Assembly: GCF_018398335.1 (NCBI RefSeq)
Contig: NZ_JAHBRX010000001.1
Coordinates: forward strand, 1,240,001-1,304,000
DNA from: Chelatococcus sp. HY11
GTDB taxonomy: Bacteria; Pseudomonadota; Alphaproteobacteria; Rhizobiales; Beijerinckiaceae
Reading direction: 5' to 3'
DNA length: 64,000 nt
A model generated the notes under the pieces. That model worked only from the letters and a program-made list of their open reading frames with translations. It ran no database searches and was not told the origin of the DNA. Shown one piece after another: positions 1-64,000 of this stretch (positions are counted from its first letter, which is position 1; each line of letters opens with the position of its first letter). The position numbers and the translations under genes were made by a program.

Positions 1-387
1 ACCAACTTGCTCTACGGCGACGCCGAGACGCTGGCGGCGGGTGCCCGTGGTGGCGACGATGTCCTGCGCAGCGGCCGCGGCGATGACGAGATGTGGGGCG
101 ATGCCGCCGTGGTCGAGACCGGCGCCGTCACCGGGCGAGACATCTTCGTGTTCGGGCCGGAAAATGGCAAGGACGTCATCCATGACTTCCAATACCGGCA
201 GGACAAGATCGATGTCAGCGCCTATGGATTCCACAATCTCGCCGAGATGCACGGCATGATCAAAGCATATGGCTCCCATGGGGAGAACATTCTCATCGAC
301 TTCGGCGGTGGCAACCAGGTGTTGGTGATCGGCCTGCCCCACCGCGTCTACGGCGAGAGTGACTTCATCTTCGCTGTGGCCGAATAG
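1..387 (+). CDS. C-terminal end of an RTX-type calcium-binding repeat protein (5' end outside window)
   Basis: The frame is already open at base 1, so only the last 128 residues are visible. The first part holds a degenerate glycine/aspartate nonapeptide stretch (GGDD, then GRGDDEMWGD) of the calcium-binding beta-roll type. It is followed by the usual closing block of such proteins: DIFVFGPENGKDVIHDF, then DKIDVS. Proteins with this end are normally exported by type I secretion, with the signal in the last residues; no secretion genes are in view. The catalytic or adhesive part lies upstream of the window, so the function of the whole protein cannot be stated. Confidence 0.8.
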   Translation, partial: TNLLYGDAETLAAGARGGDDVLRSGRGDDEMWGDAAVVETGAVTGRDIFVFGPENGKDVIHDFQYRQDKIDVSAYGFHNLAEMHGMIKAYGSHGENILIDFGGGNQVLVIGLPHRVYGESDFIFAVAE

Positions 388-614
388 TATCGCGCCGGGG
401 TGCCCGCTTGGTGCGTTTCCCAAGCCGATCATCGGGCAAGAGGCCTTTCGAGCTCTTGATAGCGGCCACGCACCGCCCCTCTGGCTTACCCCGGCCGAGG
501 GGGGCGCAGCTTCCCTGAACCGCTTATCAACAGGGACACCCTATCCAGCGTCAGGCAAAAAAAGGCGCTTGCCTTCGCGCTGTGACGTGGCTAAGAACGT
601 CCCGCGAACGAGAT

Positions 615-642
615 TTGTAGAACATTCGCGACCTTGTAAGAT
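615..642 (+). promoter_or_regulatory. Possible housekeeping promoter for tRNA-Gln
   Basis: TTGTAG and TAAGAT stand 16 bases apart about 35 bases before the tRNA gene. A small AACGCT/AGCGTT hairpin with a 5-base loop (644-660) lies between the candidate promoter and the tRNA. Each box matches its consensus at only four of six bases, so this is a weak prediction. Confidence 0.25.
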
Positions 643-677
643 AAACGCTCAAAAAGCGTTATTTTACAATCCCTTGG

Positions 678-751
678 TGGGGGATAGTTTAACGGTAGAA
701 CTGCGGACTCTGACTCCGTTAGTCCTGGTTCGAATCCAGGTCCCCCAGCCA
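678..751 (+). tRNA. tRNA-Gln (anticodon CTG)
   Basis: A full cloverleaf can be folded. The 7-bp acceptor stem is TGGGGGA with TCCCCCA, and the D-arm contains AGTTTAACGGTAGAACT. The anticodon stem encloses the loop CTCTGAC with anticodon CTG at 710-712. The T-arm contains GGTTCGAATCC. The discriminator base is G and CCA is encoded. No integrase gene or repeated 3' end is seen nearby, so nothing suggests use as an integration site here. Confidence 0.97.
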
Positions 752-1063
752 ATTGTAATCATTACGTTTTTCGCGTTTTCTCAGCTGGACCGGAAACGGC
801 ATTTTGAGAGAATTTTGAAAAATCTGTTCTCGTTTCGACCCCTTTCGACCACTCCTCGAGCTTCCTGATAGCGCTCTCCGCCATGGTCACATCGCGGCTC
901 CGATCGTGCGCGTCGAGGGCGGGGGCTATCGCGCGATGGGCACCGCCGCTCTGCCCGCTCCCAGGTTTCACCTCAGCACAGTGGCACCGCGTACAGTGTC
1001 ACCTGAATGCGCTATTCACGTTCCGACTGCGGATCCCTGCCGACAGCGCATGCGGTCGTTAAA
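752..1063. other. Non-coding gap between tRNA-Gln and aacS
   Basis: About 310 bases without a convincing gene. The short open frames here have no recognisable content and no ribosome binding site. It holds the 3' flank of the tRNA gene and the end of the leftward acetoacetyl-CoA synthetase transcript. I see no clear terminator hairpin. Confidence 0.5.
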
Positions 1064-3019
1064 CTACACGCGCAGTTCCGGCCGATCGCGGAACAGATCG
1101 AGTGCTTCGGGATTGGCCAGCGAATCCGCATTTTTCACAGCCCGGCCGTGAACGACGTCGCGCACGGCGAGCTCGGTAATCTTGCCTGATTTTGTCCGTG
1201 GAATATCCGCCACCGCGATGATTTTCGCCGGAACGTGTCGCGGGCTTGCACCGCTGCGGATCGCCGCGCGGATCGCCTGCTGAAGGTCCTCGTCGAGCCT
1301 TGCTCCTTCCGCGAGCCGCACGAAAAGCACGACGCGCACATCGTTGTCCCACTCCTGCCCGATGGCGATCCCCTCCAGCACCTCCGGCATCCGATCGAGC
1401 TGGGCATAGATTTCAGCCGTGCCGATCCGTACGCCGCCGGGGTTGAGGGTCGCGTCCGAACGCCCATGGATCACGATGCCTCCATGCTCCGTCCATTCGG
1501 CGAAGTCGCCATGGCACCACACGCCTGGAAAGCGCTCGAAATAGCTCGCGCGATAGCGGCTTCCATCGGGGTCATTCCAGAAGCCGAGCGGCATGGTGGG
1601 AAAGGCCTTCGCACAGACGAGCTCTCCCTTGCCATGCGTCATGGGGCGGCCGTCGTCGTCCCAAATTTCGATGGCCAGGCCGAGCCCGGGCGCCTGGATC
1701 TCGCCCTTCCACACCGGCGACGTCGGCTCGCCGAGAACGAAGCAGCCGAGGATATCCGTGCCCCCGGACATCGAAACGAGCTGGGCATCGGGCGAGATCG
1801 CGTCATATACATAGTCGAAGCTCTCGGGCGAGAGCGGCGATCCCGTCGAGGCGATAACGCGGACGGTCGACAGATCATAGCTGTCGCGGGGGCGTATGCC
1901 GGCCTTGTGGCAGCTGTCGATGAACTTCGCCGAAGTGCCGAACAGGGTCACGCGCTCGTCCTCGGCATAGTCGAAGAGCACGTTCGGCGAGGGATGAAGC
2001 GGCGAGCCATCGTAGAGGATGATGGTCGCATCGCTAGCCAGGACGGCGGCGAGCCAGTTCCACATCATCCAGCCGCATGTCGTGAAATAAAAGACCCGGT
2101 CCCCGGCGCGAATATCGAAATGCAGGCGGTGCTCCTTCAGATGTTGAAGGAGCGCGCCCCCGGCCCCATGCACGATGCATTTGGGCACCCCCGTGGTTCC
2201 CGATGAAAAGAGAATGTAGAGGGGATGATCAAAGGAAAAACGCGGGAAGCGAATGGCCCGGGACGGAAAGTCCGCGAGCACCTCCGGCAGGTAAATTCCG
2301 TTGGGGATGGTGTCGGCAAGATCCTCGGCCTCGCCGAGATAGGGGACGAGCGCAACCGCCTTGAGACTGGGCAACTGAGCGGCGATCTCCCTTACCTTGT
2401 CACCCACGGCGATGCGTTTGCCGGCGTACCAATAGCCATCGACGGCGAAGAGCACGGTCGGCGTGATCTGCCCGAAGCGATCGACAACGCCGCGGGCGCC
2501 GAAATCCGGCGAGCACGAGGCCCAGGTCGCGCCGAGCGCAGCCGTCGCCAACATCGCCGCGACTGTCTCGGGACGGTTCGGCATCATCGCCGCCACGCGA
2601 TGCCCGGGACCGACACCAAGGCTCTCGAGCCATTGCTGGATACGCGAAACGAGGTTGTGCAAGTCGGCGAAGGAAAGCCTGGCCTCCTCCTTGTCCTCCC
2701 CGCGAAAAACAATGGCCGTGGCATGATCCTGCCGCTGTAGAAGGTTTTCCGCGAAATTGAGCCGCGCGCCGGGAAAGAAAATGGCCCCCGGCATGGTGTC
2801 CTCAGTGAGCACCTCATCGGTGCGCTTGCCCACGACACCGCAGAAGTCCCACAGGGCAGACCAGAAGGCTGCGCGATCCGCGACGGAGAAAGCGTGAAGC
2901 TCGCCATAGGAAGAAAAGGATCGTCCCGCACGCGCGCCGAGAAAACGCATGAAACGCGCAACTGTTGATAGGGACGCTTCCGCCGCATCCGGCGTCCAGA
3001 TCGGTTGCGACGATGTCAT
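1064..3019 (-). CDS. aacS: Acetoacetyl-CoA synthetase (acetoacetate-CoA ligase)
   Basis: A 651-residue ATP-dependent ligase that activates acetoacetate to acetoacetyl-CoA in the cytosol, usually to recover ketone bodies or polyhydroxybutyrate breakdown products. It has the acyl-CoA synthetase (ANL) architecture: the phosphate-binding loop [10 protein letters not shown] near residue 270, [10 protein letters not shown] near 415, an adenylate-binding [15 protein letters not shown] region near 545, and the C-terminal TKSGK with the catalytic lysine near 617. The N-terminal W/F-rich segment typical of acetoacetyl-CoA ligases is present (FWSALWDF). Length fits the family (about 650). Acetyl- or propionyl-CoA synthetase is less likely given the [18 protein letters not shown] region. 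It stands alone, divergent from the AsmA-like gene. Confidence 0.93.
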
Positions 3020-3283
3020 GTTTTCTTCCCCATTCTATCGTCGATACCTCGAACTGGTATCTTGCTGGTCAATAAAGCGCCACCTTTCAGCTTCACACAA
3101 TATCTGCCAGAGTGCGCCGCGAGGGCGAGGCGGCTCTCTCATATGGCCGACATCATTGGCCGCTGAGGATTTTTGTTAAGGTTTTCGGGAGGTTAGGCAG
3201 CGATGCTCGCCCTGCCCGGCTGCCTCTAAAGCGATGGGCGATTCGTTCGTCCTGTCTATTGACCCTTTCATTGATTTCTGGTC

Positions 3284-5110
3284 ATGACCCGACGGACTTT
3301 TTTCCTTCTCGCATCGATTTCGTTTGTGCTGGCGCTCGCGGCGGTGACGCCCTGGGCCGTGCCCAGCCTCAGACTCGACCGCGAGGTGGCAGCGCAGGTC
3401 AAACGCGTGACCGGGCTGACGCTGGTCTCGGAGGGTGACGCCACGCTCACCCTGCTGCCGGTCCCGCGGATCACTCTCCCCGACGTGACGCTTCGCGCCG
3501 CCAATGGCGAACGCATGATCTTCGCGCGCCAGCTGCGCGCCGACGTCGATCTGCTCGCCTTTTTCGGATCACGCCGTATCGCGATCGCTGAAGCGACCTT
3601 CGTCGCCCCGGCGGTGCGTCTGCGGCCCTTAACCAGTCCCGATCTGTGGCCCAATCTGCAGCAGCGGCTCAATGACACGAGTGCGCGGTTGACGCCTACA
3701 CGGCTTACACTTTTGCGCGGACAGCTGCTCGATGATGACGACAACGACGTCGCCGATGACATCGACCTTGTCGCCAAATGGTCCCCGCGGGATGATGATC
3801 TCGATTTCCACGGCCGGGCGCGTTGGCGTGGCGAGATTGTGGATTTCCGCGCCATCAATATACAACCGCGCAGTCTGGCGGCCGGACAAAGCTCGCCGGC
3901 CTTTGTCTCGGTGTCGTCACGCCTTCTGTCCGCCTCGCTCCTGGGAACCATCGAGACAATCGAGTCCCTGCGCACGCGCGGCCGCTACAGCCTGAAGAGC
4001 CCCTCGCTGTCCGACGCCGTCGTGTGGCTCGACAAGCCCTTGCCGCTGACCGCCCAGATCGGCAGCTTCGCGCTCAGCGGCGATGGCGATCTTTCATTGC
4101 GCGGCGGATCTATTCCCTCGGCGACCATCGAGCTCGGCAGGAACCCGCTTGAGGGCGCGCTTGTGCTGCGCGTCGAGGGCGACCGTCCCGCTCTGTCTGC
4201 CACAGTCGCGGCGGATACGCTCGATCTCGACCGGCTGCTGCAGCCGCTCACCCCGGTGCGGTCCTCCTGGGGCAGCTGGAGCCGCGAGGCATTCACGCCG
4301 ATGCTTGATAGCGCGGGCATCGACATTCGTCTGTCAGCCAACGCGGCCCGCCTCGGCGCGCTCACCTTCGAGGGCGTCGCCGCCGGGATCATGATGAACG
4401 CAGGCCGCATCGAGGTGTCCGTGGGGCGTGCCGCCCTTGGCCAGGGCACCCTCAAAGGGCGGCTGATCATGACCCAGGCTCAGGCGGCACCTGGCATTGA
4501 TGTCAAACTCACGGGCAGCTTCGACCAGATCGAGGCCGGCGACGTCATCAACGAGGTCTTCGCCAACCGGCGCATTACCGGAGTTGCGCAGGGCCAGCTC
4601 GCGCTTGAGTCCAGCGGTCGCTCGTTCGCCACGCTCGCCAACGAGCTTGGCGGCAAACTCACCCTCAACCTGCGTCAGGGCGAGATCGCCGGTCTCGACC
4701 TGGCCGAAATCGCCAAGCGCGTGCAGGCTCGGCCACTCTCGACCGCGATGGAATGGCGAGGCGGGCGCACTAATTTCGAGCAGATTGGCTTTGGCCTCAC
4801 CATTGCCAACGGCGTCGGCGAAATCACGGACGCCACGATGAACGCGCCCGGCCTGCGCGGCAGTCTCGGTGGGCGGATTGATATCGCGGACCGTCAGTTC
4901 AGTCTGCGCGGCGTCGTGACGGCGCCTACGACCGCCATGCCCGGCAAAGGCTTCCCGCTCGGGATCACCGGGACCTGGGACAGCCCCTCGATCGCTCCCG
5001 ACATCCAGGCGCTCATCGAGCGCTCATCAGTGACGGGGCCACTGTTCGCAGTTCCCGCCGACCGGCGCCCGCGCGGCCCCGCGCGCATCGAAGCCATCAA
5101 GGCACAATAG
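3284..5110 (+). CDS. AsmA-family protein
   Basis: A 608-residue envelope protein with one N-terminal membrane anchor (FFLLASISFVLALAAVTPWA) and a long beta-rich periplasmic part. The N-terminal AsmA pattern is visible: LRLDREVAAQVKRVTG, then LLPVPRITLPDVTL. The C-terminal region (GKLTLNLRQGEIAGLDL, GLTIANGVGEITD, and GSLGGRIDIADRQFSLRG) is the AsmA C-terminal domain. AsmA-like proteins are bridge-like proteins linked to phospholipid transport and outer-membrane homeostasis; a specific role here is inference. It has no close operon partner. The start is the only ATG that keeps the anchor intact. Confidence 0.85.
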   Translation: MTRRTFFLLASISFVLALAAVTPWAVPSLRLDREVAAQVKRVTGLTLVSEGDATLTLLPVPRITLPDVTLRAANGERMIFARQLRADVDLLAFFGSRRIAIAEATFVAPAVRLRPLTSPDLWPNLQQRLNDTSARLTPTRLTLLRGQLLDDDDNDVADDIDLVAKWSPRDDDLDFHGRARWRGEIVDFRAINIQPRSLAAGQSSPAFVSVSSRLLSASLLGTIETIESLRTRGRYSLKSPSLSDAVVWLDKPLPLTAQIGSFALSGDGDLSLRGGSIPSATIELGRNPLEGALVLRVEGDRPALSATVAADTLDLDRLLQPLTPVRSSWGSWSREAFTPMLDSAGIDIRLSANAARLGALTFEGVAAGIMMNAGRIEVSVGRAALGQGTLKGRLIMTQAQAAPGIDVKLTGSFDQIEAGDVINEVFANRRITGVAQGQLALESSGRSFATLANELGGKLTLNLRQGEIAGLDLAEIAKRVQARPLSTAMEWRGGRTNFEQIGFGLTIANGVGEITDATMNAPGLRGSLGGRIDIADRQFSLRGVVTAPTTAMPGKGFPLGITGTWDSPSIAPDIQALIERSSVTGPLFAVPADRRPRGPARIEAIKAQ

Positions 5111-5138
5111 ATAAAAATCAATACTTTATTGATTTCTC

Positions 5139-5936
5139 CTAAACCACCTTGGCATCCCCATGTCTCGCCTTCGTCGCCAGTGACGAAGCGATGACGAGTA
5201 TGGTCACGGCGAGAAGCATCAGGGTGCATAGCGCGTTGATCTCGGGCGAGAGCCCCCTGCGTGCCTTGTTGAAAATCTCGATAGGCAGGGTCGACGTGCC
5301 TGGACCGGTGGTGAAACTCGCGATGACCACATCATCAAGCGAAAGGGTCAGCGCCAGCAGAAATCCGGCACCGACCGATGGCGCGATGAGCGGCAGCGTG
5401 ACCTTGAAGAAAGTGCGCAGGGGCGGTGAGCCGAGGTCCAGCGCGGCCTCCTCGAGGCTGCGGTCGAAGGCGATCAGCCGCGATTGCACGACAACCGCGA
5501 CGAAGCTCATGGTGAAGCTCGTGTGCGCGAGCGTCACGGTCCAGAACCCGCGCCCAATATCCAGCGAAACGAAAAAGAGCAGCAGAGCGAGGCCGGTGAT
5601 CACCTCGGGCATCACCAGCGGCGCATAGACCATGCCGGTGAACAAGGCCCGGCCGCGAAAACGGCCGTGACGCACCAGCGCCAACGCGGCCAGCGTCCCA
5701 AGAACCGTCGCGAGGCTCGCGGAGACGAGCGCGACGCCGATGGAGGTCCACAGTGCGTCGAGGAGCTGTGAATTGTTCCAGACTTCGCTGTACCAGCGTG
5801 TCGAGAAGCCGCCCCACACCGCCACGAGCTGTGAGCCGTTGAACGAGTAGATCACCAGCACGACAAGCGGCAGGTAGAGAAAAACGAAGCCCAGAGTCAG
5901 CACGGTGGTGTCGAGACCGGAGAGGCGGCGGATCAT
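5139..5936 (-). CDS. ABC transporter permease, PotI-type (spermidine/putrescine class)
   Basis: A 265-residue inner-membrane permease with about six membrane helices and the EAA loop that contacts the ATPase (EEAALDLGSPPLRTFFKVTLP, residues near 170). The first helix, VLTLGFVFLYLPLVVLVIYS, is typical of PotC/PotI proteins. Its ATG overlaps the stop of the upstream PotH-like gene (ATGA type), so the two are translationally coupled and form the channel. Neither the ATPase (PotG) nor the binding protein (PotF) is next to them. The divergent polyamine-type genes at 7074-10180 suggest putrescine or a gamma-glutamyl-polyamine precursor as substrate, which is inference. Confidence 0.88.
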   Translation of the reverse strand: MIRRLSGLDTTVLTLGFVFLYLPLVVLVIYSFNGSQLVAVWGGFSTRWYSEVWNNSQLLDALWTSIGVALVSASLATVLGTLAALALVRHGRFRGRALFTGMVYAPLVMPEVITGLALLLFFVSLDIGRGFWTVTLAHTSFTMSFVAVVVQSRLIAFDRSLEEAALDLGSPPLRTFFKVTLPLIAPSVGAGFLLALTLSLDDVVIASFTTGPGTSTLPIEIFNKARRGLSPEINALCTLMLLAVTILVIASSLATKARHGDAKVV

Positions 5937-6892
5937 CGGGCCTGCTCCATCCGGCGCATCTCCATCGACCGATGCAGGGTGATGGGACCGATGATGATAA
6001 CGAGCAGCACGATCGCCACCGCCGAGGCCAGCGGCCAGTCCCTGTTTTTGAAGAACTCGTCCGACAACGTCTTGCCGATCATCAACGTGTCCGTTCCGCC
6101 GAGGAGTTCGGGAATGACATATTCTCCCATGATCGGGATGAAACAGAGCAAGGCCCCCGCGGCGAGACCCGGCAGGGCCAGCGGCAGCGTCACCTTGCGG
6201 AAGCTCCGCCCCGGCCGAGCGCCGAGATCCTCAGCAGCTTCCAGCAACGTCCAGTCGAATTTCTCCAGGGTCGCGAACAGCGGCAGGATCATGAAAGGCA
6301 GATAGCAATAGACGAGGCCAATGAGCACCGCCGTCTCCGTCTGCAACAGTCCGAGCGGCGAACTGGTGAGACCGGCGCCCATCAGCACCGCATCCAGGAG
6401 CCCCTGCGGACGCAAGATGCCGATCCAGGCATAAACGCGGATGAGAAAGCTCATCCAGAACGGCAGGATCACCAGGAGAACAAGGAGCGGCCTCCTATGC
6501 GCAGGAGCCTTCGCCATGGCATAGGCGAAGGGGAAACCAATGACGACGAGTATCGCCGTCGCGGTCGCGGCGATACGAACCGACGACAGCACCGCCTCGC
6601 CGTAGAAGAAATCCTCCATCAATAACAGAAAGTTATCGATGTTCAGGCCTGCAAGGAACGTCGCTATCCCGGCTAATCCCTCGGAGAGGTTCAGTACGGG
6701 CTGGTAGGGCGGCATGGCGCTCGCCGTCTGCGACAGCGACAGCTTGAGCACGATGCCGAAGGGAACAAGAAAGAAGACGAGAAGCCACACATAGGGAACG
6801 GCCGGCACAATCGCTTGCATCAAGCGTCGTGTCCGCTTCTTCGAATGGGGTATCGTCATGTTCGTCCCGGAAGGAAGAATCGGCGCAACCAT
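5933..6892 (-). CDS. ABC transporter permease, PotH-type (spermidine/putrescine class)
   Basis: A 319-residue permease with a long N-terminal tail, about six membrane helices and the EAA loop EAAEDLGARPGRSFRKVTLP near residue 235. It would pair with the overlapping PotI-like permease to form the pore of a type I importer for cationic amines. I used the first ATG, preceded by GGAAGAAG; an ATG at 6859 (MTIPHSKK) is a reasonable alternative. It starts about 180 bases from the divergent glutamine-synthetase-like gene, so a shared regulatory region is likely. Confidence 0.88.
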   Translation of the reverse strand: MVAPILPSGTNMTIPHSKKRTRRLMQAIVPAVPYVWLLVFFLVPFGIVLKLSLSQTASAMPPYQPVLNLSEGLAGIATFLAGLNIDNFLLLMEDFFYGEAVLSSVRIAATATAILVVIGFPFAYAMAKAPAHRRPLLVLLVILPFWMSFLIRVYAWIGILRPQGLLDAVLMGAGLTSSPLGLLQTETAVLIGLVYCYLPFMILPLFATLEKFDWTLLEAAEDLGARPGRSFRKVTLPLALPGLAAGALLCFIPIMGEYVIPELLGGTDTLMIGKTLSDEFFKNRDWPLASAVAIVLLVIIIGPITLHRSMEMRRMEQAR

Positions 6893-7073
6893 TGCTTCTT
6901 CCGAGATTTATAGGCATTGCGGGCGTTAGGGGAGTACCCGCCGCGATCAGAGTTTTGGACGCAATTGCAAGCGTGGGACGGCGGCGGGGTATAGACTACG
7001 GCCATTGACAGCCGCACCGGGCCAACGGTTTTCTGGTCGACGGTCGCAGCGCGAGAAAGACAGCGAAGGAACC

Positions 7074-8474
7074 ATGGCGAAACAGGACAAAAAGGGCACC
7101 AAGCTCCTGCCGAACAATCGCGGGGCTGCCGATATCGCAGCAGCCCGCGCCTTCGTCGATGCGCATGGCATCGAGGATATCGAGTGCTTTGTACCCAATC
7201 AGGCCGGTGTCGCCCGCGGCAAGATGATGCCGTCGGAAAAATTCTTCGGCAGTCCCAATCTCAGCCTGCCAGGCGCCATCTTCTATCAGACCATCTCAGG
7301 TGACTACCCCGACGAGGTCGTGGACAAGGAGCTGCCGACGGACGGCGACCTGATCCTCGAACCCGATCTCTCCACGCTAACCGTCGTGCCATGGGCGAGC
7401 GACCCGACGGCGCAGATCATCCACGACGCCTATTTCCGCGACGGGCGCCCCGTCGAGACGTCGCCTCGGCAGGTGTTGAAGCGCGTTGTCGACATGTACC
7501 GCCAACGCGGCTGGCAACCGATCGTCGCCCCGGAAATCGAGTTCTACCTCGTCAAGCGCAACACCGACCCGGACTATCCGCTGGAGCCGCCGATCGGGCG
7601 TTCCGGCCGGGCCGAGATTGGCCGACAGGCCTATTCGATCGCGGCGGTCAACGAGTTCGATGCCCTGTTCGATCTCATCTACGACTACTCGGAAGCGCAG
7701 GGGCTTGAAATCGACACCCTGATTCACGAGGAAGGCGCGGGCCAGATGGAGATCAACCTCCGTCATGGGGACCCCATCGATCTCGCCGATCAGGTGTTTC
7801 TGTTCAAGCGCACCATTCGCGAGGCCGCGATGGCGCATGACATGTATGCGACCTTCATGGCCAAGCCCATCGCTCATCAGCCGGGCTCGGCCATGCATAT
7901 CCACATGTCAGTGGTCGATGCGGAGACGGGCGCCAATATCTTCACCAATCAGTCTGACGGCCAGCCGACCCAGGAGTTCTTCTCCTATATCGCCGGCCTG
8001 CAGACGCATCTGCCCGCCGCGATGGCGATGCTTGCACCTTATGTGAACTCCTACCGGCGTCTGACGCGCCATTCGACGGCGCCCATCAACACGCGCTGGG
8101 GCTACGACAACCGCACGACCGGCCTCCGGGTCCCACCATCGAGCCCTGAAGCGCGCCGCGTCGAGAACCGTGTCCCCTCCTCCGACGCCAATCCCTATCT
8201 CGCCATCGCGGCCTCGCTCGCCTGCGGCCTTCTCGGTATCGACCGGCGATTGAGACCCGGCGAGCCGGTTCCCGGCTCGGCCTACGACCTCGATCACGAT
8301 CTGCCGCTCGGCCTGCTCGAGGCGGTCGCGGCACTCGAGGAAAGCGAGGCCATGCGCGAGATCCTGGGCGAAAGCTTCGTGCGCGCCTTCACCGCCGTGA
8401 AGCGCTCGGAGTTCGAGACCTTCATGGAAGTCATCAGCCCCTGGGAACGCGAGTACCTGCTGCTCAATGTCTAG
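7074..8474 (+). CDS. Glutamine synthetase family protein, probable gamma-glutamylputrescine synthetase type
   Basis: A 466-residue ligase of the glutamine synthetase fold. Visible catalytic blocks are APEIEFYLV (metal-binding glutamate) near residue 157, NLRHGDP near 228, the ATP/metal loop GSAMHIHMSV near 270, NTRWGYDNRTTGLRVP near 340, and VENRVPSSDANPYLA. The spacing and the PuuA-like C-terminus suggest an amine glutamylating enzyme, not the housekeeping GlnA: the adenylylation tyrosine region of GlnA-I is not recognisable. The start at 7074 is preceded by GAAGGA; an upstream in-frame start at 7005 has none. It is followed by an FAD amine oxidase gene, the next enzyme of the Puu route. Confidence 0.85.
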   Translation: MAKQDKKGTKLLPNNRGAADIAAARAFVDAHGIEDIECFVPNQAGVARGKMMPSEKFFGSPNLSLPGAIFYQTISGDYPDEVVDKELPTDGDLILEPDLSTLTVVPWASDPTAQIIHDAYFRDGRPVETSPRQVLKRVVDMYRQRGWQPIVAPEIEFYLVKRNTDPDYPLEPPIGRSGRAEIGRQAYSIAAVNEFDALFDLIYDYSEAQGLEIDTLIHEEGAGQMEINLRHGDPIDLADQVFLFKRTIREAAMAHDMYATFMAKPIAHQPGSAMHIHMSVVDAETGANIFTNQSDGQPTQEFFSYIAGLQTHLPAAMAMLAPYVNSYRRLTRHSTAPINTRWGYDNRTTGLRVPPSSPEARRVENRVPSSDANPYLAIAASLACGLLGIDRRLRPGEPVPGSAYDLDHDLPLGLLEAVAALEESEAMREILGESFVRAFTAVKRSEFETFMEVISPWEREYLLLNV

Positions 8475-8546
8475 GATCACTCCCTTCAACGATCGTCGGA
8501 GCAAGGTTGGCCTGGAGGCTGAAGGTAAGGCAGCCGGGTACCTCGC

Positions 8547-8669
8547 TGTCATCCCCGGCGTCCCGGAGCGACGGGAAGGGGATCCATAAAGAAGGAGATC
8601 CATGAGCCGGAGCGCTTCATCTTTTTGGACCCCCTTCCCGAGCGGCTTCGCCGCTCGCCGGGGATGACA
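8547..8669. repeat. Intergenic palindromic repeat with two nested inverted arms
   Basis: A 14-bp perfect inverted pair, TGTCATCCCCGGCG (8547-8560) and CGCCGGGGATGACA (8656-8669), encloses a second pair, CGGGAAGGGG (8572-8581) and CCCCTTCCCG (8631-8640). The inner part also holds AGCGGC...GCCGCT. The layout fits an intergenic mosaic element of the REP/ERIC kind. It fills most of the 359 bases between the two Puu-like genes and no gene is seen in it. Confidence 0.7.
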
Positions 8670-8833
8670 CGCGCTGAGAGCTTATCCTCTCAGCTGAATG
8701 TCGATTTCGCCGAAGGCATGATCCGACCGGAGTGAAACGAGGATCGATAAAGTGATACTTCCAATAAAAGAAATTGGCGCGCCGATCTGATGCTTTCAGA
8801 TCAAACGCGCCTCAGGTGACACGCCCGCGATCA

Positions 8834-10180
8834 ATGACCCAGCTTCCGACATCCGGCTCGATCCTCAATCTCTATGAGGATGAGCCACTTAACGCCGGGC
8901 CCGCGACGGCCCAGCTCGCCGACGGAGCGCGCGTCGACATCTGCGTCATCGGTGCCGGTTTCACCGGGCTCGGTGCCGCGCTGACCCTGGCTGAGGGCGG
9001 CGCCGACGTGCTCGTCGTCGAGGCAGGCCGTATCGGTAGCGGGGCCTCGGGCGTCAACGGCGGGCAGATTCACCCGGGCCAGCGGCGCGATCAACAATGG
9101 CTGGAGGCGAAGGTCGGAGACGACGAGGCGATGCGCCTCTGGCAATTCGCGGAGGAGGCACGGCTCTGGCTCCATGATCGCATCACACGCCATGGGATCG
9201 CCTGTGATCTCGAACCCGGGCTTCTCAGCCTCGCGCATCGGCGCGATATAATGGAGGGGATGAAGGCCGACGCGCTTCATATGGCCAATCGTTACGGTGT
9301 CGCCGGGCTTGAGGTTCTCACCACCACCGACCTGCCACGCTATACCGGCGCGCAGGGCTATTTCGGCGGGATCTTCGATCCCCATGGCGGGCATCTCGAT
9401 CCCCTCGCCCTCACCCGCGGGTTTGCCGCGGCGGCGAGCAACGCCGGCGCGCGCATCGCCGAGAATACGACCGTGCGTCGCGTCACGCGCGATGGCGCCG
9501 GCTGGCGGCTGGATACCAATCGCGGCACGGTGACAGCACGCGTCGTCGTCGCGACGGGCGACGGCAGTCTTGGCAATCTCCTTCCCGAGGTCGCCGGGCA
9601 TGTGGTACCCATCGTGAATTTCATGGTGGCGACGGAGCCGCTCGGCAACCGCGCGGCGGCAGTGCTGACTGAACGCTACGCGGCTTCCGACAGCAAATTC
9701 GTGGTCAACTACTTCAAGCGGACAGCTGACGATCGCCTAGTTTTCGGTGGTGGGGAGAGCTACGGCAACGCTGTGCCGTCCAACATCCGCGCCCGTGTTC
9801 AGCCGCGCATGCTCAAGGTGTTCCCCGGCCTCGCCGACGTACCGCTCACCCACGCTTGGGGCGGGCGCCTCGGCATAACGGCGACCCGCCTGCCCTTCGT
9901 TCGCAAATTCGGGCCCGATTTAAGGCCTATGCCCGATCAGCGACGTGGCGCAAACGGCGGGACTGGGCCGGAGCTTTACGTGGCCTCGGGCTTTTCGGGC
10001 CAGGGCGTCATGATTGGTCCCTACACGGGCGTTGCCATCGCCGAGGCAATCGGAGGACGAAGCGATCGCTTCGAGCTCATGGCGCGATTGCCAATTCCGC
10101 GATTTCCCGGCGGGCCGCTGCTGCGGCGCGCGATGGTCATCGCCGCGATGGTTGGCGCCGGGCTTGTCGATCGGCTCTGA
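8834..10180 (+). CDS. FAD-dependent oxidoreductase of the gamma-glutamylputrescine oxidase (PuuB) type
   Basis: A 448-residue flavoprotein of the D-amino-acid-oxidase fold. The dinucleotide-binding motif VIGAGFTGLGAALTLAEGG sits at about residue 36, followed by VVEAGRIGSGASGVNGGQI, the signature of PuuB-like amine oxidases. WGGRLGITATRLPFV and SGFSGQGVMIGPYTGVAIAE near the C-terminus complete the FAD site. It would oxidise the primary amine of a glutamylated amine, giving an aldehyde and hydrogen peroxide. I chose the ATG at 8834 over an upstream TTG at 8774 because homologues begin with this short tail. The intergenic palindrome just upstream may affect mRNA linkage with the synthetase gene. 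Confidence 0.85.
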   Translation: MTQLPTSGSILNLYEDEPLNAGPATAQLADGARVDICVIGAGFTGLGAALTLAEGGADVLVVEAGRIGSGASGVNGGQIHPGQRRDQQWLEAKVGDDEAMRLWQFAEEARLWLHDRITRHGIACDLEPGLLSLAHRRDIMEGMKADALHMANRYGVAGLEVLTTTDLPRYTGAQGYFGGIFDPHGGHLDPLALTRGFAAAASNAGARIAENTTVRRVTRDGAGWRLDTNRGTVTARVVVATGDGSLGNLLPEVAGHVVPIVNFMVATEPLGNRAAAVLTERYAASDSKFVVNYFKRTADDRLVFGGGESYGNAVPSNIRARVQPRMLKVFPGLADVPLTHAWGGRLGITATRLPFVRKFGPDLRPMPDQRRGANGGTGPELYVASGFSGQGVMIGPYTGVAIAEAIGGRSDRFELMARLPIPRFPGGPLLRRAMVIAAMVGAGLVDRL

Positions 10181-10282
10181 ACAAGAGAAACAATGCCTGA
10201 AAGGCAGTGCAATGGCACTGTCCCCGACGCTATCGTCAAAAGGATAATTCCTGAAAAAGTTATTCTGAGACGATCGAAAATA

Positions 10283-10708
10283 ATGGTGTATTTCAAATAT
10301 ATTACAGCGACATTCCTGATTATTCTCATCCCCATCGGTACATTTCTTCTTTTCTTCATGGACGTCATACCAAGGTCGTCATCGCGTGCCGCGCGGGTCG
10401 AACATGTCGTGCTGGTCCGTTTTCGTCCGGATGTGACGAAACCGCAGATCGCCGGCGTGTTCGCCGCCCTGGAGCAGCTCCGGCATACCATCCCGGGCAT
10501 TACCCGCATCCTGACAGGCCCAAACAGCAGCCCGGAGGGGCTGGCGCGCGGCTACAACCACCTCTTTATCGTTGATTTCGCAAGTATCGCGGCACGCGAT
10601 GCCTATCTCAAAGACCCCGGGCATCGGGCGCTTGCCCGACAGCTCCTCTCCCTCGCGGATGGAGGTACGGATGGCGTGGTCGTCGCTGATCTCGCCGCTG
10701 GGGACTGA
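10283..10708 (+). CDS. Dabb-domain (stress-responsive alpha/beta barrel) protein with membrane anchor
   Basis: About 141 residues: an N-terminal hydrophobic segment (ITATFLIILIPIGTFLLFF) and then a single Dabb domain that starts VEHVVLVRFRPDVTKPQI. The domain includes TIPGITRILTGPN, YNHLFIVDFASIAARDAYL and HRALARQLL. Such domains form dimeric ferredoxin-like barrels; some are enzymes, many are of unknown role. The membrane anchor is less usual. An upstream in-frame ATG at 10193 would add 30 residues of unlikely sequence. The anchor segment has lower GC than its surroundings. Confidence 0.75.
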   Translation: MVYFKYITATFLIILIPIGTFLLFFMDVIPRSSSRAARVEHVVLVRFRPDVTKPQIAGVFAALEQLRHTIPGITRILTGPNSSPEGLARGYNHLFIVDFASIAARDAYLKDPGHRALARQLLSLADGGTDGVVVADLAAGD

Positions 10709-10742
10709 AGATCCGTTCCGGGCCGGTGACGAGCGACCGACC

Positions 10743-12329
10743 TCAATGGCCGCCGCTGTCGCCGCCCGCCGCCGCGCGGGGTTTCTTCACCATCGGCAGG
10801 ATGAGGACGAGCGCCAGGAACAGGAAGGTCAAGGCATAGAATACATCGGCGAAAGCCATGACGGTCGCCTGCTGGCGGACGATACCGGCGAGCTGCTTGA
10901 TCGCGGCGAGGTCGGCGTTCGATCCGAGAGCCGAGAAGCCCTGCGTCATCTTGGCCAGCGTTTCCTCCGCCGCCGTGCGGCCCCAGGCGACCTGCTCGTG
11001 CAGCCGAGCCAGATGCAGATCCAGCCTGTTGTTCAGGAGCGTGTTGATCAAGGCGAGGCCGACGGCGCCACCGAGATTGCGCGTGAGATTGAACAAGCCG
11101 GACGCGTTCTTGATCTCATGGGGCGGCAATGTTCCAAGCGCCACATTGCTGATCGGCACCATGCAGATCATCATCGACACCCCGCGCAGCACCTGCGGCA
11201 CGAACAGCTCCCAGAAATCCCAGTCAGACGTGATGTTCGTGACTTGCCACGTGCCAAGCGCAAAGCCCGCGAAGCCAAGGCCCATCATTACGCGCGGATC
11301 GAGCTTGGTCATCAGCCGGCCGGCTAGCGGCGCGGCGAAGAACATCGCGAGACCAGAGACGAACATCGTCTCGCCGATCATCAGGGCCGAATAGCCGCGG
11401 ATGCGTCCGAGATAGACGGGATAGAGATAGGTCAGGCCATAGAGGCCAATGCCCATCACGAAGCTGAAGGCGGATCCTGTCGCGAAATTGCGGTCCCGGA
11501 AGGCTCGGATATCGACCACCGGCATTTTCGCCATCAGGACACGCACGAAGAAGGCCACGCAAGAGGCCGCGGCGACGATCGTGAACACGACGATCGCCTC
11601 GTCATCGAACCAGTCATTAGTCGGGCCTTCCTCCAGCACATATTCGAGGCTTCCGAGGAAGCCCGCCATGAACAGGAGGCCCCACCAGTCGAAGCGGTCG
11701 AGGAGGCTGAGGTCCGGCTCGTCGAAGTCGACCAGGATGAAGGTCGCGACCGCCACGATCACGCCTGGAACGATATTGACGAGAAACAGCCAGTGCCAGG
11801 AGAAAAGGTCCGTGAGATAGCCGCCGATCGTCGGGCCGATCGTGGGCGCCAACGTCGCGACCAGGCCGATGATCGGCGAGACAACGGCCTGCTTGTTGCG
11901 GGGAAAGGCACTGAAGGCGGTCGCAAAGACCGTGGGGATCATGCCGCCGCCGATGAACCCCTGCAGCGCGCGATAGACGATCATCTCGTTGATCGACGAC
12001 GCCGTCGCGCAGAGAAAGCTCATCAGCGTGAAGCCGGCGGCCGAAAAGGCGAAAAGCCAGCGTGTGGACAGCGCGCGTGACAGGAAGCCGGAGAGCGGAA
12101 TCATAATCACTTCCGCGATCAGATAGCTCGTCTGAACCCATGAGATCTCGTCCGAGCTCGCCGCGAGGCCCGCCTGGATCTCCGCGAGCGAGGCGGACAC
12201 GATCTGGATGTCCAGGATGGCCATGAACATCCCGAACACCATGAAGATAAAGGCGATGAACTTGCGTGCCGGAATGCCCAGCACGAGAACGGGCGGCCGC
12301 TCATCGCCCGCCGCAACAGTCGCGCTCAT
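10743..12329 (-). CDS. emrB: DHA2-family multidrug efflux transporter, EmrB type
   Basis: A 528-residue proton-driven exporter with about 14 membrane helices. Family marks include FMAILDIQIVSASLAEIQAG in helix 1, WVQTSYLIAEVIMIPLSG, RALQGFIGGGMIPTVFA, and APTIGPTIGGYL followed by SWHWLFLVN. It lies 120 bases downstream of the EmrA-type adaptor on the same strand. Together with an outer-membrane channel it would pump amphipathic drugs out of the cell. Regulation by the neighbouring TetR protein is likely. The substrate cannot be read from sequence. Confidence 0.92.
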   Translation of the reverse strand: MSATVAAGDERPPVLVLGIPARKFIAFIFMVFGMFMAILDIQIVSASLAEIQAGLAASSDEISWVQTSYLIAEVIMIPLSGFLSRALSTRWLFAFSAAGFTLMSFLCATASSINEMIVYRALQGFIGGGMIPTVFATAFSAFPRNKQAVVSPIIGLVATLAPTIGPTIGGYLTDLFSWHWLFLVNIVPGVIVAVATFILVDFDEPDLSLLDRFDWWGLLFMAGFLGSLEYVLEEGPTNDWFDDEAIVVFTIVAAASCVAFFVRVLMAKMPVVDIRAFRDRNFATGSAFSFVMGIGLYGLTYLYPVYLGRIRGYSALMIGETMFVSGLAMFFAAPLAGRLMTKLDPRVMMGLGFAGFALGTWQVTNITSDWDFWELFVPQVLRGVSMMICMVPISNVALGTLPPHEIKNASGLFNLTRNLGGAVGLALINTLLNNRLDLHLARLHEQVAWGRTAAEETLAKMTQGFSALGSNADLAAIKQLAGIVRQQATVMAFADVFYALTFLFLALVLILPMVKKPRAAAGGDSGGH

Positions 12330-12449
12330 AGGCGTCTGCCTTTATTCGTGAGCGGGCCCGCCTGTCGCGGACTTGCTCCAATCGTGAATAGAAAAGACAC
12401 TTCAACAGCCTGGATGACATGCAGCGATGCCATCCAGGCTGGATTTGAT

Positions 12450-13757
12450 CTATCGGCGCTCGGCGGAGGCCTTGAGGGCCGCCGTCTGCTGGGTGCCGTC
12501 CTCATGACGTGTATCGACGGTCGCGACCACCGACATACCGGGCCGCAACACGTGGTCGCTAAGGGTATCCGGCGAGAAGCGGATGCGAACGGGCACCCGC
12601 TGCACGATCTTGGTGAAGTTGCCCGTCGCGTTTTCCGGCGGCAGCAGGCTGAACAGGGCGCCCGACGCGGGCGAGATGCTCGCGACCTCTCCCGCGAAGA
12701 CCCGGCCGGGATAGGCATCGACGGTGATGTCAACCCGCTGGCCAGGCTTCAGCTTGCCGAGCTGGGTTTCCTTGTAGTTCGCGTCGACATAGACGGCATC
12801 GAGCGGAACGAGAGCCGCGAGGCGTTCCCCAACGGAAACGAGCTTTCCGACCTGCACGGCGCGGTTACCGATGACCCCGGAGACCGGCGCCTTGATCTCG
12901 GTGAAGGAGAGATCGCGCTCGGCCCTGGCGAGGCTTGTCCTGTCCTCGTCGAGGCTACGCTCCGCCTCGACGCGCTGGGCGTTGAGAACGCCGACATTGG
13001 CCCGCGCGGAATCAAGGCCCGCCTTTGCGCTGGCGAGATTGGCCCGGGTGCGGTCCCGATCGGCGCGGGCGTTATCCAGCGCCTGTTTGCTCGCGAAATT
13101 GCTCTTGGCGAGCTGTTGCTGGCGATCGAATTCCAACTCGGCTCGATCCACATCCGCCTGCGCGGCGGCGATCTGCGCTTCGGCCTGCTCCACGGAGGCC
13201 TGACCGGCCTTGACCTGCTCTGCAATGCGGGCGATTGCCGCCTGCTGGGTCGCGACCTTGCCCTTGGCCGCATCGACCGCGAGGCGATAATCGCCATCGT
13301 CAATGCGCGCGATGATGTCACCCTCGCGTACGAACTGGTTGTCCGTGACATCGACACTGGTGATGTAGCCTGAAACCTTGGCCGCCATGATCGTCATGTC
13401 GACATGCACATAGGCATCGTCGGTCTCGATCTCGAAGCGGCCCAGCGTCCACCAATGGTATCCCTCGTAGCCACCCGCGGCGAGCGCGATAAGGGCAACC
13501 GCCGCCAGCAAGGGCTTGCGAATACGGCTCTTTTTCTTCGGCGCATCCTTGGCGTGGTGCTTACCGCCATGGTGCTTGTGCTCCGGCTTGCCTCCGGCCG
13601 GCTGAGCCGGCGCTTCCTGGACCGGCTCTTGAGGACCACGCGCGTCTTCAGGCTTCCGGACGGACATCACATCGCGTGTCGGCGTGGCCGCCTGCCCCGT
13701 CACGTTACCGCCTGATGAGGGCTCCTCGCGGACCATGAGGTCGAACCCATCGGCCAT
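12450..13757 (-). CDS. emrA: HlyD/EmrA-family membrane fusion protein
   Basis: A 435-residue periplasmic adaptor. After a basic, histidine-rich cytosolic tail (KPEHKHHGGKHHAK) comes one membrane helix (LLAAVALIALAAGGYEGYHW), the lipoyl half-motif IETDDAYVHVDMTIMAAKVSG, a long coiled-coil hairpin (about residues 150-270) and the second lipoyl half IKAPVSGVIGNRAVQVG. It links the EmrB pump to an outer-membrane channel not encoded here. I set the start at 13757 (MADGFDL); the frame is open further upstream, but that would run over the TetR operators. The first cistron of the emrAB pair. Confidence 0.9.
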   Translation of the reverse strand: MADGFDLMVREEPSSGGNVTGQAATPTRDVMSVRKPEDARGPQEPVQEAPAQPAGGKPEHKHHGGKHHAKDAPKKKSRIRKPLLAAVALIALAAGGYEGYHWWTLGRFEIETDDAYVHVDMTIMAAKVSGYITSVDVTDNQFVREGDIIARIDDGDYRLAVDAAKGKVATQQAAIARIAEQVKAGQASVEQAEAQIAAAQADVDRAELEFDRQQQLAKSNFASKQALDNARADRDRTRANLASAKAGLDSARANVGVLNAQRVEAERSLDEDRTSLARAERDLSFTEIKAPVSGVIGNRAVQVGKLVSVGERLAALVPLDAVYVDANYKETQLGKLKPGQRVDITVDAYPGRVFAGEVASISPASGALFSLLPPENATGNFTKIVQRVPVRIRFSPDTLSDHVLRPGMSVVATVDTRHEDGTQQTAALKASAERR

Positions 13758-13799
13758 ATTCTGGCGTCTATCCACGGCACTCGTCCATCTGCAGAAGTC

Positions 13800-13820
13800 T
13801 TGACCGAACCGTTCGGTCAG
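13800..13820. promoter_or_regulatory. TetR-type operator 1
   Basis: TGACCGAAC-C-GTTCGGTCA is a perfect 9+1+9 palindrome at 13801-13819, with one extra T on the left. Its half-site is identical to that of operator 2, whose centre lies 38 bases away. It stands between the start of emrA and the divergent tetR gene, which is where an autoregulating repressor would bind. Confidence 0.88.
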
Positions 13821-13837
13821 CACTACAACCAGATAGA

Positions 13838-13858
13838 TTGACCGAACGGTTCGGTCAA
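13838..13858. promoter_or_regulatory. TetR-type operator 2
   Basis: TTGACCGAAC-G-GTTCGGTCAA is a perfect 10+1+10 palindrome, the same half-site as operator 1 with one more matching base on each side. The two sites are about 3.5 helical turns apart, which would allow two dimers to bind. It lies about 80 bases before emrA and 127 before tetR. Confidence 0.88.
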
Positions 13859-13984
13859 CGACGCCTATGTGCGCCACCGCACGGCGCAACGCGTGTTTTG
13901 CGGCGGCTTGCCACCCATCTGTCGCCCAGGGCAAAGATGGTGTAGCGCATATATCAAGCGGTTGAGCCATCAAGGACGGAGCCA

Positions 13985-14629
13985 ATGGATCCCCTCACCC
14001 TCGCTTCCGAGCGCGAGGACACCACACAGGAAGCCACGAAGCGCAGCGACATTCTGAATGGCGCGCGGCAGGTTTTCCGTGCCAACGGTTTTGACGGGGC
14101 GAGCATGGGCGACATCGCGAAGGCGGCAAGCGTCTCGAAGGGCACGCTTTACGTCTATTTCGACAGTAAGGAGGCGCTTTTTCGCGCCTTGATCGATGTC
14201 GATCGCCGTGATGCGGCGGAGCGTCTTTTCGATCTTGATGACAATGATCCCGATGTGCGCGGCGTGCTGACCCGGCTCGGTATCCGCTTTATCGGCATGA
14301 TGATCCAGCCGGAGCATGTCTCGCTCCTGCGCATGGTCATCGGCGCGGCGGAGAAATTTCCGGCGCTGGGACGCGCCTTCTTCGAGGCCGGGCCGTGCTA
14401 TGGTGTGATGCGGCTTTCGATCTATCTCGCGGCACAGCATGCGGCGGGACGTCTCGTTATCGAGGATAGCGATATCGCCGCCGCGCAATTCATCGGCCTC
14501 GTGCAAGGCGGCCTCACCAAGGCCCCGCTCTTCGGCGTGAATGAGAAGCCCTCGCGGGAGGCTATCGAAAAAACCGTCGCGAGCGCAATACGCGTGTTCT
14601 TCGCGGCCTACGGACAAGAGCAGGCCTGA
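13985..14629 (+). CDS. TetR/AcrR-family repressor, probable regulator of emrAB
   Basis: A 214-residue regulator. The N-terminal helix-turn-helix is clear: RSDILNGARQVFRANGFDG, then SMGDIAKAASVSKGTLYVYF and DSKEALFRALI. The C-terminal ligand domain contains an AefR-like segment (MMIQPEHVSLLRMVIGAAEKFPALGRAF). The gene is divergent from emrA with two matching palindromic operators between them, so it very likely represses both itself and the pump until a ligand binds. The ligand is unknown. Confidence 0.93.
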   Translation: MDPLTLASEREDTTQEATKRSDILNGARQVFRANGFDGASMGDIAKAASVSKGTLYVYFDSKEALFRALIDVDRRDAAERLFDLDDNDPDVRGVLTRLGIRFIGMMIQPEHVSLLRMVIGAAEKFPALGRAFFEAGPCYGVMRLSIYLAAQHAAGRLVIEDSDIAAAQFIGLVQGGLTKAPLFGVNEKPSREAIEKTVASAIRVFFAAYGQEQA

Positions 14630-14645
14630 AGCAAGGGCGCGAGCC

Positions 14646-15332
14646 CTATTTATCGTCCCTTAAGGCGTCCTTGACGCGCGCGTCGAGCACCTCGGGCTGC
14701 TTGATGACGAGGGCGCCGCGCGTACGCTCCACGAGACCTTCCGCCGTCAGGGCGCTGAATTCCCGCGTCACCTGTTCGCGACGGCAACCGATGCGGGCCG
14801 CGATGACATGGTGAAAGGGCGGCGGCGTGACGACACGCTCCCCCGGATGGCCGGCGCGAGGCACCGACAGACGCAACAACTCCGCATAAAGGCGGTGCCG
14901 GAGATCGAGCACCGTATGTTCCATGATGCGTGCATTGAGCTCGCGCACGCGCCCCGCAAGAAGCTTGAGCAAGCGCTCAGCCACCGTAGGAGACGCAAAG
15001 ACGATCTGGCGGAAGACCGAGGCCGGCATGATGCAGACTTCACCGCGCGTCAGAGCCGTCACATTCGCCGACCGCTTCACGCCATCGATGGCCGCGAGTT
15101 CGCCGAACAATTCGCCCGCACGCATCTCACCGAGAATAACTTCTTTCCCCGACTGGCTGCGCACGAGCACGCGCACCTCGCCAGCGACGATGAAATAGAC
15201 GTCGGTGGAGACATCCTCGAAATCCACAAGGATCTCGTCGGCCTCGAAACGGCGCCAGTTGCAGCGCTGTTCGTAGGAGACGAAATCCAAATCCGCGTCC
15301 TTGAAGAACGGAACACGCGTCAACTGCAACAT
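14646..15332 (-). CDS. Crp/Fnr-family transcription regulator
   Basis: About 228 residues: an N-terminal cyclic-nucleotide-type beta-barrel (VYFIVAGEVRVLVRSQSG, then GELFGELAAIDG), a dimer helix (LLKLLAGRVRELNARIMEH) and a C-terminal winged helix (VIAARIGCRREQVTREFSAL). The FGELAAI cassette resembles the cAMP-binding turn, but the arginine of true cAMP sites (RSA) appears as KRSANVTA, so nucleotide binding is possible. No N-terminal cysteine cluster for an Fe-S centre is present, which argues against a true Fnr. A GTG at 15347 is an alternative start. It converges with tetR, only 16 bases apart. Confidence 0.85.
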   Translation of the reverse strand: MLQLTRVPFFKDADLDFVSYEQRCNWRRFEADEILVDFEDVSTDVYFIVAGEVRVLVRSQSGKEVILGEMRAGELFGELAAIDGVKRSANVTALTRGEVCIMPASVFRQIVFASPTVAERLLKLLAGRVRELNARIMEHTVLDLRHRLYAELLRLSVPRAGHPGERVVTPPPFHHVIAARIGCRREQVTREFSALTAEGLVERTRGALVIKQPEVLDARVKDALRDDK

Positions 15333-15543
15333 CGCCCCGATTCTCACCTTCCGTCCGCATCGTCCGGACCTGAGGGAACGGGGTCAAGCGGCTTTAGCTC
15401 CCGTCAGCGGAGCTACCATCGGAAGTGCCATCGGATGCGCTGCGAAAGCAACATATCTTAGCGCGCCCCGCCCATTTTTGCCGGGATTGCACGCATTTTG
15501 TTTCAACATTCAAGCAATATGCGGCCGAAAGCCCTTCACCGCC

Positions 15544-15753
15544 TTATGCGGCCGGTAGCGGAACCATGGCGGGAACACCTTCGGGGACCTGGACCGGCGC
15601 ATGTATCGCAGGCCAGACGCGCGGATCGGCGCGCAGACCCTCAACACGGGAGACGCTTCCCGCCCCCCCCACCACCAGGGCAATACCCATCACAAGGCCG
15701 CCGACGGCAACCGCCAGAGCGGGAACGGAGAACAAACTGACATCGAGACGCAT
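15544..15753 (-). CDS. Small predicted membrane protein
   Basis: A 69-residue frame with one hydrophobic helix (VPALAVAVGGLVMGIALVVGG) followed by a short polar, proline-rich tail ending VPLPAA. The layout is that of a signal-anchored small protein, and the tail looks protein-like. I see no clear ribosome binding site and recognise no family. It lies between the Crp/Fnr gene and the ABC-F gene; 15348-15543 and 15754-15935 otherwise hold nothing I can identify. Confidence 0.4.
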   Translation of the reverse strand: MRLDVSLFSVPALAVAVGGLVMGIALVVGGAGSVSRVEGLRADPRVWPAIHAPVQVPEGVPAMVPLPAA

Positions 15754-15935
15754 GACTTTGGCCGAATCACATGTTGTCCACAGCTTTTCAACACCATGTC
15801 CTCACGTTTGTCCAAGGCAGCATCGCGACCGGACTATGTCGAAGGCAAGGCAACACACGCAAAGTAACACCCGCAAATCGCTCGCATCCACACACAGCAC
15901 TTGCGGGAAAAGCCCTCAAACGGCACAAGACTGCC

Positions 15936-17810
15936 ATGCTGCAGATCAACGAACTGACCTATCGGCTCGGAGCACGCCTCCTGATCGATCAAGCGACCGT
16001 CGCGGTCCCCAGCGGGGCGCGTGTCGGCCTCGTCGGTCGCAACGGCGCGGGCAAGACGACGCTCTTCCGGTTGATACAGGATGAGATAGCGGGCGAGTCC
16101 GGCAGCATCACCCGGCCCAAGAACTGGCGCATCGGCGCGGTCGCGCAGGAGGCGCCGGGAGGGCCGGAGACGTTGATCGAGGTCGTGCTGGCGGCCGATA
16201 CCGAACGCGCCGCCCTGTTGGCCGAGGCCGAAACCACGACCGATCCCATGCGGCGCGCCGATATCGAGATCAGGCTCGTCGATATCGACGCCCATTCGGC
16301 GCCGGCCCGGGCAGCCTCCATCCTCCATGGCCTCGGCTTCGACGCGGAAGCACAGGCACGCCCGTGTTCCGCCTTCTCGGGCGGCTGGCGCATGCGGGTC
16401 GCCCTTGCCGCGGTGCTCTTCACCGAGCCGGATCTGCTGCTCCTGGACGAACCGACGAACTATCTCGATCTCGAAGGGACGCTCTGGCTTTACGACTATC
16501 TCGGGCGCTATCCCCATACGGTGCTCGTCATCAGCCACGACCGCGAGCTGCTCGATACCGCCGTCGACCACATCCTGCATCTCGACCAGGGCAAGCTCAC
16601 GGTCTATCGCGGCGGCTACACCTCCTTCGATCGCCAGCGGCGGGAGAAGCAGGCCCTGCAGTCGAAGGCGCGCATGAAGCAGGAGGCCGAGCGCAAGCAT
16701 TTGAGCGCCTTCGTCGAACGCTTCCGCGCCAAGGCCTCGAAGGCCCGGCAAGCGCAATCGCGCCTCAAGCGGTTGGAAAAAATGGAGCCAATCGCGGCGG
16801 TGGCCGGCGAAGAGGTGCTGCCTTTCCATCTCCAGGGGCCAGACCGCCCCCTCTCCCCGCCCCTCATCGCGATCGAGGGCGTGGGCGCGGGCTACGGCGA
16901 CCGCACCGTGCTCGATCGACTCAACCTCACGCTTCTGCCGGACGACCGCATCGCGCTGCTCGGCTCGAACGGAAACGGCAAGTCGACCTTCGCCAAGCTC
17001 CTCTCCGGGCGCCTCGCGCCCATGAAGGGCCAGGTGACCCATTCGCCCAAGCTGAAGACAGCCTATTTCGCCCAGCACCAGCTTGACGAGCTGAGCATGG
17101 CCGAGACGCCGTTGCAGCATATCGCGGCGCTTATGCCGGATGCCCCGCAAGCCAAGCAGCGGGCGCGCGCCGCCCAGTTCGGCTTTTCCGGCGCGCGCGC
17201 CGAGACGCCAGTCGAGAAGCTCTCCGGCGGCGAGAAGGCGCGCCTCCTCATGGGCCTCGCGGCTTTCGGCGGTGCCCATCTCCTGATCCTCGACGAGCCG
17301 ACCAACCACCTCGACATCGACAGCCGTCAGGCTCTCGTGGAAGCGATCAACGACTACACCGGCGCCGTCGTCCTCATCAGCCATGATCGCTTCCTCATCG
17401 AGGCCTGCGCGGAGCGCCTGTGGCTCGTCTCGAACGGCACCGTGAAGTCCTACGATGGCGACATGGACGACTATCGCCGCCTCGTGCTCGGCCTCGACAA
17501 ATCCGGCAGCGGCGGCAATCGCGAGCCGGAGATCAAGGCGCCCGCCGCCGCGCCGGCCCGGCCCGCCGGCGCGGCGCGCCCATCCCTCAATGCCATGCGC
17601 AAGCGCGTCACGGAACTAGACGCGCGCATCGCGAAGCTGACAGCCGCCATTGAAAAGGTCGACACCGCACTTGCCGACCCCTCCGCCTTCAGGGACAATC
17701 CGACCAAGGCTGCGGAACTCGCGCGCATGCGCAACGAGGCCGCCGAGGCGCTTGCGCGAACGGAAGACGAATGGCTCGACGCGACGACGATGCTGGAAGA
17801 CGCGCAATAA
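15936..17810 (+). CDS. ABC-F family ATPase
   Basis: A 624-residue soluble protein with two ATPase cassettes and no membrane part. Cassette 1 has GLVGRNGAGKTTLFRL, CSAFSGGWRMRVALA and LLLLDEPTNYLDLEG. The linker is basic and helical (about 230-330: KARMKQEAERKHLSAFVERFRAK is split here into shorter blocks). Cassette 2 has LLGSNGNGKSTFAKLL, KLSGGEKARLLMGLA and LLILDEPTNHLDID. A C-terminal coiled coil follows a proline/alanine linker. ABC-F proteins act on the ribosome in translation control or antibiotic protection; this one resembles the YheS/Uup branch. I used the ATG at 15936 (MLQINELTYRLG), the canonical first strand. Confidence 0.92.
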   Translation: MLQINELTYRLGARLLIDQATVAVPSGARVGLVGRNGAGKTTLFRLIQDEIAGESGSITRPKNWRIGAVAQEAPGGPETLIEVVLAADTERAALLAEAETTTDPMRRADIEIRLVDIDAHSAPARAASILHGLGFDAEAQARPCSAFSGGWRMRVALAAVLFTEPDLLLLDEPTNYLDLEGTLWLYDYLGRYPHTVLVISHDRELLDTAVDHILHLDQGKLTVYRGGYTSFDRQRREKQALQSKARMKQEAERKHLSAFVERFRAKASKARQAQSRLKRLEKMEPIAAVAGEEVLPFHLQGPDRPLSPPLIAIEGVGAGYGDRTVLDRLNLTLLPDDRIALLGSNGNGKSTFAKLLSGRLAPMKGQVTHSPKLKTAYFAQHQLDELSMAETPLQHIAALMPDAPQAKQRARAAQFGFSGARAETPVEKLSGGEKARLLMGLAAFGGAHLLILDEPTNHLDIDSRQALVEAINDYTGAVVLISHDRFLIEACAERLWLVSNGTVKSYDGDMDDYRRLVLGLDKSGSGGNREPEIKAPAAAPARPAGAARPSLNAMRKRVTELDARIAKLTAAIEKVDTALADPSAFRDNPTKAAELARMRNEAAEALARTEDEWLDATTMLEDAQ

Positions 17811-17969
17811 TGATCGGAGCGACACACATACGCCGATCATCGCAGAAAAACACACCATATATATAATTTATATTAATATCGTCATAAATAATAAAAACAA
17901 AATTAATCGGAAAACATCATTGTTTATGCATTACATGCATCGCGAAAAATATTCGCCGATCGATACTAC
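17810..17969. other. AT-rich leader with inverted repeats before the unrecognised gene at 18006
   Basis: This stretch is strikingly AT-rich for a GC-rich chromosome (for example ATATATAATTTATATTAATA near 17858). It starts with an 8-bp inverted pair, ATGATCGG/CCGATCAT (17810-17840), that overlaps the ABC-F stop codon and could be its terminator, although no T-run follows. ATGCATTACATGCAT lies near 17928. Just downstream GTGACA/TGTCAC (17970-17989) forms another small palindrome. AT-rich leaders of this kind are common before horizontally acquired, silenced genes. Confidence 0.55.
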
Positions 17970-18005
17970 GTGACACTTTTACATGTCACCGATGGCGGAC
18001 ACCTT

Positions 18006-19130
18006 ATGAAGCTCCTCACTCTTCCAGAGATCGTCAGGAGAATTCCTGGCGCCCGAGGTTTCGGCAAATCAGTCGCCCGTGCAACGGGGGTGATACCCTC
18101 GAAACGCGGTAGCGAGACCAGAGCCCCCTGCATGCTGGAAGGCCCTACAGAGCCGGCCTCTTCTCGATCCAGCCCCGTTCCGCCCCCAAGGGCCAAGAGG
18201 CAGCAGCAATTTGCTGTCTCTGTCGGAGCCAGCCGGGAGGCTGAGCCAGAAACCCCGAAACAGCGACGTCAGGGACTTGTCTATATTCCCATACGCTCCG
18301 AGAAATTGAGGGAGCTGGCCAGGATCTGGAACGAGCAGAGATTTTTGGCGGGAAAGGGCCTTTACGGCATCCTCCACAAGCCGGATGACATGCTGGAGAG
18401 CAACTGGCTCGCAAGGCGTCCGCTGCGCGACCTCGACTGCGACGTCAAGCTCTACATCATGCTGGACGCTCATATCCCGGGCCATGCCGGTGAGCAGGCC
18501 ATCGGCGGTGTGGAAGAACCGGTCGCCTATTCGCGGACGAAGACCGTCGGAACTCCCGAGCCTCGCCCCAATGCCGCGCTCGTCGCTCCCAAGAAGCTCG
18601 TGAGCAATTCATTTTGCAGCAACGAGAAGACATGGTCTCCGTCCGAATTCGCCAGGCATTTGAAGGACGCCGGCCTGTCCGCTGACTTCCGCTTTCTCCG
18701 CCTCTACATCGGCTTCTCACAATATGTTAAGTCGAAGCACAACGGCGCCGCCTATGACAGCCATCCAGGCTGCGGCTTTGCCAAGGACTTCGCGGCCGCC
18801 ATGAACAAGCTCGGGTACAGGCATCTCGAGATACGCGGCTATTTCGGTATGCTAGCCATGGGCGGCGACGACATTTCCCGGGACCATCGCTATACGAAAA
18901 TCTATTTCGAAAGCCCGCAAGCCAGCACCGGGCCAGATTATTTCAAACCGAGCCAAAAGAGCTTTGTCTATTACAGCCACACGGATGATGTGCGATCGGG
19001 AACAACTACCGGCCAAATCGTGCAGACAATCGAAAAAGCTCCCGGCTTCTTTAGGGACAAATTCAACAGTGCCCGTAGCAGTCTGACCAAACAGGCTGCA
19101 AAATCCGCTGCCAAAAAACTGATCGACTAG
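18006..19130 (+). CDS. Unrecognised 374-residue protein, possible degenerate C80/caspase-like fold
   Basis: I do not recognise this gene. The first 100 residues are basic, proline-rich and probably disordered. The middle reads like a Rossmann/caspase-type fold: strand VKLYIMLDAHIPGHAG, a helix SPSEFARHLKDAGL, strand FRFLRLYIGFSQ, then GFAKDFAAAMNKLGY and HLEIRGYFG. C80-type peptidases have a similar order (His after the first strand, Cys after the second), but here the position expected for the cysteine reads GFS. The C-terminal 40 residues form a lysine-rich helix. No signal peptide is obvious. A GTG at 17970 is an alternative start. The AT-rich leader suggests acquisition by transfer. Confidence 0.7.
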   Translation: MKLLTLPEIVRRIPGARGFGKSVARATGVIPSKRGSETRAPCMLEGPTEPASSRSSPVPPPRAKRQQQFAVSVGASREAEPETPKQRRQGLVYIPIRSEKLRELARIWNEQRFLAGKGLYGILHKPDDMLESNWLARRPLRDLDCDVKLYIMLDAHIPGHAGEQAIGGVEEPVAYSRTKTVGTPEPRPNAALVAPKKLVSNSFCSNEKTWSPSEFARHLKDAGLSADFRFLRLYIGFSQYVKSKHNGAAYDSHPGCGFAKDFAAAMNKLGYRHLEIRGYFGMLAMGGDDISRDHRYTKIYFESPQASTGPDYFKPSQKSFVYYSHTDDVRSGTTTGQIVQTIEKAPGFFRDKFNSARSSLTKQAAKSAAKKLID

Positions 19131-19149
19131 CCTTTCGGAAATGTCGAGA

Positions 19150-20808
19150 TCAGGATTTTCGACCCGCAGCCTTGAACAACCGTTCGGCGCTGTCGCGCAG
19201 CGCCTTGCGGGACTCGTCACGCGTATAGAACATATGTCCGCCGGGTACGACCTCGAGCCGCAGGCGCTCGGGATCGGCGATCGTTGCCGGCAGTCGGTCC
19301 AGCACGAGCCGCGTCTCAAGATAGGGCGTGACGAGATCCGTGAAACCGTGCATCACCACGACGGTCATGGAGGGATCGAGCGCCATCGCGGCCCTGAGAT
19401 CACGCCCGGCCTCGGGCCCCTCGCGCCGCGTGCCCCACGACCAGCGCCTGTTGATCTCCCCGTTGAGAAGTTCGTAGGGACGGTTGACCTCATATTTCAG
19501 GACCCGCCGCGTGTAGTCCACCGCCGCGCTCGTCAGTGGCGCCATGCTCGCGTCCAGCACCGGATCGTCGAAGCCGCCGCGCGCGGACCACGGATCCTGG
19601 TCAAGGCCGGTGATCAGCGCGTCGTAGTAGCTCGCGACCTCGGCCCGTGGTCGGCCGAGTTCTCGCGCGACGTCGGACATGTCGGGCTGACCGCCGCTGC
19701 GTGTCAGAAAATCGCGATCGAGCCCTGTGAATTCATGGACCCTATCGACGATGCGGGCCACGGCGGCCTTGTCTCGTGGCCCCTTCAGCACGTCGACCAA
19801 ATAGTCGCCCAGGGCATAGGCCTCGACCTCCGCCAGACCTTCCCGCGTGATCGGTTCGCCCTTGGCGGCGCGGGCGGCCGCGACGAGGCTTGGAAGCCGC
19901 GCCGCCGTCGAGAACGGCAGACCGTCCGCCTTCAGGTTGAAGTCAAGGACCGGTGAGATGATGTAGAGGCCGTTGATGCCGACGCCATAGTCTCCCTGCA
20001 GGGCGCGCGCGATTTTCGGCACGCGGAAGCCGCCGTAGCTTTCCCCGACCAGAACCTTCGGCGAGCGTAAGCGGTCGTTTTCCGTGAGATAGCGCGTGAC
20101 GAAGCGCGACAGCACGGCAACATCACCGTTGACGGACCAGAACTGCTGGCGCAAGTCCTGGTCGTCCCGCAGGAAGCGGCTGTATCCCGTGCCCACGGGG
20201 TCTACGAACACGAGATCCGTGAAGGGCAACCAGGTCTCCGGGTTATCAGTAAGGACCGGCGGACTCGATGGCCCCTGCCCCTGATTGCCGAAAGCAAGGC
20301 GCTGCGGCCCCATGGCGCCGAAATGCAGATAGGCGGACGCCGCGCCCGGGCCGCCGTTGAAGGCAAAGGCGATGGGCCGCGTCGCCGGGTCCTGACCGTC
20401 GAGAACGTAGGCCACATAGGCAATCTCGGCGGTCGGCCGGCCGGCCTGGTCACTGAGCACGATGCTGCCGGCCGTCGCCTTGTACTTCAGGGCGCCGAGC
20501 GCTTCGGAAAGGCTATGGTTCGTTGTGACAGGCGCGGGCAGGCGAAGGTCCGCCGGCTCGCTGCCCGTCTGCCGTTGCTGGCGTTGCCCCCCTCCCTGGG
20601 ACGCCTCGGCCTGCCCGCTCTGGCGGGAAGCCTCTTGCCCCTGGCGGGAAGCCTCTTGCGCCACCACGGTCCTGGCCGCCTCGATCGGCGACAGCAGCAC
20701 GAGCCCGAGAAGCGCGCCCGTCAAGACCGTCCGGACTGGACGACGAAAACGCGGGCTTTCGCCCGCTTCATCCTCGCGACGGCGATTGGAACTGGCTGAC
20801 AACGGCAT
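19150..20808 (-). CDS. Secreted serine carboxypeptidase-like protein (peptidase family S10)
   Basis: A 552-residue protein with an N-terminal hydrophobic export segment (TVLTGALLGLVLLSPIEA) and a low-complexity Q/S-rich linker that includes two 21-bp direct repeats (QEASRQ twice). The S10 catalytic elements are all visible: the oxyanion region FNGGPGAASAYLHFG, nucleophile GESYGGFRV (about residue 255), acid in HGFTDLVTPY, and histidine in PGGHMFYTR near the C-terminus. Such periplasmic enzymes remove C-terminal residues from peptides. It follows holC on the same strand after about 50 bases, so they may share a transcript with pepA. Confidence 0.9.
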   Translation of the reverse strand: MPLSASSNRRREDEAGESPRFRRPVRTVLTGALLGLVLLSPIEAARTVVAQEASRQGQEASRQSGQAEASQGGGQRQQRQTGSEPADLRLPAPVTTNHSLSEALGALKYKATAGSIVLSDQAGRPTAEIAYVAYVLDGQDPATRPIAFAFNGGPGAASAYLHFGAMGPQRLAFGNQGQGPSSPPVLTDNPETWLPFTDLVFVDPVGTGYSRFLRDDQDLRQQFWSVNGDVAVLSRFVTRYLTENDRLRSPKVLVGESYGGFRVPKIARALQGDYGVGINGLYIISPVLDFNLKADGLPFSTAARLPSLVAAARAAKGEPITREGLAEVEAYALGDYLVDVLKGPRDKAAVARIVDRVHEFTGLDRDFLTRSGGQPDMSDVARELGRPRAEVASYYDALITGLDQDPWSARGGFDDPVLDASMAPLTSAAVDYTRRVLKYEVNRPYELLNGEINRRWSWGTRREGPEAGRDLRAAMALDPSMTVVVMHGFTDLVTPYLETRLVLDRLPATIADPERLRLEVVPGGHMFYTRDESRKALRDSAERLFKAAGRKS

Positions 20809-20859
20809 AAGATCCTCCGGGCAATGACGGCCTTTGATGAGCAGCAGGCCCGGAATCAG

Positions 20860-21312
20860 TCAGGCTTTCTTCTGCCAGCGCCCTCGTTCATCCTGCTGCC
20901 AGTAGGTGACGTCAAAACCCTGCTCGCGGGCGACACGCCATTGGCCGCGGGCCTCAGCCAGCGCCTCATCGTCATTACCGTCAAATAGGACGACAATGCG
21001 ATCGTAACGAGCCGCTTCCACACTCAAGGTCGCGCCATCGACGAGGAAGCGCACGGACGCATCGTTGGGGTTGTCGGGTGACGTGGTGAGCACGACCGGC
21101 TGACTTGACGCATCCGGATCGGCTTCCGTGCCATGGGGCAGGAAGCTTTCCTCGCGATAAGTCCAGAGGTGATCGTCAAGCGCGGCAAGGCGTTCACGCT
21201 CCGGAGACTCGATCGCCACCCGCCAGCCGCGCTCCAGGCTCTTCTCCACGAGCGTCGGCAGGACCGCTTCCAGCGGCTGCCGCTGCAGATGATAGAACAG
21301 CACTTCCGTCAC
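20860..21312 (-). CDS. holC: DNA polymerase III subunit chi
   Basis: A 150-residue cytosolic protein of the HolC family. The typical start TEVLFYHLQRQPLEAVLP, the helix LVEKSLERGWRVAIES, LDDHLWTYREESFLPHG, and the C-terminal strand RIVVLFDGNDDEAL are all present. Chi links the clamp loader to single-strand-binding protein during replication. In alphaproteobacteria holC commonly follows pepA, as here (about 50 bases apart), which supports the call. Confidence 0.93.
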   Translation of the reverse strand: MTEVLFYHLQRQPLEAVLPTLVEKSLERGWRVAIESPERERLAALDDHLWTYREESFLPHGTEADPDASSQPVVLTTSPDNPNDASVRFLVDGATLSVEAARYDRIVVLFDGNDDEALAEARGQWRVAREQGFDVTYWQQDERGRWQKKA

Positions 21313-21362
21313 GGGCGGCCCGCTTCCATGCTCACCAAGTTGTTATCCCTCAAGCGACGCGC

Positions 21363-22856
21363 TCACCCTTCGTAGTGGTCGCGCACCAGCCGGTCGAGCA
21401 GGCGGACACCCCAGCCGGAACCCCAGCTCTTGTTGATGTCCGTCTGCGGCGCGTTCATCCCGGTTCCGGCGATATCGAGGTGCGCCCATGGCGTATCCTT
21501 CACATAGCGCTGCAGGAACTGCGCCGCGGTGATGGAGCCGCCGTAACGCCCGCCCGTGTTCTTCATGTCGGCGAACTTCGAGTCGATCATCTTGTCATAA
21601 GCAGGCGCGAGCGGCATGCGCCACACCTTTTCACCGGTTTCTCTCCCCGCCGCGGCGAGGCGTTCCGACAGGGTGTCGTCGTTGCTGAAGAGCCCCGCGT
21701 GCTCCTGGCCGAGAGCCACGAGGATGGCCCCGGTCAGCGTGGCGAGATCGATCATGAAGGCCGGCTTGAAACGGTCCTGCGCATACCAGAGCACGTCAGC
21801 CAGCACGAGGCGGCCCTCGGCGTCCGTGTTGATGATCTCGATGGTCTGGCCGGACAGGGACGTCACGATGTCGCCAGGCCGCTGCGCGCGCCCATCCGGC
21901 ATGTTTTCAACGAGGCCGATGAGACCGACGGCGTTGACGCGCGCCTTGCGCTGGGCAAGCGCCTGCATGAGGCCGACCACGCAGGCCGCGCCCGCCATGT
22001 CTCCCTTCATATCTTCCATGCCGGCACCGGGCTTGATCGAAATGCCGCCGGTATCGAAGGTAACGCCCTTGCCGATGAAGGCCACGGGCTGGTCCTTCGC
22101 GCCGGCGCCGTTCCAGCGCATGACGACGACACGGGCCTCCCGGTGCGAACCCTGGGCGACACCCAGCAGCGCCCGGAAACCAAGCTTCTTCAGCTGCTTC
22201 TCGTCGAGGATCTCGACATCGACGCCGACCTTCTCCAGCGTGGCCGCCCGATCGGCGAATTCCTCGGGATAGAGCACGTTCGGCGGTTCGTTGACCAGTT
22301 CGCGCGCCGTGAGCACGCCATTGGCAACAGCCTCACGTGCCTTGGCGACCTGGCGGGCGGCGGCGGGATCCGACACGAAAAGCGTGGCCTTGAGAGGCTT
22401 TGAGGCTTTCTCGTCGGCGTCCTTCTTCGTCTTGTATTTGTCGAATGTGTAGGCGCGCAGCTGCATGCCGAGCGTCAGATCGGCGGCGGCCTCCGGCGTG
22501 ACATCATGTCCAGGAAGCGCCACCAGGAGGCTGGCACGTGTACCGGAGAGGTGCCCCTGCGCAATCCCGCCGAGCTGGACCCAGTCGAGCTTGGCGAGGT
22601 CTGCCGCCGGCCCGGTGCCGACCACGACAAGGCGATCTGCCTCGATGCCCTGCGGCGCGGCAATCACAAGGACCTTCTTGAGCTTGCCTTTGAAAGCCTC
22701 GGCGGTCGCGGCCCTTGCGATGGTCGCCAGAACCTCCGGCCCGAGCGCACCGGCCGCATTCTCACCCGTCTCGAGCGCATCATTCACGAATACGACGACG
22801 CTGCCGCCCCCCGGTTTACCAAAGGACTTGAACTCGAATTTGATGCGCTCGACCAT
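21363..22856 (-). CDS. pepA: Leucyl aminopeptidase (cytosol aminopeptidase, family M17)
   Basis: A 497-residue dinuclear-metal exopeptidase. The family signature [14 protein letters not shown] is present near residue 345 with the metal ligands of [20 protein letters not shown] and [14 protein letters not shown]. The C-terminal [18 protein letters not shown] and [12 protein letters not shown] segments are also typical. It removes N-terminal residues from peptides in the cytosol. I used the ATG at 22856, preceded by GAAGAGGATC; the open frame further upstream lacks family sequence. It is divergent from lptF. Confidence 0.96.
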
Positions 22857-22910
22857 AAGATCCTCTTCCCATCCTCGCACGACCGCGCAGCCGGTCTCGC
22901 GGTAGACAGT

Positions 22911-22938
22911 GGTATAGCATGGCACAAAAGGCCGCCAA
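22911..22938 (-). promoter_or_regulatory. Possible pepA promoter in the pepA-lptF divergent gap
   Basis: On the minus strand TTGGCG and TATACC are 16 bases apart about 55 bases before pepA. The 320-base gap (22857-23176) must also hold the lptF promoter, which I cannot place. Nothing else is seen in it. Confidence 0.35.
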
Positions 22939-23176
22939 TGGTTCCTCCTCTGCGATGAGCTCCCGGCAGGATGCATGCCGATTGCCTTCAAACCGCCCAG
23001 CTTGCCGACGATGGCTGGATGCCTCGGCATCGTGAAATTGTCCTGGGCGGCAATTCGATGGGGAGAAGCAGACGTTGCAGATCTGTTGTGCGCTGGCTCA
23101 CTTGCCGTATGGTGCGCGACACGGTAGCTCGGCTGTCGCTGAGTGAAGAGTAAGGGACCGGTAGAGTACGCGACCT

Positions 23177-24337
23177 ATGGGGCTGATCGACCGCTACATC
23201 CTTCGCAACGTCGTTGGCGCCTTCCTGGCCTGCCTTTCGGCGTTGACGCTCGTGATCTGGATCACCCAGATCCTGAAGGAGCTCGATCTCGTCACAGGCA
23301 AGGGACAGACGATCGGCATCTTTCTCGTCGTCACCCTGCTGTCGCTGCCGGCACTCATCACCATCATAGCGCCAGCTGCCCTTTTCATCGCGACGCTCTA
23401 CGCGCTCAATCGCCTGAACGGGGATTCCGAGCTCATCGTGATGAGCGCGGCAGGAATTCCGCCAAGCAGGCTGCTTCGCCCCTTCGCCACATTCACCGTG
23501 GTCGTGACACTGGCCGTGGGCGTCATGACGGTCTACCTCATGCCGCAGAGCTTCAACTCGCTGCGTGACCTGGTGACGAAGATCCGCGCGGATTTTGTGG
23601 CCAATATCGTCAAGGAAGGCCAGTTCACCACCCTCGACACCGGGATCACCTTCCACTACCGCGAGAAATCCGGTGATGCCCTGCTGGGCATCTTCCTGCA
23701 GGACCAGCGCGATCGTAACAAGGTCGTCGTCTATATCGCCGAACGTGGCCAGGCCGTGGACGTGAAGGGCCAGAGCTACCTCCTGCTCGAGACCGGATCG
23801 GTGCAGCGGCAGGAACCTGGCAGCAAGGATTCGGCGATCGTGACCTTCGAGCGCTATGCCATCGATCTTTCCGTCTTCGCGCAGGAGGGGGCCGATGTCA
23901 TCTATAAGCCACGCGAGCGTTCGACCTGGGCCTTGATGAGTCCGGATGCGAACGAACCCTATTTCAAGCTCCAGGAAGGACGGTTCCGGGCCGAGTTGCA
24001 TGATCGCTTCTCCGCCCCACTCTATTGCATCGCCTTCATGCTGATCGCCTTCGCCGCCCTGGGTGAGGCCCGCACCACCCGGCAGGGCCGCGGCGCCGCC
24101 ATCCTCGCCGCGATCGTCGGCGTTCTCTTGGTACGCGTAGCCGGCTTTGCCGCGTCGAGCGCCGCGGTCAGGTCGCCAGCGGCGCTGCTTGGTGTCTATG
24201 GCGCGCCACTGGCCGGCTGCCTGATCTCCCTCGTCTTCATCTTCTATGGGCATCGCCTTGGTCGGCTGATGTCAGCGCTCTTCCGCAAGCGCGACACCCG
24301 TTCAATCGGATCCGTCGCGACGGCGGGGTCTGCCTGA
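23177..24337 (+). CDS. lptF: LPS export permease LptF
   Basis: A 386-residue YjgP/YjgQ-family inner-membrane protein. Membrane helices occur near the N-terminus (LIDRYILRNVVGAFLACLSA, then residues 50-75 and 95-125) and in the last third. Between them lies a periplasmic beta-jellyroll, about residues 135-270. With LptG and the ATPase LptB it extracts LPS from the inner membrane and passes it to LptC/LptA. The stop overlaps the lptG start (TGATG), which indicates coupled translation. First gene of the export operon. Confidence 0.95.
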   Translation: MGLIDRYILRNVVGAFLACLSALTLVIWITQILKELDLVTGKGQTIGIFLVVTLLSLPALITIIAPAALFIATLYALNRLNGDSELIVMSAAGIPPSRLLRPFATFTVVVTLAVGVMTVYLMPQSFNSLRDLVTKIRADFVANIVKEGQFTTLDTGITFHYREKSGDALLGIFLQDQRDRNKVVVYIAERGQAVDVKGQSYLLLETGSVQRQEPGSKDSAIVTFERYAIDLSVFAQEGADVIYKPRERSTWALMSPDANEPYFKLQEGRFRAELHDRFSAPLYCIAFMLIAFAALGEARTTRQGRGAAILAAIVGVLLVRVAGFAASSAAVRSPAALLGVYGAPLAGCLISLVFIFYGHRLGRLMSALFRKRDTRSIGSVATAGSA

Positions 24338-25425
24338 TGTTCATCGGCGCTACGCTGGGACGTTACCTGTCCCTTCGCTTCCTCAAGACAATTCTCGCGG
24401 TCTTCGCGACCGTCTTCCTGCTCGTCTACACCCTCGATTTCGTGGAGCTGATGCGGCGTGCTGGCGATGCCCAGGGCGCGAGCACAGGCCTCATGGTGAT
24501 GCTCGCCCTTCTGCGCACCCCGGCGGTCGTCGAACAGGTGATGCCCTTCGCCGTCCTGTTCGGCAGCATGGTGACGCTTCTCAACCTGAGCCGCCGGCTG
24601 GAACTGGTGATCGCGCGCGCGGCGGGCATCTCGGCCTGGCAGTTCCTTCAGCCAGCGGTCCTTGTGGCTCTTGTTCTCGGCATCGGCGTCATAACGCTCT
24701 ACAATCCGCTTTCAGCCATGCTGAAGCAAAGGGCCGGTGTGATCGAGGCCCGTATCTTCGCGCGCAGCAGCGCCGCCGCCACGGGTCAATATATCTGGGT
24801 GCGCCAGCGCAGCGTCGACGGCCAGGCGATCATCCGGGCGGACGCCGCCAACAATGACTCAGCGACGCTCGTCAACGTCACTTTTTTCCTGTTCGATCAG
24901 AGCGGGCAATTCACGGAGCGCGTGGAGGCTCGTGAGGCTGATTTGCATAGTGGTTACTGGGAGCTTAAGGACGCTCGCGTCACATCCGGAACGAGTGAAC
25001 CAGAGAACCATACAACCTATCTGATCGCCACGAACCTCGAACCGTCGCAGGTACGGGAGTCCTTTCTGCCCGCGGGTTCCGTGCCATTTTGGCGACTCCC
25101 GTCCGTAATCGAGCGGACTGAGCGCGCGGGCTTGGATTCCACGCCCTATCGCCTTCAACTCGACTCGCTGCTAGCCAGACCTTTACTGTTCGTCGCCATG
25201 GTCATGGTTGCCGCGTCCGTTTCATTAAGATTCTTCCGATTTGGTGGTGTGGCACGCATGGTTCTGAGTGGCGTCATTGCCGGGTTCATGCTTTATGTCG
25301 CTACGGAGCTCATGGAGGATCTCGGGGCATCCGGGCTCGTTAGCCCAATGGTAGCGGCTTGGTTTGCGGCCGTTGTCGGGAGTCTGCTCGGTACGCTCGC
25401 GCTTCTTTATCAAGAGGACGGGTGA
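24337..25425 (+). CDS. lptG: LPS export permease LptG
   Basis: A 362-residue partner of LptF with the same fold. The N-terminal FIGATLGRYLSLRFLKTIL is typical of LptG, followed by helices, a periplasmic jellyroll (about 130-255) and three C-terminal helices. LptF and LptG form the LPS gate driven by LptB in the inner membrane. Start and stop both overlap neighbours by a TGATG junction, so lptF, lptG and lptD are read as one coupled unit. Confidence 0.95.
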   Translation: MFIGATLGRYLSLRFLKTILAVFATVFLLVYTLDFVELMRRAGDAQGASTGLMVMLALLRTPAVVEQVMPFAVLFGSMVTLLNLSRRLELVIARAAGISAWQFLQPAVLVALVLGIGVITLYNPLSAMLKQRAGVIEARIFARSSAAATGQYIWVRQRSVDGQAIIRADAANNDSATLVNVTFFLFDQSGQFTERVEAREADLHSGYWELKDARVTSGTSEPENHTTYLIATNLEPSQVRESFLPAGSVPFWRLPSVIERTERAGLDSTPYRLQLDSLLARPLLFVAMVMVAASVSLRFFRFGGVARMVLSGVIAGFMLYVATELMEDLGASGLVSPMVAAWFAAVVGSLLGTLALLYQEDG

Positions 25426-27962
25426 TGCCGGTTCGTGCGGATCGGAGCGTGTGGACAAGGAGGACGCGCTTGTTTCTCGGCAAAGTTGGGTGGGTTCTGT
25501 TGTCGACGGTGGCTACCGCCGCGCTGACGTTGCCGTCGGCCGCCAGCGCACAGACCGTCAACGAACGTCTCGCCGCGAGGGCCCAGTCCAATCAGACCGA
25601 TAAGCTCCTCGTCGACGCGCGGGAGATTGTCTATAACAATGACAAGAACACCGTCGCGGCGGTGGGTGACGTCAATGTCTATTATCAGGGCCGCGCCTTG
25701 CAGGCCGATCGCGTCATCTACGACCGCAATACCAATCGCGTGTTCGCGGAGGGGAATGCGCGGCTGACGGAGACCGATGGCACTGTCGCGACCGGCGACC
25801 GGTTCGAGCTGACCGACGATTTCAAGGACGGCTTCATCGACACCCTGCGTGTCGAGACCGCCGACAAGACCCGCTTCTCGGCGCCACGCGCCGAACGCAC
25901 GGCTGGCGAGACGACTGTCTTCCAGCGCGGCACCTATACGGCCTGCGAGGCCTGCAAGAAGGACCCGTCCCGCCCGCCGCTGTGGCAGGTGAAGGCCGCG
26001 AAGATCATCCACAACAACAGTGAGCGGATGATCTACTATGAAGACGCGACCATCGAATTTTACGGCATTCCGCTGGCCTACATCCCCTATTTTTCCACGC
26101 CGGACCCGACGGTCAGGCGTAAGACGGGTTTTCTATCGCCGCGCTATGTCTATTCGTCAGCCCTCGGTTATGGCGCCTCGACGCCATTCTTCTGGGCCAT
26201 CGCGCCCGATTATGACCTGACCCTGACGCCGACCATCTTGTCACGGCAAGGTTTTCTGGGGCAGGCGGAATGGCGCCAGCGGTTCGAGACAGGCTCCTAC
26301 AACATCCGTGCGGCCGGCATTTTTCAGCAGGACAAGGCGGCCTTCAGCCAGCCCCCTTATGGCGCCGCCAACAAGGATTTCCGCGGCTCGATCGAGTCCA
26401 CCGGCCGATTCAACATCAACCAGCAGTGGGCCTGGGGCTGGGACGTCGCGCTTCTGTCCGACAAGTGGTTCCTCGAGAACTACAAGGTGCGCAGCGAGAG
26501 CCTCACGTCGACCTTCTTCAAGGAATCGACGTCGACCGTCTATCTCACCGGTCGCAGCGAGACCGGGTTCTTTGACATGCGCGGCTACTATTTCCGCACG
26601 CTGTCCTACGACGACTGGCAGAAGCAACAGCCGGTCGTCTATCCGACGCTGGACTACAACAAGCGCATCCAGGCGCCGTGGGCGATCGGTGGCGAGATCG
26701 AGCTCGACGCCAATATCACCCATCTGAGCCGGTCCGCCGCTCAGTATCAGGCCGTGCCTGGTATCGTGAACGGCTACTACCCCGTAGGCTCGACCTATGA
26801 GACCTGCACGGTCTTCAACTCCGCCCAGTGCCTCGTGCGCGGCATCGGCGGCAGCTATTCGCGCATTTCCACCAGCGCGACCTGGCAGCGTGAATTCGTG
26901 GATCCGCTTGGCCAGACCTGGAAGCCCTTCGCGGGCATCCGGGTCGATGGTTTCGCGATGAACCTGAAGACCACCAACTACCAGAACGCCGAAATCAGCA
27001 ACTTCCTGAACCCGAACGACAATCTGTCCGCGCGCGTCATGCCGACGGTCGGGCTGGAGTATCGCTATCCCTTCGTCGCGACGACACAGGGTTGGGGCAC
27101 GCATATCGTGGAGCCGATCGCGCAGATCATCGCGCGTCCCTCGGAGACACGCATCGGCAAGCTACCGAACGAGGACTCCCAGAGCCTCGTGTTCGACGAC
27201 ACCAATATCTTCGAGTGGAACAAATTCTCGGGCTATGACCGGGTCGAAGGCGGCGTTCGCGCCAATGTCGGAGCAAAATACTCGGTCACAACCGAGAGCG
27301 GCGGATACGGCGACATCCTGATCGGCCAGTCCTACCAGATCGCCGGCAAAAACTCCTATGCCGGAAACGATATCGCCCATACGGGTCTCGATTCCGGCCT
27401 GGAGACCAGCAACTCGGACTATATCGCCCGGGTGCATATGGCGCCGAACGAGAACTTCTCCTTCACCGGGCGCGGCCGTTTTGACGAGGATACCTTCGCG
27501 CTTGAGCGTCTGGAACTTCAGGCTAACGCCAAGGTTGGTCCGGTGACCGCCAATGCGATGTATGCACGCTATGCCGCGCAGCCGCAGATCGGCTATCCCT
27601 ATCGCCGTGAAGGTCTCTTGACAGGCGCGACGCTCCAGCTGTCGACCAACTGGTCCGTCAACGGCTCGGTTCTGTTCGACCTTGATCGCTACATCACAGA
27701 GCGGGCAAACTATTCCGCCGTCGGTGTCACCACGGGCTCGTCCAATCGCTGGTCCGTCGCCAACATGTCGGTCGGAGCGCGCTATCAGGACGAATGTCTG
27801 ACGCTGGGCGTGACCTATATCTCGTCCTATAAGAACGACTCGACCGGTACGCGTCGGCCGGACAAGGCCGTAATGGTCACGCTTGAGCTCAGGACGCTCG
27901 GCGCGGTCAACTTCAGCCAGAACATCTCGAGTTCCAGCGCGACTGACGGTATCGCCAATTGA
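25425..27962 (+). CDS. lptD: LPS-assembly outer-membrane protein LptD
   Basis: An 845-residue outer-membrane barrel. A signal peptide ([22 protein letters not shown]) is followed by the OstA N-terminal domain ([19 protein letters not shown], about 65-170), a jellyroll that receives LPS from LptA, and a large beta-barrel to the end. Cysteines lie in [10 protein letters not shown] near residue 180, in YETCTVF and AQCLVRG near 460-475, and in YQDECLTLG near the end, so interdomain disulfides are possible. The start overlaps lptG. The barrel needs LptE as plug, not encoded here. In many relatives surA follows; here pdxA follows at once. Confidence 0.95.
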
Positions 27963-29029
27963 GCGTGACGAAAGCCCGGCCGGCGTCCACGCCGCCCGCG
28001 ACGTCCGGCCTCGGCTCACTCCCCCTGGCGGTTACTCAGGGGGATCCGGCCGGAATTGGGCCGGAAATTGCGATCAAGGCCTGGCTGCAGCGCGACAGCG
28101 AGGCGCTTCCTCCCTTCTTCCTGTTGTCGGACCCTGCCTTCATCGCAGCGCGCGCGGCGCGTCTCGGGCTCGACCTGCCGATGGCGACCGTGACGCCCGA
28201 GATGGCCGGCGCGGCCTTTGCCAGCGCCCTTCCTATCGTCGACACTGGCCACTCAGTGGCCGTCGAGCCGGGCAGGCCTTCAGCATCGACCGCAGCCTCC
28301 ACCATCGCATCGATCGACGAGGCCGTCGCGCTTACCTTCACTGGCCGCGCCGCCGCGGTGGTCACCAACCCAATCGCCAAGCATGTCCTGTATGAGGCCG
28401 GCTTTCGCCATCCTGGGCATACGGAATATCTTGCCGCGCTCGCCGCGCAACATTCTTCCGCCGGCAGCGCCGAACCCTTGCCGGTGATGATGCTGTGGTC
28501 GCCGGCGCTCGCCGTCGTGCCCGTGACCATCCACATCGCTCTGGCAGAGGTTCCCCGCCTCTTGACGACCGCCCTTATCGTCGAGACGGCACGGATCGTC
28601 GCGCGCGATCTCACGTCGCGCTTCGGCATCGTGGCCCCACGGCTCGCCTTTGCCGGGCTTAATCCCCACGCTGGTGAGGGTGGAGCGATGGGCCGGGAGG
28701 ATATCGAGACCATCGCGCCCGCGATCACGGCCTTGCGCGACGAGGGCATCGACGCGCGCGGCCCCCTGCCTGCGGATACCCTGTTTCATGCGGCAGCGCG
28801 AGCCAGCTACGATGCAGTCCTCTGCATGTATCACGACCAGGCGCTGATCCCGATCAAGACCATCGCCTTCGATGATGCCGTCAATGTCACGCTCGGGCTG
28901 CCGATCGTGCGCACATCGCCGGACCACGGCACCGCCTTCGACATCGCCGCGCGCGGCATCGCCCGTCCGGACAGCCTCTGCGCCGCGCTGCGGCTCGCCG
29001 CGCGCCTCGCTGCTACCAGAGCGGGCTAG
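27959..29029 (+). CDS. pdxA: 4-hydroxythreonine-4-phosphate dehydrogenase
   Basis: A 356-residue NAD-dependent enzyme of vitamin B6 (pyridoxal phosphate) synthesis. Family marks are [20 protein letters not shown] at the N-terminus, [20 protein letters not shown]-type segment near residue 140 (metal-binding histidine), [18 protein letters not shown] near 225, [13 protein letters not shown] near 285, and [15 protein letters not shown] near 320. The start is a TTG overlapping the lptD stop (TTGA); a GTG at 27965 is an alternative. Overlap with lptD suggests coupling. PdxJ, its partner, is not in the window. Confidence 0.95.
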
Positions 29030-29034
29030 ATGCC

Positions 29035-29934
29035 ATGACTCCTCGCCTTCACACTCCTCGAACCACCACCCCTGCCCCGGACAAGCCGCTGGCGTTTGAC
29101 GGCCTGCCTCCGCTGCGCGAGGTGGTACGTGCTCATGGCCTGATGGCCATGAAGTCCCTCGGCCAGAACTTCCTGTTCGACCTCAATCTCACCGGCCGCA
29201 TCGCGCGCGCGGCAGGGCCGCTGGAGGGGGTGACCGTGGTCGAGGTCGGCCCCGGCCCGGGCGGCCTCACGCGCGCGCTCCTCGCCCATGGCGCGGCGCA
29301 TGTGGTGGCAATCGAGCGGGATCACCGGTGCCTCGCGGCACTGGCGGAGATCGCCGCCCATTATCCCGGCCGGCTGACCGTCATCGAGGGAGATGCGCTG
29401 GAAGCCGATGTCACGCCTCATCTCGGCGGCGGCCCGGCCCGAATCGTCGCCAATCTCCCCTACAACGTGGCAACGCCGCTGCTGGTTGGTTGGCTCACGG
29501 CATCGCCTTGGCCGTCATGGTGGGATTCACTCACCCTGATGTTCCAGCGCGAGGTGGCCGAGCGGATCGTCGCCGGTCCTGACAAGCCGAAGGACTATGG
29601 GCGCCTGTCTGTCCTCGCCGGCTGGAGGACCGAAGCCTCGATCCTGTTCGACGTGCCGGGCTCGGCCTTTGTGCCTCCGCCGAAGGTGACATCGTCGATC
29701 GTCCGGCTCGTGCCGCGCGCCAATCCCCTGCCCTGTGGGACCCGCGCCCTTGAGACCGTCGCCCAGGCTGCCTTCGGCCAGCGGCGCAAGATGCTGCGCC
29801 AGAGCCTGAAGAGCCTCAATGTCGATCCGCTCGCGCTGCTGGAGCCGGCGGGCATCGCGCCGACGGCGCGCGCCGAGGAAGTGCCCGTCGAGGGCTTCAT
29901 CGCCATGGCGAATGCCTTCTCGGCGTTGAAGTAA
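29035..29934 (+). CDS. rsmA: 16S rRNA dimethyladenosine transferase (A1518/A1519)
   Basis: A 299-residue SAM-dependent methyltransferase (KsgA family) that dimethylates two adjacent adenosines near the 3' end of 16S rRNA. Visible motifs: [20 protein letters not shown] at about residue 40, the SAM loop [16 protein letters not shown] near 65, the catalytic [14 protein letters not shown] near 140, and [14 protein letters not shown] near 220. The C-terminal helical domain includes [13 protein letters not shown]. It starts 5 bases after pdxA, the common order pdxA-rsmA. Confidence 0.96.
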
Positions 29935-30028
29935 AGCGCTCTTCCCGCCCTGGGCTCGGGCCTCAGGATAGAGACAGCCCCACCGCTGATTCCCGCGTGA
30001 CGCGAGCCAGCTCAGGCAGGTGGCACCG

Positions 30029-30343
30029 TCAAACGGGCACGTCGATATCCAGAAGCGGCGCATATTGCTGCGCGCCGAAGATGTCGCTGTCGCCCGCGCT
30101 GCCGCTGGGGGCGTTGCGATAGATGGTGAACTTGATCGCGCAACCAGGATCATATTCCACGAAATCTGCAATCCGCTCCTGAGCTATTCCATAGAGGCTG
30201 GAAATTTTCGCGGCCGTGACAGCTTGGCTGGCGAGCACCTTCTTGTAGATCGCACGGTCGGTGAAGATGATGTCGAAGGTAATTTTGTCGACGCCGGCGT
30301 TCTTGCTGCGGATAGTCTTGGCGAGTTCGGAAAGCTTCGTCAT
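30029..30343 (-). CDS. DUF4387 domain-containing protein
   Basis: A 104-residue cytosolic protein of the DUF4387 family (LSELAKTIRSKNAGVDKITF, then IIFTDRAIYKKVLAS, then CAIKFTIYRN). The family is of unknown biochemistry but very often follows an AtuA/DUF1446 gene, and here it begins 11 bases after one. It probably forms a complex or serves as the small subunit of the AtuA-like protein; that is inference from pairing. It is the last gene of the sigma-54-linked leftward cluster. Confidence 0.88.
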   Translation of the reverse strand: MTKLSELAKTIRSKNAGVDKITFDIIFTDRAIYKKVLASQAVTAAKISSLYGIAQERIADFVEYDPGCAIKFTIYRNAPSGSAGDSDIFGAQQYAPLLDIDVPV

Positions 30344-30354
30344 GATGTTTTGCC

Positions 30355-31713
30355 TTATGCGCCGACGGTCAGGGTGTGCGTTGGAAAGAGCTCAAGCGGG
30401 TCATCGACCGCCAATGTGTGGTTCACCGTCCAGCGATAGGCCGGCGACGCCTTCAGCACTTCATCGAGAACGAAGGCGACACCGCCGGCCGTGCCCTTGA
30501 CCTCCGGCAGGCGGGCATAGAACAGCTGGCGCGTGCCCGTCATGCAGAGCTCCTCCGCCATCTCGACCGTGGGGGCCACGCCCTGCACGACGATGCAGAG
30601 CTCATGGGCGGGCGTCTTGACGGGTTCCATGTCGCCCATCACGCCATTCTTGCCGAATATGTTGAAGTGCAATTCGTAACCGTCGGCGCCGAAGCGCTCG
30701 ACGACCTGCGCCTTCGCCCAGGCGATCACCGCATCGATATTGGCAATGGTATAGGGGTCTCTCACCGAGGCGAGGCCCACGAAGCGCTCTCCGACCTTGC
30801 CTGAGCCTTCCAGCTTGACGCGTACGCGTTTGGCGGGCTCGAAGCGCTGGCCGGTGACGCGCGTGGTGCGGGGATCGATCTGCGTGTAGTGGCAGTCGCG
30901 CATGTCGAGGCGCCCTCCCGCGACGAACTCGTCATAGGGGTTGGAGCGCTCATACATGGCGTGGCCCGCGACCGAGGCGATGGTGCAGCGCTGGTCCGGA
31001 TGCATCGCCGTGACCGTCACACCGCCATCGTCGATGGCGCCCAGAACCGTCTCCTTGGCCCCGTAGGGCTCAGCGCAGAACGAAGCGCATTCCAGGACCT
31101 TGCCGAGGTAATAGGCGTCCGCCTCGGCGGCGCCGCGATGGAGCGCCGCGGCGGCGAAGATCGCGCAATCGCTGGAACGGCCGCCGATGATCACATCACA
31201 GTCCTCCTCCAGCAGTTGCCGGAAGGGGTGCACGCCCGCCATCGCCACGATCCTGTCGGTGGCATCGAGTTCCTTCTCGGAGAGGGACTCGCGTCCGTCG
31301 AGCCCGAGCACGGGCTCTGAGGAGCCGATGGCCTGACGCACCCGCTCCTTGCTGACTTCCGAATAGAAGTAGCCGAGCTTGAAGGGCGCGAGACTGTGTT
31401 TGGCGGCGAGCTCCTTGATCATCGCGACATAACGGTCGACACGGCTGTTGGTGCCGGTATCCCCCGAGGAGCCGATGATCATGGGCACTCCGATCCGCCG
31501 CGCCGCGAGAAGCATGGCTTCGAGATCCTGACGCTGCCAGACCTCCGGCGAGGTTGAGGTATCACTGCCGAGCGGCACGGGCCCGATGTCGTCGCTTCCC
31601 GAATCCGCCGCGATGAAATCCGGGTTCGCATCGACCCCTCGCAGGAAACTGTCGATCTTCAGAGGCGCGAAGCCCAAATGACCATTGGGGCAGATAATCC
31701 GGACAAGCGACAT
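30355..31713 (-). CDS. AtuA-family (acyclic terpene utilisation / DUF1446) protein
   Basis: A 452-residue protein of the AtuA family, named after a gene of the citronellol/geraniol route of Pseudomonas, but widespread outside it and of unproven activity. Diagnostic stretches are CPNGHLGFAPLKIDSF at the N-terminus, IIGSSGDTGTNSRVDRY near residue 98, DVIIGGRSSDCAIFAAAAL near 180, and HFNIFGKNGVMGDMEP near 360. No other terpene genes (such as a geranyl-CoA carboxylase) are present, so terpene breakdown should not be assumed. The start follows GGGAGG. A sigma-54 promoter lies about 50 bases upstream. Confidence 0.88.
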   Translation of the reverse strand: MSLVRIICPNGHLGFAPLKIDSFLRGVDANPDFIAADSGSDDIGPVPLGSDTSTSPEVWQRQDLEAMLLAARRIGVPMIIGSSGDTGTNSRVDRYVAMIKELAAKHSLAPFKLGYFYSEVSKERVRQAIGSSEPVLGLDGRESLSEKELDATDRIVAMAGVHPFRQLLEEDCDVIIGGRSSDCAIFAAAALHRGAAEADAYYLGKVLECASFCAEPYGAKETVLGAIDDGGVTVTAMHPDQRCTIASVAGHAMYERSNPYDEFVAGGRLDMRDCHYTQIDPRTTRVTGQRFEPAKRVRVKLEGSGKVGERFVGLASVRDPYTIANIDAVIAWAKAQVVERFGADGYELHFNIFGKNGVMGDMEPVKTPAHELCIVVQGVAPTVEMAEELCMTGTRQLFYARLPEVKGTAGGVAFVLDEVLKASPAYRWTVNHTLAVDDPLELFPTHTLTVGA

Positions 31714-31761
31714 AACCAGGGACCTCCCATAAGCGCATCACAGGATGCGCATCCCCGGTTC

Positions 31762-31778
31762 AGCAGGTTTTGTGCCAC
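31762..31778 (-). promoter_or_regulatory. Sigma-54 (-24/-12) promoter of atuA
   Basis: On the minus strand GTGGCACAAAACCTGCT has the invariant GG (31776-31775) and GC (31764-31763) with exactly 10 bases between them, as required for RpoN. The expected start point is near 31751, about 40 bases before the atuA ATG. The sigma-54 activator gene lies immediately upstream. Confidence 0.75.
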
Positions 31779-31793
31779 GCCCGATATTTCAGG

Positions 31794-31806
31794 CATCATA
31801 TTGATA
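31794..31806 (-). promoter_or_regulatory. IHF-like site upstream of the atuA promoter
   Basis: TATCAATATGATG on the minus strand matches WATCAANNNNTTR except for the first base of the last triplet. It sits 16 bases from the edge of the -24 box. A better copy stands in almost the same place before the binding-protein gene. An IHF bend would bring the activator to the polymerase. Confidence 0.5.
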
Positions 31807-31899
31807 TAAAATGACTTTTTAAATCCACTATCCGTGAGCGCAGGCGGAACGGGCAGCCCTGCCGCGCGGTTCGCGCGCCGACGCGTGAAACGCGCGCGC

Positions 31900-32901
31900 C
31901 TACGTCATCCCAAGCTTCAGCATCTGGTGGCGCAAGGCATGACGTGACAGCCCGAGCCGCGCCGCTGTGTCGGTGAGATTGCCCTGGGTGGCGACGAGGG
32001 CCTGGCGAATGATGCGGGCCTGGAATTGAGACGTGGCCTCGTGATAGTCGAGTGGCTCGTCGGGCACGTCTATCGGCTCCGGTCCGTCCTGCTGTGGCGC
32101 CCGGGATTTCAGCGTGCTTTCCGCCTCGCGGACATCGCGCAGAATACGGTCCGGCAGATGCCGCGCGATAATGATGGCGTCGTCCTCGAGAATGAAAATA
32201 CGCTCGAGCAGGTTCTCGAGTTCCCTGACATTGCCGGGCCACCTGTAACGGCGGAATATGTCGCGAACCTCCGGCGAGAGCCCCCGGACCACGCGGCCGT
32301 AGCGACTGCTTAGCCGGCGCAGGAAGTTCTCCGTCAGGACAAAGATGTCGTCGCCACGCTCCCGGAGTGGCGGCGAGTTGATCGCCACCACCTGCAGCCG
32401 ATAATACAGATCCTCACGAAAACGCCCGGCCTTGACCTCCGACAGGAGGATGCGATTGGTGGCGGCGATGAAGCGCACATCGACGTCGACCGCAGCCGTC
32501 GCGCCAACGCGGCGCATCCGCTGCGTGTCGAGGACTGTCAGGAGCTTGGCCTGCATGACGAGATTCATGTCGCGGATCTCGTCCAGGAAAATCGAGCCGC
32601 CATTAGCCGTTTCGATCAGGCCGGACTTGCGCGTGGCCGCGCCTGTGAAGGCGCCCTTCTCGTGGCCGAACAGTTCGGACTCGAGAAGCTGGTCTGGAAT
32701 GGCCGCGCAATTGACGTCGACGAAGGGCTGCGGCGCCCGCGCCGACTGCTGGTGGACGAGACGGGCTATAAGCCCCTTGCCGGTGCCGGTCTCACCGTAG
32801 ATCAGCACGGCGCGCGCCGCGCTGCGGGCCACCCGGTCGATGAGCCGCCTCACTTCGACGATGGAGGAATGTTCGCCGATTAGCCCCGCTTCGTAAGCCA
32901 A
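31900..32901 (-). CDS. Sigma-54-dependent transcription activator lacking a sensory domain
   Basis: A 333-residue enhancer-binding protein built only of an AAA+ domain and a Fis-type helix-turn-helix. Visible: Walker A GETGTGKG near residue 33, the sigma-54 contact loop GAFTGA, Walker B SIFLDEIRD, RRYRWPGNVRELENL, and the C-terminal DNA helix NLTDTAARLGLSRHALRHQM. Only about 25 residues precede the AAA+ core, so there is no receiver, GAF or PAS domain; control may be through a partner, as in PspF. I place the start at a TTG at 32901 after GAGCGGGG, just past the stop of the C45 gene. Its likely targets are the -24/-12 promoters at 31762 and 39504. Confidence 0.88.
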   Translation of the reverse strand: MAYEAGLIGEHSSIVEVRRLIDRVARSAARAVLIYGETGTGKGLIARLVHQQSARAPQPFVDVNCAAIPDQLLESELFGHEKGAFTGAATRKSGLIETANGGSIFLDEIRDMNLVMQAKLLTVLDTQRMRRVGATAAVDVDVRFIAATNRILLSEVKAGRFREDLYYRLQVVAINSPPLRERGDDIFVLTENFLRRLSSRYGRVVRGLSPEVRDIFRRYRWPGNVRELENLLERIFILEDDAIIIARHLPDRILRDVREAESTLKSRAPQQDGPEPIDVPDEPLDYHEATSQFQARIIRQALVATQGNLTDTAARLGLSRHALRHQMLKLGMT

Positions 32902-32917
32902 GATTACCCCGCTCTCG

Positions 32918-33991
32918 TCAGGGCCGGCAGTCGTAAACGCTCCACGCGCCGGCGCAAGGGTGTTGCGCTGAAAAGTAGAGACGACGTTTCGAAGGTGCAA
33001 ATACCGAACAGGAAATCGTGCTGGAATCCCCGTCCTGGCCGTGCCGGCACAGCGCCTCTTCGCCATGCTCCCCGTGGCCGCCCATCAGCGTCGCGATGTC
33101 AGCCAGTTGCGGCGGCTCCATGCGCGCGCCAAGCCATGTCATGAGGCGCGCATAGCGCCCCCGGGTGCTTGTCGCCATGGGATCGGCGCCGACAGGGAAC
33201 CAGAAGGGCGCGCAGGCGGGATCGACGAAATGGTTGGTCTTCACGACGAAGGGCGCGCCCCGCTCCACGGCCCGCGCGCTGTGCCCCAGTTCGACGGCCG
33301 CGCTTTCACCCTTCGCATCGGCGAGCACGATGCACCCACCACCGGCATGCGGCAGCGAAGCGATGACGGCAAGCGCCGCCTCGACATCGCCGCAGGTCCA
33401 CAACAACCGCGTCATCAGGAAGTAGCGCAGCAGGCCCGGGCCATGGTCGCGGGTCGATACATGGGTGTCGACGATCGCGAGCCCCTTCGCGTTCATGCCG
33501 CTGGAAAACGCGCCGGGGCTCCCCAAGCTGCCGACACACAACACGGCTTCCCCCGGCCGGGCGGGATCCCGATGCAGGAAGACACGCTGGAGCGCCACAT
33601 GCTCACCCCGATAATCGCGGTTCTTGACGAGAACCGTGTCGTCATGGCCCGGCGTCCCCCATGCCCATGCCGAACAGCCATCCTGCGCGAAGTCCCGAAT
33701 CAGCCCGAGATGGAGGTACGTGAGAAGCGCGGCGTAGTTGATGTCGAAGCCGTCGGCTATCCCGCGCGTCTCAGCGGCGGCATCTGGATCGACACCTTCC
33801 AGATCGGCCTCCTGACGATCGAGGTATTCCCTGACATCGCCACGCGCCAGCAAGGGAGCGGCTTGCGCCAGGCGCAGGGCGATGGCCTCACGCACCGCCT
33901 CCGCGAGGGTGGGACCGCAGGCGGCCTGCGCCCGTCCCCGCGCATAGGCATCCCCAGAAAGGAGCATCGGCGTTCCTGTCTCAAGCAGCAT
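32918..33991 (-). CDS. C45-type N-terminal-nucleophile hydrolase/acyltransferase
   Basis: A 357-residue protein related to acyl-CoA:6-aminopenicillanic-acid acyltransferase (family C45). The probable nucleophile is the cysteine in DGCSAWAW near residue 106; these proteins cut themselves before it, leaving it as N-terminus of the second chain. VLVKNRDYRGEHVALQ just after is the conserved Asn/Arg block, followed by GSPGAFSSGMNAKGLAIVDT. No signal peptide is seen. The family hydrolyses or transfers amide-linked acyl groups. The start at 33991 follows GGAGATGCAGC and overlaps the upstream ATPase gene by 11 bases. With the peptide-type importer it probably cleaves the imported compound; the substrate is unknown. 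Confidence 0.85.
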   Translation of the reverse strand: MLLETGTPMLLSGDAYARGRAQAACGPTLAEAVREAIALRLAQAAPLLARGDVREYLDRQEADLEGVDPDAAAETRGIADGFDINYAALLTYLHLGLIRDFAQDGCSAWAWGTPGHDDTVLVKNRDYRGEHVALQRVFLHRDPARPGEAVLCVGSLGSPGAFSSGMNAKGLAIVDTHVSTRDHGPGLLRYFLMTRLLWTCGDVEAALAVIASLPHAGGGCIVLADAKGESAAVELGHSARAVERGAPFVVKTNHFVDPACAPFWFPVGADPMATSTRGRYARLMTWLGARMEPPQLADIATLMGGHGEHGEEALCRHGQDGDSSTISCSVFAPSKRRLYFSAQHPCAGAWSVYDCRP

Positions 33992-34988
33992 GCTGCATCT
34001 CCAGAAGGTGGCAGGCCGCGAGGGCATCACGGCCATGCTCGCGCAGAACGGGCACCTCGCGGCGGCAAATTTCCATAGCGAAGGGACAACGCGTGTGGAA
34101 CTTGCAGCCGGACGGTGGCGACAGGGGTGACGGCAGATCGCCGGTCAGCTTCACCCGCTCCCGCCGACTGCCGGCGTCGATCTGCGGCACGGCGGATAGC
34201 AGTGCTTTCGTGTAGGGGTGCTGTGGGGCGCGGAGCAGTGCTCGCGTCGGCCCGATCTCGACGATATCGCCGAGATACATGACCGCGACGCGATCGCTGA
34301 CATGACCAATCACCCCGATATCGTGGGAGATAAACAGGTAGGTCAGGCCGAGCTCGCGCTTCAGTGTCCCGAGCAGCGCGATGATCTGCGCCTGCACGGA
34401 TACGTCGAGCGCCGAGACCGGCTCGTCGCAGACCACGAAGCTCGGATTGAGGATGAGCGCGCGGGCGATGCCGATGCGCTGCCGCTGCCCGCCCGAGAAC
34501 TGGTGCGGATAGCGACCGAGATGCGCGCTCTTGAGGCCGACATTTTCCATCATGGCGACGACGCGATCGCGGAGCTCGCCGCGTTTCGCCACGCCATGCA
34601 GCGCCAGCGGCAGGCCGACGATCTGCTCCACCGATTTACGCGGGTTCAGGGAGGCGTAGGGATCCTGGAAGATGATCTGCATGCGTCGCCGCAGCGCGGT
34701 CATCTCTCCCAGCGAAATCCGGGTTATGTCCGTTCCGTCGAAGACGATGCTGCCGGATGTCGGTTCATGCAGGCGAAGAACCGTGCGGGCGAGCGTGGAC
34801 TTGCCGCATCCGGATTCGCCGATGAGCCCGAGCGTTTCGCCCGCCTGGACGGAGAAGCTGACATGGTCGACAGCGCGCAGCACGCGCGGCGGCTCGCGCA
34901 TGATCCGCTGGAGAATGCCGTCGTTGAGATGGTAGACCTTCTCCACGTTGCGAACGTCAAGCAACGGCTGCTGTCCCTGATGTGTCAT
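33981..34988 (-). CDS. Peptide/nickel-class ABC transporter ATP-binding protein, DppF/OppF type
   Basis: A 335-residue ATPase. Walker A is [15 protein letters not shown] near residue 57, the Q-loop lies in [13 protein letters not shown], the signature is [15 protein letters not shown] and Walker B is [14 protein letters not shown]. The C-terminal oligopeptide/dipeptide extension ([19 protein letters not shown]) with its cysteines, which in such ATPases can hold an Fe-S cluster, is present. Its start overlaps the end of the DppD-type gene (ATGA), so both ATPases are made together and power the two permeases upstream. Confidence 0.93.
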
Positions 34989-36004
34989 GGCAGATCCTCC
35001 CCGGCACGGATGCAGCGCGCCTCATGCGCGACACCCACGGGCAGCATCGGGATGTCATGCCGGCACTCCGGCCGGTGAAACTCACAGCGATCATGGAAGC
35101 GGCAGGTGCCGCCGAGACCGATCAGTTCCGGAACCCGCCCCTCGATCGGCTTGATGGGCGCATCGAGATCCGACAGGCGCGGAATAAGGCCGATCAGGCC
35201 ACGGGTATAGGGATGCCGGGGATGCTCGATCAGATCTCGCGTCGGGCCGGTCTCCACGATCTGCCCCGCATACATCACCGCGACCCGATCGGTATGCTCG
35301 GCCACCACACCAAGATCATGCGTGATCAGGACGACGCTCATGCCGAGTTCGCGGCGAAGGTCGCTGATCAGGTCCAGCACCTGCGCCTGGATGGTGACGT
35401 CAAGAGCGGTGGTCGGCTCGTCCGCGATCAGCAGTTTCGGACGGCAAGCGAGCGCGATGGCGATCATGATGCGCTGGCGCATACCCCCGGAGAACTGGTG
35501 CGGATAGTCGTCCATCCGGCTTTCCGCAGCCGGAATGCCGACCAGCCGCAGCATCTCGATGGCCCGCTCGCGCGCGGACCGCCGGCGATTGCGGCGCGGG
35601 AGATCCGCAGCATGGGCGATGAGCACCTCGCAGATCTGCTCGGCAACCGTCAATGCCGGGTTCAGCGCTGTCAGCGCGTCCTGCATCGTCATCGCGATGT
35701 CGCGCCCGCGCAGCCGCCTCCATCCGCTCGGATCGAGCGTCCTGAGATCCGCGCCGTCGAAATGGATCGAGCCTTCGGCGATCCGCCCAGGCGGGCGAAC
35801 GAGGCCGATCACGCTGGCGAAGGTCACGCTCTTGCCGGAACCGCTCTCGCCGACGATCCCGAGGCATTCGCCCGGCTGGACGTCGAGATCGACGCCGTCG
35901 ACGGCCGTGACGAGCCCGGCGCGTGTCGGGAAGCAGGTCTTCAGGCCACGGATCGAGAGCAGCGGCGCCGGACTTTCAGTCGCTGAACTTCGGGTCAAAA
36001 GCAT
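34985..36004 (-). CDS. Peptide/nickel-class ABC transporter ATP-binding protein, DppD/OppD type
   Basis: A 339-residue ATPase with Walker [16 protein letters not shown] near residue 48, signature [16 protein letters not shown], Walker [15 protein letters not shown] and the C-terminal oligopeptide extension with [12 protein letters not shown]. The start at 36004 is an ATG inside the end of the permease gene (29-base overlap); the frame extends further but family similarity begins here ([14 protein letters not shown]). It forms a heterodimer with the DppF-type ATPase. Confidence 0.92.
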
Positions 36005-36878
36005 CGCGAAGGCCTTGGCTGGCAACATTGATGGAAAGAACGAGGGCGAGAATGGCGAGCCCCGGGAAGGTACTGACCCACCAGGCGTCGAGGACGAAGG
36101 CGCGGCCGTCGGCCACCATCGAGCCCCATGAGGCGGTGGGCGGCTGCACGCCGATACCGAGGAAGGACAGGCTCGCCTCGAGAATGATGACATGCGCCAT
36201 GCGGATGGTTGACACCACGATCACCGGCGAGAGGATGTTGGGCAGGATCTCGCGGAACATGATGTAGGGGCGCGGCGCCCCCACCGCCCGCGCGGCCTCG
36301 ACATATTCCATCTCACGCGCGGCCAGAACCTCGCCACGGACAACGCGGGCGGGAACCACCCATTCCTTCAGGACGAGCGCCAGGATGATGTTCTGGAGGC
36401 CCGGTCCCATCATCGCCATCAGGGCAATCGCGAAGATAAGATAGGGAAAGCCGAGAAGGATATCGATGATCCGGGAGATGACGATATCAGCCCAGCCGCG
36501 GAGATAGCCGGCGGCGAGGCCGAGGACGATGCCGATCATCGTCGCGATCATGACAACCGCGAGGCCGATGGTGATCGAGACGCGCGCGCCGTAGATGATG
36601 CGGGACAGAATATCGCGCCCGAGCCCGTCACACCCGAGGATGAAGCTCCATTCGCCGCCCTCCATCCAGGCTGGCGGCTGCAGGCGCCGGAACAGATCCG
36701 TCTCATAGGGATCATGAGGCGCGATGAAAGGTGCAAAAATGGCGAGAAGCACGAAGAGAAGGACGATCACCATCGCCCCGGAAGAGAACCGGTCCGCCCA
36801 GAAGCGCCTGAGGCTCTGCCCCATCGGACTTTCGATGCGTTCCCGGGCGATCGTCCCGTCGTCTGGTACCGCGGTCAT
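35976..36878 (-). CDS. Peptide/nickel-class ABC transporter permease, DppC type
   Basis: A 300-residue permease with the N-terminal OppC/DppC segment (RFWADRFSSGAMVIVLLFVL, then FAPFIAPHDPYETD), about six helices and the EAA loop EYVEAARAVGAPRPYIMFREILP near residue 205 (read in two parts). The ATG at 36878 overlaps the stop of the DppB-type gene. It pairs with that protein to form the channel. Confidence 0.93.
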   Translation of the reverse strand: MTAVPDDGTIARERIESPMGQSLRRFWADRFSSGAMVIVLLFVLLAIFAPFIAPHDPYETDLFRRLQPPAWMEGGEWSFILGCDGLGRDILSRIIYGARVSITIGLAVVMIATMIGIVLGLAAGYLRGWADIVISRIIDILLGFPYLIFAIALMAMMGPGLQNIILALVLKEWVVPARVVRGEVLAAREMEYVEAARAVGAPRPYIMFREILPNILSPVIVVSTIRMAHVIILEASLSFLGIGVQPPTASWGSMVADGRAFVLDAWWVSTFPGLAILALVLSINVASQGLRDAFDPKFSD

Positions 36879-37882
36879 AATTTCACTCGCGGATTGAGGA
36901 CCGTATAAAGAATATCCGCGACGAAATTCAGAAGAACATAAGTCACGGCGTAGAACAGGACGGCGGCCTGCACCAGCGGATAGTTGCGGACGAAGATGCT
37001 CTCGACGACGAGCCGTCCCAGCCCCGGCCAACCGAAAACCGTCTCCACCACCATGTTGCCGCCGAGGAGCGAGCCCGTCTCGATGGCCGCCACCGTGACC
37101 GTCGGCACAAGCGCGTTCTTCAGCGCGTGCCGCCAGAGGATGCGCCTTCGTGACAGACCCTTGGCTTCGGCGAAGGTGATGTAGTCCGACCGCAGAACCT
37201 CGATCATCGCTGTGCGTTGCACGCGTGTCAGCACAGCGGCCATCGGCAGCGCAAGCGTGAACGCCGGCAGCACGAGATGCGACAGCGCGTTGGAGAAGCA
37301 GTCAGGCCTCCCACGCAGCAAGCTGTCGATCGTCAGGAGATAGGTGATCGGCGGCACTTCGCAGGCAAAATCCATGCGACCGGCCACCGGCAGGATCTTG
37401 AGATGGACCGCGAAGAGAATGATGAGAATGATCCCGAACCAGAAGCCGGGCAGCGAAATTCCGAAGAGCGAGCCGACCGCCGCCAGCCTATCGATCAGGC
37501 TATTCTTCTTGAGCGCCGCCACCACGCCGAGAGGAATGGCGATCAGCAATGAGAGAAGAAGAGCAGCCAACGTCAGCTCGATCGTCGCCGGCAGACGTTC
37601 GGCGATCACGTCGAACACCGGACGGCGATGGAAGAAGCTCAAGCCGAAATTGCCGGTGAGCGCATTGCCGAGAAAGACGCCGAACCTTTCCAGCGCCGGC
37701 CGGTCGAGCCCCATGTCATGACGCATGGTCTCGACCTGCTGCGGCGTTGCCTGCTGGTCTGCCAGCATGATCTCCACCGGATCTCCCGGCGTCAGCATCA
37801 TCATCACGAAGACGATCACGCTGACCCCGAGAAGAACCGGAACGAGCTGGAGCGTGCGCCCCAGGAGCGCCAGTGGCTTCAT
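36875..37882 (-). CDS. Peptide/nickel-class ABC transporter permease, DppB type
   Basis: A 335-residue permease. The N-terminal LLGRTLQLVPVLLGVSVIVF and MMLTPGDPVEIML are characteristic of DppB/GsiC proteins, with the EAA loop ITFAEAKGLSRRRILWRHAL near residue 230 and five or six helices. It begins about 36 bases after the substrate-binding-protein gene, so the two are co-transcribed. Confidence 0.93.
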   Translation of the reverse strand: MKPLALLGRTLQLVPVLLGVSVIVFVMMMLTPGDPVEIMLADQQATPQQVETMRHDMGLDRPALERFGVFLGNALTGNFGLSFFHRRPVFDVIAERLPATIELTLAALLLSLLIAIPLGVVAALKKNSLIDRLAAVGSLFGISLPGFWFGIILIILFAVHLKILPVAGRMDFACEVPPITYLLTIDSLLRGRPDCFSNALSHLVLPAFTLALPMAAVLTRVQRTAMIEVLRSDYITFAEAKGLSRRRILWRHALKNALVPTVTVAAIETGSLLGGNMVVETVFGWPGLGRLVVESIFVRNYPLVQAAVLFYAVTYVLLNFVADILYTVLNPRVKL

Positions 37883-37918
37883 CGCACGCTCTCCATCAAC
37901 CCACCTCGCGAACGCCGA

Positions 37919-39451
37919 TCATTTCACGCAGGCATCGTGCAGGTTGATACGGCTGTCGGCGCTCGGCTCCCAACCCGTGACGCGCTTGGACACACCGTAG
38001 ATATCCTGCGGCAGCCAAAGGAAAATCCAGGGCGCGTCCTTATTCACGAGAACCTGCGCCTTCTTGTAAAGATCAGCGCGCTTGGGCTGGTCGAGTTCCA
38101 CATTGGCCGCATCGAGCAGGGCATCGACCTCCTTGTTCGAATAGAAGGCCGTGTTGCCGCGATCGCCTGTCCGCAATGTCGGAACGAAGATGTCCGCCGG
38201 ATCCAGCGAGCCATTGCCCCAGGAATTGAAATACATATCGCCCTTCTTCTCGCCGGCCGGCGCCCATTTCGCGCGGATGGTCGAGCCCTCGCCCACCGCC
38301 ACCTTGGTACGCATGCCGATCTTCGTCAGCATCGCGGCCACAGCCTCAGCCATGTCCTTGAAGGCCCCTTCGGTATCGAGGGTGACATCGAGCCCGTTGG
38401 GATAGCCGGCCTCGGCAAGAAGCGCCTTGGCGGCTTCCACGTCGAACCCATATTCCGGCAAGTCCGGGTTGAAGCCGAAGGCATCCGGGCTCAGCACGCC
38501 ATTGAGGGGAACAGCGGTCCCCAGCAGGATCTTGTCGATGATCAGCGCCTTGTTGACGGCCATATTGGCGGCACGGCGGACACGGGGATCGTCGAAGGGC
38601 TTCTTGGCATTGTTCAGCGCGACGAAGAAGGAACGGGTGCCGTTGACCTTCATCACCTTGGTATTGGTGTTGGCCTCCACCTTCTTCATGTCATAAGGCG
38701 GCAGCTCGGCGATGATATCCGCCTCGCCAGCGAGCAAGGCCGCCACGCGCGACGCGTTCTCCGGAATGATGCGGAAGATGACGCGATCGACGCAGGCCTT
38801 GCCGACGGGCGCGATATCGGGCGACCCACCGTAGTAATCGTTGAAGCGCTCAAGAATGATCGCGTCACCCTTGCGCCATTCCACCAGCTTAAACGGGCCG
38901 TTGCCGTTGGTCTGGGTAGCGAGCCCCTGCGAACCCACCTTCTCGGTGAAGGCCTTGCTCACGACCTCCTGCACCGGCAGCATGGCGGGCAGGATTGGCC
39001 AGGGCTCCTTCAGCTTGAAGCGCACGGTGTTGTCGTCGACCTTGGTGATAGCCTCGACGGGCCCCACCAGGTCCTTGCGCGGGCTTGTCTGCCCGCCCAT
39101 CGCGCCATCCTTCGTCAGGCGCTCGAAGGTGAAGACGATATCGTCCGCCGTCATGGCCGAACCGTCATGGAACTTGACGCCCTGGCGGATGCGAAAGTCG
39201 TAGGTGAGCGGATCGACCTGCGTCCAGGATTCAGCCAGCTCCGGCACGACCTTCATCTTGGCATCGCGCGTCAGCAGGCCGTCATAGATGTTGCGGAGAA
39301 TGGTCTCGGTCTGCCGGTTGCGATGATTGGCCGGATCCAGCGTCAATGCATCCAGCGTGAACCCCACGCGCAGCTCGCTCGCATGCCCTGATGCGAACGG
39401 CAGCGTGACCATGACCGCGATGGCCGCGGCGGCGGAAAACCTATGAAACAT
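37919..39451 (-). CDS. Peptide-type ABC transporter substrate-binding protein (SBP family 5)
   Basis: A 510-residue periplasmic protein with a signal peptide (AAAAIAVMVTLPFASGHASE). The family 5 signature is visible: LTLDPANHRNRQTETILRNI, then YDGLLTRDAKMKVVPELAESW, followed by VKFHDGSAMTADDIVFTFERL (split here). It would capture a peptide, glutathione-like or opine-like ligand for the four downstream transporter proteins. The start follows GGAGGGG with five bases between. It is the first gene of the leftward cluster; a strong sigma-54 promoter and an IHF site lie upstream. The ligand cannot be told from sequence. Confidence 0.93.
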   Translation of the reverse strand: MFHRFSAAAAIAVMVTLPFASGHASELRVGFTLDALTLDPANHRNRQTETILRNIYDGLLTRDAKMKVVPELAESWTQVDPLTYDFRIRQGVKFHDGSAMTADDIVFTFERLTKDGAMGGQTSPRKDLVGPVEAITKVDDNTVRFKLKEPWPILPAMLPVQEVVSKAFTEKVGSQGLATQTNGNGPFKLVEWRKGDAIILERFNDYYGGSPDIAPVGKACVDRVIFRIIPENASRVAALLAGEADIIAELPPYDMKKVEANTNTKVMKVNGTRSFFVALNNAKKPFDDPRVRRAANMAVNKALIIDKILLGTAVPLNGVLSPDAFGFNPDLPEYGFDVEAAKALLAEAGYPNGLDVTLDTEGAFKDMAEAVAAMLTKIGMRTKVAVGEGSTIRAKWAPAGEKKGDMYFNSWGNGSLDPADIFVPTLRTGDRGNTAFYSNKEVDALLDAANVELDQPKRADLYKKAQVLVNKDAPWIFLWLPQDIYGVSKRVTGWEPSADSRINLHDACVK

Positions 39452-39503
39452 GTACCCCTCCATGCCGTGTTATGCTCTTGGCGGACTTATGGCATGAGAG
39501 ATG

Positions 39504-39519
39504 GCAAGAAGCGTACCAG
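39504..39519 (-). promoter_or_regulatory. Sigma-54 (-24/-12) promoter of the binding-protein/ABC transporter operon
   Basis: On the minus strand TGGTACGCTTCTTGC differs from the RpoN consensus TGGCACG-N4-TTGC at one base. GG (39517-39516) and GC (39505-39504) are separated by the obligatory 10 bases. The predicted start is near 39492, about 40 bases before the ATG, the same layout as for atuA. Confidence 0.82.
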
Positions 39520-39535
39520 CATCACGAAAATCATT

Positions 39536-39548
39536 CAAATTATTGATA
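39536..39548 (-). promoter_or_regulatory. IHF site upstream of the transporter promoter
   Basis: TATCAATAATTTG on the minus strand is a perfect match to WATCAANNNNTTR, in an AT-rich tract (39530-39570), 17 bases from the -24 box edge. An inverted pair GCGTGT-N7-ACACGC at 39612-39630, about 100 bases upstream of the promoter, could be the activator site. The rest of 39631-39972 shows nothing I can identify. Confidence 0.65.
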
Positions 39549-39972
39549 TATATAAATAAAAACTGTGCGCCCAACCTCGGAAGCTGGCTTGGCGCGTGAA
39601 AATCCCGCATTGCGTGTTTGTCTCACACGCGCACCCTAGGACGCCCCGCCGCGTGCTCATCGGCGATCGAACGTCACCGCCGCAAGGATGGCTTCAAGAA
39701 CCGACACGTTCAGGGCCAAGGCGGATTGCGCGCCCCACCTTCACTCGATCGTTCGTCCAAGCGACAGTCCGCGCAGACAAAGCCCGGCGACGAAGGTGCC
39801 AAGCAGCCATATGTTATGGGAGGTCGATGGCGCTCCAAAGGTGGAGCGTCCCTCATGTCATTCTCAGAGACGTTCGGCTATGGTTCTCAGGCCAAGATCA
39901 AATCCCATGGGAATGGGCCATTCCGCAGGCGGCCACCCTCTCAGCCTTCGAACCGTCGATCCGCAAAAGGCA

Positions 39973-40542
39973 TCAGCCGATGCGCCGCGCTGTGAAAGCG
40001 ATCGCGAGATAGGCGCAGCCGGCGAACAGCAAGGAGATACCGGCGATCGTGCCCGGTGTGTAGACGCTCGTGTAGGGGAACTTCAAAAGCAACGCGGCGC
40101 TCGCCAACAAGGCAATGACGCCCGAGGTGAGTAACCATCCCCAACCGGCCCGAGGCCGCAACCGGAATGCCAGCACGATCTGGGAGAGGCCCTGAACCAG
40201 AAACACGATGGCGATGAGCGCCGTAATCGCAATCGCACCAGCAAGCGGATTAAGGTAGATGAGCACACCGCCGACGAACTGGATCACGCCGATCAGCAGA
40301 TGCCAGATGAAGCCAACCCAGCCCTTGACCTGGAAGGACTGGATGATCTGGACGATGCCAACGCAAGCCAGAACGAGGCCGAGCACCAGGCTGGCCGCGA
40401 TGGTCGACATGACCGGCAGCATGATCGCCAGGGCGCCGCCGGCCACCAGGAGCAGGCCAAGGCAGAGAAACCAGACCCATTTCGAGCGAATTCCCTCACC
40501 GAGGTCGCGCGACTCAATACCTTTAGCGTATCCGCCTGCCAT
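39973..40542 (-). CDS. HdeD-family membrane protein (DUF308)
   Basis: A 189-residue inner-membrane protein with six hydrophobic helices in three similar pairs, the DUF308/HdeD layout (FLCLGLLLVAGGALAIMLP, then a helix with GLVLACVGIVQIIQSF, then GVLIYLNPLAGAIAITALIA). HdeD proteins are linked to acid resistance in enterobacteria; the biochemical role is unknown. It lies downstream of, and in the same direction as, another small stress membrane protein gene. Confidence 0.85.
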   Translation of the reverse strand: MAGGYAKGIESRDLGEGIRSKWVWFLCLGLLLVAGGALAIMLPVMSTIAASLVLGLVLACVGIVQIIQSFQVKGWVGFIWHLLIGVIQFVGGVLIYLNPLAGAIAITALIAIVFLVQGLSQIVLAFRLRPRAGWGWLLTSGVIALLASAALLLKFPYTSVYTPGTIAGISLLFAGCAYLAIAFTARRIG

Positions 40543-40737
40543 GTTGGCCCCCTTGTCTCACGACGACCACGAATCCACGCGAGGATAGTTCGCCGGAATA
40601 GTTTGATCAATCAGGGGAAAACTTCGCAGATCAGGACTTCGCGGGCGCCGACAGGGCCGGACACAAACCGAGGGACCTAAGAGGCGGCGTTGACGGAACC
40701 ACCGTACGCCGCCCGCATAGCGTCGCCTGAGATATAG

Positions 40738-40995
40738 CTATCGCCGTACGACGCGGCCGATCGCGATCAGGATGCAGGCACCGATGAAGCCGGCTATGAG
40801 ATATCCGAGCCATCCACCGAGTGCGACACCAACGAGACCAAGGAGAAAATTGGCGACAACCGCGCCGACTATACCGAGGATAATGTTGCCGATCAGGCCC
40901 ATTTCGCTTTTCATAAACTGTTCAGCGAGCCAGCCGGCAAGGCCGCCTATGATAATGGCCGCGATCCAGCCCACAGTTGCGGCTTCGTTTTCCAT
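40738..40995 (-). CDS. GlsB/YeaQ/YmgE-family stress membrane protein
   Basis: An 85-residue protein made of three glycine-rich membrane helices (IAAIIIGGLAGWLAEQFMK, then GLIGNIILGIVGAVVANFL, then a helix with GGWLGYLIAGFIGACILI). The family is induced by general stress in many bacteria; function is unknown. The start at 40995 follows AGGAGG. A possible EcfG-type promoter is seen upstream. Confidence 0.88.
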   Translation of the reverse strand: MENEAATVGWIAAIIIGGLAGWLAEQFMKSEMGLIGNIILGIVGAVVANFLLGLVGVALGGWLGYLIAGFIGACILIAIGRVVRR

Positions 40996-41043
40996 CGATC
41001 GTCCTCCTATCCATCCGAAGCTTGGCAGTTTCGGCACTACGGT

Positions 41044-41068
41044 AATGCGCCTGTCGGGTTATTGTTCC
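41044..41068 (-). promoter_or_regulatory. Possible EcfG (general stress sigma factor) promoter of the YmgE-family gene
   Basis: On the minus strand GGAAC (41068-41064) is followed after 16 bases by CATT (41047-41044), close to the alphaproteobacterial GGAAC-N16/17-CGTT pattern, about 50 bases before the start codon. One mismatch in the -10 part keeps this tentative. Confidence 0.4.
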
Positions 41069-41273
41069 GAACTTCCGGACCGATGAGGTCGCGCATGTAA
41101 CGCTATACGGTCATCCACCCGTACTCCCGAGCCGTGGAACCGTGACGCCACAGAGCCGCTCTATGGCGCGGCAGGCTTCGGACATGGTGTCAGCGAGGTG
41201 GGCGAGAAGGCTCGTGCCAGCTTACACGAATATCGTTGACCGGTAGAGCCATAGTAGTTAGACAGCGTCCCGT

Positions 41274-41335
41274 TCCAGGACGACCTGGACCTTCGAACAT
41301 CCGGGACGGCCCGGCCACTCTCAGGAGGGCTGCAC
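41274..41335 (+). promoter_or_regulatory. Guanidine-II riboswitch (mini-ykkC), copy 1, before the atpB remnant
   Basis: Two hairpins with the diagnostic ACGR loops: TCCAGG-ACGA-CCTGGA (41274-41289) and CCGGG-ACGG-CCCGG (41301-41314), with an 11-base linker. A ribosome binding site AGGAGGG (41323-41329) and a TTG start at 41336 follow directly. This matches the mini-ykkC architecture, in which guanidine bridges the two loops and frees the ribosome binding site. Here it controls a broken ATP synthase gene. Confidence 0.85.
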
Positions 41336-41787
41336 TTGGCTGGACCGATCGAACAATTCAAGATCACACCCATCATCCCGATCGAGATGGGTGGGCTGGA
41401 CCTGAGCGCCACCGAGTCATCCGCCTATATGTTGCTGGTGGTATTCCTCCTGGCCGCATTTTTCTTTTGGCGACCTCCAAAAGCCAACGGGTTCCAGGCC
41501 ATCTCCGACGCGCAGCCGAGCTCTTATTTGAGCTCATCGCCGACACGCAGCGGACCAACGCCGGAAAAGACGGCATGTGGTTATTCGCATTCGTCTTCTG
41601 CCTGTTCTTGTTCATCCTCGTCGCCAATCTCGTGGGGATGTTTCCCTATTCGTTCACCGTGACGAGCCATCTTCTCATGGCGGTAGCCACAACCGTGATC
41701 GAGATTCTGATGTGCGTTGTTCAGGCCTATATATTCGCGATGTTCACCTGCATTTATCTCCAGGATGCTCTGCATTCCGGTCATTGA
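41336..41787 (+). pseudogene. atpB: Remnant of ATP synthase F0 subunit a (atpB), frameshifted and internally deleted
   Basis: The N-terminal part reads AGPIEQFKITPIIPIEMGGL and runs to the first membrane helix in one frame (to about 41470). The next block (RVPGHLRRAAELLFELIADT, then FILVANLVGMFPYSFTVTSH) continues in another frame, so a frameshift has occurred. It then jumps to the normal C-terminus ([19 protein letters not shown], then HSGH). About 100 central residues are missing, including the SRP...RLFANMLAGH helix that carries the essential arginine. No atpE, atpF or atpI lies beside it, so it is a stray copy, not the cell's working gene. Confidence 0.88.
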
Positions 41788-41813
41788 ATATTCCCCGAAG
41801 GCGAGCCTTCACC

Positions 41814-41860
41814 CGAGGGGGACGGCCTCTTCGCTATCGAGATCTCCGGGACGGCCCGGA
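41814..41860 (+). promoter_or_regulatory. Guanidine-II riboswitch (mini-ykkC), copy 2, before sugE
   Basis: Hairpin 1 is an 8-bp stem CGAGGGGG/CCTCTTCG (two G-U pairs) closed by ACGG (41814-41833). Hairpin 2 is TCCGGG-ACGG-CCCGGA (41845-41860). The linker is 11 bases and the sugE start lies 22 bases downstream. The second hairpin is nearly identical to that of copy 1. Such switches commonly precede SugE-type guanidinium exporters, so the context confirms the call. Confidence 0.9.
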
Positions 41861-41881
41861 ATTGGAAGATTGGAGCGTCTC

Positions 41882-42202
41882 ATGGCTTGGTTGTATCTGC
41901 TGCTGGCAGGGCTGTTTGAAATCGTCTGGGCCTACGCGATGAAAAGATCGGAGGGCTTCACCCTCTTGGTACCGTCCATCGTCACGATAGCCTTCATGAT
42001 CGCGAGCTTCGCCCTGTTGTCGGTGTCGATGCGGTCGCTTCCCCTGGGCACGGCTTACACGGTCTGGACGGGAATTGGCGCCGTCGGCGCGTTTCTCGTC
42101 GGCGTTTTCGTCCTGGGCGAATCGGCGAGCGCGATGCGTCTCGCAGCGGCGGGGCTGATCGTGTCGGGCATCGTGATGATGAAGATGTCCAGTTCTGCCT
42201 AG
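41882..42202 (+). CDS. sugE: SMR-family guanidinium exporter SugE/Gdx
   Basis: A 106-residue inner-membrane protein with four helices. The helix 1 motif [19 protein letters not shown] carries the essential glutamate, and [20 protein letters not shown] is typical of the SugE branch. Work on this family shows proton-coupled export of guanidinium by dual-topology dimers. The guanidine-II riboswitch just upstream indicates induction by guanidine. The ATG at 41882 follows TTGGAG. Confidence 0.93.
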
Positions 42203-42208
42203 AAGATG

Positions 42209-42263
42209 CCCGCCCCCTACCGGGCGCTTTCAGCCGCTCTGGAAAGCGCCCGGCTGGGGCGGG
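42209..42263 (+). terminator. Long hairpin downstream of sugE, probable terminator
   Basis: An outer 8-bp stem CCCGCCCC/GGGGCGGG and an inner 12-bp stem CCGGGCGCTTTC/GAAAGCGCCCGG stand in one structure, starting 7 bases after the sugE stop. No T-run follows, so Rho help or mRNA stabilisation is possible. Confidence 0.6.
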
Positions 42264-42342
42264 ACGATCGGCGTGAGCAAGGTCCGGTCAGGCTTGCCGA
42301 TCAGCCGGGATAGATTGCCTTTCGCGGCAACACCGCGCCGGG

Positions 42343-42383
42343 GCGAATTCAAAAGTATCCGAAACATGGTAATTTGAATTCGC
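42343..42383. repeat. 11-bp inverted repeat GCGAATTCAAA / TTTGAATTCGC
   Basis: Perfect 11-bp arms at 42343-42353 and 42373-42383 are separated by 19 bases. They lie midway in the 332-base gap before the secreted protein at 42535. They could be paired operator half-sites or a cruciform; no owner is evident. Nothing else is seen in the gap. Confidence 0.5.
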
Positions 42384-42534
42384 TTCATCGAGCGGATCAC
42401 GCATCAGTCCCCCCGCTCGAGGCGTTTCTCATCAACCTGAGACGGCTGCGCCGGTGGTAATAAAACACCTTACACCGCTCTATACAGCTCTCACGCATTC
42501 CGGATAATGTCGGCGCGACGGATGGGAGCTGGTC

Positions 42535-42978
42535 ATGAAAAGAGCTGTTTATCTCATGGGCGGGGTGATGGGCCTGCTTGCGAGCGTTGAAGGCGCCAAC
42601 GCGCAGAACGTGCTTGATCTAAAGGGAACATGGAACCCGTCGCAGGGCGCGCACATCGTGGATGGCCCGAGCAGACACCATGAGAGCGGGATGTCGGCTC
42701 TCCCGGGGCAAGACAACCTCAAGCGGCACAATTCTAAATTCGTCTTCCGGATCGAAGGACAGGACGGCAGAACCTTTTGGGGCACCCTATCCTCGGAGAA
42801 AGTGTCGGAAACACTGATCGGCGCTTTGTCCATCGATGGGAAGCAGTTCGTCATGGCCGATAAAGATGGAACCTTCCGAGGCTCTGTCGTGGACACGAAC
42901 ACATTGGACTATTGCTATTCCCACGTCACACCGACAGACATCGCCGTTGCTTGCGGGCTTCTGGTCCGGGAGCGGTGA
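42535..42978 (+). CDS. Small exported protein of unknown function
   Basis: A 147-residue protein with a signal peptide (VYLMGGVMGLLASVEGANA, cut before QN). The mature part is beta-rich: LKGTWNPSQGAHIV, FVFRIEGQDGRTFWGTL, LIGALSIDGKQFVMADKDG, then DYCYSHVTPTDIAVACGLL with two cysteines that may pair. The 'GTW ... FWG ... DG ... G' spacing recalls lipocalin-like or avidin-like barrels, which is speculation. The start follows GGGAG. No operon partner. Confidence 0.7.
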   Translation: MKRAVYLMGGVMGLLASVEGANAQNVLDLKGTWNPSQGAHIVDGPSRHHESGMSALPGQDNLKRHNSKFVFRIEGQDGRTFWGTLSSEKVSETLIGALSIDGKQFVMADKDGTFRGSVVDTNTLDYCYSHVTPTDIAVACGLLVRER

Positions 42979-43290
42979 CGGAAACGCTTCCGTGTCTCCT
43001 TGATGGCAGGCTGGCTGACAACGAAAAGCACGGCGGGTCCAAAGTGACGTGACACCGTCAGGGAGTGCGGAAGCCCGCCGTTATTTTTCCCGCTCAGTTC
43101 CTTTCCCGCCAGCCAAGACTGCCGTAGCTCAGATTTCGTCGATCGCGCCGGCGCCCAGCTGCGCCAGTCCGCCAAGGCGCCGGGCATGGTGCCCTGCCGC
43201 TCACTCCAACGGCGCTGTTCGCGACGCTCAGGGCCAATTGCCCCGATGACTTCATCCTTCGGGACGGCATTGCGATTGATCACGCAGCCG
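42979..43290. other. Gap between converging genes
   Basis: About 310 bases between the exported protein and the leftward sulfatase. I see no protein family, RNA or strong terminator; a GCGGAAGCCCGCCGTTATTTTT tract is too long to show whole but offers a weak GCGG/CCGC hairpin with a T-run near 43076-43090 that may end rightward transcription. Confidence 0.35.
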
Positions 43291-44907
43291 TTACTGGCCA
43301 CCGCCTGTATTCTTGAATTGCTGCTCAAGCTGTTCTTGGATCTGGTCGATCGAAAAGCTCGCAGGTCGCTGGGCAGGCGGGTACTCCTTGAAGGTTTCGA
43401 GAAACTGCGCAACATAGGCTTGGGCTGGCACCACCAGGTAGGCGCGATCAAGAACCCAATCATAGTAGGTATTGGACGTCAGGTCCGCGCGTTCATAGGG
43501 ATCGGCCCGGAGGTCGAACATTTTGGGAACGCGCAACGGTGTGAAAGGCTCTGCCCAGATCCGTAACGTACCCGTGGCGCGCTGCTCGGAGAAGACGAGC
43601 TTCCAGTTCTCGTAGCGCATCGCCACCAATTGGCCGTCGTCATTGAAATAGAAGAACTCCTTGCGGGCGCTGCTGTCTGTCTTTCCGGTCAGATAGTCGA
43701 GCTGGTTGTAACCATCGAGGTGGTTCTTGTACTGCTTGCCGTTGATCGCTGTACCCTTGAGAAGCCTCTCCTTGATATCGACATCCCCTGCCGCCGCGAG
43801 CAGGGTCGGGAACCAGTCGAGGCCGGAAAAGACGCCATTGGCGACAGATCCAGGCTGGATATGGCCGGGCCAACGGATCATGGCGGGCACGCGGAATGCG
43901 CCTTCCCAGTTGGTGTTCTTCTCGCTGCGGAATGGCGTGGTGCCGGCATCCGGCCATGAATTCTGGTGAGGGCCGTTGTCGGTCGTATAGATGACGATCG
44001 TGTTCTCGGTAAGCTTGAGCTGGTCGAGCTTGTTGAGGATAGTGCCGATGACCTTGTCGGTCTCGATCATGCCGTCTGCATATTCGGTCAAGGCCGTCAG
44101 ACCGGGTTTACTGCGGTTCTCCGGCCGGACGTGGGTGCGGAAATGCATCCGGGTCGTGTTCATCCAGACAAAAAAGGGCTTGTCCGCCTGTGCCTGCCGC
44201 TCGATGAAATCGATCGCCGCGCCGGAGGTTTCGTCGTCGACGGTTTCCATTCTCTTGCGCGTCAGCGGGCCGGTATCCTCAACCCTGCCATCTGCGGAAG
44301 ACTTTATGACACCACGCGGGCCGAATTTCTGGCGGAAGGCGGGATCCTGCGGATAGTTGAAGTTCTCCGGCTCTTCCTCGGCGTTCAAGTGATAGAGATT
44401 GCCAAAGAATTCGTCGAAACCATGCGCGGTAGGCAGAAACTCGTCACGGTCGCCGAGATGGTTCTTGCCGAACTGCCCCGTTGCATAGCCGAGGCTCTTC
44501 AGAGCAGAGGCGATCGTCGCGTCCGTGGCTTGGAGGCCCACGTTGGCCCCTGGAAGGCCGACCTTGGAGAGGCCGGTTCTCAGCGTCGATTGTCCCGTCA
44601 GGAACGTCGAGCGCCCCGCGGTGCAACTCTGCTCGGCGTAATAGTCCGTGAACTTCAGGCCTTCATTGGCGATCCTGTCGATGTTCGGTGTCCTATAGCC
44701 CATGAGGCCGAAACTATAGGTCGACAGATTGGTTTGCCCGATATCGTCACCAAAGATAACGAGGATGTTGGGACGAGAGGTAGTAGCCGGCTGGGACGGC
44801 GGTTGAGCTGGGGGGCTGGTCGGCTGCTGCGCCAATGTTGGCGAAACTAGAATTCCTGCGGTGACACCGGCAAACATAACTGATGCAAGAAGATGCCTTA
44901 ATCTCAC
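43291..44907 (-). CDS. Arylsulfatase (type I formylglycine sulfatase), exported
   Basis: About 538 residues with a signal peptide (LASVMFAGVTAGILVSPTLA) and a proline-rich linker. The sulfatase core follows: ILVIFGDDIGQTNLS (metal aspartates), the modification site SCTAGRSTFLTGQ near residue 98 whose cysteine becomes formylglycine, YATGQFGKNHLGD, and TDNGPHQNSWPD. The C-x-A-x-R form of the site is a known variant of C-x-P-x-R. An activating enzyme is needed and is not in the window. I prefer a GTG start at 44907, spaced correctly after GGAGGG, over the TTG at 44919. It hydrolyses sulfate esters; the substrate is unknown. Confidence 0.9.
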   Translation of the reverse strand: MRLRHLLASVMFAGVTAGILVSPTLAQQPTSPPAQPPSQPATTSRPNILVIFGDDIGQTNLSTYSFGLMGYRTPNIDRIANEGLKFTDYYAEQSCTAGRSTFLTGQSTLRTGLSKVGLPGANVGLQATDATIASALKSLGYATGQFGKNHLGDRDEFLPTAHGFDEFFGNLYHLNAEEEPENFNYPQDPAFRQKFGPRGVIKSSADGRVEDTGPLTRKRMETVDDETSGAAIDFIERQAQADKPFFVWMNTTRMHFRTHVRPENRSKPGLTALTEYADGMIETDKVIGTILNKLDQLKLTENTIVIYTTDNGPHQNSWPDAGTTPFRSEKNTNWEGAFRVPAMIRWPGHIQPGSVANGVFSGLDWFPTLLAAAGDVDIKERLLKGTAINGKQYKNHLDGYNQLDYLTGKTDSSARKEFFYFNDDGQLVAMRYENWKLVFSEQRATGTLRIWAEPFTPLRVPKMFDLRADPYERADLTSNTYYDWVLDRAYLVVPAQAYVAQFLETFKEYPPAQRPASFSIDQIQEQLEQQFKNTGGGQ

Positions 44908-45107
44908 AGCGCCCTCCAATGTTTTGCGCTTCTCGCTGACAACTACCTCAGCGGGGCGCTCCTATTAGGACGCCGGAAACCACACGGTTACAAGCAAAAC
45001 GTGGTCTTGGTGACCCTTTCAGCACGACTATCACGCGGCCGGCTCCTCGGGAGCGAAGACCAGAAGGCGGGATTTCAACCGCCGAGGAGTTAGGTCGAGG
45101 GATGAGA

Positions 45108-45218
45108 CTATCCAAAGGGACGGCTTCCGCTGCCACGATGCGCCACCTTGGCCTGCTCGAGAGCCACCTTGGCCTGCTCGAGAGCATTGTGCCGGCGGAT
45201 GTTTCCCTCCGGCGGCAA
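45108..45218 (-). CDS. Possible 36-residue microprotein with a LEQAKVA heptad repeat
   Basis: Two exact 21-bp repeats (45142-45162 and 45163-45183) encode the heptad LEQAKVA twice on the minus strand, ideal for an amphipathic helix. The frame runs from a TTG (PPEGNIRRHNA...) to a stop after GSGSRPFG. No clear ribosome binding site is visible and there is no ATG. It may be a real small protein or the tail of a lost gene; 44908-45107 holds nothing else I recognise. Confidence 0.3.
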   Translation of the reverse strand: MPPEGNIRRHNALEQAKVALEQAKVAHRGSGSRPFG

Positions 45219-45285
45219 AATGCGTTAGGGGACCGTGTGATGGTCCGCTGAAGCGATGTGATTGAGCGTGGCAGACGTGAGTACA

Positions 45286-45957
45286 ATGGGCAGAACCTTC
45301 GTCATCGCTGACCTGCACGGGCGCTTTGATCTCCTCGAAGTGGCTCTGGCCGCCGTCGCAGAGCGTGCGCCGGCGGGAGGCACCGTGGTCTTTACAGGTG
45401 ATTATGTCGACCGCGGCCCCCAGAGCAGGCAGATCGTCGCGCGCTTGATGGCAGGCCCGCCGGAAGGCTGGACTTGGATCTGCCTCAAAGGCAATCACGA
45501 GGAGATGATGGTCGGCGCCTTGACGGGCACCGCCCCGTCGCAGCGATGGCTCGACAATGGCGGCCGCGAGACGTTGCAGTCCTATAGCCGGAAAGGAGGT
45601 GGGGAGGCTGACGGTGCGGTTCCCTCGGCTCATGTGGCGTGGCTTGGCGCGCTCAAGTCCCTCTATCGCGATCGCTACAGGATCTATGTCCATGCTGGCG
45701 TGGACGCGGCCTTGCCGCTGGACGCGCAGGATCCGCAGGCTTTGATCTGGATGCGCTACGCACCGGATGTGGAGGACGGACATGGTGATTTCCATGTCAT
45801 CCATGGCCATACGCCGCATAAGGACGGGCCGAGGCACTATCGCGGGCGAACCAATCTCGACACCATGGCCTGGCGGACAGGACGTCTTGTGGTGGCGGTT
45901 TTCGATGATGATCAACCCGGCGGGCCGAAGGAGCTGATCGAAATTACCGCCGCTTGA
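45286..45957 (+). CDS. Metallophosphoesterase, PrpA-type serine/threonine protein phosphatase
   Basis: A 223-residue calcineurin-like phosphatase. All metal and active-site motifs are present: VIADLHGRFDLLEVAL, VVFTGDYVDRGPQSRQI, LKGNHEEMM near residue 75, and HVIHGHTPHKDGP near 175. Size and order match bacteriophage-lambda/PrpA-type Ser/Thr phosphatases, which remove phosphate from proteins in the cytosol; diadenosine tetraphosphatase activity is an alternative in this fold. In-frame TTG (45262) and GTG (45277) starts exist upstream. Monocistronic. Confidence 0.9.
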   Translation: MGRTFVIADLHGRFDLLEVALAAVAERAPAGGTVVFTGDYVDRGPQSRQIVARLMAGPPEGWTWICLKGNHEEMMVGALTGTAPSQRWLDNGGRETLQSYSRKGGGEADGAVPSAHVAWLGALKSLYRDRYRIYVHAGVDAALPLDAQDPQALIWMRYAPDVEDGHGDFHVIHGHTPHKDGPRHYRGRTNLDTMAWRTGRLVVAVFDDDQPGGPKELIEITAA

Positions 45958-46023
45958 GGCGGGGCCTTGGCTTGAGACAGGCTCCTGGGCTGGAGCAGGT
46001 TGCCTCACGCATTCACAAGAAGA

Positions 46024-46109
46024 GCGGCAGGCTGGCTGATGGCTGCCGGCCTGCCGCGTTGTGGAGAGCCGGTACGCGGTCACGGTCCCCGGCAGGGGTC
46101 CGGCTCTCC
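46024..46109. terminator. Two hairpins in the phosphatase-degP convergent gap
   Basis: GCGGCAGGC/GCCTGCCGC (46024-46057) and GGAGAGCCGG/CCGGCTCTCC (46063-46109) are perfect 9- and 10-bp inverted pairs between two genes that converge. They probably end transcription from both sides. The rest of 45958-46277 holds no gene. Confidence 0.5.
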
Positions 46110-46277
46110 GGGGATAGGGTGTGGGTGTGGACTGGCCGCCTGTCGCCGGGACCCGAACCGTCACGGGCCGCGCCGTCTCCGGCGGTCAGGCCGGGTTTCG
46201 CGGCTGGCGGGATTTCGGGCGTGGCGAAGGGGGCCGACACGCCGCCTGCGCGGCGCGCCGTCCTCCCCCGTCAAGCC

Positions 46278-47975
46278 TTACGCCACCGGCAGGGCGACGA
46301 AGCGTGAGCCGTCCTCGGTCTTCAGGCGGAACAGCACCGCCTTGCGGCCTTCCTTCTTGACGTCGGCGATCACCTTGGTGATGTCGGCCGGCCGCTCGAC
46401 CTTGCGGCCCGAGGCCTCGACGATGACGTCGCCGGTCTTCAGGCCCCGCTCCTCGGCGGGCGAGCCGGGCTGGACGCCCATCACCACCACGCCGTCCTGG
46501 CCGGCACCGCCGACGCTGGCCGCGGGCGCCAGTTGCAGCCCGAGCTTGGCCTGGCCGGCGCCCTGCTCCTCGCCCAGCGCCGCCGTCTTCTCACCCGGCA
46601 TCGTCGCCAGCGTCAGCGCGATCTTCTGCGTCTTGCCGTCGCGCCACACCGTCAGGTCGAGCTTGGAGCCCGGCGCATGGCCGGCGATCTCCCGCGACAG
46701 GGCGCGCGCGTCACTGACCGTCTTGCCATCGAGCGCCACGATCGCATCGCCCGTCTTCAGGCCCGCCTTGGCCGCCGGACCATTGTCCTCGACGCGCGCC
46801 ACGATCGCCCCTTCCGCCTTGTCCAGCCCGAGGCCCGCCGCGATATCCGCCGTCACCGGCTGGATCTGCACGCCGATATAGCCGCGGCTCACCGCGCCCT
46901 TGTCCTTCAGCTGCTGCACCACCGACTGCACCGTCTCGGACGGGATGGCGAAGGCGATGCCGACATTGCCACCCGACGGCGAGGCGATCGCCGTGTTGAC
47001 GCCCACCACCTGGCCGGACAGGTTGAAGGTCGGGCCACCGGAATTGCCCTTGTTGATCGGCGCGTCGACCTGGATGAAGTCGTCATAGGGACCGGCCCCG
47101 ATGTCACGGCCACGCGCCGAGACGATGCCCGCCGTCACCGTGCCGCCAAGCCCGAAGGGATTGCCGACCGCCACCACCCAGTCGCCGACACGCGGGGCAA
47201 CCCCCGCCAGCGGCACATAGGGGAACGGACCCGCCTCGTCGACCTTCAGGAGCGCCAGATCCGTCTTCGGATCGGTGCCGATGACCTTGGCCGTGAGGCT
47301 GCGCCCGTCATCCATCTTCACCTGGATCTCGCTGCCCTTCTCGACCACATGGTTGTTGGTGACGACATAGCCGTCCTGGCTGATGAAGAAGCCTGAGCCC
47401 TGCGCCTCGCCGAAGCGGCGCGGCTGCTGGCGCTGGCCGCCCTGCGGCCCGCCCTCGCCACCGAAGCGGCGGAAGAACTGCTCGAAGGGGTTGTTGGGGC
47501 CACCCATGCCAGGACCCATGCCAGGACCCATGCCAGGACCCATGCCAGGACCCATGCCAGGACCCATGCCGGGACCGCCGAACTGTTCGCCGCCCTGGCC
47601 GCCGAAGCGCTGCATGCCGCCGTCATCGCGGACATTGTCGATCGCCACCTTCACCTGCACCGACACGACAGCCGGCTTCACCCGGTCGACGAGATCGGCG
47701 AAGGAGGCCTGGCCGGGCACCGTCACCGCCGGCGCCGGCGCGATCTGCTGCGCATAGGCCGGCCCATAGGGCGGGGCCACCAGACCCTGCAGCACACCCG
47801 CCGTGCCCAAGGCCGCCAGCGCAACCGCGCCCAGCAACAGCGACTTGCGCGGGCTCGACTTGCGCGCGCTCGCGTTGCGGAGGTTGGCGTTGCGCGGGCC
47901 CAACTTGCGGAGGCCCAACTTGTTGAGGCTCGACCGCGGCGTGGCAGGGCTCTGCGAATTCTTGTCCATCATCAT
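46278..47975 (-). CDS. degP: Periplasmic serine protease DegP/HtrA family
   Basis: About 565 residues: a long basic N-terminus rich in KLG/RNA/SPRK repeats, a membrane/signal segment (LLLGAVALAALGTAGVLQGL), a trypsin-like domain and two PDZ domains. The triad is visible as histidine in VVTNNHVVEK, aspartate in DPKTDLALLK and serine in NKGNSGGPTFN. PDZ1 begins SRGYIGVQIQPV; PDZ2 holds GVQPGSPAEERGLKTGDVI. The flexible loop before the protease core contains a GMGP tandem repeat. DegP degrades or refolds misfolded envelope proteins. Three consecutive ATG codons (47975, 47972, 47969) can serve as start. Confidence 0.94.
   Translation of the reverse strand: MMMDKNSQSPATPRSSLNKLGLRKLGPRNANLRNASARKSSPRKSLLLGAVALAALGTAGVLQGLVAPPYGPAYAQQIAPAPAVTVPGQASFADLVDRVKPAVVSVQVKVAIDNVRDDGGMQRFGGQGGEQFGGPGMGPGMGPGMGPGMGPGMGPGMGGPNNPFEQFFRRFGGEGGPQGGQRQQPRRFGEAQGSGFFISQDGYVVTNNHVVEKGSEIQVKMDDGRSLTAKVIGTDPKTDLALLKVDEAGPFPYVPLAGVAPRVGDWVVAVGNPFGLGGTVTAGIVSARGRDIGAGPYDDFIQVDAPINKGNSGGPTFNLSGQVVGVNTAIASPSGGNVGIAFAIPSETVQSVVQQLKDKGAVSRGYIGVQIQPVTADIAAGLGLDKAEGAIVARVEDNGPAAKAGLKTGDAIVALDGKTVSDARALSREIAGHAPGSKLDLTVWRDGKTQKIALTLATMPGEKTAALGEEQGAGQAKLGLQLAPAASVGGAGQDGVVVMGVQPGSPAEERGLKTGDVIVEASGRKVERPADITKVIADVKKEGRKAVLFRLKTEDGSRFVALPVA
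47509..47568 (-). repeat. 12-bp minisatellite encoding GMGP repeats inside degP
   Basis: Five perfect head-to-tail copies of CCAGGACCCATG (plus-strand sense) flanked by degenerate copies. The unit is a multiple of three, so copy changes keep the frame and only alter the length of the flexible LA-type loop of the protease. Confidence 0.95.
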
Positions 47976-48360
47976 CGTCTTTCCAGTCACGCTCGCACCA
48001 GGCCCAATCCCCCAGGATCCCGGCGCGGGAACGCGGATATCGCGCCCCTCTTCGCAACAGACAATGACAAACCCCCAATTACAGCACCCTCTCAAACCCA
48101 TGAATTCTTCGTAAGATTCGAGGGGGCTCGAAAGGTAATTCCATGCCATTTCCAATGATTGCTGTGGCAACCCTACGGCCAATAATCTAGAGGCTGTTGG
48201 AGCTCGCGAGGGCGCTCGGGAGTCGGTTTTGGCCGTGCGGGCAGAGATGCCCGCAGGCCGGGACGACGCCCCGGCAGGACCGATGCGGGCTCGACGGCCC
48301 AAAAGAGAAGCATTGCTTGGCAAAGCACTGCGTGACGCTGGATGTGGGAGTACGAGAGCC
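47976..48360. other. Divergent gap degP / membrane protein
   Basis: About 385 bases. It must hold the degP promoter and the promoter of the rightward membrane protein. I see AT-richer sequence around 48100-48190 but no clear sigma-32 or sigma-E boxes, and no gene. Confidence 0.4.
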
Positions 48361-48906
48361 ATGGCAAATTTTGGAACCCCCGGGGATGCCTCCGCCGGGT
48401 CTTCGCGCCATTCCAGCTTCTGGATGCGCGAACTCCCCTATCTCGCGATTCTCATCCTGACGGCCTGCGGCGTCGGCTATGTCAGCCTGACCCGCCACCC
48501 GATCCCCCTCTACTGGCAGTTCATGGCCGTTGTCATAGCGATCGTCTGCATCAGCGTCGGCTGGCCCGATGCGCCTGACGCCCGCAGCCGTTGGCGGCTG
48601 GTCTGGACGCAGGTGCTCCATTGGGGCGCGTTCCTGCTGGCGATGTATCTCGTCTTCCTGCCCAGCGTGCAGGCGATCGCCAATATCGACTCAACAGGCC
48701 TTATCATCCTGCTAATCCTGGCGCTCAGCACCTTCGTGGCCGGCGTGCATATCGGCTCCTGGCAGATGGGCGCCAATGGCGTCGTCATGGGTCTCGCGGT
48801 GCCCACCGTCGCATGGCTTGACCAGTCCGCCCTCATTCTCACACTGATCCTCGTCGTCGCGCTCGCGGCCGCAGGGGTTGTCGTCTGGTATCGGTTGCGC
48901 GGTTAG
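48361..48906 (+). CDS. Predicted integral membrane protein of unknown function
   Basis: A 181-residue protein with about five hydrophobic helices (PYLAILILTACGVGYVSLT, YWQFMAVVIAIVCISVGW, a helix with VLHWGAFLLAMYLVFLPSV, LIILLILALSTFVAGVHIG and LILTLILVVALAAAGVVVW). No family I can name with confidence. The start at 48361 is the first ATG with protein-like sequence; the frame is open further upstream. About 120 bases separate it from the DUF1345 gene, so co-transcription is plausible. Confidence 0.75.
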   Translation: MANFGTPGDASAGSSRHSSFWMRELPYLAILILTACGVGYVSLTRHPIPLYWQFMAVVIAIVCISVGWPDAPDARSRWRLVWTQVLHWGAFLLAMYLVFLPSVQAIANIDSTGLIILLILALSTFVAGVHIGSWQMGANGVVMGLAVPTVAWLDQSALILTLILVVALAAAGVVVWYRLRG

Positions 48907-49029
48907 GGAACGCCGGTGCACCGTGGAGGCGTTGTGGTCGCGGGGCCCTTGATTGCCGGCACCACAGAAGGCTCCAGCGGGGCCCACCTCCCAAAATCCT
49001 CCTGCCGTCCAACGCCGGGTGTTCGTCCG

Positions 49030-49689
49030 ATGTCCATTATCAACAGTCTGCGGGCGCGGCCGCGGATCATCATCTTCCTCGCCATCATCGTCGGGCTGGC
49101 GGCTGTCCTGCCGCATACGCTTCCCCTCTCCTCCCGGCTTCTGATCGCCTGGGATTGCGGCGCGCTCATCTATCTCTGTCTGGTTGTCCGCATGGCCTTT
49201 ACTGCGGATGTCGCGGTGATGCGCCGCCGCGCGGCCGTCGAGGATGACGGGGCCATGGCCATCCTGATGTTCACCATCTTCGCCAGCGTGATGAGCCTCG
49301 TGGCGATCGTGGTGGAATTCAGCAATGTCGGAAATCTCCCCCCGACGATCCGCAATCTGCATATCGCGCTGGCGACGGTGACGATCCTCTTCTCCTGGCT
49401 GATCGTCCACGTCAGCTTCGCGCTTCATTACGCCCACGAATACTACGCGCGGGAGAAGAGCCATCCCGGCATTCGCTTTCCATCCTCTGGCAAGAGCAAG
49501 GATTTCCAGCCGGACTATTGGGATTTCATGTATTTTTCCGCCAACCTCGGCGCGGCCGCGCAAACATCGGATATCGTGATCGAATCCCGACGTATTCGCC
49601 GCATCGTCCTCTGCCACACCGTGCTATCTTTCCTGTTCAACACCGCCATTCTCGCCATGGGGGTGAACATCGCGGCCGGAGTGATCTGA
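49030..49689 (+). CDS. DUF1345 family membrane protein
   Basis: A 219-residue membrane protein with about five helices. The family pattern is clear: LIAWDCGALIYLCLVVRM, then VTILFSWLIVHVSFALHYAH and YYAREKSHPGIRFPS, then the segment DYWDFMYFSANLGAAAQTSD and AILAMGVNIAAGVI at the end. Function is unknown; sequence resembles the pore segments of small ion-channel-like proteins only loosely. The ATG at 49030 is the start that fits the family. Confidence 0.88.
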   Translation: MSIINSLRARPRIIIFLAIIVGLAAVLPHTLPLSSRLLIAWDCGALIYLCLVVRMAFTADVAVMRRRAAVEDDGAMAILMFTIFASVMSLVAIVVEFSNVGNLPPTIRNLHIALATVTILFSWLIVHVSFALHYAHEYYAREKSHPGIRFPSSGKSKDFQPDYWDFMYFSANLGAAAQTSDIVIESRRIRRIVLCHTVLSFLFNTAILAMGVNIAAGVI

Positions 49690-49775
49690 TATGGGGTGGC
49701 GCGCCGCCTTGTGGAAAGCACCGCGATCATTCCAGACTCCTCGCTGAGATCAAACGAAAAGTACGGGCGAAAGCG

Positions 49776-50342
49776 ATGGTTGATACGGACTTTGCAGTTG
49801 AGTTCGCCCGCCTTCGGCATTTGGAGTATCTGGCCAGGCAGCATGGCAGAACCGAAGCCGAACTCTCAGCAGATGGCAGGCCCGGCTCGCCTTGCTTTCA
49901 TGAGGCGCTACATACCGCATCGTGCCTTGCTGATGCGCTGGCAAGCCTTGCGCGAAATGCCGCCGTTGTCACCGATCCGGATTTCTACCGGCTGGCGCAC
50001 AGGGCGCGGGAGAATATCTCCAATCTTTTCAGGGCGCTCGGCGCGGCTGATATCCTTGGCGACGATCAACCCGCCGATCGTATCGGAGCAGACGAACGGC
50101 TCATCAGCGCGGAGTTCGCAGGCAAGGATAACCGCGCCATCGAGCGACGGATTTCTTATCTCACGCAAGAATACCTGTCCAAGATCGCGGTCAGCGAATG
50201 CGGATGGTCTCTCTTGTTCCGTGATCCATCCGATGGACGTTTCTGGGAACTCACCCATCCCTATGGCGAACTCGAAGGGGGCGGTGCCCGACGGTTGAGC
50301 GTTATTCGGAGTGAAGACGCCGCGGGCCGTTACAGCTTGTAG
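49776..50342 (+). CDS. Imm27-type immunity protein with an N-terminal helical extension, no toxin beside it
   Basis: 188 residues. The C-terminal 75 match the Imm27 immunity family: RAIERRISYLTQEYLSKIA, then ECGWSLLFRDPSDGRFWELT and the glycine-rich ELEGGGARRLSVI. Imm27 proteins neutralise toxins of polymorphic contact-dependent systems. The first 100 residues form a separate helical domain I do not recognise (FARLRHLEYLARQHGRTEAE, HEALHTASCLADALASLA). No toxin, Rhs, or secretion gene is adjacent, so it is an orphan. The start at 49776 has only GGGCGAAAG before it; the open frame extends upstream over the DUF1345 gene. Confidence 0.78.
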   Translation: MVDTDFAVEFARLRHLEYLARQHGRTEAELSADGRPGSPCFHEALHTASCLADALASLARNAAVVTDPDFYRLAHRARENISNLFRALGAADILGDDQPADRIGADERLISAEFAGKDNRAIERRISYLTQEYLSKIAVSECGWSLLFRDPSDGRFWELTHPYGELEGGGARRLSVIRSEDAAGRYSL

Positions 50343-50415
50343 CGGCCACGTCGGGGCGCGTCCGATGCTGCAAGGCATCTGTTATGGCAGCCGTCCGTTG
50401 ATCGCTCCATGCCTC

Positions 50416-51024
50416 CTATTTCCTCGCCGCGAGATCAATGTCTTTTTCGGTGGGGCTGAGCCGTCCCACGTCGCCGATCCGCACATAGAGCTCCAGCAGC
50501 GGCGGAATCATTTTCGTCAGGGCCGCGACCATGTTCGTATTGAAGGTCTTCAGCGCGGCATCGGTTGTCGGCTTTTCCTCGGCATTCTCCACCAGAAAGG
50601 AAATCATGCCGTTCAAGGCCTGGTTCAGTTCCGCGGTCGCTTTGGGGCCTTCGGCGGTCGTGAACATGGGCAGCATCGATAATGTCTGCGCGCTGATGCG
50701 ACCCGACAACTCGTAGAGCTTGATGACTTCGGCCCTGACGTCATCGCCCGCGGAAGCCTTCTGCGCCGACATCATGAAGAGGCCCTGGAAGTCCTCCATC
50801 TTCGTGCGAAGGTCGCTGTAGTTGCGGATGACAAAGTCGGTCTTGATTTTTTGCGCCTCGAATTCCGCATTGATCCGGGGCGCCAGAAAATAGGTGCCGC
50901 TGGCCCCCATAAGGAGCATGGTGATGGTCATCCACATCGGCGTGCGGTCGGCCGCCAGGAAGCCTTTGACCGCCTCGCCGCGAGGCCGGCGCTTCAACGG
51001 TTTTTGAGGAGCAGCGTCATCCAT
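50416..51024 (-). CDS. Membrane-anchored protein of unknown function
   Basis: A 202-residue protein: a basic cytosolic tail, one membrane helix (WMTITMLLMGASGTYFLAP) near residue 32, and an all-helical outer part (LRTKMEDFQGLFMMSAQKAS, AELNQALNGMISFLVENAE, AALTKMIPPLLELYVRIGD). The layout resembles the sensor part of chemoreceptors, but no signalling domain follows. I do not recognise the family. It stands alone between the Imm27 gene and fabF. Confidence 0.7.
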   Translation of the reverse strand: MDDAAPQKPLKRRPRGEAVKGFLAADRTPMWMTITMLLMGASGTYFLAPRINAEFEAQKIKTDFVIRNYSDLRTKMEDFQGLFMMSAQKASAGDDVRAEVIKLYELSGRISAQTLSMLPMFTTAEGPKATAELNQALNGMISFLVENAEEKPTTDAALKTFNTNMVAALTKMIPPLLELYVRIGDVGRLSPTEKDIDLAARK

Positions 51025-51163
51025 TGCCAAGTGTCATCCGACGAGGTCAGGTAACCCAATAAGATAAGAAACGGGCAATGATGTAAACTTGGGCGCATGC
51101 TCGACCGTCGCCGCCGCGTGGCGGTCATTTCATTGCGGCGGGTCGGCCAAGCCGCGTGGAGGC

Positions 51164-52432
51164 TCAGATGCTTCCAAAGATGACAGACGCGTTGACACCG
51201 CCGAAGCCGAAGCCGTTGGAGAGCGCATGAGTGATGGGCTTGGCGCGCGCCTGCGGCCCGATCAGGTCGAGATCGCCCGCGAGGGGGTCGCGGTCCTCAA
51301 GGTTGAGGGTCGGCGGCAGGATGGAATTGCGCAGCGCCAGGATGCTGAAGATGGCCTCGACCGCCCCCGCCGCTCCCAACAGATGGCCGGTCGCCGATTT
51401 GGTCGAGGAGATCGAAACATCGGCATTGGGGCCGAAGATCCTGCTGATCGCCGTGAGTTCCGCCGCGTCCCCCATGGGCGTCGACGTCGCGTGGGCATTG
51501 ATATAGCCGATCTCGGACGGATCGATGCCGGCCGCGGCGATCGCAAGCCGCATGGCGCGTTGCACACCTTCGCCGTCGGCGGGGGCAGCCGCCATATGAA
51601 AGCCGTCCGAGCTCGTGCCGTAGCCGCAAAGTTCGGCCAAGGGCTCGGCGCCACGGGCCAGCGCATGGTCCAAAGCCTCGATGACCAGCATGCCGGCGCC
51701 TTCGCCCATCACGAAGCCGTCCCGTTGAACATCGAACGGCCGCGAGGCCCGTTCGGGCGCATCGTTGAAATGGGTCGACAGCGCATGCGCGGCGGCGAAA
51801 CTGCCGAGGCTGACCCGCTCGATACAGGATTCCGCGCCACCGCAGATGGCGATGTCGGCCTCGCCGTTGGCGATGAGCCGCGCGCCGTCGCCTATGGCCT
51901 GGACGCTCGCGGCGCAGGCGGTCACCGGCGCGCCGATGGGGCCCCGGAACCCGTGCCGGATCGAGACCTGCCCGGCGGCCAGATTGACCAGGAAGGAAGG
52001 GACGGTAAAGGGCGACAACCGCCGCGGGCCCTTGGTCTGCACCGTTATCATGGCTTCGCTCATGGTCGTGAAGCCGCCGATGCCTGACGCGATGATGGTG
52101 GCGGTGCGTTCCCGCTCATGCGCGCTGGCCGGGCGCCAGCCCGCCTGGATGATGGCCTCCTCGGCCGCGGTCAACGCAAGCAGGATGAAGGGGTCCATCC
52201 GCTTTTGGTCCTTGGGCGCGACCACACGATCAGGATCATGGCCCGCCTCGGGGTCGTCGGCCGTCGTCGGCACCCGCCCGCCGATCTTGGCGGTGACGTC
52301 ATAGACCATCGAATCAGGGAGGCGCCGGATGCCGGATTGGCTCGCAATAAGCCGGCTCCAGACAGGCCCCACGCCGCAGCCGAGCGGTGACACAAGCCCC
52401 AGACCGGTGACGACAATGCGGCGTTTACTCAC
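51164..52432 (-). CDS. fabF: Beta-ketoacyl-ACP synthase II (FabF-type)
   Basis: A 422-residue thiolase-fold condensing enzyme that extends acyl-ACP with malonyl-ACP. The Cys-His-His triad is visible: cysteine in GAPVTACAASVQAIGDGARL, histidine in INAHATSTPMGDAAE, and histidine in STKSATGHLLGAAGAVEAIF. KRRIVVTGLGLVSPLGCGV at the N-terminus is canonical. It is not next to acpP or fabG, so it is likely a second FabF copy with a special role. It is divergent from the cyclopropane-fatty-acid synthase gene, which hints at lipid modification. Confidence 0.93.
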   Translation of the reverse strand: MSKRRIVVTGLGLVSPLGCGVGPVWSRLIASQSGIRRLPDSMVYDVTAKIGGRVPTTADDPEAGHDPDRVVAPKDQKRMDPFILLALTAAEEAIIQAGWRPASAHERERTATIIASGIGGFTTMSEAMITVQTKGPRRLSPFTVPSFLVNLAAGQVSIRHGFRGPIGAPVTACAASVQAIGDGARLIANGEADIAICGGAESCIERVSLGSFAAAHALSTHFNDAPERASRPFDVQRDGFVMGEGAGMLVIEALDHALARGAEPLAELCGYGTSSDGFHMAAAPADGEGVQRAMRLAIAAAGIDPSEIGYINAHATSTPMGDAAELTAISRIFGPNADVSISSTKSATGHLLGAAGAVEAIFSILALRNSILPPTLNLEDRDPLAGDLDLIGPQARAKPITHALSNGFGFGGVNASVIFGSI

Positions 52433-52671
52433 CGAAAAACCACCTCCCTACCCAGAAGCATTTCGCCGCTCAGCGCGAAAACTGTAATATTCACAAATCG
52501 GAGAATGGAATAAGGCAAAATTGGTTTCCAGAGTGTGTCGCTGTCGGGAGAAGTCCGCCGAGCACCCCCGAAAGCCAGCTTCTCCATTGAACGATGTCGA
52601 GAGCGCTTGCAAGTGATTGGTTTGGCGTCAAGACTGCCGCCGAGCACGGGAGGCGTGGGAATGGGGACGAG

Positions 52672-53901
52672 ATGCTGCTGCTGTCCAATCTTTTGACCAA
52701 ATTCATCCGCAACGGGACCATGCATCTGACCGATGCGAACGGAAAGCTGCAGGTCTTCGGTGGCAAGGGACCCGGGCCGGACGTTCATGTACGGCTCCAT
52801 GACAAGGCGCTTCACACCAAGCTCTTTTTCAATCCCGAGCTCCACGCCGGTGAAGCCTATATGGATGGCACGCTCACGTTTGGCGAAGGCTCCACAATCT
52901 ACGATTTCCTCTATCTGTTTTCCATCAACCGTGCCGGTCTCGGCGCCCACCAATCGCAGAAGCTGCTGCGGACATTATGGCGCGGCCTGAAACGTCGCCA
53001 GCAGGCCAATCCCGCCAAAGTTGCCGCAGCCAACGCGCGCCATCACTACGATCTTTCAACGGATCTCTATCGTCTCTTTCTGGATGAGGGCTTGAACTAT
53101 TCCTGTGCCTTCTTCGAAGACCCAGAGACCGACACGCTCGAAGAGGCCCAGAGAAACAAGCTCAGGCGTATCGCCGCCAAACTCAAGCTCGAGCCCGGCA
53201 TGCGTGTCGCGGAAATCGGCTCGGGCTGGGGCTCCCTGGCCATTGAACTGGCGCAGAGCGGCGCGCACGTCACGGCTATCAATGTCTCGCCCGAACAGCT
53301 GCGTATCGCGCGTGAGCGCGCGGCGGCCGCGGGCGTCGCTGATCGCATCGAATTCCGCGAGCTCGATTATCGGGCACTGGAGGGGCGTTTCGACCGCGTG
53401 GTTTCGGTCGGGATGATGGAACATGTGGGCATCGGCCATTTCGACGACTATTTTGCGAAGATCGCCTCGCTCCTGGGAGAGGATGGCTACGCCTTCGTCC
53501 ATTGTATCGGACGCATGACGCCGCCTGGCACCACAGGGCCGTTCATCCGCAAATACATCTTCCCCGGCGGTTATGTTCCGGCCCTGTCGGAGGTATTCGC
53601 GGCGACCGAGCGGGTGGGGATGTGGGTCGCGGACATGGAAGTGCTGCGTCTACACTACTACTACACCATCAAGCATTGGCGCGAGCGCTTCGAGGCGCGC
53701 CGGGACGAGGCGGCGTCTCTCTACGACGAGCGCTTCTGCCGGATGTGGGAGTTCTACCTCGTCGCTGTCGAGCTCGGCTTTCTCAATGGCTCCAACATGG
53801 TGTTCCAGCTGCTGTTGTCCCAGAAGCGCGATGCGGTGCCAATCGTGCGTGACTTCATGGTCAATGAGCTGAGGGCAGTTCGGGCCAACGCCTATGGGTA
53901 G
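52672..53901 (+). CDS. cfa: Cyclopropane-fatty-acyl-phospholipid synthase
   Basis: A 409-residue SAM-dependent enzyme that turns cis double bonds of membrane phospholipid chains into cyclopropane rings. The N-terminal lipid domain (LFFNPELHAGEAYMDGTLTF) precedes the methyltransferase core: HYDLSTDLYRLFLDEGLNYS, AEIGSGWGSLAIELAQSG (SAM site near residue 180), VSVGMMEHVGIGHFDDYF, and FPGGYVPALSEV. The start at 52672 follows GGGGACGAG. The gene overlaps the following acetyltransferase gene by 8 bases. Confidence 0.95.
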   Translation: MLLLSNLLTKFIRNGTMHLTDANGKLQVFGGKGPGPDVHVRLHDKALHTKLFFNPELHAGEAYMDGTLTFGEGSTIYDFLYLFSINRAGLGAHQSQKLLRTLWRGLKRRQQANPAKVAAANARHHYDLSTDLYRLFLDEGLNYSCAFFEDPETDTLEEAQRNKLRRIAAKLKLEPGMRVAEIGSGWGSLAIELAQSGAHVTAINVSPEQLRIARERAAAAGVADRIEFRELDYRALEGRFDRVVSVGMMEHVGIGHFDDYFAKIASLLGEDGYAFVHCIGRMTPPGTTGPFIRKYIFPGGYVPALSEVFAATERVGMWVADMEVLRLHYYYTIKHWRERFEARRDEAASLYDERFCRMWEFYLVAVELGFLNGSNMVFQLLLSQKRDAVPIVRDFMVNELRAVRANAYG

Positions 53902-54484
53902 CACCACGGCTTCCGGCGCGCGGAGGGATGACGAGCCAGCAATCGTCGTCCGGCCTGCTATGATCCCGGATGTCGAGGGCATTGCAACCGTTCATGTCCA
54001 AGCCTGGCATGAGACCTACACGGGGCTGATCCCCGAGGCCGTACTATCCGCCTTGTCCATCAGCGACCGTGCGGCACGGTGGCGGGCTATTCTCCGCCGG
54101 ACGCAGCAAGACAAGACAGCGGCTGCGTTCGTGGCTGAATGCGGAGGACAGATTGTCGGCTTCGCGTCCGGGGATCCGCAGCGGACATCGTCGCTGCGTG
54201 AACTCAGCTTCACGGGCGAGATTGGCGCCATTTATGTCCTGCGGGCGCACCAGCGGGCCGGCATAGGCCGCGCGCTCATGGCATCGGTCGCCGGCGCCCT
54301 GCGTAGTCAAGGACATGAAGGCTTGAGCCTGTGGGTCCTTAGCAGCAACCTGCCGGCGCGCGGCTTCTACGAGAGCCTGGGTGGCCGCCTGGTTGGTGAG
54401 CGGGAGGAACAACGAGGCGATGCAATCCTCGCCGAGGTCGCTTATGGGTGGCGGGATCTGCGCCCATTGCTCGCCCGCGCGTGA
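53894..54484 (+). CDS. GNAT-family N-acetyltransferase
   Basis: A 196-residue acyltransferase. The acetyl-CoA site is seen as AIYVLRAHQRAGIGRALM near residue 120, preceded by GGQIVGFASGDPQ and followed by LWVLSSNLPARGFYESLGG. The N-terminal IVVRPAMIPDVEGIATVHVQ and AWHETYTGLIP match a common GNAT subgroup whose members are annotated without proven substrate. The ATG lies within the cfa stop region, so translation is coupled. Confidence 0.88.
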   Translation: MGSTTASGARRDDEPAIVVRPAMIPDVEGIATVHVQAWHETYTGLIPEAVLSALSISDRAARWRAILRRTQQDKTAAAFVAECGGQIVGFASGDPQRTSSLRELSFTGEIGAIYVLRAHQRAGIGRALMASVAGALRSQGHEGLSLWVLSSNLPARGFYESLGGRLVGEREEQRGDAILAEVAYGWRDLRPLLARA

Positions 54485-54544
54485 TCGAGCGAGCGAAGGC
54501 TTCCAGAATCTAGACAGGTCCCTGAAGCCTTCGCCTGTCGCGGC

Positions 54545-54841
54545 TCAGGAGCGCAGTTGAACCAGGCACGCGCCCGCGGCTTCAGCCGCCGGACGGGCAT
54601 CACCACGGGACACCTGTCCGGACATCACGAGGCTGCGGGTCTCATCAGTGATCAAGCCGCGCAGATCGGCCGTTGCGGCGGCCTGCGGCGCGACCTTGTT
54701 GTAGATGATCTGCCCGGGCTTGCCGAGCTTGGCCGCGCAGGCCGTGGCGCTGGCCTTATCCGCAAGGGCGGATGTCATCGCAAGAGACGAGCCTAGGACG
54801 AGCACGCATCCGACAGCGCTGCCGATGATTTGGCGGAACAT
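54545..54841 (-). CDS. Small exported protein of unknown function
   Basis: A 98-residue protein with a signal peptide (IIGSAVGCVLVLGSSLAMT, then SALA) and a helical mature part holding two cysteines (ATACAAKLG and AGACLVQLRS) that probably form a disulfide. LITDETRSLVMSGQVSRGDA is the central segment. No family I can name. The start follows GGGAG. It lies next to another small exported protein on the same strand. Confidence 0.7.
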   Translation of the reverse strand: MFRQIIGSAVGCVLVLGSSLAMTSALADKASATACAAKLGKPGQIIYNKVAPQAAATADLRGLITDETRSLVMSGQVSRGDARPAAEAAGACLVQLRS

Positions 54842-54867
54842 GATCAACTCCCGGATATTCTCGTATT

Positions 54868-55155
54868 TCAACGCACGCCGACCCGGTTGACCGGGCCGCC
54901 ACGGTTGATGGCGCTGCGCGGGCGCACGCCCGGCGCCCCGACGCCAACGCCCGGGCGCACACCGACACCCGGCGCTCCAACGCCAACACCGGGCCTCACG
55001 CCGATGCCGGGCGCGCCGACGCCGACCGGGCGCGCGACGCAGCCCTTCGGCACGCCAACCGTCTTGCAGTAGACAACGGCCTGGCTCGGGCTCGCAAGAC
55101 TGGTCCCGACAATTCCTGTCAGCGCGCCGAGGGCGGCGAGAATCCATGGTTTCAT
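54868..55155 (-). CDS. Small exported glycine/valine/proline repeat protein
   Basis: A 95-residue protein: a signal peptide (ILAALGALTGIVGTSLA), a short cysteine-bearing segment (VVYCKTVGVPKGCVARPVG), then a tandem repeat GVGAPGVGVRP of about 10 residues in three imperfect copies, ending NRGGPVNRVGVR. Similar short proteins are frequent in this bacterial order and have no known role. The start follows GGAGAAACAG. The repeat is also visible as 30-bp direct repeats in the DNA. Confidence 0.75.
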   Translation of the reverse strand: MKPWILAALGALTGIVGTSLASPSQAVVYCKTVGVPKGCVARPVGVGAPGIGVRPGVGVGAPGVGVRPGVGVGAPGVRPRSAINRGGPVNRVGVR

Positions 55156-55307
55156 CTGTTTCTCCACACCGGATGAGAAGTGGTAACGCCGGCTTCTCGC
55201 GATTGCATTGGCGGCCGTGGACAAACAATGGCAAAAATTGGTCTTATCCGTGGGCTCCGCTTCGCTCGCGTGCCAAGAGGAGCCCAAGAGGCACCTAAGA
55301 GGAGCCG

Positions 55308-56255
55308 ATGACGGAAGGACGTGATCTCGAGCAGCAGCGGGGAATCGAGCCGACAGCGGCCCGTATTGCCGCGCTGAAGAGTGATCCGCGTTTTTCAGCG
55401 GCTGTGCTGCGCTTCTCTGAGGCGGTCGCATCGCATTATCGCAATCACTGGCTTCTGAATCGTCTTTTGAACGATCGCGGCCGATTTCTGCTCGCCATGC
55501 TGGCGCTTGATCTGCACTACCACGGCGAAGGCAGCAAGGGCGCGCCGGGGTTGACGGCCGGGAAGCTCAAGGCCGCCTGCGTCTCCCATGGCGTCTGCAG
55601 CGCGGGGCGCGCCGGTTCGGTGCTCGCCACCATGAGGCTCTTCGGACTGCTCATGGAAGCGCGGGGACGCGACGGCCGCGAGCGACTTCTCATACCGACC
55701 GAGCGTCTTCTGGCGCTTCATCGCGAACGCTGGAGGAAGGTATTCGCGGCGGTTGCGGTTGTATTGCCGGAGGGCGAAGCCGCCGCGCGGCAACTCGAGA
55801 ACGAGCCGTTCATCGCGGCCTTCGTGCGCGAACTCATGCTTCGTTTTCGCGCCGGATTACGGCCGCTCGCATGGGCGCCGCAGCTATCTGTCTTTGCCGA
55901 GCGCGACGGCGGCATGATGATCGCGCTGCAACTCCTCGCGGCCTATCTGGCGAAGAGCGAGGGCTATGGCGGCGCGACAAAGGCTGATTTGACGATCGCC
56001 GGTATCGCCCAGCGCTATTCGGTCTCGCGTGCTCACGTGCTGGGCACGCTGCGCAGTGCGGAAGGCGCAGGTCTCATCCGGAGAATGCCCGACAATCGCA
56101 TCCTCGTGACGCCCCAGATGCTCGAGAGCTTCGATAATTTCTTCGCAGGTATCATTCTGCTGCAAGGGGATGCGATGAGAGGCGCCTTGTCGTCGCTGAA
56201 GCCGTTGCCGCCGTCCTCGCTCTCAAGACCCGCGATGGACAAGAGCCTGGCCTGA
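55308..56255 (+). CDS. Winged-helix protein, probable transcription regulator
   Basis: A 315-residue cytosolic protein. The C-terminal part looks like a MarR-type winged helix: TIAGIAQRYSVSRAHVLGTL, followed by EGAGLIRRMPDNRILVTPQM. The N-terminal half (LLNDRGRFLLAMLALDLHYH, LKAACVSHGVCSAGRAGSVL, LFGLLMEARGRDGRERLLIP) looks like a second, more divergent winged helix. The pair may be a tandem DNA-binding protein. No partner gene. The start ATG at 55308 follows AGAGGAG. Confidence 0.72.
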   Translation: MTEGRDLEQQRGIEPTAARIAALKSDPRFSAAVLRFSEAVASHYRNHWLLNRLLNDRGRFLLAMLALDLHYHGEGSKGAPGLTAGKLKAACVSHGVCSAGRAGSVLATMRLFGLLMEARGRDGRERLLIPTERLLALHRERWRKVFAAVAVVLPEGEAAARQLENEPFIAAFVRELMLRFRAGLRPLAWAPQLSVFAERDGGMMIALQLLAAYLAKSEGYGGATKADLTIAGIAQRYSVSRAHVLGTLRSAEGAGLIRRMPDNRILVTPQMLESFDNFFAGIILLQGDAMRGALSSLKPLPPSSLSRPAMDKSLA

Positions 56256-56484
56256 CCGCCTCAGTGTCTCACGGAAGTCGATCTTAGGCGCTCGTCATCC
56301 GCCGCTCCCGACCCGCTCCATACGATCGATGGAGATGCGCCGGCCGCCGTTCCCCGGGTGCTCCTTGGGGCGGCCTCGGAACCGAGATAACCTCGCCCGG
56401 AACAGCTGATGACGAGAAATCCTGCCTTGGCGAAACCGGTTGCTGGTAGTCTCAAATGGCATGGCTTCTTCCGGTGTCCGGAGG
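56256..56484. other. Gap after the winged-helix gene
   Basis: No gene, RNA or repeat recognised in about 230 bases; together with the following pseudogene and leader of tRNA-Pro it makes a 720-base stretch without an intact gene. Confidence 0.5.
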
Positions 56485-56724
56485 TAGCATCACGACCGCC
56501 TGTCAATCCCTCTGGTATCGCGATAGGCGAACTCGACATCGCCGAGATCCGCCAGGCCTTCTTTGGCCACCGGCAGTGGCTTCAGCTCGATCTGCGAGGG
56601 ATGGCGTCCGCCGGCCCGCGCGGAACGGGCCGCGCGCCAGCAATGCGGTACCCGCGGCCAGCATGGCGCCGCCCTGCATCATGCGGCGCCTGCTCGGGTC
56701 GATGACGCCTGAACCGTCGGCCAT
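56485..56724 (-). pseudogene. Remnant of a Tat-exported alpha/beta hydrolase
   Basis: The minus strand starts with a clean twin-arginine signal (DPSRRRMMQGGAMLAAGTALL after MADGSGVI, shown in parts). The frame then shifts near 56620 and continues as QIELKPLPVAKEGLADLGDV followed by EFAYRDTRG, which is the first strand and turn of an alpha/beta hydrolase (normally D-TGG-GEPVVLLH). It stops there, so the whole catalytic domain is missing. One frameshift and a deletion mark it as dead. Confidence 0.6.
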
Positions 56725-56977
56725 GTTGGATTTCCCCCTCTCGGTTGCGGCGATTGTGCCTCCGCCCTTGGTCACCAGAAGGTCCGGCACCGGGCGCGCC
56801 GGGTCAAACGACGAATGATTCCGCCCGCGTGAGGTTGGCTCACGGAAGACACCGCCGCTTTTCCGCGCTCTGATGCCGAGAGACTTGCTCGACGTGTCCG
56901 TTATGTTCTGTGGACATACGAATTCGGGCTTGCGCTCCGCCCCGAAAAATCCTACGTCATCAACGCCGTCGAGGCGT

Positions 56978-57055
56978 CGGAGCGTAGCGCAGTCCGGTTA
57001 GCGCACTAGTCTGGGGGACTAGGGGTCGTGGGTTCAAATCCCGCCGCTCCGACCA
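56978..57055 (+). tRNA. tRNA-Pro (anticodon GGG)
   Basis: Acceptor stem CGGAGCG/CGCTCCG, D-arm with GCGCAGTCCGGTTAGCGC, anticodon stem CTAGT/ACTAG with loop CTGGGGG (anticodon GGG at 57013-57015), T-arm GGGTTCAAATCCC, discriminator A and encoded CCA. An A-run follows; no integrase is seen downstream. Confidence 0.97.
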
Positions 57056-57483
57056 AAAAACCCTAATTAAATCAAATATTTATATGGGATTTGGCGAGCT
57101 GTTGCGGGCATGCCAGAGGCGAATAAAATCGGCCCTATGGGCGCCTGTGGGGCGCTAAACGCCCACAAGATTACCCACACCGTTTTCATGGTTCGTTCTA
57201 CCCGTCGCGTGGCGCGAAATGCGAGTGTCAGCGCGCAGAACATCAAACGTCAGTGCCTGAAGCGCTCGATTTCCGCTCTCTCACGGCGGCCCGCTGATGC
57301 TGAATTCCCGCACAGCTTTGGCGACACCATGCCCTCCGAAGGTTCGTTCAGCGACCTTGCCGCTGAAGGGCCGAAGGACAGGCGTTGGAGATAGAGAAAG
57401 CGGGCCGATCGCTTCCAAATCCGTGAGTGCGTCTGGCGCCTGCCCGCCCCATTCGTGCATCAACGCCAGAACCGCCCTCGTCC
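57056..57483. other. Gap downstream of tRNA-Pro
   Basis: About 430 bases. It starts AT-rich (57056-57090) and becomes GC-rich. I see no gene, no repeated tRNA 3' end and no integrase remnant. A small GGGGCG/CGCCC hairpin lies near 57150-57170. Confidence 0.45.
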
Positions 57484-57762
57484 CTATCGTTCGCCGAATG
57501 GAACAGCCGCGACATTGTCCGCGTTCTGCGGCAGCCCCCGCAATAAGGGCAGGACGCAATCATCCACCATGTGCCCACCATCACGCGCCAGAAGATCCGT
57601 CAAATGCGCGATCCTCTCCGCGACGGATTCCGGCGTGGACCACAGGCGCTCGATAGTCTGTACCAAAATGGGATCGCCGATATAAGAAACGATGGTCAAG
57701 CCCGCTTCCAGCTCGATCTCTAAACTGTCTCCATCGGCGCGAACGCGCGGATAGTTCCCCAT
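57484..57762 (-). CDS. Small protein of unknown function
   Basis: A 92-residue, acidic, soluble protein (YPRVRADGDSLEIELEAGLT, IVSYIGDPILVQTIERLWST, PESVAERIAHLTDLLARDGG). The sequence composition and a ribosome binding site GGAG nine bases before the ATG support a real gene. I recognise no domain. It has no close neighbour. Confidence 0.6.
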   Translation of the reverse strand: MGNYPRVRADGDSLEIELEAGLTIVSYIGDPILVQTIERLWSTPESVAERIAHLTDLLARDGGHMVDDCVLPLLRGLPQNADNVAAVPFGER

Positions 57763-58196
57763 TCCCCCAATCTCCCCAGATACTTATATCAGATAATAGA
57801 CCACCCCGCCCCCCCGAGGCAGTGCGCTACCGCATAGTTCACCTAGCAAAAACTGTACAAAGCAGTGAACAGCGATCACTGGACGTCCTGTTCAGGACGA
57901 TATGCCAAGGCCCGCGAGCGAGCCTTGAGCTGTATTCTCCGCACTGAAAATGTTAAATTCTTCGCGGGCTCATATGCGGCGAACCCATGCGTATAAAGCC
58001 TTTGAGCGGCACCCGCGCCATTTTCGGCTGCAAGGCGCGTTTCCGGAAAAGCCCGTCAGCTCACCCAACCCCCAGAGGTCTTGCTCGTCCCGAAATGTAA
58101 CATCTAGACCGGCAAGCCTCGACTCAGCCGCGAGACCATAGCCTCATTATGAGACAATTATGCCCCGTAATGGGATTCCGTTTCTGCGGGTAACTG
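57763..58196. other. Gap with a palindrome CGTCCTG-TT-CAGGACG
   Basis: About 430 bases without a supported gene. A 16-base palindrome stands at 57884-57899, and an overlapping TGAACAG/CTGTTCA pair spans 57866-57894. It may be an operator for the small gene at 57484, whose promoter would lie here. It does not match the alphaproteobacterial LexA box. Confidence 0.4.
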
Positions 58197-58643
58197 CTAG
58201 CGCGCGCGATCGGGCAGAATCTGCATCGGAGGGGCGAGTGGCGCAGTCCGGGGCGCCTGAGAGACCTGCGGCCGCGCGGGACGCGCCGCAGGTTGGGCCG
58301 GCGCTTCTACAGCCGCGTCATTGACTGATCCGGAAAAGGGGTCGAAATCTCCCGCATCCCGGGCCTCACGGGTCGGTCCATTCCCCCCAGCGGAGCGGCC
58401 AAGACATCCGGAGCAAATTCCCATAACGGCCCGGCGGGCCGCCTGATTACGGCGCTCCATTTTATCGTCGAGCGCCTTCAACGCCGCATCCGCCTTTGCA
58501 TGAAAGGCCTTTTGCTCCGCCGTTTCATTCTCGACACCGCCCTTCTCCGATGGAGAAGGGGTCAGGGGCGCGGCCTGCGCAGGCGAAAAACCGATCGCCA
58601 GGATCGTCAGCACAGCGGCATTGAACAAACAACGCTTCAACAT
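58197..58643 (-). CDS. Exported proline/alanine-rich protein of unknown function
   Basis: A 148-residue protein with a signal peptide (FNAAVLTILAIGFSPAQAAP), a helical charged middle (QKAFHAKADAALKALDDKME), a cysteine pair GICSGCLG and a long proline/alanine tail (EAPAQPAARPARPQVSQAP). The start at 58643 follows GAGAG. No domain recognised; the CxxC-like pair could be redox-active or bind a metal, which is speculation. The 319 bases to the next gene show nothing else. Confidence 0.65.
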   Translation of the reverse strand: MLKRCLFNAAVLTILAIGFSPAQAAPLTPSPSEKGGVENETAEQKAFHAKADAALKALDDKMERRNQAARRAVMGICSGCLGRSAGGNGPTREARDAGDFDPFSGSVNDAAVEAPAQPAARPARPQVSQAPRTAPLAPPMQILPDRAR

Positions 58644-58962
58644 GGCACTCTCGCGAACCCGCCGTCGGCGGTGAAACAAACAGCGCAGCGCGCGCCCTTG
58701 ACTGGCGCGTCGACCCAATCGGGTCATGGGCGGCAGCGGGTTATCGGACCATCCGATCCCCCTCTGCCAGTCAACCATGGCTTTGCCATGGCAGGGACGC
58801 CTTACTTCGGCCAATCGCCAGCCTGTTGCAAAGAATGCAGCACGATATGTCAAACTTTTTTTAACGACGCCTCCAATCCTGTGTCTGGTTCAGGAACGAT
58901 AACTGCTGTATGGAGGCGCAGAAAATTGTGCCGAAGGCACGTCCTAAAGAGGTTATAGCGTT

Positions 58963-59298
58963 TTGAAGAGCGTAAAGGGTGCATCGTTCGCAGACCGGCT
59001 GTCGTCCGCAGCAGCAGCCAAGAAGGCCCTCGCGGCCTCTTTCCAGAAAAAGATCAGCGACCCGGAATTGGCCGAACGCCGCTCCGCGAATCTCGCTGTC
59101 GCAAAGGAACGCGAGGAACGACTTGCGCAGCGGCAGGCCGAAAAGCTGGCAGAGGAAGAGCGCCGTGCTGCCGAAGAGGCCGCTTCGGCAATAGCTCGCT
59201 CCACGGAAGAGGCGGCCGCCAAGGAGAAGTTGCTCGCGGACCAGAAGGCCGCTCGCGACGCGCGCTACGCCGCACGCAAGGCGCGTCAGCGCTCCTGA
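58963..59298 (+). CDS. DUF6481 family protein
   Basis: A 111-residue, highly charged, alanine-rich helical protein (SVKGASFADRLSSAAAAKKA, EREERLAQRQAEKLAEEERR). It is predicted to be one long coiled coil. This matches the small DUF6481 family of alphaproteobacteria, of unknown role. The start is a TTG at 58963, preceded by AGAGG; no ATG is available near. Confidence 0.72.
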   Translation: MKSVKGASFADRLSSAAAAKKALAASFQKKISDPELAERRSANLAVAKEREERLAQRQAEKLAEEERRAAEEAASAIARSTEEAAAKEKLLADQKAARDARYAARKARQRS

Positions 59299-59721
59299 TT
59301 CTCAGCCTCGTTTCTTTTGAAATTTCCAGCTTCGCGTTTTCTGGCAGAGAGGCGCCGCAGGCGTGCCACGGCGTCCTTGCCTGCCAGGCCTGTTCAGCCT
59401 TGAAGTCGCCGGCAATCGCCACCGCCTCAAGGGGCAAGCGGTCGCTTGGCCTCTCCCGCGACGCGAGCCCTTCCGGCAACATTGACGCGTCGCCGCGCTT
59501 GCCTATCGCGATGGCCGCTTCTATCCGGAAGCCCTCAGGGACGCCGAGGTTTCTGGGGCATTCTCGTGATCGAAGACCCGTCATCGCGTGACTATGCAAC
59601 CGCGCAGTGTTCCCCGAAGCGCCTGAAAGCCCCAGGTCGCTCCGGCATCCTGCAGGCTCAAACATGGAATTAGGTCTGACGTCTACGCTCACGACGCCCC
59701 CTTTTCCTTGTGCGCAGGGCC
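59299..59721. other. Gap with decayed-looking sequence
   Basis: About 420 bases between the DUF6481 and DUF2239 genes, which converge. Several short rightward frames (59400-59591, 59446-59673) have coding-like composition but match nothing I know and lack starts. It may hold a decayed gene. Confidence 0.35.
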
Positions 59722-60324
59722 TCACAAGACGCTCGTATCACCCCATGCAAGCCGGCCTATGTGCTGCCGAACGTCGACGGGCCAGTCGCGGGTGATAGCC
59801 TCGAATTGCGCCCGATCGGGCTTGAACAGAGCCCGTGCCGCCTCCTCGAAGCCAGGCCAGTTTCCTGCCATTGTGGCCATGAAGCGATATGCGCGGTCGC
59901 GACCAGCCCGAGACCCTGCCTGGCCATCATCGTCCCGGCGTGCGGCCTCGACAAGACGGCGCAAGGTCTGCGAGGCGCCGCCGGGCTGTGTCGCCAACCA
60001 GTCCCAATGGCGTGGCAACAGGGTGACCTCGCGCGCGACAACACCGAGTTTCGGCCGTCCGCGACCGCGCTCACCCACGACCGATGGGGCTGTGATGTCC
60101 GGCGTGACAGCCGTTGCGGCGTAGCGCCCGACAACATCGGAAGCCGAGCCGCGCAGATCGAGGTCGACAACCTGCCCGCTCATGTCGTCGAAGGTCAGAA
60201 TATCAGCGTCGGGGTTGCTCGCGACGGCGGCATGCACCGCGAGCGCGACGTCGACACGCGCTCCTCGGGCCAAAAGGCCCCCGCCATCGAAAGCCGTCAA
60301 ACGGCTAGAGTCGGATTGGGACAT
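59722..60324 (-). CDS. DUF2239 family protein
   Basis: A 200-residue cytosolic protein. Family marks: LTAFDGGGLLARGARVDVAL near the start, ILTFDDMSGQVVDLDLRGS, RGRPKLGVVAREVTLLPRHW, DWLATQPGGASQTLRRLVEA and YRFMATMAGNWPGFEEAARA. The RGRPKLGVVAREVTLLPRHW segment has an AT-hook-like RGRPK. Function is unknown. The start at 60324 follows GGAGATC. It is divergent from a GIY-YIG nuclease gene over a shared inverted operator pair. Confidence 0.88.
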   Translation of the reverse strand: MSQSDSSRLTAFDGGGLLARGARVDVALAVHAAVASNPDADILTFDDMSGQVVDLDLRGSASDVVGRYAATAVTPDITAPSVVGERGRGRPKLGVVAREVTLLPRHWDWLATQPGGASQTLRRLVEAARRDDDGQAGSRAGRDRAYRFMATMAGNWPGFEEAARALFKPDRAQFEAITRDWPVDVRQHIGRLAWGDTSVL

Positions 60325-60355
60325 GACGATCTCCAAGCATCAACGGCGCCACTTA

Positions 60356-60393
60356 TACCCGGATAAAATCATCTTGCAAATATTATCCGGGTA
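60356..60393. promoter_or_regulatory. Paired operator TACCCGGATAA / TTATCCGGGTA between DUF2239 and GIY-YIG genes
   Basis: Two perfect 11-bp inverted arms at 60356-60366 and 60383-60393 with 16 bases between. Each arm is itself nearly palindromic (TA-CCGG-TA core), so each could bind a dimer. It covers the region where both divergent promoters must lie, so one regulator probably controls both genes. Confidence 0.75.
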
Positions 60394-60431
60394 AAATATT
60401 GAGCCGTGAAATTTCACGCGGAGATGTCGAC

Positions 60432-60767
60432 ATGAATCGTGAGGAACGGAAGGCGCTCGTCGCCGCCTACAAGGAACGAAAGACCGTTACTGGGCTCTAT
60501 GCTATTGAATGCACGGCGACTGGAGCCCATTGGGCGGGACGCGCGCCGGACATCTCGACCATCTGGAACAGGCTTGAATTCACTTTGGGGCAAGGGCTGC
60601 ACCGGCACAGCGGACTGCAAGCCGCTTGGCATGCCCATGGAGGGCACGCATTCCGCCTCAGAATCCTCGAGACAGTGGACGACGACATGCCGTCTTTCGC
60701 CGCCGAACGCCTGCTCCGCGAACGGCTCGCCCATTGGTGCGCGGAATTGAACGCCGAGCGGCTTTAA
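60432..60767 (+). CDS. GIY-YIG nuclease family protein
   Basis: A 111-residue protein of the small GIY-YIG group. The first motif reads TGLYAIECTATGAHWAGRAP (the GIY is GLY and the YIG is WAG), with the conserved arginine in WAGRAPDISTIWNRLEF and the glutamate in FAAERLLRERLAHW. The family normally cuts DNA; with these substituted motifs activity is uncertain. The start follows GGAGATG. Divergent from DUF2239, with which this type is often paired. Confidence 0.82.
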   Translation: MNREERKALVAAYKERKTVTGLYAIECTATGAHWAGRAPDISTIWNRLEFTLGQGLHRHSGLQAAWHAHGGHAFRLRILETVDDDMPSFAAERLLRERLAHWCAELNAERL

Positions 60768-60783
60768 TGCCGGTATGTTAGCC

Positions 60784-61269
60784 TCACACAAAACCGATCC
60801 ATCGCCCGGCGATGAGAACGAGCAACCAGAGCATGGCCGAAGCCGCGGCGCGCAGGCGCACAGCCATTGTCACGCGCGCGCCGCGCAAGGCTGCCTGAAA
60901 ATCCCGACTGCGGTGCTGAACGAAAACATTGACGAGTGCAACTGCAAGCAGCACGAGCTTCGCCATGAAGGCCGGATTGCGGGCGTATTCGGCAGGACGC
61001 ACGCTGAACAGCCACAGCCCCGTCGCGATGGCGAGCACGACACCCGTCGCCGCCACGCGGGACAGGAAAGGACCGATAACGGCGAGCGACGTTGCGCGAC
61101 TGAAGCCCATCAGCCGGAGATCGAGCGGCAGGATGCCTCCCAGGACGAGCCCGATCGACAGGATATGGGCGGCATTGACAAAGAGATAGGCCGTGCCCGA
61201 GCTCTGCAGCCACACCGCGCCCGGCCATGTTCCCATCCAGGCGAGTATCGGTCCAAACAAAGATTCCAC
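60784..61269 (-). CDS. Membrane protein paired with a DUF6152 protein
   Basis: A 161-residue protein with four hydrophobic helices (AYLFVNAAHILSIGLVLGGI, ATGVVLAIATGLWLFSV, FMAKLVLLAVALVNVFVQ, AMLWLLVLIAGRWIGFV). A histidine in the first helix (NAAHILS) and HRSRDFQ resemble sites in DUF2214/DUF6644-like proteins; I give that only as a guess. It starts 8 bases after the DUF6152 gene, so the two are one unit, perhaps for metal or haem handling at the membrane. Confidence 0.72.
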   Translation of the reverse strand: MESLFGPILAWMGTWPGAVWLQSSGTAYLFVNAAHILSIGLVLGGILPLDLRLMGFSRATSLAVIGPFLSRVAATGVVLAIATGLWLFSVRPAEYARNPAFMAKLVLLAVALVNVFVQHRSRDFQAALRGARVTMAVRLRAAASAMLWLLVLIAGRWIGFV

Positions 61270-61277
61270 GCGATGGA

Positions 61278-61673
61278 TCAGTTCGTCTGAATCCGCTCGG
61301 GATACATATCGTAATTCTTGCCGGCAATAACGATGCGCACCGCCTTCATATGCATCTTGCTGTGGTCGCGGTGTCGGTTGCCGATGGCCGTGATGGCATC
61401 ACCCACCTTTGCCGTGTTACCGGTGAAACCGGAACGAGCCGTTTGGCTCGGATTGCCGAGGTCAACCTGCCACACGGCACCATCCGCTGCCTTGACGTGC
61501 AGCATCGGATGTGGCGGCGCCATAGCGATCGACTGGATCTGGCCCTTCAGCTCAATCTGATCGCCATCGGCCCATGACCAGCCATGATGTGCAGCGGCTG
61601 GAACAATAACAGCCGCCACGGTCCCCACGACGGCGAGCCCCAGAAACACGCGCCTCTGTGCCAGTGATACCAT
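61278..61673 (-). CDS. DUF6152 family exported protein
   Basis: A 131-residue protein with a signal peptide (VFLGLAVVGTVAAVIVPAAA) cut before HHGWSWAD. The mature part is a small beta-barrel (IELKGQIQSIAMAPPHPMLH, VWQVDLGNPSQTARSGF, AITAIGNRHRDHSKMHMKAV). Histidines and methionines (HHGW, PHPMLH, HRDHSKMHM) suggest copper or other metal binding, an inference. The start at 61673 follows GGGAG. Coupled with the membrane protein downstream. Confidence 0.82.
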   Translation of the reverse strand: MVSLAQRRVFLGLAVVGTVAAVIVPAAAHHGWSWADGDQIELKGQIQSIAMAPPHPMLHVKAADGAVWQVDLGNPSQTARSGFTGNTAKVGDAITAIGNRHRDHSKMHMKAVRIVIAGKNYDMYPERIQTN

Positions 61674-61789
61674 GACCGCGTTCTCCCGCATTGCCTGTGG
61701 TCCGTGATCACCTGGTCCTGACCACCGCCCCAATATGCCCTGATACGGAAGAAGCTGTCTTCAAAAGCGCGTCATGCTAGCCCGCGATG

Positions 61790-63238
61790 CTATTCTTGCC
61801 GCTCTGATGCCGCCACGATGACGCGGTTTCTGCCAGCCGCTTTGGCGGCGTACAGGGCATTGTCGGCGACCAGCAGCAGGTGGTCGATGCCCGGGTGGCT
61901 CGATCGAGAAGATCCGCACCCTATCGACACGGTCGCCGCGACGGGGCGCCCATCCGCCAAAACAACGCGCTCGGACGCGAACAAGGTCCGAATTCGCTCG
62001 GCGATCCCAAGGGCTTCCTCGGCGGTACAGTCGGCCAGGACGATCGCGAATTCTTCCCCTCCCAACCGCCCGAAAATATCCGAGTTGCGCAGGCAGCCGG
62101 ATCCGCAGCGGGCGAACGCGGCCAGGACCGTGTCACCAGCCGCATGCCCAAACGTATCGTTGATGCTTTTGAAGTGATCGATATCCGCCATCAGGACAGC
62201 TAACGGCCGTGCGTTGCGCGTCGATTCCGAAACAAGCGCGGATGCCTTGTCCCGGAAAGCACTCCGATTGAGAAGGCCGGTCAACTGGTCGTGCTCGGCC
62301 AACCGCTTGAGCCGATCAAGAAGCTCATTTCGCGTTGCCATGACGCTGGCAACTGTAATCGGCGCCAGCGCCATCAACATGACACCGATACGGATCGACA
62401 TCAGAGCATGCTGCGCGTCGTTGTCGACGGCGATGGGAAGATACCCGTTTGAAATGGCGAGAAGAATCCAGAAGCTAAACAAGAATGTCAGCGCTGAGGT
62501 GACGAACAGACTATAGGTTAACGCGCACCATAGAAGCGCCGGCGCGGGAAAGGCCATGGCTCCCGGCCCGCCGACGAGCACCGAGGCAGCGGCAGAACCT
62601 ATCAGCGCAAGGACAGGCCAGATCGAGGCCAGTCTAACATGCCTTGGAAAAGCCGACTTGCGTAAGCCCTGCCATGTTATATCGGGAAAGCTCAGCACAA
62701 GCGGTAGTATCGCCATGAAGTTGACGAGCTCGGTCGCGAACCAGAAAGTCCAGCCAGACGCGGCTCCCTTGCCGAACAAGATCGGATTAGCGACTGCACC
62801 TATGACACCAGCCGCTGCCGCCGCAATAGCCGTTATGACCACCAAATACATAACCGACAGCGGGCGACGGAGGCGTCTGTACTGCTCATCGAGCCGGGAA
62901 AACAGCGCAAACCCAACGCCGACGCCGAACAAATTCGCAGCTGAAAGTAGAAGTGTCGAAAGCAACGTACCGCCGGTTACAAGATCAGCGGCAACATATC
63001 CAAGCGCTGCCGCTATCCACCCCGAGGGTCTCGCCAAGCCCTGAAAACGCACCATCAAGCCGAGCAAGATAGCGTTTGCCGGCCAGAATGCCGCCAGATC
63101 TCCGACAGGACGCGTCAATATTCCGAAAAGCGAAGCAGCAAAAACGCCAGACAATACGACAATAGCCGCCCTTATATCCGCGGTCTTTGCCCCATCGAAC
63201 TCCCTGCCTGGGCGAAGCCCTGGTGCGCGGGTTTGCAT
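61790..63238 (-). CDS. Diguanylate cyclase with MASE1 membrane sensor (GGDEF)
   Basis: A 482-residue inner-membrane protein. The first 300 residues hold eight or more helices of the MASE1 type (FWPANAILLGLMVRFQGLAR, WTFWFATELVNFMAILPLVL). The GGDEF domain follows: HDQLTGLLNRSAF near residue 320, DIDHFKSINDTFGHAAGD, and the active loop FGRLGGEEFAIVLAD (GGEEF, active form). It makes cyclic di-GMP in response to an unknown signal. No EAL domain is present. The allosteric I-site RxxD is not obvious. Confidence 0.93.
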   Translation of the reverse strand: MQTRAPGLRPGREFDGAKTADIRAAIVVLSGVFAASLFGILTRPVGDLAAFWPANAILLGLMVRFQGLARPSGWIAAALGYVAADLVTGGTLLSTLLLSAANLFGVGVGFALFSRLDEQYRRLRRPLSVMYLVVITAIAAAAAGVIGAVANPILFGKGAASGWTFWFATELVNFMAILPLVLSFPDITWQGLRKSAFPRHVRLASIWPVLALIGSAAASVLVGGPGAMAFPAPALLWCALTYSLFVTSALTFLFSFWILLAISNGYLPIAVDNDAQHALMSIRIGVMLMALAPITVASVMATRNELLDRLKRLAEHDQLTGLLNRSAFRDKASALVSESTRNARPLAVLMADIDHFKSINDTFGHAAGDTVLAAFARCGSGCLRNSDIFGRLGGEEFAIVLADCTAEEALGIAERIRTLFASERVVLADGRPVAATVSIGCGSSRSSHPGIDHLLLVADNALYAAKAAGRNRVIVAASERQE

Positions 63239-63572
63239 GACCTTGCGCCTCCAATGTCGTATCAGGCTACCGGAAAACTATAGTACGGCAAGTGGGATCT
63301 TGACTGCCGCATCTACGATCAGGCGCAACACTTGTGGCCTGCAACGTCGCCCTCCTCCCCGAAAATGGCCGGAGATGCCAGACTTCCGAAGACGACGTGA
63401 ACGAAACATTCGCTTCCTTTTCGCGCGACGGCGGCTTGATGGTATCCCGTTATTCCACCGCAGCCATTGTATGTTAATAAGATATCCTGGAGGGACCACG
63501 GGTTTGAGGAGCCGCTTTTTTGGGGGACGGGATGGGGGCGATCGCGTTACATCAGCTTGCGGAAGGCAAGGA
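63239..63572. other. Divergent gap diguanylate cyclase / right-edge gene
   Basis: About 330 bases. AT-richer around 63460-63490 (TTAATAAGATATCC), which is a likely promoter area for the gene at 63573, though I cannot place both boxes. GGAAGGCAAGGA just before the ATG is its ribosome binding site. Confidence 0.4.
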
Positions 63573-64000
63573 ATGACCAGCTCCGATCAGCTGGATCATG
63601 AAGACAGCGCGCAGGCACGGCCGAGTCAGGACGGCGCGAGCGCCAACGCCCGCACCCGACAGGTTTTGGCCGCAAAGCTACAGCTGACGTCACTGGCGCT
63701 GAATTGCACGACACACAAGGAAATCTGTGCCCGATTTTCCGCCGCCAATGCACTGACAGCATTTACCCCACAAAATGCCTACAAGTGGTTTGCGGGGAAG
63801 GCGCTGCCTCGCCTGTCCAGCGTCTATTCCGACTGGGCCGTCGTTCTGGGGGGCCATCTCACGCCCACCTTCATCGCGGCCTCATCGTTCATTGAATTCG
63901 CCGAGGCCCTGAGCCGCTCGCACGCCTTGCCCGAAGGGGCGATCGGCCGGCTGTCCCCCGATGGCCCTCCACCGGAAATGCCTGAGATGGCGGACGAGCC
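63573..64000 (+). CDS. N-terminal part of an unrecognised protein with an HTH-like region (cut by window edge)
   Basis: The frame is open from the ATG at 63573, after GGAAGGCAAGG, to the right edge: 142 residues without a stop. After a polar 25-residue tail comes a helical region (LAAKLQLTSLALNCTTHKEI, then NAYKWFAGKALPRLSSVYSD and WAVVLGG) that reads like a phage-repressor-type helix-turn-helix with a 'KWFAGKALP' recognition helix. A proline-rich segment follows. It may be a sensor or regulator whose output domain lies outside the window. Confidence 0.65.
   Translation, partial: MTSSDQLDHEDSAQARPSQDGASANARTRQVLAAKLQLTSLALNCTTHKEICARFSAANALTAFTPQNAYKWFAGKALPRLSSVYSDWAVVLGGHLTPTFIAASSFIEFAEALSRSHALPEGAIGRLSPDGPPPEMPEMADE

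Follow-up and report, generated by a model that had tools for sequence, protein, structure and literature searches.

Judged from sequence, several soil bacteria keep a spare gene for the proton-channel subunit of ATP synthase (subunit a, atpB) behind an RNA of the guanidine-II class, often beside an exporter-like gene. At 23 loci elsewhere, a second atpB that stands alone has guanidine-II upstream. A further atpB, broken, lies in the 64,000-nucleotide stretch of Chelatococcus sp. HY11 DNA analysed here (the window), and similarity and tree placement identify it as a decayed member of the same group. The earlier note on this DNA had remarked that it knew of no such pairing. That holds as far as the accessible parts of the open-licence literature go, in which no description of guanidine-II with atpB was found. 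However, a rare atpB entry is possible in supplementary mini-ykkC gene lists, which are outside that scope.

The window locus

Two guanidine-II aptamers lie in the window (Table 1). The search with the Rfam model RF01068 (guanidine-II or mini-ykkC, gathering score 32 bits) found no others in the 6.95 Mb genome. The earlier note had read them as two riboswitches in tandem. Both are genuine aptamers by their scores, which exceed the gathering score, but they are not a tandem switch on one gene. They are separate leaders about 0.5 kb apart, each preceding its own gene, and the longest stretch they have in common is the 15-nt core of P2.

The gene behind copy 1 is a broken F0 subunit a gene, as the earlier note had it, and it still has a ribosome binding site and a start codon. 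The N-terminal piece of the remnant matches the Aquamicrobium orphan AtpB at 69% and five Shinella orphan AtpB proteins at 58-67% (42-45 residues). The second piece reads in the frame of an open reading frame at 41236-41787. Aligned with the Shinella kummerowiae protein, the remnant has two gaps, residues 46-60 at the frame change and residues 113-210, the latter 98 residues long and including the essential Arg (residue 174 there). PF00119 matches two stretches of what is left (54.9 and 21.5 bits). With this frame change and internal deletion, no intact subunit a open reading frame is found in the window. The GC content of the remnant is 53.8%, compared with 62.6% for the window. A canonical atpB with atpE behind it is found in the same genome (C1:2118924-2119550). 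The orphan atpB is dead in the window, so its loss is tolerated.

Table 1. Features of the cassette, in positions of the window
Feature	Position	Strand	Evidence
Segment without match at the same site of congener G003	41069..42455		BLASTN
Guanidine-II riboswitch copy 1, leader of the atpB remnant	41272..41313	+	RF01068, 39.1 bits
Shine-Dalgarno sequence AGGAGGG of the atpB remnant	41323..41329	+	Sequence
atpB remnant, N-terminal piece, TTG start	41336..41470	+	Similarity to orphan AtpB
atpB remnant, second piece, other frame, internal deletion near 41680	41515..41787	+	PF00119 stretches; tree
Guanidine-II riboswitch copy 2, leader of the SMR gene	41814..41858	+	RF01068, 37.8 bits
SugE/Gdx-like SMR transporter gene, 106 aa, intact	41882..42202	+	PF00893, 98.5 bits (cut-off 23.7)
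Terminator-like inverted repeat behind the SMR gene	42214..42259	+	18-nt arms, 89% complementary

The gene behind copy 2 is best called SugE-like. It scores 122.5 bits with the NCBIfam SugE equivalog NF008512, and the SMR gene of genome G171 scores 112.2 bits; both are below the cut-off of 126.

How the cassette came to be at this site can be approached through three congeners. G003 aligns to the window through 41068 and resumes at 42456, and the 449 nt at its site have no BLASTN match and no ACGRCC aptamer motif. G002 matches up to 41068 and its downstream side was not found, while in G001 the window matches are on separate contigs. The absence of the cassette is thus read from the one congener G003. 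All three have guanidine-II elsewhere, before a different SMR gene (46-49% identical). The window locus is probably a decayed guanidine-response cassette that was acquired horizontally. It is simplest to suppose that the cassette was acquired and its atpB then decayed, although G003 may instead have lost the cassette. The subunit is lost in the window, and only the exporter half could still work.

Stand-alone atpB behind guanidine-II in other genomes

At 20 of the 23 other loci the atpB leader is above the gathering score of RF01068, and the remaining three (G228, G269, and G233) are at 31.5-31.6 bits. All but one of the 23 switch-linked atpB genes (22/23) are full length. Under stricter filters, at which weak aptamers are lost, RF01068 matched 39 of 199 genomes of the family, a sample that is a draw and not a census, as are those of 397 genomes of the order and 385 of the class used below. 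Of the 42 matches in the family, 29 loci besides the window were read, and one has an atpB. This is G171, in which guanidine-II, an SMR gene and a second guanidine-II are followed by an intact stand-alone atpB of 247 residues. Most of the other family loci read have guanidine-II before SMR or DUF1989-like genes. The genus of G171 is represented by 67 genomes, 18 of which have a guanidine-II match under the same stricter filters. PF00119 is found in all 67 and a second PF00119 copy in 11. Ten of these 11 second copies are beside guanidine-II and an SMR gene, and the eleventh (G248:C82:11989-12558) is more divergent (141 bits).

A DNA pattern combining the second aptamer hairpin with the atpB N-terminus was found in three of the 397 order genomes (that of the window, G452, and G564) and in none with the pattern read backward as a control. 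G452 has the same order as the window, with a switch (46.5 bits), an intact atpB, a second switch (31.8 bits, just below the cut-off) and an SMR gene.

Searching named genomes with the second piece of the remnant as query yielded 12 loci. Five have atpE behind the gene and the other seven are stand-alone atpB genes, six of them with guanidine-II upstream. These six are from Shinella kummerowiae, Shinella lacus, and Shinella sp. CPCC 101442 (36.4 bits each), Shinella sp. SUS2 (35.5 bits), Pseudochrobactrum sp. sp1633 (39.0 bits), and Aquamicrobium aerolatum (38.3 bits), in which the frame leaves the family after residue 128. In A. aerolatum DSM 21857 (L056) the atpB frame break, after about position 3204, is near the contig end and is possibly due to an inserted element. 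The seventh, a clade B stand-alone atpB of S. daejeonensis (L061), has no guanidine-II upstream. The protein of G171 matched 27 plasmid records, and seven of these regions were opened. One, on plasmid pT1293b of Phyllobacterium sp. T1293, has a stand-alone atpB with guanidine-II (34.0 bits). The matches from Methylobacterium aquaticum, M. bullatum, Shinella zoogloeoides, and S. meliloti (L092, L093, L095, and L096) have no guanidine-II, and an atpE-like start lies behind the gene. A Sphingomonas parapaucimobilis plasmid (unnamed7, 197 kb; L097) has F0 genes in operon order and an SMR-family gene 1.9 kb downstream of atpB, with no guanidine-II.

An SMR gene adjoins 13 of the 23 switch-linked atpB genes. 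These are all seven of clade A (the clades are described below) and, in clade B, those of G452, G564, G631, G228, G269, and G233. The other ten have no SMR match within flanks of 0.3 to 4 kb. The SMR gene precedes atpB in clade A and follows it in clade B and the window. No match to atpE was found beside the orphan copies tested, and on this ground the possibility that they are canonical operon genes was rejected. Canonical atpB followed by atpE is present in all 12 carriers checked (of 16 G-numbered carriers, the named carriers being outside the check). The carriers therefore keep their canonical gene, and the orphan atpB is an extra copy.

Other genes were also seen behind guanidine-II. At two loci, L035 (G107) and L048 (G073), it is directly 5' of a cation/proton exchanger gene (frame from 1561, PF01699 in both). 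The closest NCBIfam model to the L035 exchanger is ChaA, at 193 bits against a cut-off of 505. A small membrane protein of the CBU_0592 family is encoded behind guanidine-II at L038:1568-1840 (G127). DUF1989/UAAP1-like genes follow it at L026-L028, L032, L033, and L036, as assigned by family models for L028 and L032 and by sequence likeness for the rest.

The leaders themselves were examined by folding. The set consists of 23 leaders, window copies included and those of G228, Shinella SUS2, and CPCC 101442 left out, and every one has at least two ACGR motifs. By a 3-pair rule, one uninterrupted hairpin was scored in G564, G631, G233, and G269. Folds were predicted without ligand and again with the aptamer hairpins forced, the kissing contact being outside the model. 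In the predicted ligand-free folds, P2 has a probability below 0.5 in 20 of the 23 leaders, with a mean of 0.15 compared with 0.50 for shuffled tails. For copy 1 of the window the values are 0.00 and 0.65 (0 of 100 shuffles as low). A loss of P2 as rare as in 5 or fewer of 100 shuffles was obtained for only nine of the 23 leaders, and P2 is retained in the free folds of G171 sugE, G276, and Pseudochrobactrum. Forcing the aptamer raises the predicted accessibility of the Shine-Dalgarno window in 15 leaders (mostly slightly), leaves it unchanged in 5 and lowers it in 3. For the start codon the corresponding numbers are 9, 2, and 12. These mixed predictions are no more than compatible with a translational ON mode, which is the published mode of the guanidine-II class according to the available sections of a 2025 review (PMC12186494), and the folds with forced hairpins speak in part against it.

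Eleven loci have a longer leader, with 95-265 nt between the aptamer and atpB. As a raw count, all 11 have a short frame that starts 19-34 nt past the aptamer and stops over the atpB start. It begins with GTG in S. lacus, SUS2, and G1016, and other short frames are also found near some atpB starts. The short frames differ in sequence, which points to coupling and not to a working peptide. Six clade A loci (L104-L109) have a common altered leader before the SMR gene, with hairpins GAGGCCACGACCTC then CCGGGACGACCCGG, which was not matched as guanidine-II in the genus search.

Descent of the orphan subunits and their altered residues

A tree built from 56 proteins places the window remnant in one group with 17 orphan copies (clade B; 100/98). 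The branch of the remnant is long, which leaves its precise position within the clade uncertain. Seven other orphan copies form clade A (100/99), which joins canonical copies of its own genus (96/89). Clade B is distributed over several families and one plasmid, and clade A is confined to one genus. A single origin of all orphan copies was rejected (AU p 0.006). Taken with the two clades, this implies two or more separate events in which a guanidine-II leader was joined to a subunit a gene.

Each clade has signature residues. The position of E. coli aN214, which is next to the proton entry site and four residues beyond the essential Arg, is Val in all 16 full-length clade B proteins, whereas it is Asn in 31/31 canonical copies and in all seven clade A copies. 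Four residues before the conserved Gln, clade B has Met (16/16), which the window remnant retains, and 30 of 31 canonical copies have Val. In clade A, Met215 is changed to Leu and Ala217 to Gly (7/7), where residue numbers other than aN214 are obtained by counting from the essential Arg and Asn214. As clade A keeps Asn214, no single change is common to both clades. The essential Arg (E. coli aR210) is present in 23/23 full-length orphans of the two clades, including that of S. daejeonensis, which has no switch, and the conserved Gln is retained as well. A DNA motif for Val214 was found in 5 of the 397 order genomes, with guanidine-II upstream in all five, and in none of the 385 class genomes, a few of which are the same as in the order sample. 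It was also found in three of 14 genomes of one genus, again each with the switch; two of these are among the five. The switchless S. daejeonensis gene, from a genome not in these samples, is the only exception seen.

Median pairwise dN/dS of the orphan genes is 0.17 in clade A (21/21 pairs). In clade B it is 0.23, from the 91 pairs out of 120 whose dS was defined and within 0.05-1.5, the other 29 being left out. The canonical copies in the genus of clade A give 0.26 (45/45 pairs). The Aquamicrobium AtpB (128 residues) was kept in the tree and left out of this calculation. These ratios indicate that orphan atpB is under purifying selection, with dN/dS like that of canonical atpB.

The proteins also score as ordinary subunit a. 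All six orphans tested reach 326-372.5 bits with the subunit a model NF004482 (cut-off 225). N-ATPase and alternate F1F0 operons likewise put a second subunit a in the genome. However, the same six orphans score 72-86 bits with the N-ATPase model TIGR03306 (cut-off 302) and those tested have no atpE beside them, and identity with N-ATPase was rejected on the TIGR03306 scores. The predicted structure of the S. kummerowiae protein is weak (mean pLDDT 60.1, pTM 0.43, 11 sequences). The best Foldseek matches to this weak model are ATP synthase subunits a, with 6b2z_M at the top (E 2.6e-10). A divergent second atpB of another kind was seen at L141 (G001). It scores 151 bits, has an atpE-like gene behind it and looks like part of an alternate ATPase operon.

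A possible role for the orphan subunit

What might a spare subunit a do behind a guanidine switch? The cassette of the window consists of a guanidine-II switch, the orphan atpB (here decayed), a second guanidine-II switch and an SMR exporter-like gene. Its most likely working in relatives with an intact atpB is as follows. By analogy with what is known for the class, the two ACGR hairpins would bind guanidine. Formation of P2, as the folding models predict in part, would then remove its strands from a competing fold near the translation start, and translation would open. The product, to judge by gene content, would be a variant subunit a. As no other ATP synthase genes accompany its gene, it would need the c-ring and stator of the host, with which it would presumably assemble. 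It might take the place of the housekeeping subunit a when new F0 is assembled and preserve proton coupling in the presence of guanidinium, a cation similar to the side chain of the essential Arg. The changes seen in the proteins, Asn214 to Val in clade B and Met215 to Leu with Ala217 to Gly in clade A, would alter the entry site, and this may be their purpose. The neighboring SMR gene, SugE-like in the window, would export guanidinium, as is known for SugE/Gdx.

The core of this proposal, whose chances of being correct seem evenly balanced, is that a variant stator subunit a is switched on by guanidine, joins F0 and sustains its function while guanidine is present. The underlying idea would be that guanidinium interferes with the Arg/carboxylate interface in F0, and that tolerance would come from the orphan subunit a when it is produced on demand. 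The available parts of two studies place aN214 and aQ252 next to the leading c-Asp61 and aR210 (PMC8754430; PMC9447477), and aN214L had the greatest effect on pH dependence measured in the first of these (PMC8754430). However, hydrophobic residues or Gly are found at position 214 in a few natural enzymes (PMC9447477), so Val214 may be neutral. Biguanides inhibit mitochondrial ATP synthase according to the accessible text of one article (PMC4148174), which gives the site as unknown and in part within F1 and also cites substituted guanidines whose inhibition is limited to hydrolysis. Being mitochondrial and partly F1, the biguanide data lend only partial support.

Alternatively, the guanidine-induced orphan might enter F0 and conduct protons poorly, thereby lowering ATP hydrolysis or proton leak during guanidine membrane stress. 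One subunit alone would suffice for this, and in clade B the replacement of Asn214 by Val affects an input-channel residue. In the accessible sections of the E. coli work, aN214L shifts both pKa values, but synthesis-direction steps persist (PMC8754430). The orphans also keep the essential Arg and conserved Gln, and selection on them is as strong as on canonical copies. A subunit that hinders the motor is therefore considered unlikely.

Less probable again is that guanidine export is what the switch is for, with atpB no more than a passenger in a mobile cassette. This would fit the SMR gene adjacent at 13 of 23 loci, the patchy distribution and the copy on a plasmid. It fits poorly with two origins, with a leader belonging to atpB itself, with purifying selection and with the ten loci that have no SMR match in their flanks. 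Could the orphan AtpB act independently of F1F0, as a route for protons or guanidinium in partnership with the SMR exporter? The lack of other ATP synthase genes encoded alongside and the same 13 adjacent SMR genes might be taken to suggest so. However, all six orphans tested score as ordinary subunit a, and subunit a is not known to function without a c-ring. Such a role is regarded as quite improbable. The earlier note had proposed, for the window, that its leader was duplicated around a stray remnant or that atpB sequence replaced an exporter gene, which two leaders within 0.6 kb might suggest, but this can be set aside as a very slim prospect because the two copies share no stretch longer than 15 nt (duplication was rejected for this reason), G452 has the same order with an intact atpB, atpB has its own guanidine-II leader at the 23 other loci, and at none of these does some intact, unrelated gene occupy the place of the remnant.

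The preferred reading, exchange of subunit a under guanidine, has relatives among known systems. Target-replacement resistance, in which a less sensitive spare enzyme is made under stress, has the same proposed logic, although here the spare would be a single replaceable component of a rotary motor and a riboswitch would control it. Guanidine-II before sugE/gdx involves the same aptamer class, and the same transporter family is adjacent at the 13 loci noted above, but the target here is a gene for F0 subunit a. Efflux is the only known guanidine-specific stress response according to the accessible part of the 2025 review (PMC12186494). The nearest published idea, in the portion of the source available, is that of Na+-I riboswitches before Na+ ATP synthase genes (PMC9971707). 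There too an ion-sensing riboswitch is found on ATP synthase genes. However, in that case the genes are those of a Na+-driven synthase, whereas the gene here encodes a single spare subunit a and the switch belongs to a class that senses a toxic organic cation.

In its widest form the proposal is more tentative, and is put at somewhat less than an even chance. It holds that a rotary motor is retuned by on-demand exchange of its stator subunit a through a guanidine-sensing RNA, because guanidinium attacks the Arg/carboxylate interface. It also holds that this arose twice, often with an exporter-like gene, and that the F0 proton channel is a natural guanidine target. The conserved and twice-evolved link between guanidine-II leaders and the ATP synthase proton channel offers a testable candidate for a target damaged by guanidine. 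In addition, the orphan AtpB proteins are natural variants of residues beside the essential Arg, for use in studies of the motor. If the proposal is true, the F0 proton channel would be a natural target of guanidine toxicity.
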